Source: Clostridiales bacterium (GTDB lineage: Bacteria; Bacillota; Sulfobacillia; CADDZV01). From it: DNA of 36,278 bases. The notes beneath the pieces were generated by a model, which saw nothing but the letters and a program-made list of their open reading frames with translations, was not told where the DNA came from and made no database searches. Shown here in pieces: positions 1 through 36,278 of this stretch. The translations under genes and the position numbers were made by a program. The stretch lies in NCBI GenBank assembly GCA_902812875.1, contig CADDZV010000011.1:1-36278 (forward strand). Direction: 5' to 3'. Position 1 is the stretch's first letter, and each line of letters begins with the position of its first letter.

Positions 1-50
1 GGCCTGTGCAACACTACTGCGTCTCCTCCTCGGTCTGGGGACTCCCAAGC

Positions 51-788
51 TCAGATCTCGTATGTTTCTCCCTCACGGGCCAGGGCCACGGCAGAAAACA
101 CGCTCTCCGCCTCTTGCTCCAGCTCTGTCAGGGAATTCTCCTCTGAAAAATGGGTCAGCAAAAGCCTTTTCGCACCGGCCTTGGCCGCCGCCCGGCCCGC
201 GTCCGCGGCCGTCATGTGCACCAGGTTGGGATACGGCGCCTGCCCGGTGCGGAAGGTGGCCTCGCACAAGAATAGGTCCGAGTCGGCAGCCAGTGCGACC
301 ACGCCCTCATCGTACGCCGTATCGGCAGAATATGTAAGTGTGCGTCCCCCGGCCTCGATTCTGACGGCGTATGTTTCTATTGGGTGGACCGTGCGCCGGA
401 AGCGAAGGTGGAAAGGACCGATCTCAAGCTGCTGCCCGGCGTCAACGCCATGGGCAAGTGTAGCCTGGCGGAAACTGAGGGCGGAAAACTCGCCCGCCGG
501 CGTGGGCGGGGCATACACAGGAAGCGGCAACCGCCAGCCGTAAGCCGGTCCGTGGGCATCCGCCAGGTACTTGAGCACCAGCAGGTCGGACATGTGATCG
601 CCATGCAGGTGGGAAATGACGACGCCTGCCAACCGGGGTACAGGCTGTAGCTTGCGCAAGCCCTTCACTACCCCGCTGCCGCAGTCAAGCAGAAGGCTTG
701 TCCCCTCATGTTCCACCAGATACCCCGGACATGATCCCGTACCGGCCGGCGGAAAAGGAGAGTATACCCCCAGCACTGTCAAACGCAT
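51..788 (-). CDS. MBL-fold metal-dependent hydrolase (YhfI / RNase Z-like)
   Basis: A 245-residue protein of the metallo-beta-lactamase fold, closest in layout to the YhfI / RNase Z-like group. The metal-binding motif HLHGDH is at residues 60-65. Later metal-ligand candidates are visible: a YSADT segment with an Asp in the second half and a LLTHFS segment near the C-terminus. The N-terminus (MRLTVLGVYSPFP) and the GSGV turn match the first beta-strands of the fold. The substrate cannot be told from sequence; tRNA 3' processing, a phosphodiester or another ester are all possible. The start was placed at the second Met because AAGGG lies about 10 nt upstream; an ATG two codons earlier (794) is also possible but only 4 nt from that site. 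It lies beyond a terminator and is probably not part of the flagellar operon. Confidence 0.85.
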   Translation of the reverse strand: MRLTVLGVYSPFPPAGTGSCPGYLVEHEGTSLLLDCGSGVVKGLRKLQPVPRLAGVVISHLHGDHMSDLLVLKYLADAHGPAYGWRLPLPVYAPPTPAGEFSALSFRQATLAHGVDAGQQLEIGPFHLRFRRTVHPIETYAVRIEAGGRTLTYSADTAYDEGVVALAADSDLFLCEATFRTGQAPYPNLVHMTAADAGRAAAKAGAKRLLLTHFSEENSLTELEQEAESVFSAVALAREGETYEI

Positions 789-822
789 GATCATCAGACC
801 CTTGCAGAAATATGACCTTACT

Positions 823-852
823 TAATTCTTCCAAACGGGAGTAGTCTCCTGC
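823..852 (-). promoter_or_regulatory. Possible sigma-H-type promoter for the MBL-fold gene
   Basis: Reading the minus strand, GCAGGAGAC (844-852) and GAAGAATTA (823-831) are separated by 12 nt. They resemble the sigma-H pattern RnAGGAwww - 11/12 nt - RnnGAATww. The last two positions of the -35 element fit poorly. It lies between the upstream terminator and the hydrolase start, so a promoter is expected here, but the assignment is tentative. Confidence 0.3.
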
Positions 853-856
853 GAAC

Positions 857-882
857 AAAAGCCGGGACCAAACGGTCCCGGC
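857..882 (-). terminator. Intrinsic terminator after the spore protein gene
   Basis: On the minus strand a 9-bp perfect stem, GCCGGGACC / GGTCCCGGC with a 4-nt loop, is followed directly by TTTTG. It lies 27 bp downstream of the SASP stop codon and would end that transcript before the hydrolase gene. A run of Ts also occurs on the plus-strand side after a 5-nt gap, but no plus-strand gene ends here. Confidence 0.85.
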
Positions 883-908
883 GTGACTTTTTTCCTGTCC
901 CTCTAGCC

Positions 909-1154
909 CTATGGGCGGGCCGCCTCGCCACCCGCTCCTTGGTCCGCCCCTTGTGCCTTCTTCCGCATCCGGTGGGTCATGAGCCCGCCGATGCGCCCGG
1001 TCTCTGCGGCCGTAAGCATGCCCCAGCCGCTGCTCCGCACCTTGTCGAGCAGGCCCAGTTCTTGTGCCACCTCCAGTTTCAAAGTGTCCATTGGTGTGGG
1101 AGGTTTTTCCTTTCGCGGGCCGGACCTACCACGGTTGGCATTTTCTCTGGCCAT
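909..1154 (-). CDS. Small acid-soluble spore protein, alpha/beta type
   Basis: An 81-residue small basic protein. Residues 22-64 match the alpha/beta SASP family (PF00269): a KLEVAQELGL helix, then GWGMLTAAETGRIGGLM and a basic helix HRMRKK. In this family the GRIGG-type segment and both helices bind spore DNA and shift it to an A-like form, protecting it from UV and heat. The N-terminal 20 residues are rich in Arg/Lys/Pro and less conserved. The start is the ATG with AAGGAGG nine bases upstream; the frame stays open 20 codons further but has no comparable ribosome site there. It sits 65 bp after fliT, with no clear sigma-G promoter, and is followed by a terminator. It is the best evidence that the host makes endospores. 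Confidence 0.87.
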   Translation of the reverse strand: MARENANRGRSGPRKEKPPTPMDTLKLEVAQELGLLDKVRSSGWGMLTAAETGRIGGLMTHRMRKKAQGADQGAGGEAARP

Positions 1155-1219
1155 GTCGCCAAGCCTCCTTGTACGCGTTTCGGAGGCTAGTCTGCCACCG
1201 CGGTGCCTTTCCAAACCGG

Positions 1220-1534
1220 TCAGCCGCGCTGGTCCATGATGTGCGGACGGGTGCTCTGTCCGCTCCCGGCATAGGCCGCCAGCCGCTGGCGCTCCTTTTC
1301 CAACGTGTCCATGGCTTCCATCAACGCCTCGCGGCGCGACTCCAACAGGGCAAGCACCCGGGCACTCGCCGCGGCCAGCTCGCGCACAGCCTCTGGCGGC
1401 AGCTCACCTTCGGCCAAGAGAGAGCCTTGCTCGCTCAAAAGATTTTGGGCCTTTTCCACGTCCCCTTGCTCCAGGGCCGCTTCCAGGCTACGGCTGATCG
1501 CCATCAGGCGTGCCACCCGTCCCCGCGGATCCAT
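1220..1534 (-). CDS. fliT: FliT-like flagellar chaperone
   Basis: A 104-residue, almost wholly alpha-helical, Glu/Ala/Leu-rich protein that follows fliS by 4 bp. Position and composition match FliT, the export chaperone of the filament cap protein FliD. Sequence conservation in this family is low, so the call rests mainly on gene order (fliD-fliS-fliT), size and helical heptads such as the LEAALEQGDVEKAQNLL region near residues 17-33. The ribosome site GGGGTAGGGG includes the stop codon of fliS, suggesting translational coupling. The only alternative is an unrelated small helical export chaperone. Confidence 0.65.
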   Translation of the reverse strand: MDPRGRVARLMAISRSLEAALEQGDVEKAQNLLSEQGSLLAEGELPPEAVRELAAASARVLALLESRREALMEAMDTLEKERQRLAAYAGSGQSTRPHIMDQRG

Positions 1535-1538
1535 GCCC

Positions 1539-1913
1539 CTACCCCGCCAGGCGGCTCGCCTGTACCCAGGCGTCCCGCAGGTTGTCCATCAAGCGGCGGA
1601 TCTCCTCCACGATGGCAGCGTCTTTCTTGACATTCGCTTCCACCAGCCGGCGATACATGTAGTCGTAAATGGCATCAAGGCGTGCGGCCAGTTCCCCTAC
1701 CCGTCGGTCGAGAGCTCCCTGCAGAGCGAGCACGATTTCCTGGGCCTTGGTAAGGGAATCATGGGCATGGTCCCATTTTTGGGCCTCGATCGCCTGCCGG
1801 GCCCGGTCAAGCTCTTTCAGGAAAGCGTCCATGGTCATGGTCACAAGCGTAGGGGCCGTGGCGGTCATGATCATCGTCTGGCGGTATTGTTGGTACGGAT
1901 TCGGCACGCTCAT
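1539..1913 (-). CDS. fliS: Flagellin export chaperone FliS
   Basis: A 124-residue protein with the FliS signature NPYQQYRQT at residues 5-13, followed by a four-helix bundle (PF02561). FliS binds the C-terminus of newly made flagellin in the cytoplasm, keeps it unpolymerised and hands it to the FlhA docking platform. The segment after residue 20 (TLVTMTMDAF) departs from the common LYDG pattern of the family. Its start overlaps the fliD stop in an ATGA junction, so the two are translationally coupled, and fliT follows 4 bp later. It should be co-expressed with fliD from the sigma-28 promoter at 3280-3307. Confidence 0.93.
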   Translation of the reverse strand: MSVPNPYQQYRQTMIMTATAPTLVTMTMDAFLKELDRARQAIEAQKWDHAHDSLTKAQEIVLALQGALDRRVGELAARLDAIYDYMYRRLVEANVKKDAAIVEEIRRLMDNLRDAWVQASRLAG

Positions 1914-3247
1914 TGGCTACTCACCCCCAGACCCGTCGGGACAGGCATTTGGCTAAGGGCTGACATCTGCCCTTTCAAAAGGCTGATCATGCTTTCCATG
2001 GCAATGAACTGCTGCTGCAAGGCTGCCTTTCGCATCGCCAAGAAGCTCTGCAGCTGGGCAATTTGGTTGTCGGCATCCTTGATCTGGGCTTCGTAGCTAT
2101 CATTCACGGTCTTGATGACGCCTGTTGCCGGGTCAGTGTACATCGTCAGGAGGTTGTTGAATTGCACCCCGAGCGGAGCGACGCCAGACTGCGTCGACGC
2201 AAAGAGGTTTTGCACCCCCGGTAGGTTCGCCGTGATGGCACTGGTGAGCTTGCTCGTATCCAGGGAGAGCGAGCCGTCCTTGCCGGAAGTAGTAACCCCG
2301 ATGTCGGAAAGATCGTTGTAGGCCGTGGGCAAGCCCGACACGGTGGTGCTCACCAGCTGCCGGAGCTTCACCTGAAGCTGCATGAGCGTGGCGTCCCCCT
2401 GCAGGGCAGCCCCCTTTGCCAGGTTCGTGGTAATGGCACTCCAGGCCGTGTTGTATTTGTTGACGAAGTCCTGCACGGCCTGGACGATCTTCTGGGTGTC
2501 CTGACTCACAGTCACCGTGGCGGTGCCCGTGCCTACCAGGTTCAGCGTCACCCCGGCGATCGCCGTGCTAGTGTTGGTGGGGCTTTGCACGGAGATCCGA
2601 CCGTCGACGGTAAACTGGGCCGGTTGCGGGACGACGAGCTGGTTTTTCACGGTACCGGTGCTCGTGAGTACCCCCAGGGTCTGGAGAATGTTCCCCGACA
2701 CGTCGCTATACGTGATCGGGGCGTCCGTGTTCAAGGCGGCTATGACGAGCTGGGAACCGACGATGGTGGCCTGCACACCAGACTGTGCCGACGCCGCCGT
2801 GATGTGGGAGGCGATGTCGGTCAGCGTGTCCGTAGAAGCCACCTGGATCTGAATGCCGTTGATGGTGAAACTGCCCTGCAACCCAAGGGCCGTGGTAGTC
2901 GACGCCTGGGCATCGGAAGCGTCTTTTTCGGCTTGGGCCAAAGCGGTGACATTGATCTGGTAGGTGCCGGGAATTGCACCGCTTTGGACAGAACCGGTGA
3001 CGACGCTGGTGTTTGAGCTCGTAAATGCTACCCCGTTCCAGGTGCTCACGTTCTGGAGGGCCTGGATGGCAGCGTCCAGATCGCCCAGCTTGGTGCCGAT
3101 ATCGGTCCAGATGCCTTCGTCCGACTTCCACATGGATTCGCGGGCCTGCAAATCGGTCACTGGCTTTTGCTCAATCGCCATCATCTGGTCCACAATGCTC
3201 TGCCAGTCCAGTCCAGACACTGCCCCGCTAATGGATACCGGTCCCAT
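1910..3247 (-). CDS. fliD: Flagellar filament cap protein FliD
   Basis: A 445-residue hook-associated protein 2. The N-terminus (SISGAVSGLDWQSIVDQMM) is the conserved FliD_N coiled segment. The centre (about 80-250) is rich in Thr/Ser/Val beta-strands. The C-terminus (about 255-435) is the FliD_C domain with long terminal helices that form the cap legs. FliD caps the growing filament and helps fold incoming flagellin. Length is typical for a compact Gram-positive FliD. The ATG is preceded by GGGAGG eight bases upstream. A sigma-28-type promoter lies in the short gap upstream, and fliS overlaps its stop codon. Confidence 0.95.
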   Translation of the reverse strand: MGPVSISGAVSGLDWQSIVDQMMAIEQKPVTDLQARESMWKSDEGIWTDIGTKLGDLDAAIQALQNVSTWNGVAFTSSNTSVVTGSVQSGAIPGTYQINVTALAQAEKDASDAQASTTTALGLQGSFTINGIQIQVASTDTLTDIASHITAASAQSGVQATIVGSQLVIAALNTDAPITYSDVSGNILQTLGVLTSTGTVKNQLVVPQPAQFTVDGRISVQSPTNTSTAIAGVTLNLVGTGTATVTVSQDTQKIVQAVQDFVNKYNTAWSAITTNLAKGAALQGDATLMQLQVKLRQLVSTTVSGLPTAYNDLSDIGVTTSGKDGSLSLDTSKLTSAITANLPGVQNLFASTQSGVAPLGVQFNNLLTMYTDPATGVIKTVNDSYEAQIKDADNQIAQLQSFLAMRKAALQQQFIAMESMISLLKGQMSALSQMPVPTGLGVSSQ

Positions 3248-3279
3248 GATGTTCGCCTCCCGTCCGTTCCCACGACCGT

Positions 3280-3307
3280 ATATCGGCCGCCGCGCCGCCC
3301 GGGTTCA
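3280..3307 (-). promoter_or_regulatory. Sigma-28 (FliA) promoter of fliD-fliS-fliT
   Basis: On the minus strand, TGAA (3304-3307) and GCCGATAT (3280-3287) are separated by 16 nt. The -10 element is a full match to the sigma-28 consensus GCCGATAA/T, and TGAA stands for TAAA at -35. The -35 element overlaps the stop codon of flaG. The same 16-nt spacing is seen at the flgM and fliC promoters, which supports the call. It lies 33 bp before the fliD start. Confidence 0.75.
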
Positions 3308-3667
3308 GATGTGCCGGTTGAGCAGCTTGCCTATCATGCTGTGGAGGGCCGCGGCCAGGTGCATCTCGGCGTCCGGCGGAATTTTGCGGATAACCTCCCC
3401 GGTCTGTGGATCGATGAGGATCACCTGTGTACGCCCGCTGGCGGGATCGACCTCGTGCTTCATGTAGACCAGCCAGTGCCTGATCTCTTGTTTCACGAGC
3501 ATCGGAACATCCGTGCCCTTATGGCCGGCATGCTCCTTCATAGACCCGTCGCGGGCACGCCGGTCAGCTTCATGACCTGGCCTAGGTTCGCCACCCCCGC
3601 CGCGCTCGAGCGGGGTTTCCCCTTGCAGCATCGAGGCCCCTATGTCGATCCGGCCAACGGTGCTCAT
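3305..3667 (-). CDS. flaG: FlaG family flagellar protein
   Basis: A 120-residue protein with a C-terminal FlaG domain (PF03646): residues about 60-118 include the signature DPQTGEVIRKIPP, here read by eye at about 85-97. The first 55 residues are polar and unconserved. FlaG proteins are encoded next to fliD in many bacteria and affect filament length; their mechanism is not settled. The ATG is preceded by GGGAGG at 7 nt. A strong fliC terminator ends only about 15 nt upstream, so flaG is either read through or has a promoter I could not see. Confidence 0.85.
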   Translation of the reverse strand: MSTVGRIDIGASMLQGETPLERGGGGEPRPGHEADRRARDGSMKEHAGHKGTDVPMLVKQEIRHWLVYMKHEVDPASGRTQVILIDPQTGEVIRKIPPDAEMHLAAALHSMIGKLLNRHI

Positions 3668-3681
3668 GCGTCCGCCTCCCT

Positions 3682-3709
3682 AAAAAGCCAGGGCCGGTAA
3701 AACCGGCCC
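3682..3709 (-). terminator. Intrinsic terminator after fliC
   Basis: On the minus strand, GGGCCGGT and ACCGGCCC form an 8-bp perfect stem with a 3-nt loop, then TGGC and TTTTT. The T-run is set back by 4 nt, so the terminator may leak. The T-run abuts the flaG ribosome-binding site. Confidence 0.75.
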
Positions 3710-3721
3710 CCTTCTGGAAGT

Positions 3722-3760
3722 GGACATGGTGCCGACGCCCCCGACACCGGCACCATGTCC
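3722..3760 (-). other. Long 3' hairpin of the fliC transcript
   Basis: A 13-bp perfect inverted repeat (GGACATGGTGCCG and its complement, 13-nt loop) lies between the flagellin stop codon and the terminator. No T-run follows it, so it is not itself a standard terminator. A hairpin here would be expected to shield the 3' end of the very abundant flagellin mRNA from exonucleases. That role is inferred. Confidence 0.6.
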
Positions 3761-3792
3761 CGCAGTCACACCCGTGTCATCTCCGCCGACTC

Positions 3793-5061
3793 TTAACCGA
3801 GCAGCTTCAGTACCGCCTGCGGCGCCAGGTTGGCCTGGGCCAGTACTGCGGTGCCAGCCTGCTGCAGGATCTGCAACCGGGTGAAGTTCGTCATCTCCTC
3901 CGCCATATCCACGTCGCGGATACGGGAGTTGGCCTCGGTCAGGTTCTCCACCGCGGTGCTCAGGTTGTTGATGGTGTGCTGGATGCGGTTCTGGTAGGCA
4001 CCGAGCTGGGACCGCTGGTTCAGCACCGTGGCGATGGCAGAGTCGATAGTCGTGATGGCCTGAGACGCAGTCAGCTGCGAGGAGATGTCCACCCCCTCCA
4101 CGGTGTACTGCGTGCCGGCAGTAGGTGCCGTGTTGACCGTGAACAGGATCTTGCCGCTGGTCGCATCCTTAAAGGACTTGGACGCGGAATCATAAGTACC
4201 TACGGTTTTGCCGCTGGAGTCGACCAAAGACAACGTCGTGGTGCCGGTTACCGTGTACGTGCCGGCCTGCAACCCGCTGTTTTGAACCGTAGCGGTGGAA
4301 GCGGTGGCATTAGCGCCGTTCACAGTCACTGTTCCGGATATTACTGGATCAGCGAATACGATTGTCGAGGAAGTACCCCACGAATACGTCTTACCGTCCG
4401 AGCTCGTGGCCACGGTGGTGCCAGAAGCATTTTGCAGAGCATATCCGCTGGTCGTCTTGACCACGCTGTAAGTGGCATTAGGCAGTGCAGTGTCGCCCGT
4501 GCCGACCGTCACGGTGCCCGTCTCGTTAGCGTACTGGACACCTCCGACCACTCCCAGAGCGAGACCGCGCATGTCGCCAATACCGATTACCATGGACTGG
4601 CCGCTGTTGGCACCGATCTGGATGGTCTTGTCCGTAAACGTGCCATCGAGAAGGTTCATGCTGTTGAACTGCGTGGTGTTGCCGATGCGGCCAAGTTCCT
4701 GGGCCAGCTGGTCCACTTCGAGCTGGAGCTGCTGGCGGTCAGACGGGGTGTTGGTGTCGCTGGAGGCCTGCACAGCCAGCTCACGCATACGCTGCAGGAT
4801 GCTCGTGCTTTCGTTCAGGGCTCCTTCTGCCGTCTGGATGAGGCTGATGGCGTCTTGCCCGTTCCGCTGTGCCTGGTTGAGACCGTTGATCTGGGCCGTC
4901 ATGCGTTCGGAAATCGCGAGGCCAGCGGCGTCGTCGGCCGCCCGGTTGATGCGAAGCCCGGACGACAACCGTTCCATCGAACGTGCCAGGGCATCAGACG
5001 TAAACTGCAGGTTGCGGTGGGCGTTCAAGGCCTCGATGTTGGTGTTGATGCGAAGACTCAT
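3793..5061 (-). CDS. fliC: Flagellin, filament subunit
   Basis: A 422-residue flagellin. The N-terminal D0/D1 segment is canonical: MSLRINTNIEALNAHRNL at the start, SSGLRINRAADDAAGL at about 33-48 and QDAISLIQTAEGALNE near 70-85. The C-terminal D1/D0 segment ends in a helix closing with ANLAPQAVLKLLG. The middle (about 170-330) is a variable, Thr/Ser/Gly-rich beta domain exposed on the filament surface. It is exported by the type III apparatus with FliS. The gene is monocistronic by layout: its own promoter region upstream and hairpin plus terminator downstream. In B. subtilis the equivalent gene is called hag. Only one flagellin gene is present in the window. Confidence 0.97.
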   Translation of the reverse strand: MSLRINTNIEALNAHRNLQFTSDALARSMERLSSGLRINRAADDAAGLAISERMTAQINGLNQAQRNGQDAISLIQTAEGALNESTSILQRMRELAVQASSDTNTPSDRQQLQLEVDQLAQELGRIGNTTQFNSMNLLDGTFTDKTIQIGANSGQSMVIGIGDMRGLALGVVGGVQYANETGTVTVGTGDTALPNATYSVVKTTSGYALQNASGTTVATSSDGKTYSWGTSSTIVFADPVISGTVTVNGANATASTATVQNSGLQAGTYTVTGTTTLSLVDSSGKTVGTYDSASKSFKDATSGKILFTVNTAPTAGTQYTVEGVDISSQLTASQAITTIDSAIATVLNQRSQLGAYQNRIQHTINNLSTAVENLTEANSRIRDVDMAEEMTNFTRLQILQQAGTAVLAQANLAPQAVLKLLG

Positions 5062-5182
5062 CGGTTTGGTTCCCCCTCTCGCGCCGGTGTTACCGGTCTT
5101 TGTGTGGCTCCGTGGCAGCCCTGCCGTTCATCCGGCCGGTACTGAGCGTCAGGGATGTTCCGGACAAAGCCTTACACGCCTT

Positions 5183-5210
5183 GTATCGTGAGCCGGGGGG
5201 CCGAACTTAA
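5183..5210 (-). promoter_or_regulatory. Probable sigma-28 promoter of fliC
   Basis: Minus strand TTAA (5207-5210), a 16-nt spacer and CACGATAC (5183-5190). The CGAT core of the -10 element is present but the GC at its start is not, so it is weaker than the flgM and fliD promoters. The spacing is identical to theirs. The -35 TTAA lies in the loop of a 6-bp inverted repeat (GGGCCG / CGGCCC). A start here gives a leader of about 115 nt before the flagellin ATG. Confidence 0.5.
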
Positions 5211-5225
5211 CGGCCCGCCGGAAAA

Positions 5226-6116
5226 CTAGCGTAGGAAGTCCAAAAGACTTGGCACCAGCACGCGGGCCGTGGCACCCAGGGCGGCCGTGTACATGTTCTG
5301 CTGGGCCTGGAGAGTAACGATCACCTGCGACAGGTCGGCGTCTTCGATGCCGGAAAGCGTCGTACCGAGGTCGGTCTGGCTGTCACGCAGGTACGTACGC
5401 ATGCGCTCGATCCGGTTCATGCGGGCGCCGATCTCCGAGCGCTGCACGAGCACGTTTTCTTCGGCATTGCCGATGTCATCCAGCACGGAACCGGACAGGC
5501 TAGCGGTGTCGTTCTGGGCGAGGGCCTGCACGAGGTTGATCATGGCCGTGAAGGCGGGCATGAAGGCCTGGTCCCCCACGATGTTTATACCCATGGTCAC
5601 CTGGGGGCCGATTTCCCGTTCGATTGCCCCCTGGTCGCCCTGGTAGGTCACCACCGAGCTCCCACCGGTCTGGGAGAGCACAAACGGTGCGGTGGTGGTT
5701 TTCTGACCGGCAAAAAGGTAGCGCCCGTTGTAATTCGCATTCGCCACCGTGACAAGCTCTTTGAGCAGCTCGTTTGCCTCCGTCGTCAGGGCCTGGCGGG
5801 AGTTGTTGTCGAGCGTGCCGTTTGCCCCTTGCACCGCCAGCTCACGCCCACGCTGCAGTATGTCCTCAGCGGCTGCAAGCGAGCTTTCCGAGTTTTGCAA
5901 CCAGGCCGTGGCGTCGTCCGCGGTCTTGAGGTACCGGTCGGCCTCGGCCAGTGAAGTGCGGAGCGACAGGTCCTTGGTAACGTTGACCGGATCGTCGGAA
6001 GGTTTCGTGAGCACCTTGCCGGTGGCGAGCTGCTGCTGGGAGGTCAGAAGTCTTTCCTGGGCTGCCGCCAGGTCCTGCAGCATGCGGTTGACCATGAGGT
6101 TTTCCGTGATACGCAT
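5226..6116 (-). CDS. flgL: Hook-filament junction protein FlgL (HAP3)
   Basis: A 296-residue HAP3. The N-terminus MRITENLMVNRMLQDL and the following coiled segment resemble flagellin D0/D1 (PF00669), as does the C-terminal helix. FlgL forms the ring between FlgK and the first flagellin. The ATG at 6116 was chosen because it starts the conserved segment and has GGAGG about 10 nt upstream; nine extra codons in frame are not conserved. It is the last gene of the flgM-flgN-flgK-flgL unit and is followed by the fliC promoter region. Confidence 0.94.
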   Translation of the reverse strand: MRITENLMVNRMLQDLAAAQERLLTSQQQLATGKVLTKPSDDPVNVTKDLSLRTSLAEADRYLKTADDATAWLQNSESSLAAAEDILQRGRELAVQGANGTLDNNSRQALTTEANELLKELVTVANANYNGRYLFAGQKTTTAPFVLSQTGGSSVVTYQGDQGAIEREIGPQVTMGINIVGDQAFMPAFTAMINLVQALAQNDTASLSGSVLDDIGNAEENVLVQRSEIGARMNRIERMRTYLRDSQTDLGTTLSGIEDADLSQVIVTLQAQQNMYTAALGATARVLVPSLLDFLR

Positions 6117-6162
6117 GAGCCGTCTCCCTCCGTGTGCCGGCACCGCCGCCGGGCTTCTGTGA

Positions 6163-7545
6163 TTAACCGCTGGCGGTAGCGTTGATCAGCGTGTTGAGCA
6201 TGTCATCCACGGTGCTGATCACGCGGGCCAGGGCCGCGTAGGCATGCTGGTAGCGAATGAGGTTCGTGCTCTCTTCATCCAGGCTGACCCCCGAAACCTG
6301 TTCGCGTTCGTTGGTGATTTGCTGCACCAGGGCAGTCTGGTTGGCCTCCATGTTCTGAGCTTCCTGGCTTTGGGCTCCGAGCTGGCCGATGATGGACTGC
6401 AAAAATTGGTCGAGGCTGGCGCCGTTAATCACCGGCTGGTTTTTCACGTTTGCCAAAGCCAGGGCATTCGATCCGTCGCCCGGCGCCCCGGAGGCGGAAG
6501 CGGCAATGGTGTTGAGGTCGTTCAGGACATTGTCGGACAGCCGCATGGCGGCCGCGGTGCTTTGCGGATCGAAGAAGGGGCGTCCGGTCTGGCCATCGAG
6601 CCCGTACCCGGCCATGTGCACCTGGTTGAACCCTGCCACAATGGCATTGGCGAACTGGTCGAGCCGGGAAAGGATGCCCGGCACGATCTGGTCACGGACC
6701 TCCAGCTGCCCCGCCAACGTCCCGCCAAGGTCCGCAGCCGTGCCGGAGTCCTGCCAGCGCGGGATGTAGTTGCCCGTCGTAGGATCAGGAACCGCCGACA
6801 AGGGAATGGCCCGGCTCCCGTCCACGAGGGCGACGCCGCCCAGGAATACCGTCACCGTGTGATCGGGGGCCTCGGAAGTACGCGCCCCGGTGAGACCGGC
6901 CAGCTCGTCCAGAAGCACGTCGCGCCTGTCCTCGAGGTCGTTCGCTTCGCCGCCTGCCGCCCGCCCCGTGAGCACCTGCCGGTTGAGATCGGCGATCTGG
7001 GTGGCCAAGTCATTGACGTGGCTCAGGGTGTCCCGGACAGACTGGTTTATGTTCGACTGCACGGCCAAAAGCCGCTGGTAGGTGTTGCTGATGGCGTCCG
7101 CAAGGCTTTGCCCGGCTTCGCGCACGGAGGCGCGGGCCGCCTGGTTCTCGGGATCGTTGGCCAGTGCCTGCCATGAGTCCCAAAACTGGTCGAGCAAGGA
7201 TCGCAGTGCGGTGTCGGACGGTTCGTTGAAAATGCCCTCGATCTGGCTCAAGGCGGTCGCCCGCACCTGCCAGCGGTTTTGTTCACCAGATTCCTGGCGG
7301 AACTGGGCATCGAGGAACGTGTCGCGCACGCGCCGGATGTCGGTCACCGTGACACCGGTGCCGACCTCGATGTAATGCCCGGTTCCCGACGCCAGGGTGA
7401 TCGGCGGTGTGGGAATCATGTCCACCGCCTGCCGCCGGTAACCGGGCGTGTTCGCATTGGCGATGTTGTGGCTGGCCACTTCCAGGGCCTGCTGTTGTGT
7501 CTGCAGGCCGCGAAGTGCGATGTCAAGCCCCAAAAAAGCGATCAT
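6163..7545 (-). CDS. flgK: Hook-filament junction protein FlgK (HAP1)
   Basis: A 460-residue HAP1. The N-terminus has the rod/hook-type motif ASHNIANANTPGYRRQ (about 25-40), and the C-terminus has the matching helix that ends near DDMLNTLINATASG. A long coiled region (about 90-200) is typical. FlgK joins hook and filament with FlgL and is exported with the help of FlgN. The start was moved to the second Met: GGAGG lies 7 nt from it but only 1-2 nt from the first ATG at 7551. It follows flgN by about 70 bp and precedes flgL by 46 bp. Confidence 0.95.
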   Translation of the reverse strand: MIAFLGLDIALRGLQTQQQALEVASHNIANANTPGYRRQAVDMIPTPPITLASGTGHYIEVGTGVTVTDIRRVRDTFLDAQFRQESGEQNRWQVRATALSQIEGIFNEPSDTALRSLLDQFWDSWQALANDPENQAARASVREAGQSLADAISNTYQRLLAVQSNINQSVRDTLSHVNDLATQIADLNRQVLTGRAAGGEANDLEDRRDVLLDELAGLTGARTSEAPDHTVTVFLGGVALVDGSRAIPLSAVPDPTTGNYIPRWQDSGTAADLGGTLAGQLEVRDQIVPGILSRLDQFANAIVAGFNQVHMAGYGLDGQTGRPFFDPQSTAAAMRLSDNVLNDLNTIAASASGAPGDGSNALALANVKNQPVINGASLDQFLQSIIGQLGAQSQEAQNMEANQTALVQQITNEREQVSGVSLDEESTNLIRYQHAYAALARVISTVDDMLNTLINATASG

Positions 7546-7616
7546 GTGCATTCCTCCTGCCGGTGGCGGAGCCGGAGCCGAGTCCCCCGGCTGCGGGATC
7601 CAGTAGCAAAAATGTC

Positions 7617-8177
7617 TTAAAGCTTGCGATCAAGCCGCCGGCCGCGTGCAGGCGGCAGGGGGGAGTCCCCATTGGGCCCGTATTGATGCGATTTTTGCAA
7701 GGACGTCAGGATGCGGAGATAAAAGTTCGTGTATTCCAGTCGCTGCTTCAGCAACGTGGCGTTGATGGCGTTGGAACGGGCAATCCGCCCGATCACTGGT
7801 TCCAGTGCCGCCTGGATGCGGCGGACCTCGTTTTGTTCCGCTGGTGCCAGATGCGGAATAATAGCGGAAATTGCCAGGCGGGCAGGGTCCATGCCCAGCG
7901 CGCTGGCAAGCTTTTGTTGGATCAGTTTTTGGCGGCCTTCGAGCTGCCGCGCCTGGGTACTCAGGGCCTCCTCGACGCCCACCGCCGCCTCCAGGCGGGC
8001 CAGATCGGCGCCGTTGACAGCTTCCTGGACATCCTGGCTGGCGGCTGCCAGCCGCGGCAAAAGCGCCTCCAGGTCGTGGAGCCAATCCAAAAGCTCCTGG
8101 ATGTACTCCGGATGGTCGCGAAGCCCGGCTTCGCTGGGCAGCCGAGTCTCTGAGTGCTGGTTCAAGGTTTTTGCCAC
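7617..8177 (-). CDS. flgN: FlgN-like export chaperone
   Basis: A 186-residue helical protein between flgM and flgK, the usual place of FlgN (PF05130). FlgN binds the C-termini of FlgK and FlgL before export. Helices with heptad-like Leu spacing run from about residue 20 to 90, and the segment near 130-155 (ALEPVIGRIARSNAINATLL) fits the C-terminal FlgN helix. The start is uncertain: GTG at 8177 has a weak AGGCGG upstream, while a TTG three codons later has GGGTGG at 8 nt. An earlier in-frame ATG lies inside flgM and is unlikely. Confidence 0.75.
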   Translation of the reverse strand: MAKTLNQHSETRLPSEAGLRDHPEYIQELLDWLHDLEALLPRLAAASQDVQEAVNGADLARLEAAVGVEEALSTQARQLEGRQKLIQQKLASALGMDPARLAISAIIPHLAPAEQNEVRRIQAALEPVIGRIARSNAINATLLKQRLEYTNFYLRILTSLQKSHQYGPNGDSPLPPARGRRLDRKL

Positions 8178-8190
8178 CCGCGGCTTCCGC

Positions 8191-8532
8191 CTACTTGATG
8201 CGGTCAGCCAAGTTACGGCCAATCATCTGCTCGGCGATGTCGGCGGCCGGCACGTGGTAGCGGCCAGCGGCCACCTGTTCTTTCAAGGCCGCAACCTTGT
8301 CAGCCCGCACGTCCGGGAGGCTCTTGATGGCTTCTTTTACCTTGGCTACCTCGTGTGCCAAGCTTGAAACGTCTACCTGGTCGGACTGGGGCTTCACGGC
8401 GGTGGCCTTGTTCCGTGGGCGTTTATCTGTGCCCACGTTTTCGGCCGCGCCCGTGCGCCCCGCCGCGTCTACCGTTGTCTGGCGGCTGTACTCGCGGATG
8501 ACCTGGTTGATCTCGGTCTTGGAAATCATCAT
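8191..8532 (-). CDS. flgM: Anti-sigma-28 factor FlgM
   Basis: A 113-residue protein with a FlgM domain (PF04316) at about residues 52-107: a DQVDVSSLAHEV segment, then the helices KEAIKSLPDVRADKVAAL and YHVPAADIAEQM. FlgM binds FliA and blocks late transcription until the hook is complete and FlgM is secreted. The N-terminal half is polar and disordered-looking, as usual. It starts with two ATG codons; AAGGAGG is 12 nt upstream of the first. A strong sigma-28 promoter precedes it, which gives feedback control. flgN, flgK and flgL follow. Confidence 0.92.
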   Translation of the reverse strand: MMISKTEINQVIREYSRQTTVDAAGRTGAAENVGTDKRPRNKATAVKPQSDQVDVSSLAHEVAKVKEAIKSLPDVRADKVAALKEQVAAGRYHVPAADIAEQMIGRNLADRIK

Positions 8533-8571
8533 TTCGTTCTGGCACCTCCTTGCGGTGCACTCCCAGCCGTT

Positions 8572-8599
8572 CTATCGGCAACAGGCCCTGTTACGTTAA
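8572..8599 (-). promoter_or_regulatory. Sigma-28 (FliA) promoter of flgM-flgN-flgK-flgL
   Basis: Minus strand TTAA (8596-8599), 16-nt spacer, then GCCGATAG (8572-8579). This closely matches the sigma-28 consensus TAAA - about 15 - GCCGATAA. It lies in the 113-bp gap between flgG and flgM, 39 bp before the flgM start. I saw no intrinsic terminator for the upstream operon in this gap, so read-through into flgM is also possible. Confidence 0.8.
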
Positions 8600-8645
8600 G
8601 CCGCCGGGCTATCATCGGCCTCCGCAGAAATGATACACGTAAAAT

Positions 8646-9431
8646 TCAGCGCCCGAGCTCGTTGGCCTTCTGGATCATCTCGTCCGCCACGCCGAGCGCG
8701 CGGGCTGATATCTGGTAAGCCCGTTCGGCCATGAGAGCGGAAACCATCTCCTCACCCATATCGACGTTGGACTGCTCGAGCTGGCCCTGTACGACGGTGG
8801 TGGCAGGAGCGGTGGCAGCCGTAGGTGCCCCGGAAGCCTGGGTCGCGTGCCACAAGCCGTCGGCTCCCATCGAAAGACCCTGCTCGTTGACAAACTGGAC
8901 GAGGGCGAGCTGCCCCGCATTGTGGACTTGACCCTGGGCGTCGGTGTACGTAATGGTGCCATCCGTACCCACCGTGGGAGCGCCCACGATACCTGCGAGC
9001 GTGACCGGAGCCGGTGCGGCACCAGGGGCCGCAAGCCCGAGAACGAGATGGCCGTTGCCGTCGGTGAGCTGGTAGTTCCCGTCGATGGCGAAATTGCCGG
9101 CGCGGGTGTAGGCCGGCTGGCCCTGGGCGTCCTGGACGACAAAATAGCCCAAACCGACGATGGCAAAGTCGTACGGTTCGCCAGTAGGCACCAGGGAACC
9201 CGGCAAAAAGACCCGGCTTGGAACGGCCGGCGGTGCGCCCGGGCCGACCGCCAGGGCCGCTGCGCCGGTGGGGTCGTTCCCAAGATTATTCATGTAGTCG
9301 GCAACCGCAAAGGCGGCGCGCGCTTTCTTGAAGGCCGGTGTGGACAGGTTCGCCACGTTGTCGGCCACGACGTCAAGCACCCGCTGCTGTGCTTCCAGCC
9401 CCGACTGGGCATTCCATAGTGCTACCTGCAC
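8646..9431 (-). CDS. flgG: Flagellar distal rod / basal-body protein, FlgG type
   Basis: A 261-residue rod/hook family protein. It has the N-terminal rod domain (VLDVVADNVANLSTPAFKKA, close to the usual NNxANxxTxGFK but with Ser-Thr-Pro-Ala), a central YFVVQDAQGQPAYTRAGNF segment (FlgE/F/G_C) and a C-terminal helix with SNVDMGEEMVSAL. It is the second of two paralogues in tandem, corresponding in position to B. subtilis flhP. The GTG at 9431 is chosen because AAGGAG, which spans the flgF stop codon, is 8 nt upstream. A GTG three codons earlier overlaps that ribosome site. It is the last gene of the long early operon. FlgF versus FlgG naming is by order. Confidence 0.8.
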   Translation of the reverse strand: MQVALWNAQSGLEAQQRVLDVVADNVANLSTPAFKKARAAFAVADYMNNLGNDPTGAAALAVGPGAPPAVPSRVFLPGSLVPTGEPYDFAIVGLGYFVVQDAQGQPAYTRAGNFAIDGNYQLTDGNGHLVLGLAAPGAAPAPVTLAGIVGAPTVGTDGTITYTDAQGQVHNAGQLALVQFVNEQGLSMGADGLWHATQASGAPTAATAPATTVVQGQLEQSNVDMGEEMVSALMAERAYQISARALGVADEMIQKANELGR

Positions 9432-9443
9432 GGCGACCACTCC

Positions 9444-10190
9444 TTATACCCGGCCAACGTCGTTGGTGGCCTTTTGCAGAGTCTCGTTTTCCGCCTGGAC
9501 GGCCTGGGCGCTGGCCTCGTAAGCCCGCAGGGCGGTGAGAAGGTCAACCATGCCGGCGGTTTCGTCCACGTTGGAGGACTCCAGCATCCCCTGCCGGACC
9601 TGGGCCCCGGCCAGCGGCGGCAGTGGCACGGTACTCTGGAACATGGTGCCGGCCAGCTGGTGCAAGGTGGCACCGTTGCCGGGGTCGACCACGAGGAGCC
9701 GGCCGGCCGGCTTGCCGTTACTGGTGATGGTGCCATCCGGGGCAACGTCAAAGTTTTCGCCGCCGACGGTAATGGGGCCGTTTTCCCCCTGGACGAGGTA
9801 GCCGTCCTGGGTGACGAGGCGGCCCTCGGCATCGACACCAAAGTTGCCTTGGCGGGTGTAGGCCATGCCCTGGGGCGTTTGTACCGCGAAAAACCCGTCC
9901 CCGAGGATCGCCAGGTCGGTGGGGACGCCGGTGTTCTGGTAGGGCCCCGGGCTGAGGTCGAAAACGGTGGCCGCGGCGGCCACACCCGTACCCATGAGGC
10001 CGGTGAAGGTCCCGGGAGCGGTCGTGCCGTAAACGCTCTGGCTTACCAGGACCTCCGGGAACGACATCGCCTCCGGGTCGGCTGCCCGGAAACCCGGGGT
10101 GTTGATGTTAGCCAGGTTATTCGTGAGCACGTCGGCCCGGAACTGGTTCACCCACAGCCCAGATGCCGCTGTATAAAGTCCGCGGATCAC
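9444..10190 (-). CDS. flgF: Flagellar rod / basal-body protein, FlgF type
   Basis: A 248-residue rod/hook family protein with N-terminus MIRGLYTAASGLWVNQ, the motif NNLANINTPGFRA, a central GFFAVQTPQGMAYTRQGNF segment and a C-terminal helix after LESSNVDETAGMVDLL. It builds part of the rod that crosses the cell wall. It corresponds in position to B. subtilis flhO, in tandem with the FlgG-type gene. The start is GTG with AAGGAGG 7 nt upstream. It follows the small hypothetical gene by 21 bp. Confidence 0.82.
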   Translation of the reverse strand: MIRGLYTAASGLWVNQFRADVLTNNLANINTPGFRAADPEAMSFPEVLVSQSVYGTTAPGTFTGLMGTGVAAAATVFDLSPGPYQNTGVPTDLAILGDGFFAVQTPQGMAYTRQGNFGVDAEGRLVTQDGYLVQGENGPITVGGENFDVAPDGTITSNGKPAGRLLVVDPGNGATLHQLAGTMFQSTVPLPPLAGAQVRQGMLESSNVDETAGMVDLLTALRAYEASAQAVQAENETLQKATNDVGRV

Positions 10191-10211
10191 GATGCCACCT
10201 CCTTTTGGTTC

Positions 10212-10547
10212 TCATTCCACGATGATGTCGAGATGCCCGCCCACCGGCCCGGGCGGTGGTGATGCCGCCGGCTGGTTTTGTCCGGACGCGGGCGAAGCCG
10301 CCGCCTTTGGCGGAGACTTGACGGGGTGGCGCTTTCTGCCCCGGGCATCCGCCTGCGGTTTTTTGCCGTTGACCGGTTTTTCGGGGCGAGCCTCCTGGCG
10401 CACTCGCTCGGTGCGCTCGGTGACTTCCGCCTGCTCCCGGCCTGCCTGTACTGGGGCCACCAGTTGATTTTCCGAGGCCGGCCGTACACGATTCACTTCG
10501 GGTGCGTTCTTGATGATGCCCTGCCAGTCCAGCGGAGTGACCACCAC
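10212..10547 (-). CDS. Small hypothetical protein between fliA and flgF
   Basis: A 111-residue protein with no domain I can name. It has a short hydrophobic start (VVTPLDWQGIIKN), a long charged, Arg/Lys/Pro/Gln-rich middle (about 20-95) that looks disordered, and a hydrophobic end (HLDIIVE). The start is GTG with a strong AGGAGGT site 8 nt upstream that overlaps the end of fliA, so it looks expressed and coupled. From memory, small proteins with a similar D/EWQ start and a hydrophobic C-terminal tail occur at this place in other clostridial flagellar clusters, but I could not check this. The basic low-complexity core could be an export substrate or regulator; no function is claimed. Confidence 0.7.
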   Translation of the reverse strand: MVVTPLDWQGIIKNAPEVNRVRPASENQLVAPVQAGREQAEVTERTERVRQEARPEKPVNGKKPQADARGRKRHPVKSPPKAAASPASGQNQPAASPPPGPVGGHLDIIVE

Positions 10548-10557
10548 AAGTCACCTC

Positions 10558-11337
10558 CTAGGCGTAGACTTCCTTGTGTTTCGTGAGTTTTCCCCGTAGA
10601 CGCATGATCGCCTTGGTATGAAGTTGCGATACCCGCGACTGCGAGACCCCCATCACTTCCGCGATCTCCTTGCCGGTGAGCCCTTCGTAGTAATACAGGC
10701 TCACGACCAGACGTTCTTTTTCCGGCAGGGTATCGATCGCTTCCGCCAACAGGCGCTTGAGGTCGTGCTCTTCGGCCACGGCCACCGGGTCCGGAGACGA
10801 GGTGTCCTCCACGGTTTCCATCAGATGCACCGGCTCGGAGCCGTCCTCACTGCCTACCCAGACCTCGTCCAGGGAGACCATGGCAAACGAAGCCATCTGC
10901 AGATGCAAGTGTTCGAGCTCCTCGCGGGAGATGCCCAGGTATCCTGCCACCTCGTCTTCGGTGCCGGGGCGGCCGAGCGCGGCCTCGACCGCCGCATAGG
11001 CCTCCTCAACCTCACGCGCCCGCCGCCGCAGGGAATGCGGTATCCAGTCGAGTGACCGCAACCCGTCAAGCATGGCCCCGCGGATGCGGGCAAGGGCATA
11101 GGTTTCGAACTTGATGCCCCGCTCGGGCTCAAACCGCTCCACGGCGTCGATCAGTCCGAGGATGCCCCAGTTGTAAAGGTCGTCCGGGTCGACGTGCGGG
11201 GGTAAGCCCACGGCCAGGCGGCCAGCCACGTACTTGACCAGGGGTGCATAACGCATGATGAGGTCTTCTCTCGCCTGCGGGGACCGATGTTTTTTGTACT
11301 CGACCCACAGGTCGGGGTGATGTTCTGGCATGGCCAT
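10558..11337 (-). CDS. fliA: RNA polymerase sigma factor for flagellar genes, FliA/SigD (sigma-28)
   Basis: A 259-residue sigma-28 of the FliA/WhiG family. Region 2 spans about 20-95 (APLVKYVAGRL, LYNWGILGLIDAVERFEP, FETYALARIRGAMLDGLR). Region 3 includes the family mark WIPHSLRRRAREVE at 98-111. Region 4 is at about 200-250 with the helix-turn-helix LTGKEIAEVMGVSQSRVSQLHTKA. It directs RNA polymerase to flgM, fliD and fliC promoters seen in this window. The ATG at 11337 has GGGGG 8 nt upstream; a long in-frame extension overlapping the PilZ gene is spurious. It lies 19 bp after the PilZ gene in the early operon, as expected for the hierarchy. Confidence 0.95.
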   Translation of the reverse strand: MAMPEHHPDLWVEYKKHRSPQAREDLIMRYAPLVKYVAGRLAVGLPPHVDPDDLYNWGILGLIDAVERFEPERGIKFETYALARIRGAMLDGLRSLDWIPHSLRRRAREVEEAYAAVEAALGRPGTEDEVAGYLGISREELEHLHLQMASFAMVSLDEVWVGSEDGSEPVHLMETVEDTSSPDPVAVAEEHDLKRLLAEAIDTLPEKERLVVSLYYYEGLTGKEIAEVMGVSQSRVSQLHTKAIMRLRGKLTKHKEVYA

Positions 11338-11356
11338 CGTCCGTACCCCCTTTTGC

Positions 11357-12073
11357 TTACAGCCGCCCGGACCGGCGCCGGGCCTGTTGCTCTTGCCAGA
11401 CAAGGCGCACAATCGCTTCCAGGTCACGCGAGCTGACCTGGGCAAAACGCACGCCATACTGTGTGCCCTGCTTGGCCAGCGGCCGCACCGCCCGTACCAC
11501 TTCCCCGGTCGCGTGCACGAACCTTCCGGCCGGCAAGGCAATTTCCAAGTCGATCCGGGTGCCGGAGCCGAGGTGGTGGTCTGTCTGGAGCAGGATTCCG
11601 CCACCGCTCATGTCGACGGTAACCCCGGATAGCAGGCGACTCCCGCTGGCATACGCCACTCCCAGGCCCGGAATCGCTGGCCCCGGCGGCAGCCCCGTTG
11701 AGTCCAGCACCGCAAATACAACCGGCAGGCTGATCGCAAGGCGGAAGAAAAGCCGCCGCTGGCCGCGCCAGTGCCTCGCCGGTCGTGCCAGTGCCAAAAG
11801 TGGCACGCCGGACACCCGCCGGTCCTTGACCGTGGTTTCCCAGCGGTAGATGCCAAGCCTGTCCGGCTGTTCTACGGTTACCGCTTCGCCCTGGTCCAAA
11901 ACAACCAGCTGGCCCCGCCGTATGGGCATGGCCACCCACACCAGGCCTTCGGTCATGTCCTCCACATGGGTGACAAACGTTCCCTGATGGCGGCCGGCCG
12001 CCACGTTTAAAAACATGCGAGTGCCAATGCTCACCGGGGGACTACCCGCGACCCAGGCACCACCCTCATCCAT
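11357..12073 (-). CDS. PilZ domain c-di-GMP receptor (YcgR/DgrA-like)
   Basis: A 238-residue two-domain protein. The N-terminal half (about 10-100) fits the YcgR-type beta-barrel. The C-terminal PilZ domain starts with RRLFFR (R107 to R111 gives the RxxxR motif) and has DMSGGG at 154-159 (the D/NxSxxG motif), so both c-di-GMP-binding motifs are intact. In YcgR and DgrA/YpfA, c-di-GMP binding lets the protein act on the stator or switch and slow the motor. The ATG at 12073 has AGGTG 5 nt upstream and overlaps the flhG stop by 8 nt; a 54-codon extension upstream is an out-of-frame shadow of flhG. Its place between flhG and fliA and the riboswitch upstream of the operon make a motility brake the likely role. 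Confidence 0.9.
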   Translation of the reverse strand: MDEGGAWVAGSPPVSIGTRMFLNVAAGRHQGTFVTHVEDMTEGLVWVAMPIRRGQLVVLDQGEAVTVEQPDRLGIYRWETTVKDRRVSGVPLLALARPARHWRGQRRLFFRLAISLPVVFAVLDSTGLPPGPAIPGLGVAYASGSRLLSGVTVDMSGGGILLQTDHHLGSGTRIDLEIALPAGRFVHATGEVVRAVRPLAKQGTQYGVRFAQVSSRDLEAIVRLVWQEQQARRRSGRL

Positions 12074-13025
12074 GGGAGTCACCTGCCGTAATGGCCGCCA
12101 AAAGGCGGCGCCAGAAACCCCCGGTCCCGCCGCTCTTGGCGGGCTCCGGAGGCAGCGCCGGGCTTTTCGCACCGGCCAGGAAATGACTCCACAGCCAGCT
12201 GCCAGCCAACCCGGCCGCCAGTGCGGCGATGGCACGGGCGGCGGGCGCCTGGGGAGCGAACTCGACCAGGGGTGCGTGGGCCCGTACCGCCTGCGGTACC
12301 GCCGGGTCTGCCGGTATATGCCCCAAATAGACAGGCTTCGTGCCGAGATAACGGCTGCAAACGCTGGACAGGTGGGAGTAGGACTGCTCCGCCTCCTCGC
12401 GGGACCGCGCCTGGTTCATGACCAGGCCGACCAGGCGGTCCTGTAGCCCGACCGCCTTCATGAGAGCGTAGGCGTCGGTCATGGCCGTGGGCTCCGGGGT
12501 GGTGACCACCACCACGTAATCTGCCGACCGGACGAACGTGAGCACCTGCGGATGAATCCCGGCCCCGGTATCGACCAGGACCAAATCGAACCCCTGGCTG
12601 AGCTTTTCCAGGCTGTGCATCACCCGCCGCACCGCCGCGGGGCCAAACGCCGCCAGGTCGGACAGGCCAGCGCCCCCGCTGACAAGCCCGAGGCCGGCTG
12701 GGCCGTAATACACCGCCTCCTCCAGCGTGCATTCTCCGGACAGCACATGCCCGAGATGGAAGCGCGGGGAACTCCCGATGAGTACTTCCACGTTGGCAAG
12801 CCCCAGGTCCGCGTCCAGAAGAAGGATGCGACGGCCCTGGCGTGCCAGGCTGATTCCTAAGTTGAGCGAAACGTTGCTTTTGCCCACGCCGCCTTTGCCG
12901 CCCGTGACGGCCAACACCGGCGTGCGGGAGCCGCGGAGGCGGCCGCGGCCTTCTTCGGCCGCTTTGCGGACAGCCTCCTGTGCCCGGACCAAAGCCTCCT
13001 CAAGATGGGTTTCCTGCAAACTCAT
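12066..13025 (-). CDS. flhG: MinD-like ATPase FlhG (YlxH), flagellar number/placement
   Basis: A 319-residue ParA/MinD-type ATPase. The deviant Walker A motif KGGVGKS is at 44-50, DADLGLANVEVL at 71-82 and VDTGAG near 150. FlhG controls flagellum number and site and stimulates the FlhF GTPase. The N-terminal helix (1-30) lacks a clear DQAxxLR activator motif; the nearest match is AQEAVRK at 15-21. The C-terminus has a Trp/Leu-rich amphipathic stretch (LAGSWLWSHFLAG), a plausible membrane-targeting sequence. It starts in an ATGA overlap with flhF and is followed by the PilZ gene in an 8-bp overlap. Confidence 0.92.
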   Translation of the reverse strand: MSLQETHLEEALVRAQEAVRKAAEEGRGRLRGSRTPVLAVTGGKGGVGKSNVSLNLGISLARQGRRILLLDADLGLANVEVLIGSSPRFHLGHVLSGECTLEEAVYYGPAGLGLVSGGAGLSDLAAFGPAAVRRVMHSLEKLSQGFDLVLVDTGAGIHPQVLTFVRSADYVVVVTTPEPTAMTDAYALMKAVGLQDRLVGLVMNQARSREEAEQSYSHLSSVCSRYLGTKPVYLGHIPADPAVPQAVRAHAPLVEFAPQAPAARAIAALAAGLAGSWLWSHFLAGAKSPALPPEPAKSGGTGGFWRRLLAAITAGDSHG

Positions 13026-14173
13026 GCCCCATCACCACTTTCTGGCCAGATCCTCCGCAAAAACCATTGGGCATCTGCCAGCTCGAGGTCTTCCGGTACG
13101 TCCTGACCGGTGCAGAGATAATGCACCGGCCGTCTCACCGTAAAGAGAACGTCCAGGAGTCCACCATAGCGGGAAACCTCGTCAAGCTTCGTAAAGCAAA
13201 AACCGTTGAAATTGACCCGGTCATATGCCTTGCACTGGGCCAAAAGTTCTTCGCGGTCCGTGGGAGCCGCCAGCACCAAAAGCGTCATGTCGGGCTGGGC
13301 GGCTGCGAGCAGCGATTTCAGGGCCGCCATCGCCCGCACGTCCCGGTGGTTGTGGCCGGCCGTATCGATTACCAAAAGCTCTGCCACTGCCAGCTCGCGG
13401 ACGGCACGGCCCATCTCGTCGGGTGAGGAGGCCGCCAAGGCAGGCACCCCGAGGACGCCGGCATAAGCCTGCAGCTGTTCCTGGCCGTAAACGCGGAAGT
13501 TGTCTGCCGTTATAAAGGCGGCCCGCCGTCCTTCCAGCACGGCCTGTGCCGCGAGTTTGGCTGCTGTGGTAGTTTTGCCGGCCCCGGTCGGCCCGACCAA
13601 AGCCACCACCCGGCGGTGGCCGGGCGCCACCGGAGCAGGCGGCAGGCAGAGGTTTCGGAGGGCCTGTCCCATACCTTTTACGGAGGCATCCCCCAGGGCT
13701 ACCGCCGCGTCCACCCAGGCGGAAGCCGCGGCGGAAGACATGCCTGCGGCGACGAGCCTGTCCTGCAGACCATTGGTGGGCCGGGGAGCCGCACCAGTGC
13801 CGGGAATCCCGGCCTCGAGTGTGGTGAGGCGGCGGCGGAGACGACCGGCCCCGAGGACGGGGTGAGAAAACGCCGGCACCGCATCGGCCGCCACCGGGGT
13901 CGCAACGGCGGCACTCACAGGAGCAGCCGGGGCCTTGATACTGACTGGCGGGGCCCTCCCGGGCGTGGGAGCAGGCGTAAAAGCCGTCTTCACCGCGGGA
14001 GCGGGCTCGTCCGCCGCCGCAAGCACCTCCACCCACGGCCGGCCAAACCAGCCGCGGATCCCCGGTCCCCGTACACGGCGGGTGTGCAGGATCACGGCCT
14101 CCTGTCCCATGGCCCTGCGTATCATCTCCACCGCCTCCGGCATTCCTTTTGCCAAAAACTTCTGTACCTTCAC
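13022..14173 (-). CDS. flhF: SRP-type GTPase FlhF
   Basis: A 383-residue GTPase of the SRP/FtsY family. The N-terminal B region contains the typical MKVQKFLAKGMPEAVEMIRR start and a Pro/Ala-rich linker (about 55-105). The N domain is at about 110-180 and the G domain from 187. The nucleotide motifs are GPTGAGKTTT (194-203), DNFR (224-227), DTAG (270-273) and TKLD (328-331). FlhF recruits early flagellar parts to the membrane site and works with FlhG. The start is GTG with AAGG 7 nt upstream. It follows flhA by 30 bp and overlaps flhG by 4 bp. Confidence 0.95.
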   Translation of the reverse strand: MKVQKFLAKGMPEAVEMIRRAMGQEAVILHTRRVRGPGIRGWFGRPWVEVLAAADEPAPAVKTAFTPAPTPGRAPPVSIKAPAAPVSAAVATPVAADAVPAFSHPVLGAGRLRRRLTTLEAGIPGTGAAPRPTNGLQDRLVAAGMSSAAASAWVDAAVALGDASVKGMGQALRNLCLPPAPVAPGHRRVVALVGPTGAGKTTTAAKLAAQAVLEGRRAAFITADNFRVYGQEQLQAYAGVLGVPALAASSPDEMGRAVRELAVAELLVIDTAGHNHRDVRAMAALKSLLAAAQPDMTLLVLAAPTDREELLAQCKAYDRVNFNGFCFTKLDEVSRYGGLLDVLFTVRRPVHYLCTGQDVPEDLELADAQWFLRRIWPESGDGA

Positions 14174-14203
14174 GCCCCGACCTTCCTTCCGCCTTCCCGG
14201 AGC

Positions 14204-16270
14204 TTACTGCGCGTTCACCATGCCGACCGCCCGGATCTGGGCGTCCGGACCAAGTTCGTTGAACGATAGCACCACGAGGTACGGAGCCACGCGCTCCGTG
14301 AGCCGCTTGAAATACAGGCGCACAAGCGGAGAGCATACCACCACCGGCGTCGACCCTGCCGGCAGCCGTGCGAGCTCCGTCCGCAGGCTCTGCTGGATGG
14401 ACCGCCACAGCTGCGGCTCCAGCACCGGCTGGCCCTGGCTGCCCTGGCGTGCCCCGTCGAGTACCGCCTGTTCCACGGCGGGTGAAAGCGTCACCACGTC
14501 CTGCGTGCCGCTGTCAAACCCGTACTGATGGCGGATCTGCCGCCATAGCCGCTGGCGGGCGTATTCGGTGAGCACGTCCGTGTCCTTCGTGGTCACCGCC
14601 GCGTCTGCCAAGGCTTCCATGATGCTTTCCAGGTCCCGGATGCTCACCCGCTCATGCAGCAGGTTCTGCAACACCTTCTGCAGCTCTCCAAGCGAAAGCC
14701 GCGCCGGAATCAGCTCGTCCACCAGGGCAGGGGCACGCTCCCGCACGCCGTCCACCAGTGACTGCACGTCCTGGCGGGTAAGAAGCTCGTCCGCGTGACT
14801 CTTGAGCACTTCGGTCAGGTGCGTGGCGACCACGGCTGCCGGTTCTACCACGGTGTAGCCGGCCAGCTCGGCCTTCGCCTTGTCCTGCGGCGATATCCAC
14901 AGGGCAGGGAGGCCGAACGCCGGCTCCTTGGTGGGAATGCCGTCGATTTCCTCGCTGCCAGACGGAGCCATGGCCAGCAGCCGGTCGGGCAGAACCTCAC
15001 CGCGGGCGATCTCGACACCGTTGAGAAGAATAGCATAGGTGGTCGGGCCCAAAAGCACGTTGTCGCGTAGCCTGATCGGCGGCACGATAAAGCCGAGGTC
15101 GGTGGCGATCTGGCGGCGGATCAGCACCACACGCTCGAGGAAGTCCCCACCCTGAGCCCGGTCCGCCAGTCGCAAAAGGCTGTAGCCAAACTCTACCTCC
15201 AGCCGGTCGACGGCCAATACGGCACTGACACTCTCGGGACGGCGGGAACGTTCGAGTTCCTCTTCTTTGGCCTTGCGTTCGGCTTCGCCCTTCTCGGCCT
15301 TTTGCGATTCGGCCACCAGGTATCCCGCCGCGGCCACGAGGCCCGCCACCACCAACAGCGGCACGTGGGCAAGCCCCGGCACCAGGCCAAGCACCGCCAG
15401 GGCACCGCCGGCGATGTACAGCACACGCGGCTGTGACAACAGCTGGCCAGCCAGATCCTGGCCCACGTTGGACTCGGAGGCGGCCCGCGTGACCACAAAG
15501 CCCGTGGCGGTAGACACAAGCAAGGCAGGAATCTGCGTTACCAGCCCGTCGCCTACTGTGAGCAGGGAATAGGTTTGCAGGGCGGTGCTGAAGTCCATGC
15601 CCTGCCGGATCATGCCCATGATGAAACCGCCCACCAGGTTGATGGCCAGTATCACGAGGGCGGCGATGGCGTCGCCCTTGACGAACTTGGAAGCGCCGTC
15701 CATGGCACCGTAAAAATCGGCCTCCTGTTCGATCTGACGCCGGCGCTGGCGGGCCTGGTTTTCGTCTATCAGACCGGCATTGAGGTCGGCATCGATGCTC
15801 ATCTGCTTGCCCGGCATGGCGTCGAGCGTGAACCGGGCAGCCACTTCCGCCACCCGCTCGGCCCCGCGGGTGATCACGATGAACTGGATGACAATCAGGA
15901 TGAGGAAGACGATGAAACCGACAACCGGATCACCGCCGACCACAAACCGTCCGAAGGCGTTGATCACCTCGCCGGCGTAGGCATGCAGGAGGATTAGCCT
16001 GGCCGTGGACACGTTGAGGGTGACCCGGAACAGGGTGGTAATCAGTAGCAACGACGGGAAAATCGAAAACTGCAACGGCTCCCGCGTGTATATGGCGGTG
16101 AGGAGGATCACCATCGAAAAGGTCAGGTTGAAGACCAGGAGTATGTCCATGAAAGCGGCCGGCAGCGGTATGACCATCATCGCCACGAGGAATACAAGCC
16201 CCGCAGCCACGGCCACGTCACTCTGGCGGAGAGCCTGACGGAATATGGCTACTCCTCTGCTAGGCGACAT
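14204..16270 (-). CDS. flhA: Flagellar type III export protein FlhA
   Basis: A 688-residue integral membrane export gate protein (PF00771). About eight membrane segments lie in the first 330 residues; the conserved FHIPEP-type cytoplasmic loop includes ERVAEVAARFTLDAMPGKQM near 135-155 and FYGAMDGASKFVKGDA near 185-200. A charged linker (about 320-345) leads to the cytoplasmic domain that docks FliS/FlgN chaperone complexes. FlhA couples proton flow to protein export. Length is typical. The ATG overlaps the end of flhB by 11 bp, with a G-rich ribosome site (GGGGTGGGG) 3 nt away, so the exact start is slightly uncertain. Confidence 0.97.
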   Translation of the reverse strand: MSPSRGVAIFRQALRQSDVAVAAGLVFLVAMMVIPLPAAFMDILLVFNLTFSMVILLTAIYTREPLQFSIFPSLLLITTLFRVTLNVSTARLILLHAYAGEVINAFGRFVVGGDPVVGFIVFLILIVIQFIVITRGAERVAEVAARFTLDAMPGKQMSIDADLNAGLIDENQARQRRRQIEQEADFYGAMDGASKFVKGDAIAALVILAINLVGGFIMGMIRQGMDFSTALQTYSLLTVGDGLVTQIPALLVSTATGFVVTRAASESNVGQDLAGQLLSQPRVLYIAGGALAVLGLVPGLAHVPLLVVAGLVAAAGYLVAESQKAEKGEAERKAKEEELERSRRPESVSAVLAVDRLEVEFGYSLLRLADRAQGGDFLERVVLIRRQIATDLGFIVPPIRLRDNVLLGPTTYAILLNGVEIARGEVLPDRLLAMAPSGSEEIDGIPTKEPAFGLPALWISPQDKAKAELAGYTVVEPAAVVATHLTEVLKSHADELLTRQDVQSLVDGVRERAPALVDELIPARLSLGELQKVLQNLLHERVSIRDLESIMEALADAAVTTKDTDVLTEYARQRLWRQIRHQYGFDSGTQDVVTLSPAVEQAVLDGARQGSQGQPVLEPQLWRSIQQSLRTELARLPAGSTPVVVCSPLVRLYFKRLTERVAPYLVVLSFNELGPDAQIRAVGMVNAQ

Positions 16271-17336
16271 TTACCCCACCCCAACCCTTCAGCCTGTATA
16301 CAAAGGCCAGTACCTCGGCCACCGCCTGGTAGAGCTCTACCGGGATGGTTTGGCCCACCTCAACCGTGCTGAACAGAGCCCGTGCGAGCGGCGGGTTTTC
16401 GACGATGGTGACGCCGTGCTGGCGGGCTACCTCCTTGATGCGAAGGGCCATGTATCCCTGCCCCTTGGCCACCACCACCGGGGCGTCGTCCTGGGGTGCC
16501 TCGTAGCGCAACGCCACCGCGTAGTGGTCCGGGTTGGTGACGACGACCTTGGCCCGCGGCACGGCAGTCATCATGCGTTGCATGGCCATGTGCCGCTGTC
16601 GCTGGCGGATGCGCCCGCGCACCTGCGGCGAGCCTTCCGTCTCTTTGAACTCCTCCTGCATCTCCTGGGCAGTCATGCGAAGGTTTTTTTCGTAATCCCA
16701 CCGTTCGTAAACGTAGTCGATCAACGCGACCGCCACAAAGCCCACGATCGCCCGCATCCCCATTGCCCACGCCGCCTGGCCCACCCGGCCCAAGGCCAGA
16801 TTCAAATCTGTGCCGCCAAGGCCCTCAAACACGGGCACCGCCGGGCTGAATGCACTCCACATGAGCCAGGCAAGCAGAAAAAGCTTCAGAAGCGACTTCA
16901 AAAGCTGCACGAGCCCGCGGAGCGAAAAAAGCCGCCCGAGGCCCGCCACCGGATTCAGGCGCCTAAAATTCGGTGCGAGTCCAGTGCCAGTAAACATAAG
17001 GCCCACCTGGCCGGCGCCGGCCGCCACGGCTGCCAATACACTGAGGCCAAAAAAGATCCCCAACACGGGCAAGAACGTCCACACCGCACTGGACAAAACC
17101 CCGGCCACCGTGCTGAGGTCCCAGTCGCCCACCGGCACCCGGCCCCACAAGCCCGACACGTAAATGCCAAGCCGCTCCCACACATCCGGCAGCAGAAGGC
17201 GCACGCCCACCACCCCGGCCATCAGCACCGCGGCTGCGGTCAGTTCCGGGCTGCGGGGGACCTGCCCCCGCTTGCGGGCTTCCTCCCGTCGCCTGGGAGT
17301 AGCCGGCAGTTTGCGTTCCTGGGCAGAATCTGCCAT
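16260..17336 (-). CDS. flhB: Flagellar export switch protein FlhB
   Basis: A 358-residue FlhB (PF01312). It has four membrane segments in residues 33-210, a conserved amphipathic link (YEKNLRMTAQEMQEEFKETEG at 215-235) and a cytoplasmic domain. FlhB switches export from rod/hook to filament proteins after self-cleavage between Asn and Pro of the NPTH loop. Here the loop reads NPDH (268-271): Asn, Pro and His are kept but Thr is replaced by Asp. The conserved N-terminal basic segment PRRREEARKRGQVPRS is present. A ribosome site AAGGAG lies 11 nt before the ATG. It sits between fliR and flhA as in most Firmicutes. Confidence 0.96.
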   Translation of the reverse strand: MADSAQERKLPATPRRREEARKRGQVPRSPELTAAAVLMAGVVGVRLLLPDVWERLGIYVSGLWGRVPVGDWDLSTVAGVLSSAVWTFLPVLGIFFGLSVLAAVAAGAGQVGLMFTGTGLAPNFRRLNPVAGLGRLFSLRGLVQLLKSLLKLFLLAWLMWSAFSPAVPVFEGLGGTDLNLALGRVGQAAWAMGMRAIVGFVAVALIDYVYERWDYEKNLRMTAQEMQEEFKETEGSPQVRGRIRQRQRHMAMQRMMTAVPRAKVVVTNPDHYAVALRYEAPQDDAPVVVAKGQGYMALRIKEVARQHGVTIVENPPLARALFSTVEVGQTIPVELYQAVAEVLAFVYRLKGWGGVNVA

Positions 17337-17351
17337 CGGCCAACCTGCTCC

Positions 17352-18134
17352 TTACGGCGTCAAGGCTTTCAACAAAACCGTAACCGTGCTCGCCAGACCG
17401 CCAAAAAGATCGCGTAGAACCAGTACCGTACCGGGGATGGTGAGTGCCACCAGCAAAGCAGCGGCTCCGGCCTTGAGGGGCATCCCCATGAACAGAACGT
17501 TCAACTGCGGCACCGCCCGGGACAACACCGCCAGGGCCAAGTCGGCCAAAAACAGGACCGACACCACCGGCAAGGCCAGCTGGACGCCCAGGGCGAAAAG
17601 ACTACTGAAAAGGGACAACGTCTCCGGCCCCACCTCCGGACGGAACACCGCCTGCCCGAGCGGTACAATCTTGAGGGAACCCCACAGGGCAGACAGGACT
17701 ACCTGGTAGGCGTTTGTCACCAGGAAAAGCAAAAGCGAAACCACGTAATAGAAGTCCGCCATGACCGGGAGCTGCACGTCAAAGTTGGGGTTGAGGGCCG
17801 TGGCCAGGCTGAAACCGGCCTCGAAGTCGATCAGTTGGCCGGCCACCTGGGCGGCCGACACCGCCATGGTGAAGGCAAAAGCGATCACCCCGCCCACCGT
17901 GAGCTCGCGTATCACCATGACCGCCAGTGCGAGCACGTTGGCGGGCATGGACGGTATCGCGGCAGCGGGCCCTATGCTGATGAACCAGGCCAGGCCAAGG
18001 CTGGTGGCCACTCGCCATTGCACCGGCACAAACCGGTTGCCGAAAAACGGCGCGGCCACAAACACGGGCGTCACCCTGGCCAGGGCCAGGATGAATATGG
18101 GCAGCTTTTGCATGACCAGATTGACGATGTCCAT
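17352..18134 (-). CDS. fliR: Flagellar export gate protein FliR
   Basis: A 260-residue polytopic membrane protein (PF01311) with about six hydrophobic segments. Family features include RVTPVFVAAPFFGNRFVPVQWR near 20-41 and an IDFEAGFSLATALNP segment near 103-117. FliP, FliQ and FliR form the helical core through which export substrates pass. The ATG at 18134 has GGAGG 6 nt upstream; an in-frame extension of 33 codons into fliQ is not conserved. fliQ lies 29 bp upstream and flhB 15 bp downstream. Confidence 0.95.
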   Translation of the reverse strand: MDIVNLVMQKLPIFILALARVTPVFVAAPFFGNRFVPVQWRVATSLGLAWFISIGPAAAIPSMPANVLALAVMVIRELTVGGVIAFAFTMAVSAAQVAGQLIDFEAGFSLATALNPNFDVQLPVMADFYYVVSLLLFLVTNAYQVVLSALWGSLKIVPLGQAVFRPEVGPETLSLFSSLFALGVQLALPVVSVLFLADLALAVLSRAVPQLNVLFMGMPLKAGAAALLVALTIPGTVLVLRDLFGGLASTVTVLLKALTP

Positions 18135-18163
18135 GCCTTTCCTCCGCTCGAAATCCGTTGCCG

Positions 18164-18433
18164 TCACCGGATGAGTCCCGGCACCGCCTGGAAAAGCCGC
18201 AGAGTGAAGTCCATCAGGGTACGGAGCATCCACGGGCCCATGAAAGCCAGAATCGCCAGCACGGCCAGGATCTTGGGCACAAAGGTCAGCGTCTGCTCCT
18301 GGATCTGGGTGGTGGCCTGCACGATGCTGATCAAAAGCCCCACCCCCAGCGAGGCCAGGATCACCGGCGCCCCCACCATCACGAGGGTCATCATGGCATC
18401 CCGGGCGAGAGCGATCACATAATCGGTGTTCAC
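18164..18433 (-). CDS. fliQ: Flagellar export gate protein FliQ
   Basis: An 89-residue protein with two membrane segments forming a hairpin (PF01313). The conserved sequence ISIVQATTQIQEQTLTFVPK is at 35-54. It is a multi-copy part of the FliPQR export core. Length matches the family (about 89). The start is GTG with GGGGG 7 nt upstream. It lies 12 bp after fliP and 29 bp before fliR. Confidence 0.96.
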   Translation of the reverse strand: MNTDYVIALARDAMMTLVMVGAPVILASLGVGLLISIVQATTQIQEQTLTFVPKILAVLAILAFMGPWMLRTLMDFTLRLFQAVPGLIR

Positions 18434-18445
18434 ACCGCTACCCCC

Positions 18446-19135
18446 TCAATGGAACGACGTCAGAAGCGACTGGACCACGAGATGCCAGCCGTCCACCATT
18501 ACGAACAGAAGAATCTTGAACGGCAGTGATATCACCATGGGCGGAATCATGAGCATGCCCATCGACATGAGCGTGCTGGCCACGATCATGTCGATGAGCA
18601 AAAACGGGATAAAGATCACAAATCCAATCTCGAACGCCGTCTTGAGCTCGCTGATGGCAAAGGCGGGAATGATCACGTAGTTGGGCAGGTCTTCCGGCTT
18701 TTGCACCGGGCCGAGCCCGGCGAAATTCATGAACAGGGCCAGGTCGGCCTGCCTGGTCTGGCGCAGCATGAAATCCCGGAACGGGGCCATTGCCTCCGTA
18801 TAGGCCTGGGCTTGTGAGATGGTGCCGGCCAGGTACGGCTGCAGGGCCTTCTGGTTGGCCTGGTTTATCGCTGGTGCCATGGTGAAGAACGTCATAAACA
18901 AGGCCAACCCGACGAGCACCTGGCTGGGCGGGGTTTGCTGCATGCCGAGTGCCGAACGCACAAACGAAAGCACCACCACAATGCGGGTGAAAGACGTCAT
19001 CATGATGAGGATAGACGGGGCCAGGGTAAGCACGGTCAAAAGTGCCAACACTTCGAGCGTGCTGACCGTACCGGCAGGCGAACTGGTCTGGCCCACCCCG
19101 ATCTGGATGGACGGCACTGGCAAGGGCGCCGCCAT
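18446..19135 (-). CDS. fliP: Flagellar export gate protein FliP
   Basis: A 229-residue membrane protein (PF00813). Signatures are TSFTRIVVVLSFVRSALGMQ at about 63-82 (positions by eye), PSQVLVGLALFMTFF and the C-terminal FEIGFVIFIPFLLIDMIVAS. FliP pentamers start assembly of the export core. The ATG at 19135, 2 nt after the fliO stop, was chosen; an in-frame ATG 14 codons earlier at 19177 has no properly spaced ribosome site. A GTG two codons earlier is also possible. No long cleavable signal peptide is evident; a short Pro-rich N-terminus precedes the first hydrophobic segment. Confidence 0.94.
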   Translation of the reverse strand: MAAPLPVPSIQIGVGQTSSPAGTVSTLEVLALLTVLTLAPSILIMMTSFTRIVVVLSFVRSALGMQQTPPSQVLVGLALFMTFFTMAPAINQANQKALQPYLAGTISQAQAYTEAMAPFRDFMLRQTRQADLALFMNFAGLGPVQKPEDLPNYVIIPAFAISELKTAFEIGFVIFIPFLLIDMIVASTLMSMGMLMIPPMVISLPFKILLFVMVDGWHLVVQSLLTSFH

Positions 19136-19137
19136 GA

Positions 19138-19512
19138 TCACGGCCGGCCACCCCGCTTCCGGATGCGTTCGATCCATTCCTGCCCGCGCTCAAGCCAGCC
19201 TGACAGGGGCGACTGCCCCTCGCTGTCCGGCGGGGCAGCGACTAGATCCGCCGCCGCACCGCTGATCGTGCCGAGCAAGGTGATGCTCGCCTCGGTGACT
19301 CCGAGCACCAGCACCTGGTCAGCTGCCCGCACAAGGTAGACCCCTTGCTTTGGCCCGAGGGCCAGCCCCTCCACCAGGCCGAGGTACGCCCCCGCCCGCA
19401 CAGGCCGCAGCCGCCGTACCCACAGCCGGGTGGCTAGCACGGCCAAAAAGAGCACCAGGATGGTGAATATCAGGTATTTGGCCAGCTCAAGGCCAAGACT
19501 CACGCTGGACAT
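19138..19512 (-). CDS. fliO: Flagellar export assembly protein FliO
   Basis: A 124-residue protein with one N-terminal membrane segment (about 10-32) and a small cytoplasmic beta domain (LVEGLALGPKQGVYLVRAADQVLVLGVTE region, 50-80) matching FliO/FliZ (PF04347). FliO aids assembly of the FliP ring. The C-terminus is polar with a basic end. The ATG at 19512 has GGAGG 5 nt upstream, 10 bp after the fliN stop. The family is poorly conserved, but position before fliP and the topology are diagnostic. Confidence 0.88.
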   Translation of the reverse strand: MSSVSLGLELAKYLIFTILVLFLAVLATRLWVRRLRPVRAGAYLGLVEGLALGPKQGVYLVRAADQVLVLGVTEASITLLGTISGAAADLVAAPPDSEGQSPLSGWLERGQEWIERIRKRGGRP

Positions 19513-19522
19513 GCCGGCCTCC

Positions 19523-19873
19523 TCAATCTTCGCGGGCCGGGTGGCCCGGTTTACTGGCGATCTCCGTGATGCGGATGCCAAAGTTTTCGTCCACCACAAC
19601 CACTTCCCCGCGGGCGATGACCTCGCCGTTCACCAGCACGTCGACCGGTTCCCCTGCGGCCCGGTTGAGCTCCAGCACCACTCCCGGGGCGAGGTCCAAA
19701 ACCTCCTTCAGAAGGCGCCGCGTCCGGCCGAGCTCCACGGTGAGCTCCAGCGGCACGTCCATGAGGAGGTCGAGGTTTGGCAGAGACCCAGGCTCCGCCG
19801 CCGCCGCGGCAGCAGCACCGATGCCGCTTCCCAGAAGGGCGTTGATCTCCTCGCCGCTAAGGTCCTTATTCAT
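19523..19873 (-). CDS. fliN: Flagellar motor switch protein FliN with N-terminal CheY-binding-type peptide
   Basis: A 116-residue protein whose C-terminal 80 residues are the SpoA/FliN domain (PF01052): [16 protein letters not shown], then [34 protein letters not shown]. It forms the lower C-ring and binds FliM and FliH. The N-terminus carries [10 protein letters not shown] at residues 5-14, the type of peptide that binds phospho-CheY at the start of FliM and FliY proteins. An Ala-rich linker (about 18-28) follows it. It is far shorter than B. subtilis FliY and has no CheC-like phosphatase domain. The ATG at 19873 has GGGAGGT 7 nt upstream and overlaps the fliM stop by 8 bp. Confidence 0.93.
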
Positions 19874-20798
19874 GCTCCGTACCTCCCCCGTTCTGGCTGC
19901 GGGCGACAAGGAAGCCAAGCCGCCGGCCGATCCGGCCAGGACGCCCCCAGAATTTTACAGTGCCAGCGACCCGCAGTGGCAAAAGGTCGTCCACCGCCGT
20001 GTCGAGCTCGAGCACATCCCCCGGTTGCAGGGAAAGGAACCGCTCGACGGTTAGCCGCGTGCGTCCGAGCACCACATCGACCGGCACCTCCACCGTTCCC
20101 AGCCGCTCCACCAGATGGGCGTTGCCACTGGCAGGCTTCTCCGTGGTGACGCCGGGCTGTTCCCACTGGTGGGCCACCAGCCGCGGCAGCAGCGGCGCCA
20201 CGGTAATGTAAGGCAGCGCCAGGCTGAGCTCACCCGTCGCCATCCCGAGGCGCACCTGGAACCCGACCAGGGCGATGGCTTCGTTCGGGGTGACGACCTG
20301 TGTGAAGAGCGGGTTGCTCTCGATCCCCTGCAGGTTGGCCTGCACCCGGAACACGGGTGACCAGGCCTCGTCCAGCGTAACAAGAAAACTTTCCAGCACC
20401 CGCGATATGGCCGACTGCTCGATTTCAGTCAGCGGCCGCTGTTCTGGCGGGCTTTGCCCAGTACCGCCAAACAGGCGGTCGACCATCGGAAAAGCAATGG
20501 CCGGGGATACGTCCAGGACGAGGTTGCCTTTGAGCGGCGGGACACCGAGGATGGCCATGATGGACGGGTTGCTGACACCGCGGGCGAACTCGTCGTATGA
20601 CTCCTGCTCGACCCCGAGGACCGTCACCTCGACGAGGGTGCGGAACATGCCCGAGAAGGCCGTGGTCAAAAGCCGCGCCTGGTTTTCATGCAGCATCTGC
20701 AGGGTGCGGAGCTGATCCTTGGAGAACTTGTCCGGCCTGCGAAAATCGTAAGTGCGCACCCGTTCGTGCAACTGGGTTGCAACCGGTCCTGCCGCCAT
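19866..20798 (-). CDS. fliM: Flagellar motor switch protein FliM lacking the N-terminal CheY-binding peptide
   Basis: A 310-residue FliM (PF02154 plus a C-terminal SpoA domain). It starts [38 protein letters not shown] corresponds to about residue 40 of B. subtilis FliM. The middle domain has [12 protein letters not shown], the [10 protein letters not shown] loop and LTEIEQSAI; the SpoA domain occupies about 220-300 with [23 protein letters not shown]. The usual first 30 residues with the LSQDEIDALL-type peptide are absent. An in-frame TAG lies five codons upstream of the ATG, which itself has AGGGGG 8 nt upstream, so the short form is real in this sequence. It lies 28 bp after fliL and overlaps fliN, which carries the missing motif. 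Confidence 0.95.
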
Positions 20799-20826
20799 GT
20801 CCGTGACCCCCTAATCCACGCCTTTC

Positions 20827-21264
20827 CTACTGCACCGTGAAATCGGTAAAGTACACCACGGTCACCCAGGGGCTTGGCAGCACCCCGTTGAGGGCCTGCT
20901 TCAGCTCGGCCGCCAGAGCCGCCATGCCATCGGCCCCCGACACCTGGGCGTAGGTCTTGCTCCGAAGCACCCCGAGCACGGCGTTACGCATCGGGGGGTT
21001 GTAGGCGTCGAGTTTTTTGGCTGCCTTGGCGTCGTTCAGCCCGAGCTGGATGACTACCCGGATGTACCGCGTGCCGCCCGGATCCGCCAGGTTGGTCAGA
21101 AACTCGCCCAGGTTGTACGTGGCTACCGTCTTTTCCGGTGCCGGCTTGCTGGCGGGTTCCGGGGCACCACGCCATAAGGTCAGGTAAGCCACCCCGGCCG
21201 CACTGGCCAGGAGCACAACCACCGAGGTGATGATGATCAGCATGGTGCCCCGCTTACCCCGCAT
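20827..21264 (-). CDS. fliL: Flagellar basal-body-associated protein FliL
   Basis: A 145-residue protein with one membrane segment at about 8-31 and an extracytoplasmic FliL domain (PF03748): TYNLGEFLTNLADPGGTRYIRVVIQL at about 49-74 (positions by eye) and a C-terminal VYFTDFTVQ. FliL rings surround the stator and support torque. The ATG overlaps flbD by 11 bp and has GGGAG 9 nt upstream. In many Firmicutes motA and motB lie between flbD and fliL; here they do not. Confidence 0.93.
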   Translation of the reverse strand: MRGKRGTMLIIITSVVVLLASAAGVAYLTLWRGAPEPASKPAPEKTVATYNLGEFLTNLADPGGTRYIRVVIQLGLNDAKAAKKLDAYNPPMRNAVLGVLRSKTYAQVSGADGMAALAAELKQALNGVLPSPWVTVVYFTDFTVQ

Positions 21265-21475
21265 GTGTGCTGTCTCCCTTCCGCCATGAATGCCGTCCCC
21301 ACACCGCCCGGCGGTATGCGATCACCCGCCGCACGACCTCGGCCGGGGACTCGGCCACAATCAGCCGGCTGCCGTCGACCAGAGTGATCACGGTGTCCGG
21401 CGTGCTTTCCACCGTCCTGATCAGCTCCGCGTTCAAGATGAAGCTCTGGCCGTCCAGCCGGCTAAGCTCAATCAA
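21254..21475 (-). CDS. flbD: FlbD/SwrD family flagellar protein
   Basis: A 73-residue protein matching FlbD (PF06289; SwrD in B. subtilis): MIELSRLDGQSFILNAELI, then VESTPDTVITLVDG and VVRRVIAYRR. SwrD raises flagellar power output in B. subtilis. It is not the Caulobacter response regulator of the same name. The start is TTG with AGGAG 9 nt upstream. It lies 18 bp after flgE and overlaps fliL. A charged C-terminal tail (WRKGDSTHAG) extends beyond the usual domain. Confidence 0.92.
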   Translation of the reverse strand: MIELSRLDGQSFILNAELIRTVESTPDTVITLVDGSRLIVAESPAEVVRRVIAYRRAVWGRHSWRKGDSTHAG

Positions 21476-21493
21476 CCAGTTTCACTCCTGCCA

Positions 21494-22714
21494 TCAGCGC
21501 TTGATGTTGGCCAGTTCCTGCAGCATCTCGTCCGAGGTGGTGATCACCCGGGAGTTGGCCTGGAAGCCGCGCTGGGTGGTAATCATCTCGATGAACTCCT
21601 GGGCCAAGTCCACGTTGGACATCTCGAGGGTGCCCGGTGCCACCGCCCCGCGGCCGCCGGTGCCAGGCTCTCCGATCTGTTCGAGGCCGGAGTTGTTGGA
21701 GCTGGAGTACATGTTGTCCCCGGCCTTCAGAAGCCCGCTCGGGTTGGAGAACAAGGCCACGGCCACCTGCCCCAGCGGCTGTGAATAGCCGTTCGAGTAC
21801 ACGCCGGTGATTACCCCCGATTGGTCGATCGTGAACTGCTGCAACGTGCCCATCGGGAAGCCGTCCCGGTACGTCGCCTCGACGGTGGTGGGTCCGGCGA
21901 ACTGCGTAATGGCACTGAAATCAACGGTGACGTTCAGGGGGTTGGCACCGTTCGTCAGGGTGGCCGTTACCGTACCGGTTTGGCCGCCGGTGATCTTGCC
22001 AGTAGAGTCAAACGTGATGCTGCCGCTGCCGGCGCCGCTGGTGCCGTCCACCGATGCCGTCCAGCTCCAGGCGTTGTTGCCGGTCTTGGTGAACGTGATC
22101 TCGACCGTGTGGCTGGTGCCGAGGGAATCGTACACGTCACGCTTGGTGGTGTATGTCGTGCCGGTGGCCGCACTGGCATCCAGGTTGTAGGAGTACTGCA
22201 TGTTGGCAGTGGGCTGGGCCTGTACCGGCTGTCCCACCGGGATCTGCAGGTCGGTCAGGTTTTTCTCGTCCTTGGTAGGGAACACTCCCCCGTTGGCCGT
22301 CCAGCCCTGTACGCGATAGCCGGTGCCCGGATCGATCAGGTATCCCTGGGCGTCGAGCCCGAACGCCCCGGCCCTGGTGTAATAGGTGTTCTGTCCCGCC
22401 TTCACGACAAAGAAGCCGCCGCCCTGGATGGCCAGGTCGGTATCCTTGCCAGTCGTCTGCAGGTTGCCCTGCGTGAACAGCACGTCGATATTGCCCAAGG
22501 CGGTGCCGAGGCCTACCTGCTGCGGGTTGGTGCCGCCCCGGTCGGTGGTGGGTTCCGAAGCCCCGCGCAAGGTCTGGCTGAACAGTTCGCGGAAGGTGAC
22601 GCGCGACGACTTGAAGCCGACGGTGTTGACGTTCGCTATGTTGTTGCCGATGACATCCATGGCCACCTGTTCGGTCCGGAGGCCGGAAACACCGGCGAAG
22701 AGTGAGCGCATCAT
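21494..22714 (-). CDS. flgE: Flagellar hook protein FlgE
   Basis: A 406-residue hook protein. The N-terminal rod-type motif GNNIANVNTVGFKSSRVTF is at about 23-41, the FGFFVV-type segment is at about 98-125, a central FlgE D2 domain (about 165-300) is rich in Thr/Gly beta-strands, and the C-terminus has LEMSNVDLAQEFIEMITTQRGF. It polymerises into the hook under FliK control with FlgD as cap. Two ATG codons start the frame; AAGGAGG is 12 nt upstream of the first, a rather long spacing. It follows the TIGR02530-type gene after a 113-bp gap. Confidence 0.95.
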   Translation of the reverse strand: MMRSLFAGVSGLRTEQVAMDVIGNNIANVNTVGFKSSRVTFRELFSQTLRGASEPTTDRGGTNPQQVGLGTALGNIDVLFTQGNLQTTGKDTDLAIQGGGFFVVKAGQNTYYTRAGAFGLDAQGYLIDPGTGYRVQGWTANGGVFPTKDEKNLTDLQIPVGQPVQAQPTANMQYSYNLDASAATGTTYTTKRDVYDSLGTSHTVEITFTKTGNNAWSWTASVDGTSGAGSGSITFDSTGKITGGQTGTVTATLTNGANPLNVTVDFSAITQFAGPTTVEATYRDGFPMGTLQQFTIDQSGVITGVYSNGYSQPLGQVAVALFSNPSGLLKAGDNMYSSSNNSGLEQIGEPGTGGRGAVAPGTLEMSNVDLAQEFIEMITTQRGFQANSRVITTSDEMLQELANIKR

Positions 22715-22737
22715 GTTGGTAAGTGACCTCCTTTTTG

Positions 22738-22775
22738 TTTTTTCGGGCCAGCCGGTCGCCGGGCATCCGGCCCGG
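22738..22775 (-). other. GC-rich hairpin region upstream of flgE
   Basis: The 113-bp gap before flgE contains a stretch rich in GGGCC/GGCCC and GCCGG/CCGGC complements that can fold in more than one way, followed by an A-rich tract and then the flgE ribosome site. It lacks a T-run on the minus strand, so it is not a standard terminator. It may help set different mRNA levels for flgE within the operon; that is inferred. Confidence 0.35.
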
Positions 22776-22827
22776 GCCCTACAGGCTTCCTCCTAGAGGT
22801 CCAGCCCTTTTTGACACTGGCCCCAAG

Positions 22828-23253
22828 TCAGGCAATCACTGCACTGTCGATATTGGTGAATACGCCCTCGCCGCGGCGGCCCGGAGTGACCACGGTCAGA
22901 ACCGTGCGGCTCGGCACATTGACTACCATGGCCAAGGAGCCCAGGAGCACGAGGGCATCGCGGCCGCCCCGCTCCCCCACCCGGTCGATGGCACTGCCGA
23001 GCCGCTCCATTTCGGGCCGGCCCAGCGTGACCCCGGCCGCAAGCATCCGCTGGCTCGCGTGCCCAGAGAACCGCACCGGGGCCGCCGTGTCGCCAGCGAG
23101 CTTTTCAGAGAGAAGCTCCCGGAAGCTTACGGTCGACCGCGTGTCCGCCGCGCCGTGCCCCGGCGCCGGTGTCGCGGGAAGGCTTTTGCCAGCCGGAGAC
23201 GGTGCACCGCCGGGCGGAATCGGACCACTGCGAAAATCGATTCCGCCAGTCAC
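22828..23253 (-). CDS. Flagellar operon protein, TIGR02530 family
   Basis: A 141-residue protein of the conserved family found between flgD and flgE in Firmicutes and relatives (TIGR02530). The family pattern is visible from about residue 60: VRFSGHASQRMLAAG, LGSAIDRVGERGGRDALVLLG, AMVVNVPSRTVLTVV and the closing VFTNIDSAVI. The N-terminal 45 residues are Pro/Gly-rich and variable. Its function is not well defined; the gene is always linked to hook assembly genes. The GTG start forms a GTGA overlap with the flgD stop. Confidence 0.9.
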   Translation of the reverse strand: MTGGIDFRSGPIPPGGAPSPAGKSLPATPAPGHGAADTRSTVSFRELLSEKLAGDTAAPVRFSGHASQRMLAAGVTLGRPEMERLGSAIDRVGERGGRDALVLLGSLAMVVNVPSRTVLTVVTPGRRGEGVFTNIDSAVIA

Positions 23254-23729
23254 GGCGTCGTCACCCCGGTGCTTCCCGCCGCGGCGTCACCCGCCGAGCT
23301 CACAAGCCCAATCCAGTCCGGGTCAACCTCGGTGTTGCCGATCTTCAGCTTGACGCTGCCGCCCGTGCCGATCTCCAGTGCCGTAACGGTCCCGCTGAAC
23401 GCCTGTCCGTCCGGCGTCTGACCAGAGACGTTCTGTCCGATCAGGTTGACCAGGTGTGTCCAGGGAAACACCCCCTGGGTGAGCGAGGCCAACTCCTGTT
23501 TGAGGTCGTCCCGCAGTCCCTGGATCTGTTCCAGGACACTGAACTGGGCGAGCTGGGCGACGAACTGTGTCCCATCCATGGGCTCAAGCGGGTTCTGGGC
23601 ACCGAGTTCGGCGACCAAAAGCCGCAGAAACTCGTCCTTCTGGACCTCCGCCTGGTCCTGCCGCGTCACGGCGGCTGTCGTCCCGGATGTGCTGGTGCTT
23701 GTGACACCGCTTACGCTTGTATCGCTCAT
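23250..23729 (-). CDS. flgD: Hook assembly scaffold FlgD
   Basis: A 159-residue short-form FlgD. The N-terminal signature KDEFLRLLVAELGAQNPLEP is at about 31-50, followed by MDGTQFVAQLAQFSVLEQI (PF03963). A small C-terminal beta domain (GQNVSGQTPDGQAFSGTVTAL) follows; the Tudor-like and Fn3 modules of the longer enteric FlgD are reduced. FlgD caps the growing hook. The ATG at 23729 has GGAGGTGAGG upstream and starts the conserved Ser/Thr-rich leader; an in-frame 32-codon extension into fliK is spurious. It lies 19 bp after fliK. Confidence 0.94.
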   Translation of the reverse strand: MSDTSVSGVTSTSTSGTTAAVTRQDQAEVQKDEFLRLLVAELGAQNPLEPMDGTQFVAQLAQFSVLEQIQGLRDDLKQELASLTQGVFPWTHLVNLIGQNVSGQTPDGQAFSGTVTALEIGTGGSVKLKIGNTEVDPDWIGLVSSAGDAAAGSTGVTTP

Positions 23730-23748
23730 GTCCTCACCTCCCTTGGAA

Positions 23749-25170
23749 CTAGCAAACGCAGTCAAGCCGGCTTTGGCTGGCCACCGGTGGCAGTAGAACG
23801 GCGCCGGCGGCCTCATGGCTTTCACTGGCGGGGGTCGACACCACCGGCCTTGCCACCGCCGGGACCTCGGACCACTGGGCCTGCGGATTTTGCCTGGATC
23901 CGAGGCCGACGCTCAGCTGTCCGAGGGTCAGGCCCTGGCGGGTGAACAGTTCTGCCAGTTCGCAGTGGTGCGCCACCACATCGTGCTGCCAGGCCGCACC
24001 TGGCACCTGCAGGTGGGCGGAGACATCGGAGCCGGACACCGTCAGGCGCACACTCACTTCCCCGAGGTGGTGCGGGTTGACCGTCACCTGGATGACCTGG
24101 TGCTCCCCGTTTACCTCGACGACACTCCGGCTCGCGATCTGCCGGTAGATATCGTCCACGAGCCTGGCGTTGGCCGCCGGCTGGGTAGTGGTGGCGGTCT
24201 CTGGCGCCGGCTCAGGCGAAGCCTGAGTATGGCCGTCGGCAACCTGGTGCGAGGCGAGCGTAGCGTCAAAGCTGACCGGTGCCGCAGCACGCGCGTGAGA
24301 GGCAGGCAGCAACGGCCGCTGTGCTCCGGCACCAGCGTGGAAGGTTTCGTCCTGCGCGTTCTCCCGGTGCCGCCCGCCAGCGGACGGGAAAGCCTCGGCC
24401 ACTGCCGGCGAAGGCGGAGCACTCTGGGCGGCACTGGCCGCTGGTGATGACTGTCCTTCCTGGACGTGATCTTTGGGCAGCGCGACTGGCGCGGTGGCGG
24501 CGGGATACGCCTGCGGCCGGACCGCCACCGGCTGCACCGGCGCCGGCGAGCCGGCACCGTTGTCGGTAACCGGCGTGGAAGGTTCCACCGCGGGCTTTTC
24601 CAGGGGCTTCTCGGCCGGCAAATCCGTCACTGCCGCGGCGGCCACATCAAGGCCTTCCGCGGTGACAGCAGGCTTGGATGCAGCCGGTGCGAAAGCACCC
24701 GGGCCGGATGCGGTATTTGTCTCGTCCGGGGCGGAAGCTGCCACCAGAGCCACTGCCGCCGGCAGGCCGTCCTGAGCAGCAAGCACCCTTCCGTTTCCGG
24801 TTGGCCGGGCAGGCACGGGACCCGTCGCTATGACCAAAGCTGGCAGCACCGTGGCCGTGGCCATTACGACCTTGACCGGCACCGCCTTGCCACGGGCCTT
24901 TTCTCCCTCTCGCGGGCTTGCACTGGGTTTCCCCTTTCCTGCCGGGGCGTGGCCAGAAGCCCCTTTCCCGGGCTCATTGGCGGCGGGCTTGCCGAGCTCG
25001 GCTTGCAGACTGTCCTGGAACGACCCGGCCGCGGTTGGGCTTGCTCCTGCCGGCGCCGCCGCTGCCGCGGGTGCCGCCGGTGAGGCCGTCGCCGCTTGAG
25101 CCGCCTGCCCCGGACCGGAAGCCGGTGCAGCGGCAGAAGCAGCCGGGGCCAACATCACAAATGCCATCAT
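23749..25170 (-). CDS. fliK: Hook-length control protein FliK
   Basis: A 473-residue protein, very rich in Ala, Pro and Gly up to about residue 330, as expected of the extended ruler part. The C-terminal Flg_hook domain (PF02120) is at about 340-430, with IQVTVNPHHLGEVSVRLTVS and LAELFTRQGLTLGQLSVGLG. FliK measures the hook during export and triggers the FlhB switch. Low conservation of the N-terminus is normal. Two ATG codons open the frame with GGGGGTGAG upstream. It sits between fliJ and flgD; the mgtE-like ylxF often found after fliJ is absent. Confidence 0.92.
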   Translation of the reverse strand: MMAFVMLAPAASAAAPASGPGQAAQAATASPAAPAAAAAPAGASPTAAGSFQDSLQAELGKPAANEPGKGASGHAPAGKGKPSASPREGEKARGKAVPVKVVMATATVLPALVIATGPVPARPTGNGRVLAAQDGLPAAVALVAASAPDETNTASGPGAFAPAASKPAVTAEGLDVAAAAVTDLPAEKPLEKPAVEPSTPVTDNGAGSPAPVQPVAVRPQAYPAATAPVALPKDHVQEGQSSPAASAAQSAPPSPAVAEAFPSAGGRHRENAQDETFHAGAGAQRPLLPASHARAAAPVSFDATLASHQVADGHTQASPEPAPETATTTQPAANARLVDDIYRQIASRSVVEVNGEHQVIQVTVNPHHLGEVSVRLTVSGSDVSAHLQVPGAAWQHDVVAHHCELAELFTRQGLTLGQLSVGLGSRQNPQAQWSEVPAVARPVVSTPASESHEAAGAVLLPPVASQSRLDCVC

Positions 25171-25216
25171 TTCTCACCCCCTTTCCGTGTGTATCCAGGT
25201 TATGGCAACGCCACCA

Positions 25217-25675
25217 TCAGCCCCGGGCCTCCCCAAGCGGATGGCGACGGACCTGGTGCAGAAGTTCATCGAGATTGCGGTCCTGCTCGCGGTTGGCGGC
25301 CTTCACCCACACCCGATAGCGCCGGGCCTCGAGTTTTTCGAGCGTCCTCCTGCCGCGGGCGGCCTGAATGAGATGCTCCCTTTGTTCCTGTTCGATCCGG
25401 CGGGCCTTTTGCCAGTCGGAAAGCTCCGCCAGCGATCGCTCGCGGGCCTTTGCCAGGTAACGGGTGGCCTGGATGGCCATCGCCACGTCCACCTCGCCGG
25501 CGCGGGCTGCGGCCGCTTCCCGGGCCGCCTCGCCCTCCTGGGCCACCGCCTCCTCCCACAGGCGGTAGCGCCGTTCCTGCTCCGCCTGGGCGTCGGCCAC
25601 GGCCTTTTTCCACAACTTCTCACGCTGCCCGGCCAGGTTGAGCACCCGTTCCAGCCGGAACGAAAAAGCCTTCAT
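25217..25675 (-). CDS. fliJ: Flagellar export protein FliJ
   Basis: A 152-residue, highly charged, coiled-coil protein (PF02050). The start MKAFSFRLERVLNLAGQRE is the family signature. FliJ is the central stalk in the FliI ATPase ring, like the gamma subunit of F1, and links it to FlhA. Heptad-like patterns run through almost the whole chain. It starts in an ATGA overlap with fliI and precedes fliK by 46 bp. Confidence 0.93.
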   Translation of the reverse strand: MKAFSFRLERVLNLAGQREKLWKKAVADAQAEQERRYRLWEEAVAQEGEAAREAAAARAGEVDVAMAIQATRYLAKARERSLAELSDWQKARRIEQEQREHLIQAARGRRTLEKLEARRYRVWVKAANREQDRNLDELLHQVRRHPLGEARG

Positions 25676-27015
25676 GCCACTTCCTCCTCGAACAGGGCTC
25701 GCAGCGAGGCGACGACCTGGTCAAACGGCACCTTTTCGTCCACCCGCTGCCGCAAAAACGCACGCACCTTGCCAATATGGGCACGGGCATAGTCGATCTC
25801 GGGGTTGGAGCCTTCGCTGTAGGCGCCGATGCTGATGAGGTCTTCCGCGTCCTTGTACGTCGCCAGCACCGACCGCAGCTTGCCCGCAGCGGCCAGGTGG
25901 CGCGGATCGGCGATATCCGGCAAAAGCCTGCTGACGCTTTGCACCACATCGATGGGCGGGTAGTGATTCTGGGCGGCCAGGTCGCGGGACAAAACGATGT
26001 GCCCGTCCAGGATGCCGCGGACGGCATCGCTGATCGGCTCGTTTGTATCGTCCCCTTCGACGAGCACGCTGTAGATGCCGGTGATGCTCCCGCGCTTGGC
26101 CGTGCCTGCCCGCTCGAGCACCCGCGGGAGGAGGGCGAACACGGACGGCGTGTAGCCGCGCGTGGCCGGCGGTTCGCCGATGGCAAGCCCTACCTCACGC
26201 TGGGCCATCGCGAAACGGGTCACCGAATCCATGATGAGAAGCACATCCTTGCCCTGATCGCGGAAATATTCCGCCACCGTGGTGGCCACCAGTGCCGCCT
26301 TGATACGCAGAAGTGCCGGTTGGTCGGAAGTCGCCACCACGACCACGGAGTGCGAAAGCCCTTCCCTTAGGTCCTTTTCCAGGAACTCGCGGACCTCGCG
26401 GCCCCGCTCGCCGACAAGGGCAATCACGTTCACGTCGGCCGCGGTGTAGCGGGCGATCATGCCCAAAAGGGTGCTCTTGCCAACCCCGCTCCCGGCAAAG
26501 ATCCCGAGGCGCTGGCCGCGGCCGCATGTGAGCACGCCGTCGATGGCCTTCACACCGGTCGGCAACGGTTCGTGTATGCGCCGGCGCTCCATCGCCACCG
26601 GGGGCGGCGCGTCCACCAGGCGCCACTCTTCCGGCTCGATGGCACCAAGGCCATCGGCCGGTGTACCCAAGGCCGTGATCACCCGCCCATGCAGGGCCGG
26701 CCCTACGCCCACGACGAAGGGCCGGTTGGTCGAGATCACCTCTGTACCGGGTCCCACCCCGCGCATGTCACCGAGCGGCATGAGAAGCACCGTCTGATCC
26801 TTGAAACCGACCACCTCCGCCCGGATGGGGGGCTCCGCCGGCTCGCCCGCGCGGCGGGGGTGGGGCAAGAGCAGGCACACGTCGCCGATGTTCGCCCGCG
26901 GGCCTTCCGATTCGATGGTCAGGCCAATCACGCGCCGCACCCGTCCCCGCAGGCTGAGGGTTTCCGCCGAGCGGGCCGCAGCGTGCCATTTCTCCCACGG
27001 CAGCGTCGAAAGCAC
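25672..27015 (-). CDS. fliI: Flagellum-specific ATPase FliI
   Basis: A 447-residue ATPase related to the F1 beta subunit. Walker A is AGSGVGKST (174-182), the catalytic Glu is in VGERGREV near 203, and Walker B is LLIMD (259-263) in DVLLIMDSVTRFAMAQRE. The C-terminal family segment SEGSNPEIDYA is present. FliI unfolds or releases export substrates at the base. The start is GTG with GGGGGAGGG 6 nt upstream, 2 bp after the fliH stop. fliJ overlaps its stop codon. Confidence 0.97.
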   Translation of the reverse strand: MLSTLPWEKWHAAARSAETLSLRGRVRRVIGLTIESEGPRANIGDVCLLLPHPRRAGEPAEPPIRAEVVGFKDQTVLLMPLGDMRGVGPGTEVISTNRPFVVGVGPALHGRVITALGTPADGLGAIEPEEWRLVDAPPPVAMERRRIHEPLPTGVKAIDGVLTCGRGQRLGIFAGSGVGKSTLLGMIARYTAADVNVIALVGERGREVREFLEKDLREGLSHSVVVVATSDQPALLRIKAALVATTVAEYFRDQGKDVLLIMDSVTRFAMAQREVGLAIGEPPATRGYTPSVFALLPRVLERAGTAKRGSITGIYSVLVEGDDTNEPISDAVRGILDGHIVLSRDLAAQNHYPPIDVVQSVSRLLPDIADPRHLAAAGKLRSVLATYKDAEDLISIGAYSEGSNPEIDYARAHIGKVRAFLRQRVDEKVPFDQVVASLRALFEEEVA

Positions 27016-27017
27016 GG

Positions 27018-27812
27018 CTAGCCCTCCCCCTTGCCCGCACGCTCGAGGGCCGTCCGGATATTGTCGAGCTGTATGGGCCAGCGACCGTCGGCCACGCCAC
27101 CTTGGCCTGAGACGACGGCACTGCCCTGTGGTATGGCCGGGTCGTCTTCCACCACAATCTCGCGCACCTGCGGTGCCGCGGCTTTCAGGGTGTCCATGGC
27201 GCCTTGCACGGCTCCCAGGTCGAGCGGGTTCACCCGCAGGACCGCCCGCTCCGACAGACCGCTGGCGACCAGAGCGTCCCTGGCGACCCGCACCACCACG
27301 TCCGGATCAACGGCCAAATGGGCGCGTACGAGCCGCTCGGCCACCGCCACCGCCAGGTTGATGATGTCCTTGGCTGCTTCTTCCACAATCTGCTGCCGGG
27401 TTTTTTCCGCTTCTTGCGTAGCCTTGGCCACGATCGCTTCGGCCTCCGCCCGCATGGCGGCAGCCTCGTCGCGGGCCTTGCGAATGAGCTCCTCCGCTTC
27501 CTGGCGGGCCTTTTCGCGGCCCTCCGCGAGCCCGGCTTCGTACCCGGCCTGGTGACCCTCGCGCCGGCCGATCTCACGCATCTCTGCCGCCTGCCGGGCG
27601 GCCTCCGCCAGTATGGCCTCGGCCTCCTGCTCGGCCGCCGCCAGGATCTCCTCCCCGCGCGAGATGTTAGCTGGCGGTGCAACCGCCGCCGCGGCCTCGG
27701 CCTTGACCGTGCCATTATGGTTTCCCGGGCTCTCCCCGGGCGGGCTCCACACCCGCGGACGGGCGTCCTGGAGCCCCAAAAGCTCGATGAGGTCCTCGAA
27801 CCGGTCAGACAA
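27018..27812 (-). CDS. fliH: Flagellar export regulator FliH
   Basis: A 264-residue protein. A long Ala/Glu-rich coiled coil (about 55-150, including EGHQAGYEAGLAEGREKARQ with GxxxG-type repeats) precedes a C-terminal V-ATPase-E-like domain (PF02108) with INLAVAVAERLVRAHL and GSAVVSGQGGVADGR. FliH binds and restrains FliI and anchors it to FliN. The start is taken as TTG at 27812 with GGGGAGG 9 nt upstream, inside the end of fliG; a TTG nine codons earlier lacks a spaced ribosome site. It overlaps fliG by 8 bp. Confidence 0.92.
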   Translation of the reverse strand: MSDRFEDLIELLGLQDARPRVWSPPGESPGNHNGTVKAEAAAAVAPPANISRGEEILAAAEQEAEAILAEAARQAAEMREIGRREGHQAGYEAGLAEGREKARQEAEELIRKARDEAAAMRAEAEAIVAKATQEAEKTRQQIVEEAAKDIINLAVAVAERLVRAHLAVDPDVVVRVARDALVASGLSERAVLRVNPLDLGAVQGAMDTLKAAAPQVREIVVEDDPAIPQGSAVVSGQGGVADGRWPIQLDNIRTALERAGKGEG

Positions 27813-28878
27813 CGATTTCGTCCTCCCCGCCGCGGGCAATGATGATCTCGCCCGCCTCCTCGAGCTGCCGGATCACCGCCACAATCCTCTGCTGGGCGTC
27901 TTCCACGTCCCGCAGGCGGACCGGCCCCATGTACTGCATGTCTTCCTGCAGGTTGTCGACCGCCCGTTTGGACATGTTCCGGAATATCTTTGCCTTCACC
28001 TCATCACTGGCCACCTTCAAGGCCAAGGCAAGGTCCTTGGACATGTCGACATCACGGAGAATACGCTGCACGGAGCGGTCGTCCAGCTGGACGATGTCCT
28101 CGAACACGAACATGCGCTTCTTGATCTCGTCCGCGAGTTCCGGCGAATGGACTTCCAAGGTCTCGATGATGCCTTTCTCCGTCGCGCGGTCGACGCGGTT
28201 TAACACTTCGACCACCGCTTCGACCCCGCCGGCGGTGGTGTAGTCCTGCCCGGCCATAGACGACAGTTTCCGCTCCAGTACGCGCTCGATTTCGTGCACC
28301 ATATCGGGCGACGTGCGGTCCATGAGGGCAAGCCGCTTGGCCACGTCCGCCTGCCGGTCCGGCGGCAACGCCGACAAGATGGCCGCCGCCTGGTCGGGCA
28401 GTAGGTATGCCATGATCAGGGCAATGGTCTGGGGGTGCTCATTCTGGATGAACGTGAGGATCTGGGCCGGGTCCATCTTGCGGGCAAACTCGAACGGCCG
28501 CACCTGCAGGGTGGCCGTAAGCTTTTGCAAGAGGTCGGTAGCCTTCTGGGCACCCATGGCCTTGTCGAGCATTTCCCGAGCGTAGTCGAGGCCACCATGG
28601 GCGAGGTATTCCTGGGCCACTGCGATCTGGTAGAACTCCTCGGTGACCTTCTCCTGGGTTTCTTGGCTGACCCGCCTCGTGTTGGCGATTTCGAGCGTGA
28701 TCTCCTCGATCATGTCCTCCGGCAAATGGCGCAGCACCTTGGCTGAGAGCTCTGCTCCCAGCGTGATCAACAGTACCGCCGCCTTCTGCCGTCCGACCCG
28801 GTGTCCGCCCCGGTCGCTGCGACGGGCGCTGGCCAGGTCATGGGACGATGGCATGGTCGCAGTGATTATGTCGGCCAT
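27805..28878 (-). CDS. fliG: Flagellar motor switch protein FliG
   Basis: A 357-residue FliG. The N domain (about 30-120, QKAAVLLITLGAELSAKVL) binds FliF. The middle domain has the EHPQ motif at 147-150. The C-terminal torque domain (about 220-345) contains FVFEDIVQLDDRSVQRILRD near 257-276 with the charged residues that face the stator. The first 28 residues are an extra basic, Ser-rich leader not seen in most FliG proteins, but the ATG has GGTGG 7 nt upstream. It follows fliF by 11 bp and overlaps fliH. Confidence 0.97.
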   Translation of the reverse strand: MADIITATMPSSHDLASARRSDRGGHRVGRQKAAVLLITLGAELSAKVLRHLPEDMIEEITLEIANTRRVSQETQEKVTEEFYQIAVAQEYLAHGGLDYAREMLDKAMGAQKATDLLQKLTATLQVRPFEFARKMDPAQILTFIQNEHPQTIALIMAYLLPDQAAAILSALPPDRQADVAKRLALMDRTSPDMVHEIERVLERKLSSMAGQDYTTAGGVEAVVEVLNRVDRATEKGIIETLEVHSPELADEIKKRMFVFEDIVQLDDRSVQRILRDVDMSKDLALALKVASDEVKAKIFRNMSKRAVDNLQEDMQYMGPVRLRDVEDAQQRIVAVIRQLEEAGEIIIARGGEDEIVV

Positions 28879-28889
28879 GTCTGCACCAC

Positions 28890-30470
28890 CTACTCCTCAT
28901 TCATCCACATGCGGATAAGCTGGGCTACCAGTTCCGGCTTCTGCTTGGCCAGCTGCTCAACGCTCTGGCGCATCCGGTCATGGTCCTGGTCGAGCTGGCC
29001 GAGGGCCAATCCTGGCAGCTCGACTGCGGCCTCAGCCGGTGGCGCGGTGCTGGGCGCCGTCCCGGGCTGCACCGCCGTCCCGGCCACCTCCTGCCGCGCC
29101 AGCCGGCGCCGCATCCACAGGAAAATGAGCACGCCGAGCGAAACCGCCAGCACGCCGGCCCCAATGTAGGTGTAAAGCCGCGACCGTGACTGGGCCTTGG
29201 CCTCCTGGTCAAGTTCCGACTTCAGAGCCTGGAGGAGGGACGTGTCGAAGGGAATGCCAGTCACCGAGATAACATCGTTTCGCGCGGCATCGTAGCCGAT
29301 CGCCGCCGAAACCAGCCCCTGCAGCGAGTTTTGCTCATCGGCGGTGAGCTGGCGGTTCACCACTACCGCCACGGACAGCCGCTTCACCGCCCCGGGGGCG
29401 ACCTCCAGGTGCTCATTCGTCTGGCTGATCTCGTAGTTGGTGGTGGTTTCCGTGTGGGTGTAATCAGACGTGCCGTTGGTGCCAGTAGTGGCATAGGTCG
29501 GCACACCGCTGCCGTTCGACGAGCTTCCCGGCACTCCCCCGGCGGCCGTCCCGGTGCCCTTGAAGGTGTCTTGCACCTGCTGGATGCTGCGGACGATCCC
29601 CTGGTTGTTGGTAGCAGGCTGGAACACGGTGGATTCCGTGACCTGTTTGTTGAAGTTCAGTTCGGCCTGCACCCGGACGACGCTGTTGCCGGGCCCGAGC
29701 ACCTGGTCGAGCAAGGACTGCAGGCTCGTCTGCAGGTGGGTCTCCACATCTTGTTGCAGGGCCAGCTGATCGCCAGCCGCTGCCAGCTGCTGGTCATCAC
29801 CGCTGAACCCCGACGAAAGTACGCGCCCGGTATCGTCGATGATCACCACGTTCTGGGGATCGAGCCCCTCGACACTGTGGGCGACGAGATTGACTATCCC
29901 GCGTACCTGCTGGGGATCCAGGGTTTCCCCGGGCTTGAGCTTCACCAGCACCGCCGCGGTGGCCGGCCGGGACTGCCCGACGAACACGCTGTCCTGCGGC
30001 AACACGATATGCACTCTGGCCGCCTCGACCTGCTCGATCTGCAGGATCGTGCGGGTCAGCTCACCCTGGAGGGCCTGGACGAGATTGACCTGCTGTTGGA
30101 AATCGGTGGTGCCGAGCTTTTGCGTATCGAAAAGTTCCAGCCCCACCACGCCGCCGCTTGGCAGACCGGCCGCCGCCATGTCAAGCCGCGTCTGGGCCAC
30201 CTGTGCGGACGGCACGAAGATACTGGTGCCGTCGGTGCTGAGTTTGTAGGGGATGTGCTCGTCTTGGAGCTTGGCCACGATAGCGGCCGCGTCTTTTTCT
30301 GTAAGGCCAGTAAAAAGAGGACTGTAGGAGGGTCTTGACCAGTAAACAGACGCCAATACGGCCACGCTCACCACCGCGGCCACAATGGCTACCAACGCCA
30401 GCCGCCTGGCCGGGCTTTGTTTCGTGAACGAAGAAACTATGTTAGCCAGATATGGCCGCAGGCCGCCCAC
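28890..30470 (-). CDS. fliF: Flagellar MS-ring protein FliF
   Basis: A 526-residue MS-ring protein (PF01514, PF08345). It has an N-terminal membrane segment (about 24-46), ring-building motifs SYSPLFTGLTEKDAAAIV and LDMAAAGLPSGG, a Thr/Gly-rich beta-collar region (about 280-350), a second membrane segment near 434-455 (TYIGAGVLAVSLGVLIFLW) and a short FliG-binding tail ending AQLIRMWMNEE. It is the base on which the C-ring and export gate assemble. The start is GTG with GGGGGGAGGG about 6 nt upstream. It lies 64 bp after fliE. Confidence 0.97.
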   Translation of the reverse strand: MGGLRPYLANIVSSFTKQSPARRLALVAIVAAVVSVAVLASVYWSRPSYSPLFTGLTEKDAAAIVAKLQDEHIPYKLSTDGTSIFVPSAQVAQTRLDMAAAGLPSGGVVGLELFDTQKLGTTDFQQQVNLVQALQGELTRTILQIEQVEAARVHIVLPQDSVFVGQSRPATAAVLVKLKPGETLDPQQVRGIVNLVAHSVEGLDPQNVVIIDDTGRVLSSGFSGDDQQLAAAGDQLALQQDVETHLQTSLQSLLDQVLGPGNSVVRVQAELNFNKQVTESTVFQPATNNQGIVRSIQQVQDTFKGTGTAAGGVPGSSSNGSGVPTYATTGTNGTSDYTHTETTTNYEISQTNEHLEVAPGAVKRLSVAVVVNRQLTADEQNSLQGLVSAAIGYDAARNDVISVTGIPFDTSLLQALKSELDQEAKAQSRSRLYTYIGAGVLAVSLGVLIFLWMRRRLARQEVAGTAVQPGTAPSTAPPAEAAVELPGLALGQLDQDHDRMRQSVEQLAKQKPELVAQLIRMWMNEE

Positions 30471-30534
30471 GTATGACCCTCCCCCCTGGGTCGATCAGGC
30501 CCGGTCCTCCCGCCGGGTATAAAACGCCGGTCGC

Positions 30535-30858
30535 CTACACCGGCATCCGCATGATCTCTTGATAAGCCTCCAGCACCTTGTTTCTCACCTGGACGGTCAG
30601 GTCAAGAGCCAAGCTCGCTTCTTCCTGGGCCAGCACAGCGTCGTGGAGGTCGTCCAGGTTGCCCTGGGCCACCTGCAGCGCCGCCTGGTTGGCCTGGTCC
30701 TGCTTGGCCTGCACCGCTGCCACCGCCCGCTCGAGCACCGTTGCGAAGCTGTCGGCTACAGAAGCCGGCCCTTTTTCCTGGCCGCTATGGACGCTTCCCT
30801 GCACCGGCTGGAAACCTACCGGCAGCACAAGCCGCAGTGGCGTGATCTGCATCGTCAT
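30535..30858 (-). CDS. fliE: Hook-basal body protein FliE
   Basis: A 107-residue protein (PF02049). The C-terminal two-thirds match the family: SFATVLERAVAAVQAKQDQAN, DDLHDAVLAQEEASLALDL and VRNKVLEAYQEIMRMPV. FliE links the MS-ring to the rod and is an early export substrate. AGGAGG lies 9 nt before the ATG; a second ATG two codons later is possible. It follows flgC by 13 bp. Confidence 0.95.
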   Translation of the reverse strand: MTMQITPLRLVLPVGFQPVQGSVHSGQEKGPASVADSFATVLERAVAAVQAKQDQANQAALQVAQGNLDDLHDAVLAQEEASLALDLTVQVRNKVLEAYQEIMRMPV

Positions 30859-30871
30859 CCCGGAAAACCTC

Positions 30872-31339
30872 CTAGATCCGGCCTAGCTCCAGGGCCTTTT
30901 CGGCCATGGCCTTGGTGGCGTTCAAAACGGTCACATTCGCCTCGTACGAACGGGTGGCCGACATGAGATCGACCATCTCGGTGACCAGGTCGACGTTGGG
31001 CATCAGCACGTACCCGTCCGGCCCGGCGTCCGGGTTCTGTGGGTCATAGCGCCGTTTGAACGGCGACGGGTCAGCAACGATCTGCTGCACGGCGACGCCC
31101 GTGCCCGGCGCCACCGGACGGGCCACCGACCCGGGCAGGCCGGCCAAGCTCGCCTGTAGTACCGCCCCGAATGTGTCCGCCTGCCGCGGGACGAACACCG
31201 CTACCTCGCGCCGGTAAGGGCCGCCTTGCGGCGTGCGGGTCGTGTTGATATTGGCGATGTTGTTCGCGATCAGGTCAAGCCGCAACCGCTGCGCAGTGAG
31301 TCCCGACGCGGATGCGTCCATGGCTGTGAAGCTCAGCAT
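30872..31339 (-). CDS. flgC: Flagellar proximal rod protein FlgC
   Basis: A 155-residue rod protein. N-terminus MLSFTAMDASASGLTAQRLRLD, then IANNIANINTTRTPQGGPYRR, and C-terminal MPNVDLVTEMVDLMSATRSYEANV, all standard for FlgC. The ATG at 31339 overlaps the flgB stop by one base (TGATG); an in-frame extension into flgB is not conserved. It forms the proximal rod with FlgB and FliE. Confidence 0.96.
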   Translation of the reverse strand: MLSFTAMDASASGLTAQRLRLDLIANNIANINTTRTPQGGPYRREVAVFVPRQADTFGAVLQASLAGLPGSVARPVAPGTGVAVQQIVADPSPFKRRYDPQNPDAGPDGYVLMPNVDLVTEMVDLMSATRSYEANVTVLNATKAMAEKALELGRI

Positions 31340-31761
31340 CAGCTCCGGCCCTCCTCGATCACCGTCCGCCACATGGCCAACCGCGACGCAAGTTGCGTGG
31401 CGAGGGCATTGTAGGCGATGGTGTTCTTGGCCAGTGCGGCCATCTCGGCGTCGACGTCGACCGTGTTCCCGTCGTTCCGCATGGCTCCGCCGGTGCTGGC
31501 GACCACACGCGGCTGCGGCAGGGCCTGGCTGGTGCCGACGCCCAGGTGACCGGGATTGGTCACGACCAGGGCCAGATGGGGCTGCGAGCCCCGGGACAGG
31601 GCGGCCTGCAGGGCGCCTTCGAAGTCGACCGTCTGGGCGACATAGCCGGGCGTGTCGGCATTGGCAATGTTGTTTGCGATCACAGACTGCCGGAGGCTGA
31701 CAGCATCCAGTGCCCGTCGCAGGATGGCATCCACACCGGTGTCAAACCACAAATCCGCCAT
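31339..31761 (-). CDS. flgB: Flagellar proximal rod protein FlgB
   Basis: A 140-residue rod protein, first gene of the long early operon. The N-terminal ALDAVSLRQSVIANNIANAD segment and TPGYVAQTVDFE are typical, as is the C-terminal VDVDAEMAALAKNTIAYNAL. AAGGAGG lies 9 nt before the ATG. Transcription must pass a c-di-GMP riboswitch and terminator (31798-31941) to reach it, so flgB and the 28 or so genes behind it are likely subject to that control. Confidence 0.96.
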   Translation of the reverse strand: MADLWFDTGVDAILRRALDAVSLRQSVIANNIANADTPGYVAQTVDFEGALQAALSRGSQPHLALVVTNPGHLGVGTSQALPQPRVVASTGGAMRNDGNTVDVDAEMAALAKNTIAYNALATQLASRLAMWRTVIEEGRS

Positions 31762-31797
31762 GGTTTTCTCCCTCCTTCACCCCGGTCCGCACCAACC

Positions 31798-31834
31798 AAA
31801 AAAGCCTGCTCGTGGCGGGCGCCAGAAGCAGGCT
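31798..31834 (-). terminator. Intrinsic terminator of the riboswitch expression platform
   Basis: On the minus strand AGCCTGCT (31827-31834) pairs with AGCAGGCT (31803-31810); the loop holds a further TGGC/GCCA stem, and the stem is followed at once by TTTTTT. It ends 36 nt before the flgB ATG. The segment just upstream, GCAGGGCT, can pair instead with the 5' arm (AGCCTGC), giving a candidate antiterminator. This is the expected layout of a transcriptional riboswitch. Confidence 0.9.
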
Positions 31835-31846
31835 ACACAAGCCCTG

Positions 31847-31941
31847 CACTCCTTCGGCGGCCCGGCCGTCATAGCCTTGCGGCTGTAGACCCGTGACTTT
31901 GCGCCCCCGCCTTTCGAACGGGTTTGCCCTTATCGGGAGTG
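31847..31941 (-). promoter_or_regulatory. Cyclic-di-GMP-I (GEMM-I) riboswitch aptamer
   Basis: The minus strand shows all GEMM-I hallmarks in order: P1 5' strand CACTCC (31936-31941), AAGGGCAAACC, a hairpin capped by the GAAA tetraloop (CGTTCGAAAGGCG), GCGCAAAGTC, the tetraloop-receptor half ACGGGTCTA, a hairpin GCC-GCAA-GGC, ATGACGGCCGGG, and the closing P1 strand GGAGTG (31847-31852), which pairs with the 5' strand over 6 bp. The ligand is the second messenger c-di-GMP. It is followed by a terminator and then flgB. The direction of control (ligand turns genes on or off) is not directly visible; an off switch would match the known arrangement upstream of flgB in Clostridioides difficile. Confidence 0.95.
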
Positions 31942-31966
31942 TTCGTCTCACTTTTTGGTAAGGCCG

Positions 31967-31995
31967 CTATTCGACATGGAGGGACAAATTCCTTC
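31967..31995 (-). promoter_or_regulatory. Sigma-H-type promoter of the main flagellar operon
   Basis: Minus strand GAAGGAATT (31987-31995), an 11-nt spacer, then GTCGAATAG (31967-31975). This fits the sigma-H consensus RnAGGAwww - 11/12 - RnnGAATww almost fully. The -10 region also contains TGTCGAA, identical to the core of a Spo0A box. Transcription from here would begin about 20 nt before the riboswitch aptamer. Confidence 0.7.
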
Positions 31996-32013
31996 TGCCA
32001 CCATGGAAATTAC

Positions 32014-32027
32014 GGAAAAATTTTTCC
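32014..32027. repeat. 14-bp A/T-tract palindrome
   Basis: A perfect palindrome, GGAAAAATTTTTCC, lies between the end of the glycosylase gene and the promoter. It could be an operator, a bent upstream element or a weak transcription end for the chemotaxis operon. It is centred about 30 bp upstream of the -35 element. Confidence 0.45.
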
Positions 32028-32047
32028 CAATTCGTCTCCAGCAAGGC

Positions 32048-32731
32048 TTAGGGGGGTGACGGGAGGCGGCCGGCCGGACAGGTGACGATGGCGCCAGTAG
32101 CAACCGGGCAGCGGCTGCACAGCGGGCGGCGGGCACGGCAAGTGTCTTTGGCCAGCCGGTCAAGCAGGGCGTGGTACTCGTTGTACAGCGGGGCATCGGC
32201 AACCAATGCACTCTGCACTGCGTGCTGAAGCTCGGCGTAGGACTCGCGGCCGGTGATCCACCCCAGGCGGCCAAAGATCCGGCGCGTGTAAAGATCAACC
32301 ACAAACACGGGGTGCCCCCCGGCATACAAAAGCATGGCATCCGCGGTCTCGGGCCCGATACCCCAAACCCCGAGCAGGTCCGCCCGGACGACCGCGGTGG
32401 GACGTGCAAAAAAGCGTGCAATCTCACCCTCCCACTGCTCGACAAGCAACGTGGCCATGGCCTTAAGCTTGCGGGCCTTGGTACGGTAGTACAGGGTGCT
32501 ACGGATATGCTCCGCCAGCGCGTCCTCCGGTGCCGCGTAAAGCGCCCGTGGATCAAGAAGATTTGACTCCTCAAGCCGCGCAATGGCGGTCTCCACGTTT
32601 CGCCAGGCCACCCCCTGGGTGAGAATGGCCCCCACCATCACCTCGAAAGGTGTCTTGGCCGGCCACCAGTGTTGCGGTCCGTAGTGGCTGTACAGGACAT
32701 CGTAAAGGCAAAGAAGAAGGGCTCTGTCCAT
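32048..32731 (-). CDS. Endonuclease III-like DNA glycosylase (HhH-GPD family)
   Basis: A 227-residue protein of the HhH-GPD superfamily. The start HYGPQHWWPAKTPFEVMVGA (17-36) and AILTQ are typical of the group related to 3-methyladenine glycosylase III. The helix-hairpin-helix is LLGVWGIGPETADAM (119-133) and the catalytic Asp is in VVDLYTRR at 146. The lyase Lys of true endonuclease III is replaced by Glu (E128), so it should be a monofunctional base glycosylase. Four Cys (198, 205, 208, 218) suggest an iron-sulphur cluster, with an unusual last spacing of nine residues. The start is ATG at 32731; a GTG four codons earlier forms a GTGA overlap with the HD-GYP stop and is also possible. Its tie to motility is not known. 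Confidence 0.85.
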   Translation of the reverse strand: MDRALLLCLYDVLYSHYGPQHWWPAKTPFEVMVGAILTQGVAWRNVETAIARLEESNLLDPRALYAAPEDALAEHIRSTLYYRTKARKLKAMATLLVEQWEGEIARFFARPTAVVRADLLGVWGIGPETADAMLLYAGGHPVFVVDLYTRRIFGRLGWITGRESYAELQHAVQSALVADAPLYNEYHALLDRLAKDTCRARRPLCSRCPVATGAIVTCPAGRLPSPP

Positions 32732-32739
32732 CCACCACT

Positions 32740-33771
32740 TCACTCCGGCAGCACGGACACAATCACCTCGGTCTGGTGGCCTGGGGACAAAAGCTCGATG
32801 TCCTCCCATTGGGGGCTTTTCTCGTCGTCCTCAGCCAGAAGTCGCAGCGGCGGCCGGCCCGGCAGACGGTCAATCCCCCGCACCAGGCCTTTGCGCCCGC
32901 TGGACAAAAGCACCATGGCACCCGGCGGGTAGGGGGCCACTGCCCGGTAGAAATCGTCCACCACATCGTAGTCGAACTCGAAACCGCCGCTCCCCATGAT
33001 TTCTTCCAGGATTTCGTGCGGGGGCCGCGGCTTGGACCCGTCGCGTCCCTCCAGGCTGGCCACGTAGGCGTCCGCCAATCCGACAATCTGGGCCAGCGGA
33101 TGGAGGTCCTGGCCCCGCAGCCCAGCCGGGTAACCCGACCCGTCCAGCCGCTCGTGGTGCTGGAGCACGATTACTTTCGTCAGAGCCGAGATCAGCACAT
33201 CGTCCTTGATGGCCTGCCAGCCGACCACCGGGTGGTACGCCGGTTCGCCGCGGGCCAGGGCCGGTGCCCGCCCAAGGTCGTGGAGGAGAGCGCCCAAAGC
33301 AAGGTCGCGGCTGCGGTCCCACATTCTCCCGCCAGTGCGGGCACACGCCAGGGCCACCACCGCAACGTTCAAAGAATGTACGGGCAGCTCGGGCAGAGCC
33401 GGGGGGTACACCGCCAAGGGGACGCGGGGGCTTTGCAAGGCCCCGATCTGGCTTGCCAGGTCGCCCGCAGCTTCACGGAGGGCATGCAGAAGTGACGTGA
33501 AGTCGGGACCGTCGGGCCCCTGCGAAAACATCGCATGCAGTACGTGCAGAATACGCGACTCGGTCAGCGGGTTCACAGGCTCGATCGGTTCAATGCCTTC
33601 GGCCCGCGGGTCCACAATCCACAGCGTGCGGATACCCAGCGCCTGCAGGCGCTCCAACTGGTGACCAGACAGCTCCGAGCCGGCCCGCAAGACAAGCCTG
33701 CCCCGCCCGTCGTATACCGGGTGAGCCAGTACCGCCCCGGGCCGCACGCTCAAGATGCTCAAGCGGCGCAT
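32740..33771 (-). CDS. HD-GYP domain protein, probable c-di-GMP phosphodiesterase
   Basis: A 343-residue protein. The N-terminal part (about 1-65) is a small beta-rich domain seen in front of many HD-GYP proteins. The HD-GYP domain is at about 125-300: H133, HD at 164-165 (LLHDLGRAP), H180, HHERLDGSGYPAGLRG at 205-220 and D234 (LADAYVASL). All expected metal and signature residues are present, so hydrolysis of c-di-GMP is likely. A beta-rich tail (about 285-343) follows. There is no membrane segment or receiver domain. The ATG at 33771 has AGGAGG 9 nt upstream; a GTG eight codons earlier would overlap that site. It follows cheR and precedes the glycosylase gene and the riboswitch. Confidence 0.9.
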   Translation of the reverse strand: MRRLSILSVRPGAVLAHPVYDGRGRLVLRAGSELSGHQLERLQALGIRTLWIVDPRAEGIEPIEPVNPLTESRILHVLHAMFSQGPDGPDFTSLLHALREAAGDLASQIGALQSPRVPLAVYPPALPELPVHSLNVAVVALACARTGGRMWDRSRDLALGALLHDLGRAPALARGEPAYHPVVGWQAIKDDVLISALTKVIVLQHHERLDGSGYPAGLRGQDLHPLAQIVGLADAYVASLEGRDGSKPRPPHEILEEIMGSGGFEFDYDVVDDFYRAVAPYPPGAMVLLSSGRKGLVRGIDRLPGRPPLRLLAEDDEKSPQWEDIELLSPGHQTEVIVSVLPE

Positions 33772-33784
33772 CGGCAGAAACCTC

Positions 33785-34573
33785 CTATTGGACACGACGG
33801 AAAAAGCACGGGGCGACCGGTTCGAGGCCGAGCGACCCGGCGTCCAGAATGCTCTCTGTCCCTCCTATGAAAAGTACACCCCCCACCGCCAGGGCCGCAG
33901 CCATCTTTTCCCACACACGCTGTCTGGCCGCAGGGGTCAGATATATCACCACGTTCCGGCAAGCGATCAGGTGCTGGCCAGTGGGGTAGGGATCACGCAC
34001 AAGATCATGCCGGCGGAACCGCACGTACCGCCGCAGGACCGTCCGCACCTTCCAGCACCCATTTTCCTCCCACAGGTACGGTTCGAGCCAGCCGGCTGGC
34101 ACCGACTTCAGGGCATCCGGGCGGTAGCAGCCTTCGGCGGCCTCGCGTAGCGCACCCGGATCGATATCAGTGCCGAGAATTTCCCACGACCGCATGTAGC
34201 CGTACTTATGCATCAAAATGGCCAGCGAGTACGTTTCCGCCCCGTTGGCACAGCCGGCGCTCCATACCTTCAGGTCGAGAAAACGGTGCACAAGCTCCGG
34301 CAGTATGTGCTCATAAAGATACAGAAACCGGTCTGGGTTGCGGAAAAACTCCGAAACGTTGATGCTGAAAAACTCCTGGAAGGCCGCCGCCCGGTTTTGG
34401 TCCTGCCAGAGCAGCCGTGCGTATTCGCGAAGATCACGCGCACCCTCCCTGGCCGCAAACATCCGCAACCGGCGCAAAAGCTGCGGGGTCAGATACGCCC
34501 GCAGGTCAAGCCCGGTGCGGGCCAGCACCGCCTCCGCCACTTCCGCAAAACCCTCATTCTCAGGCACGTTCAT
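33785..34573 (-). CDS. cheR: Chemotaxis receptor methyltransferase CheR
   Basis: A 262-residue S-adenosylmethionine-dependent methyltransferase. The all-helical N-domain (about 10-75, including FFSINVSEFFRNPDRF) precedes the catalytic domain with motif I VWSAGCANGAETYSLAI (about 102-118), the Asp of LGTDIDPGAL and the CRNVVIYL motif. It methylates glutamates on chemoreceptors. The start is ATG at 34573, which overlaps the cheB stop as ATGA and has AGGAG 7 nt upstream; a TTG two codons earlier is too close to that site. CheB, encoded just upstream, does the reverse reaction. Confidence 0.96.
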   Translation of the reverse strand: MNVPENEGFAEVAEAVLARTGLDLRAYLTPQLLRRLRMFAAREGARDLREYARLLWQDQNRAAAFQEFFSINVSEFFRNPDRFLYLYEHILPELVHRFLDLKVWSAGCANGAETYSLAILMHKYGYMRSWEILGTDIDPGALREAAEGCYRPDALKSVPAGWLEPYLWEENGCWKVRTVLRRYVRFRRHDLVRDPYPTGQHLIACRNVVIYLTPAARQRVWEKMAAALAVGGVLFIGGTESILDAGSLGLEPVAPCFFRRVQ

Positions 34574-35610
34574 GTCCAATCTCCTACTAGGGATGTTATC
34601 AAGGGCGCCATTTGTCCAAGCGGCACTACGTAGTCGGCGAGCCCCTGGGTGACGATCGATTTCGGCATGCCCCAGACCGCGGAGGTGGACTCGTCCTGGG
34701 CCACAATGATCGCACCCTTTTCTTTCAGCACCCGGGCTCCGCGGGTGCCGTCTGTGCCGATCCCGGTCATCACTGCCACTAGCACCCGCTTCGGTGCCGC
34801 TGCGGCCAGTGACAAAAGCGTGACATCCAGGGCCGGCTTGACCCCCAAAGAGGCGGGTCCATCGTCAAGGACCAGCCGGCTGCCCTTCGCGATCCGCAGG
34901 TGCCGCCCCCCTGCGGCCACCACCGCTTCGCCATCGTGAAGCACCACGCCGTCCTGGGCCTCGTGCACCGGCAGGACCGAGGCCTTGGCCAAGCGGGCGG
35001 CGAAGGCCTGGGTAAAGCCAGCTGGCATGTGTTGCACAATGAGCAGGCCGGCCGCCAGGTTGGCTGGCAGCCCTGGCACCACCTGCATCAGGGCTTGCGG
35101 ACCCCCTGTGGAGGCACCTATGACCACGTAATTTTTGGCCGCCTCGCCCAAAGCCGCCATCGGACGGGTCCCGGCACCCGGCGCTGGCGCGGGCGCTACC
35201 CGAGGCAAAACCCGGCTGGCAGCCGCAGTCCGGATCTTGCGGGCGAGCTCTGCAAAGACGGCAGCGGCTTCCTTCCCCCACCCGCGGGAAGGCTTGGTGA
35301 CAAAATCCACGGCCCCGAGTGCCAGAGCCTCCAGGGTGACCTCCGCCCCCTCGCAGGTAAGGCTTGAGACCATCACCACCCGGTACGGCCGCTCTGCCAA
35401 GAGCCGCCGCAGGGCACCGAGCCCGTCGAGCCGGGGCATCTCCACATCGAGGGTGATGACGTCCGGCAATAGCCGGCTGGCCATCTCCACCGCCTCAATC
35501 CCGTCGGCGGCCGTGCCTACTACCTCGATATCCGGCTCCTGGCCAAGCGCGTCGGCAATAATGCGCCGCATGAAAACGGAGTCATCCACCACCAGTACCC
35601 TGATCGGCAT
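34570..35610 (-). CDS. cheB: Chemotaxis methylesterase CheB
   Basis: A 346-residue two-domain protein. The receiver domain (1-110) has D9, D10, the phosphoacceptor D55 (LDVEMP) and K106. After a Pro/Ala linker (about 130-155) comes the methylesterase domain with the catalytic triad S167 (GASTGG), H194 (QHMP) and D287 (GIGTDG). It removes methyl groups from, and deamidates, chemoreceptors when phosphorylated by CheA. The ATG at 35610 starts the receiver domain 14 bp after the cheY stop; the 46-codon in-frame extension overlaps cheY and is not real. Confidence 0.97.
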   Translation of the reverse strand: MPIRVLVVDDSVFMRRIIADALGQEPDIEVVGTAADGIEAVEMASRLLPDVITLDVEMPRLDGLGALRRLLAERPYRVVMVSSLTCEGAEVTLEALALGAVDFVTKPSRGWGKEAAAVFAELARKIRTAAASRVLPRVAPAPAPGAGTRPMAALGEAAKNYVVIGASTGGPQALMQVVPGLPANLAAGLLIVQHMPAGFTQAFAARLAKASVLPVHEAQDGVVLHDGEAVVAAGGRHLRIAKGSRLVLDDGPASLGVKPALDVTLLSLAAAAPKRVLVAVMTGIGTDGTRGARVLKEKGAIIVAQDESTSAVWGMPKSIVTQGLADYVVPLGQMAPLITSLVGDWT

Positions 35611-35624
35611 CGCCTTCCCCCCGG

Positions 35625-35981
35625 CTAGCCGAGCGCCTTGGCCACCGCCGCGAGCACGCGCTCGGGCTGGAACGGTTTCACAATAAAATCGATGGCCCCG
35701 GCGCGGATCGCCTCGATCACCATGGACTGCTGTCCGAGGGCTGTGCACATGATCACCCGCGCCTCGGGATGTCGGGCCTTGAGCTCCTTGAGCGCGGTGA
35801 TACCGTCCATTACCGGCATGGTGATATCCATCAACACGAGATCTGGCTTTTCCTGCTCGTAAACCTCCAGGGCTTCCTGACCGTTCTGGGCCCCCACCAG
35901 CGTCACCCCGTCCTGGGCCAGGATGCGCTGGAGTCGGGCCCGCATGAACTCGGCATCATCCACCAGCATGATCTTGGGCAT
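35625..35981 (-). CDS. cheY: Chemotaxis response regulator CheY
   Basis: A 118-residue single receiver domain. Acid pocket D8-D9, phosphoacceptor D52 (LMDITMP), switch Thr T80 and K102 (VKPFQ) are all present. Phospho-CheY carries the signal from CheA to the motor switch. In this genome its docking peptide is on FliN and not on FliM (see fliM and fliN). The ATG has a GGGGGTGAGG site upstream. It lies about 58 bp after the cheD stop and 14 bp before cheB. Confidence 0.95.
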   Translation of the reverse strand: MPKIMLVDDAEFMRARLQRILAQDGVTLVGAQNGQEALEVYEQEKPDLVLMDITMPVMDGITALKELKARHPEARVIMCTALGQQSMVIEAIRAGAIDFIVKPFQPERVLAAVAKALG

Positions 35982-36039
35982 TTGTCCTCACCCCCGTCCT
36001 GTCCGGTACTTCCCCTGCCGTTTGGCGGGCAACCCGCGG

Positions 36040-36278
36040 CTAAATCACGCGCTCGCCCCGGCCCAGGGCGAGCACCACAATCCGCCCCGTGGAGGGGTCG
36101 GCGTGGGCCGTGCGTCCGTAATCCTCGCCCACGTCTTCGGCCACCACGCGGAGCCTTCTTCCCGCAAGGCCGCCCGGACCGCCGCCACGTTGGCGGCCCC
36201 GATGTCGGGCAAATCGACCCCGGCCAAAAGGTGCGCCCCACCGACCAGTTTGGCCACCAGCCGGCGGCGGTCGCTGCC
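36040..36278 (-). pseudogene. cheD: cheD 3' end, receptor deamidase, with apparent one-base deletion
   Basis: The C-terminal part of CheD runs off the window edge. The first part reads KLVGGAHLLAGVDLPDIGAANVAAV and then RAALREEG, matching the KLFGGA...NIGxRNV part of the family. The rest of CheD is found in another frame: RVVAEDVGEDYGRT, then STGRIVVLALGRGERVI and TAG at 36040-36042. The join falls at about 36151-36157, where one C seems missing from a GGCC. As given, the upstream frame ends out of register at 36045. Either a sequencing or assembly error or a true mutation could cause this. CheD deamidates chemoreceptor glutamines; the N-terminal catalytic Cys lies outside the window. Confidence 0.8.

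Follow-up and report, generated by a model that had tools for sequence, protein, structure and literature searches.

A putative c-di-GMP OFF riboswitch and a sigma-H-type promoter upstream of the flgB operon in a high-GC member of the Bacillota

The early flagellar operon in the 36,278-nucleotide stretch of DNA from Clostridiales bacterium analysed here (the window) is preceded by a c-di-GMP-I (GEMM-I) aptamer and an intrinsic terminator, which with a probability of about 90 % constitute a transcriptional OFF switch for this operon. A site with the pattern of a sigma-H promoter lies immediately upstream of the aptamer. The features of the leader, in the direction of transcription, are as follows.

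31967-31995, minus strand: sigma-H-type promoter GAAGGAATTTGTCCCTCCATGTCGAATAG, with -35 AGGAATT and -10 GTCGAAT
31936-31941, minus strand: 5′ strand of P1, CACTCC, which pairs with GGAGTG at 31847-31852
31852-31938, minus strand: c-di-GMP-I (GEMM-I) aptamer, from the RF01051 and RF03167 covariance models, with CGCAAAG at the A47 position
31847-31852, minus strand: 3′ strand of P1, GGAGTG, common to P1 and the predicted antiterminator
31821-31853, minus strand: antiterminator predicted from the fold of a partial transcript, AGGAGT...GGGCT pairing with AGCC...GCTTCT of the 5′ arm of the terminator
31798-31834, minus strand: intrinsic terminator, a hairpin of -22.1 kcal/mol with six T
31764-31778, minus strand: ribosome-binding site region of flgB, AAGGAGGGAG, read from the sequence
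31339-31761, minus strand: flgB, the first gene of the operon (TIGR01396, 113.7 bits)

Apart from the c-di-GMP-I aptamer, nothing in the window passed an Rfam threshold. The RF01051 score of the aptamer, 70.1 bits (31853-31938), was twice the gathering cut-off of 35, so that the original prediction of a full GEMM-I aptamer passed the covariance-model check suggested with it. The aptamer also scored 62.8 bits, against a cut-off of 59, with RF03167 (c-di-GMP-I-GGC; 31852-31937), and the Rfam clan filter gave it this name despite the lower number of bits. The ligand contacts of the Vc2 aptamer are G20, A47 and C92 (PMC4744006). The A47 of the window aptamer is given by CGCAAAG and the G20 and C92 positions were read from the alignment by eye; the three residues appear canonical, which makes c-di-GMP the expected ligand of what would be a normal c-di-GMP aptamer.

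The outcome of the clan competition could be taken to mean that the RNA belongs to the c-di-GMP-I-GGC group, with a different or weaker ligand, and that the operon answers another signal. We consider this very improbable. The 'GGC' of the name, which we take to denote the residues at the three contact positions, goes with an RF03167 consensus of CGCGAA (CGCGAAg), G standing at the A47 position, whereas canonical GEMM-I RNAs have CGCAAA. The window RNA has CGCAAA, as do its relatives upstream of flgB in a comparison of 24 loci (CGCAAAG or CGCAAAA) and the second aptamer of the same genome (CGCAAAG; 89.3 bits with RF01051). The automatic count over the 24 loci gave one apparent exception, L136, because the pattern first matched the P2 loop there, and the sequence of L136 also contains CGCAAAG. 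The variant reading was thus rejected on the A47 position: the window RNA passes the RF03167 cut-off but lacks the consensus signature, and its RF01051 score is the higher one. In fold, score and ligand-contact residues there is no essential difference from RF01051, and an expression platform, the terminator with its U-tract, is found downstream. The plain GEMM-I assignment of the original prediction is retained on score and canonical-looking contacts, although the clan-filtered Rfam label is that of the variant.

The second aptamer (L001:1502-1589, contig C2:55291-55378) lies ahead of a small ORF of the membrane type and a TadE-like gene. A GGAGG at this aptamer is contained in a hairpin, GGGCGTC...GACGCCC, which suggests translational control rather than control by a terminator. 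On the other side of the aptamer lies a prepilin-peptidase-like gene (Peptidase_A24, just under the cut-off; L001:1685-2392), and the surroundings are consistent with a pilus cluster.

In the flgB leader the terminator starts 18 nt past the end of the aptamer model, and 36 nt separate the end of its U-tract from the flgB ATG (31761), the distance originally given. Base pairing is possible between the 3′ strand of P1 and the 5′ arm of the terminator, and P1 is compatible with the terminator but shares bases with the antiterminator; both points indicate OFF logic. Folding with P1 constrained had been proposed as a check. In constrained folds of the transcript up to the terminator apex, the antiterminator with native P2 and P3 (-46.8 kcal/mol) was 4.4 kcal/mol better than the native aptamer with P1 (-42.4 kcal/mol), and when the full terminator was present P1 plus terminator (-57.8 kcal/mol) was 6.3 kcal/mol better than the antiterminator (-51.5 kcal/mol). 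In these RNA energy models, which ignore the tertiary contacts of the aptamer, the balance is one that a ligand could tip, as would be expected for a kinetic OFF switch. The unconstrained minimum-energy fold of the leader, on the other hand, did not reproduce native P2 and P3. The leader as a whole was not unusually stable (z = -0.53); its stability gave no signal and was left out of the argument. Over 20 loci, folding of the linker with the terminator arm exceeded that of shuffled linkers (Fisher p = 0.002); at the window locus alone the antiterminator was no better than with shuffled linkers (p = 0.11). By a rule of our own, 22 of the 24 loci, the window locus included, have a terminator 8-44 nt downstream of the aptamer, a few of these terminators being weak (e.g. 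L137, -4.5 kcal/mol).

Transcription by RNA polymerase, most likely with sigma-H, would begin about 20-30 nt ahead of the aptamer. When the c-di-GMP concentration is low, the 3′ strand of P1 would pair with the 5′ arm of the terminator, forming the antiterminator, and 29 genes including fliA would be transcribed. At high concentration the ligand would stabilise P1 and block the antiterminator, so that the terminator would fold and transcription would stop ahead of flgB. c-di-GMP generally lowers motility, which speaks against the opposite arrangement, an ON switch in which c-di-GMP binding favours read-through. Some class I riboswitches are ON switches, and the gene behind Cdi-1-1 of C. difficile rises with c-di-GMP (PMC6200980), but the counterpart before flgB in that species is an OFF switch. 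ON logic was judged unlikely on the sharing of bases between P1 and the antiterminator, and we would give it very little weight.

The C. difficile counterpart, to which the original prediction had correctly pointed, is Cdi-1-3, where c-di-GMP causes termination before a 23-kb flgB operon of 29 genes (PMC6200980). The window has in common with Cdi-1-3 (Cd1) the GEMM-I RNA before flgB, intrinsic termination, and an operon of 29 genes and 23 kb in which the flagellar sigma factor is encoded (PMC6200980, PMC11477304). Riboswitch and operon are a further instance of this well-studied arrangement, so that the riboswitch itself is of an ordinary kind. The difference lies in the leader: C. difficile flgB is transcribed from a sigma-A promoter, and its leader of 496 nt contains an invertible flagellar switch (PMC7438776), whereas the window has a sigma-H-type promoter and an aptamer 90 nt from the flgB ATG.

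The operon and the boundary to the late genes comprise the following features.

8646-31761, minus strand: early flagellar operon flgB-flgG, 29 genes, from Pfam/NCBIfam and gap analysis
11357-12235, minus strand: PilZ/YcgR-type gene, inside the operon
10558-11604, minus strand: fliA, inside the operon
8572-8599, minus strand: FliA/sigma-D-type promoter-like site TTAA-N16-GCCGATAG, directly after flgG and before flgM

The 29 genes counted from flgB (31761) to flgG (8646) cover 23,116 bp. Their order, according to Pfam and NCBIfam, is flgB, flgC, fliE, fliF, fliG, fliH, fliI, fliJ, fliK, flgD, a TIGR02530-like gene (71.9 bits, under the cut-off of 83.2), flgE, flbD, fliL, fliM, fliN, fliO, fliP, fliQ, fliR, flhB, flhA, flhF, flhG, the PilZ/YcgR-type gene, fliA, a small gene to which no name was assigned, flgF and flgG, where fliJ was named by position only, flhF and flhG by domain and order, and flgF and flgG by order. 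From the gene spacing we infer that the genes are co-transcribed. Within the operon, simple scans detected neither a strong sigma-70 promoter nor a terminator beyond what shuffled sequences would give, as had been claimed for flgB to flgG. With a gene for a PilZ/YcgR-type c-di-GMP receptor inside the operon, one c-di-GMP receptor would control another. The FliA-type site before flgM indicates that the late genes, from flgM onward, probably form a transcription level of their own, which FliA produced from the operon would then turn on.

One further feature lies upstream of the switch.

32740-33795, minus strand: gene for an HD-GYP protein, two genes upstream of the operon (Pfam HD_5; motif HHERLDGSGYP)

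The che genes, the HD-GYP gene and a DNA-glycosylase-like gene upstream of the aptamer have the same direction as the operon. A scan of the minus strand from the upstream DNA-repair gene to the aptamer found no terminator, so read-through from these genes would also meet the switch, and transcripts from the che and HD-GYP genes may reach it. The proposal that about 29 genes hang on one RNA decision is thus a fair description of the early genes, but the genes from flgM onward have the FliA-type promoter and upstream transcripts may enter the switch as well. The HD-GYP gene carries the HHExxDGxGYP motif, with similarity to NosR-family PDEs below the cut-off, and its product is likely a c-di-GMP phosphodiesterase. 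Two GGDEF proteins are encoded in the genome.

The promoter was identified with a two-box matrix from 28 C. difficile sigma-H promoters (PMC7438776 Table 3), scanned over the whole window. The site at 31967-31995 was the best on either strand, with 23.2 bits compared to 14.9 for the next independent site, and its -35 and -10 boxes match at the correct spacing, with an AGG-to-GAA distance of 21 nt; the sigma-H-type promoter that had been predicted directly ahead of the aptamer was thereby recovered. Sigma-H is encoded in the genome (TIGR02859, 382.3 bits against 294.8), as are two Spo0A-type proteins, and the spo0A gene is preceded by a similar site, AGGATTA...GTCGAAC. Sigma-H promoters of C. 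difficile, e.g. that of spo0A, GGAGGAATATAATTTTGGAGTGTCGAATATGC, are alike in -35 AGGAAT, spacing and -10 GTCGAAT, whereas the window promoter would drive flagellar genes and flgB is absent from the C. difficile sigma-H list (PMC7438776 Table 3). The openly accessible literature searched gave no account of a sigma-H promoter ahead of flgB.

Among the 24 loci of the flgB set a sigma-H-type site was present before the aptamer in 16 (shuffle p ≤ 0.05), with at least 15 bits in 13, while such sites were found at 7 of 21 other GEMM-I RNAs not located before flgB, with at least 15 bits in 3. Mononucleotide shuffles were used for the matrix and dinucleotide shuffles for a separate scan with a simple consensus. 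At least two of the seven control sites precede flagellar genes other than flgB, to which the pattern is therefore not restricted. In three relatives (L114, L123 and L130) a GEMM-I RNA was not detected near flgB, but the sigma-H-type site is present upstream of the gene. Elsewhere, a GEMM-I RNA and a sigma-H-type site occur together between Noc/ParB-like and ParM/actin-like genes named by eye (G023, L097:341-1444), and a sigma-H-type site lies directly before an hfq-like gene, also named by eye (L159).

The promoter at 31967-31995 contains TGTCGAA, a word that resembles the Spo0A box, and Spo0A binding is thus possible, perhaps alongside sigma-H. Two close TGTCGAA words were also seen upstream of a second Spo0A-type gene (L154), as expected for Spo0A boxes. 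The conserved TGTCGAA might be a Spo0A box in a promoter that is not of the sigma-H type, or most transcription of the operon might depend on sigma-A or come from the che genes upstream; the latter would agree with the result that no terminator was found from the DNA-repair gene to the aptamer, and flgB of C. difficile is sigma-A dependent (PMC7438776). We regard this as unlikely, as the search for a sigma-70-type promoter at the site gave none, the score of 23.2 bits is high within the window, and the whole two-box pattern with its 21-nt AGG-to-GAA distance fits the sigma-H-regulated promoters of C. difficile, in which the -10 box is also TGTAGAAT or TGTCGAAT, e.g. at spo0A. A combined sigma-H and c-di-GMP gate on the early flagellar genes is what we infer for the window.

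GEMM-I RNAs were found in 39 of 41 genomes of the same class, the genome of the window included. In 25 of the 32 evaluable flagellated genomes one is found, in the orientation of flgB, no more than about 400 nt ahead of that gene, a count for which aptamer coordinates were combined by hand with a FlgB search and from which G014 was left out because its flgB is at a contig end. Two of the 25 genomes have tandem GEMM-I RNAs before flgB (L127 of G001, and G016:C69:52907-53158). Several genomes of the class have another GEMM-I RNA before flgF/flgG-like genes, and at L100 and L095 it occurs with a sigma-H-type promoter, so that further flagellar units show the same pairing. Outside the class, GEMM-I RNAs precede flgB/flgC in C. 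difficile, Romboutsia, Paraclostridium, Terrisporobacter, Clostridium uliginosum and 'Clostridia bacterium 41_269'; none was found there in Desulfosporosinus or in most of the Clostridium loci searched. The best matches of the window FlgC, from Peptococcaceae UBA2264 and Desulfosporosinus, are at most 54 % identical. The original prediction pointed out that the switch is found here in a high-GC spore former. The window has a GC content of 64 %, and the organism is by its gene content, with spo0A and sigH present, a spore former, but the arrangement is not unusual for such an organism, being the commonest state of the class.

The C. difficile mode of flagellar operon control, through a c-di-GMP riboswitch, is thus not peculiar to that genus; in a distant class of Bacillota it is the norm. 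The less expected part is the class-wide pairing with a sigma-H-type promoter, which is based on sequence evidence and is worth following up. Sigma-H is the sigma factor of the transition phase and of entry into sporulation, and here it would stand ahead of flagellar genes. The comparison suggests that in this class the flagellar cascade is driven by sigma-H, a factor known for its part in the start of sporulation. On balance we lean towards the view that throughout this class of spore formers the early flagellar operon is under sigma-H with a c-di-GMP OFF riboswitch right behind the promoter, the promoter being kept in three lineages where no riboswitch was detected, and that the sporulation pathway and c-di-GMP would thus decide jointly on motility. 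If true, the sigma-H drive would tie motility, c-di-GMP and spore formation together at one 200-nt leader.
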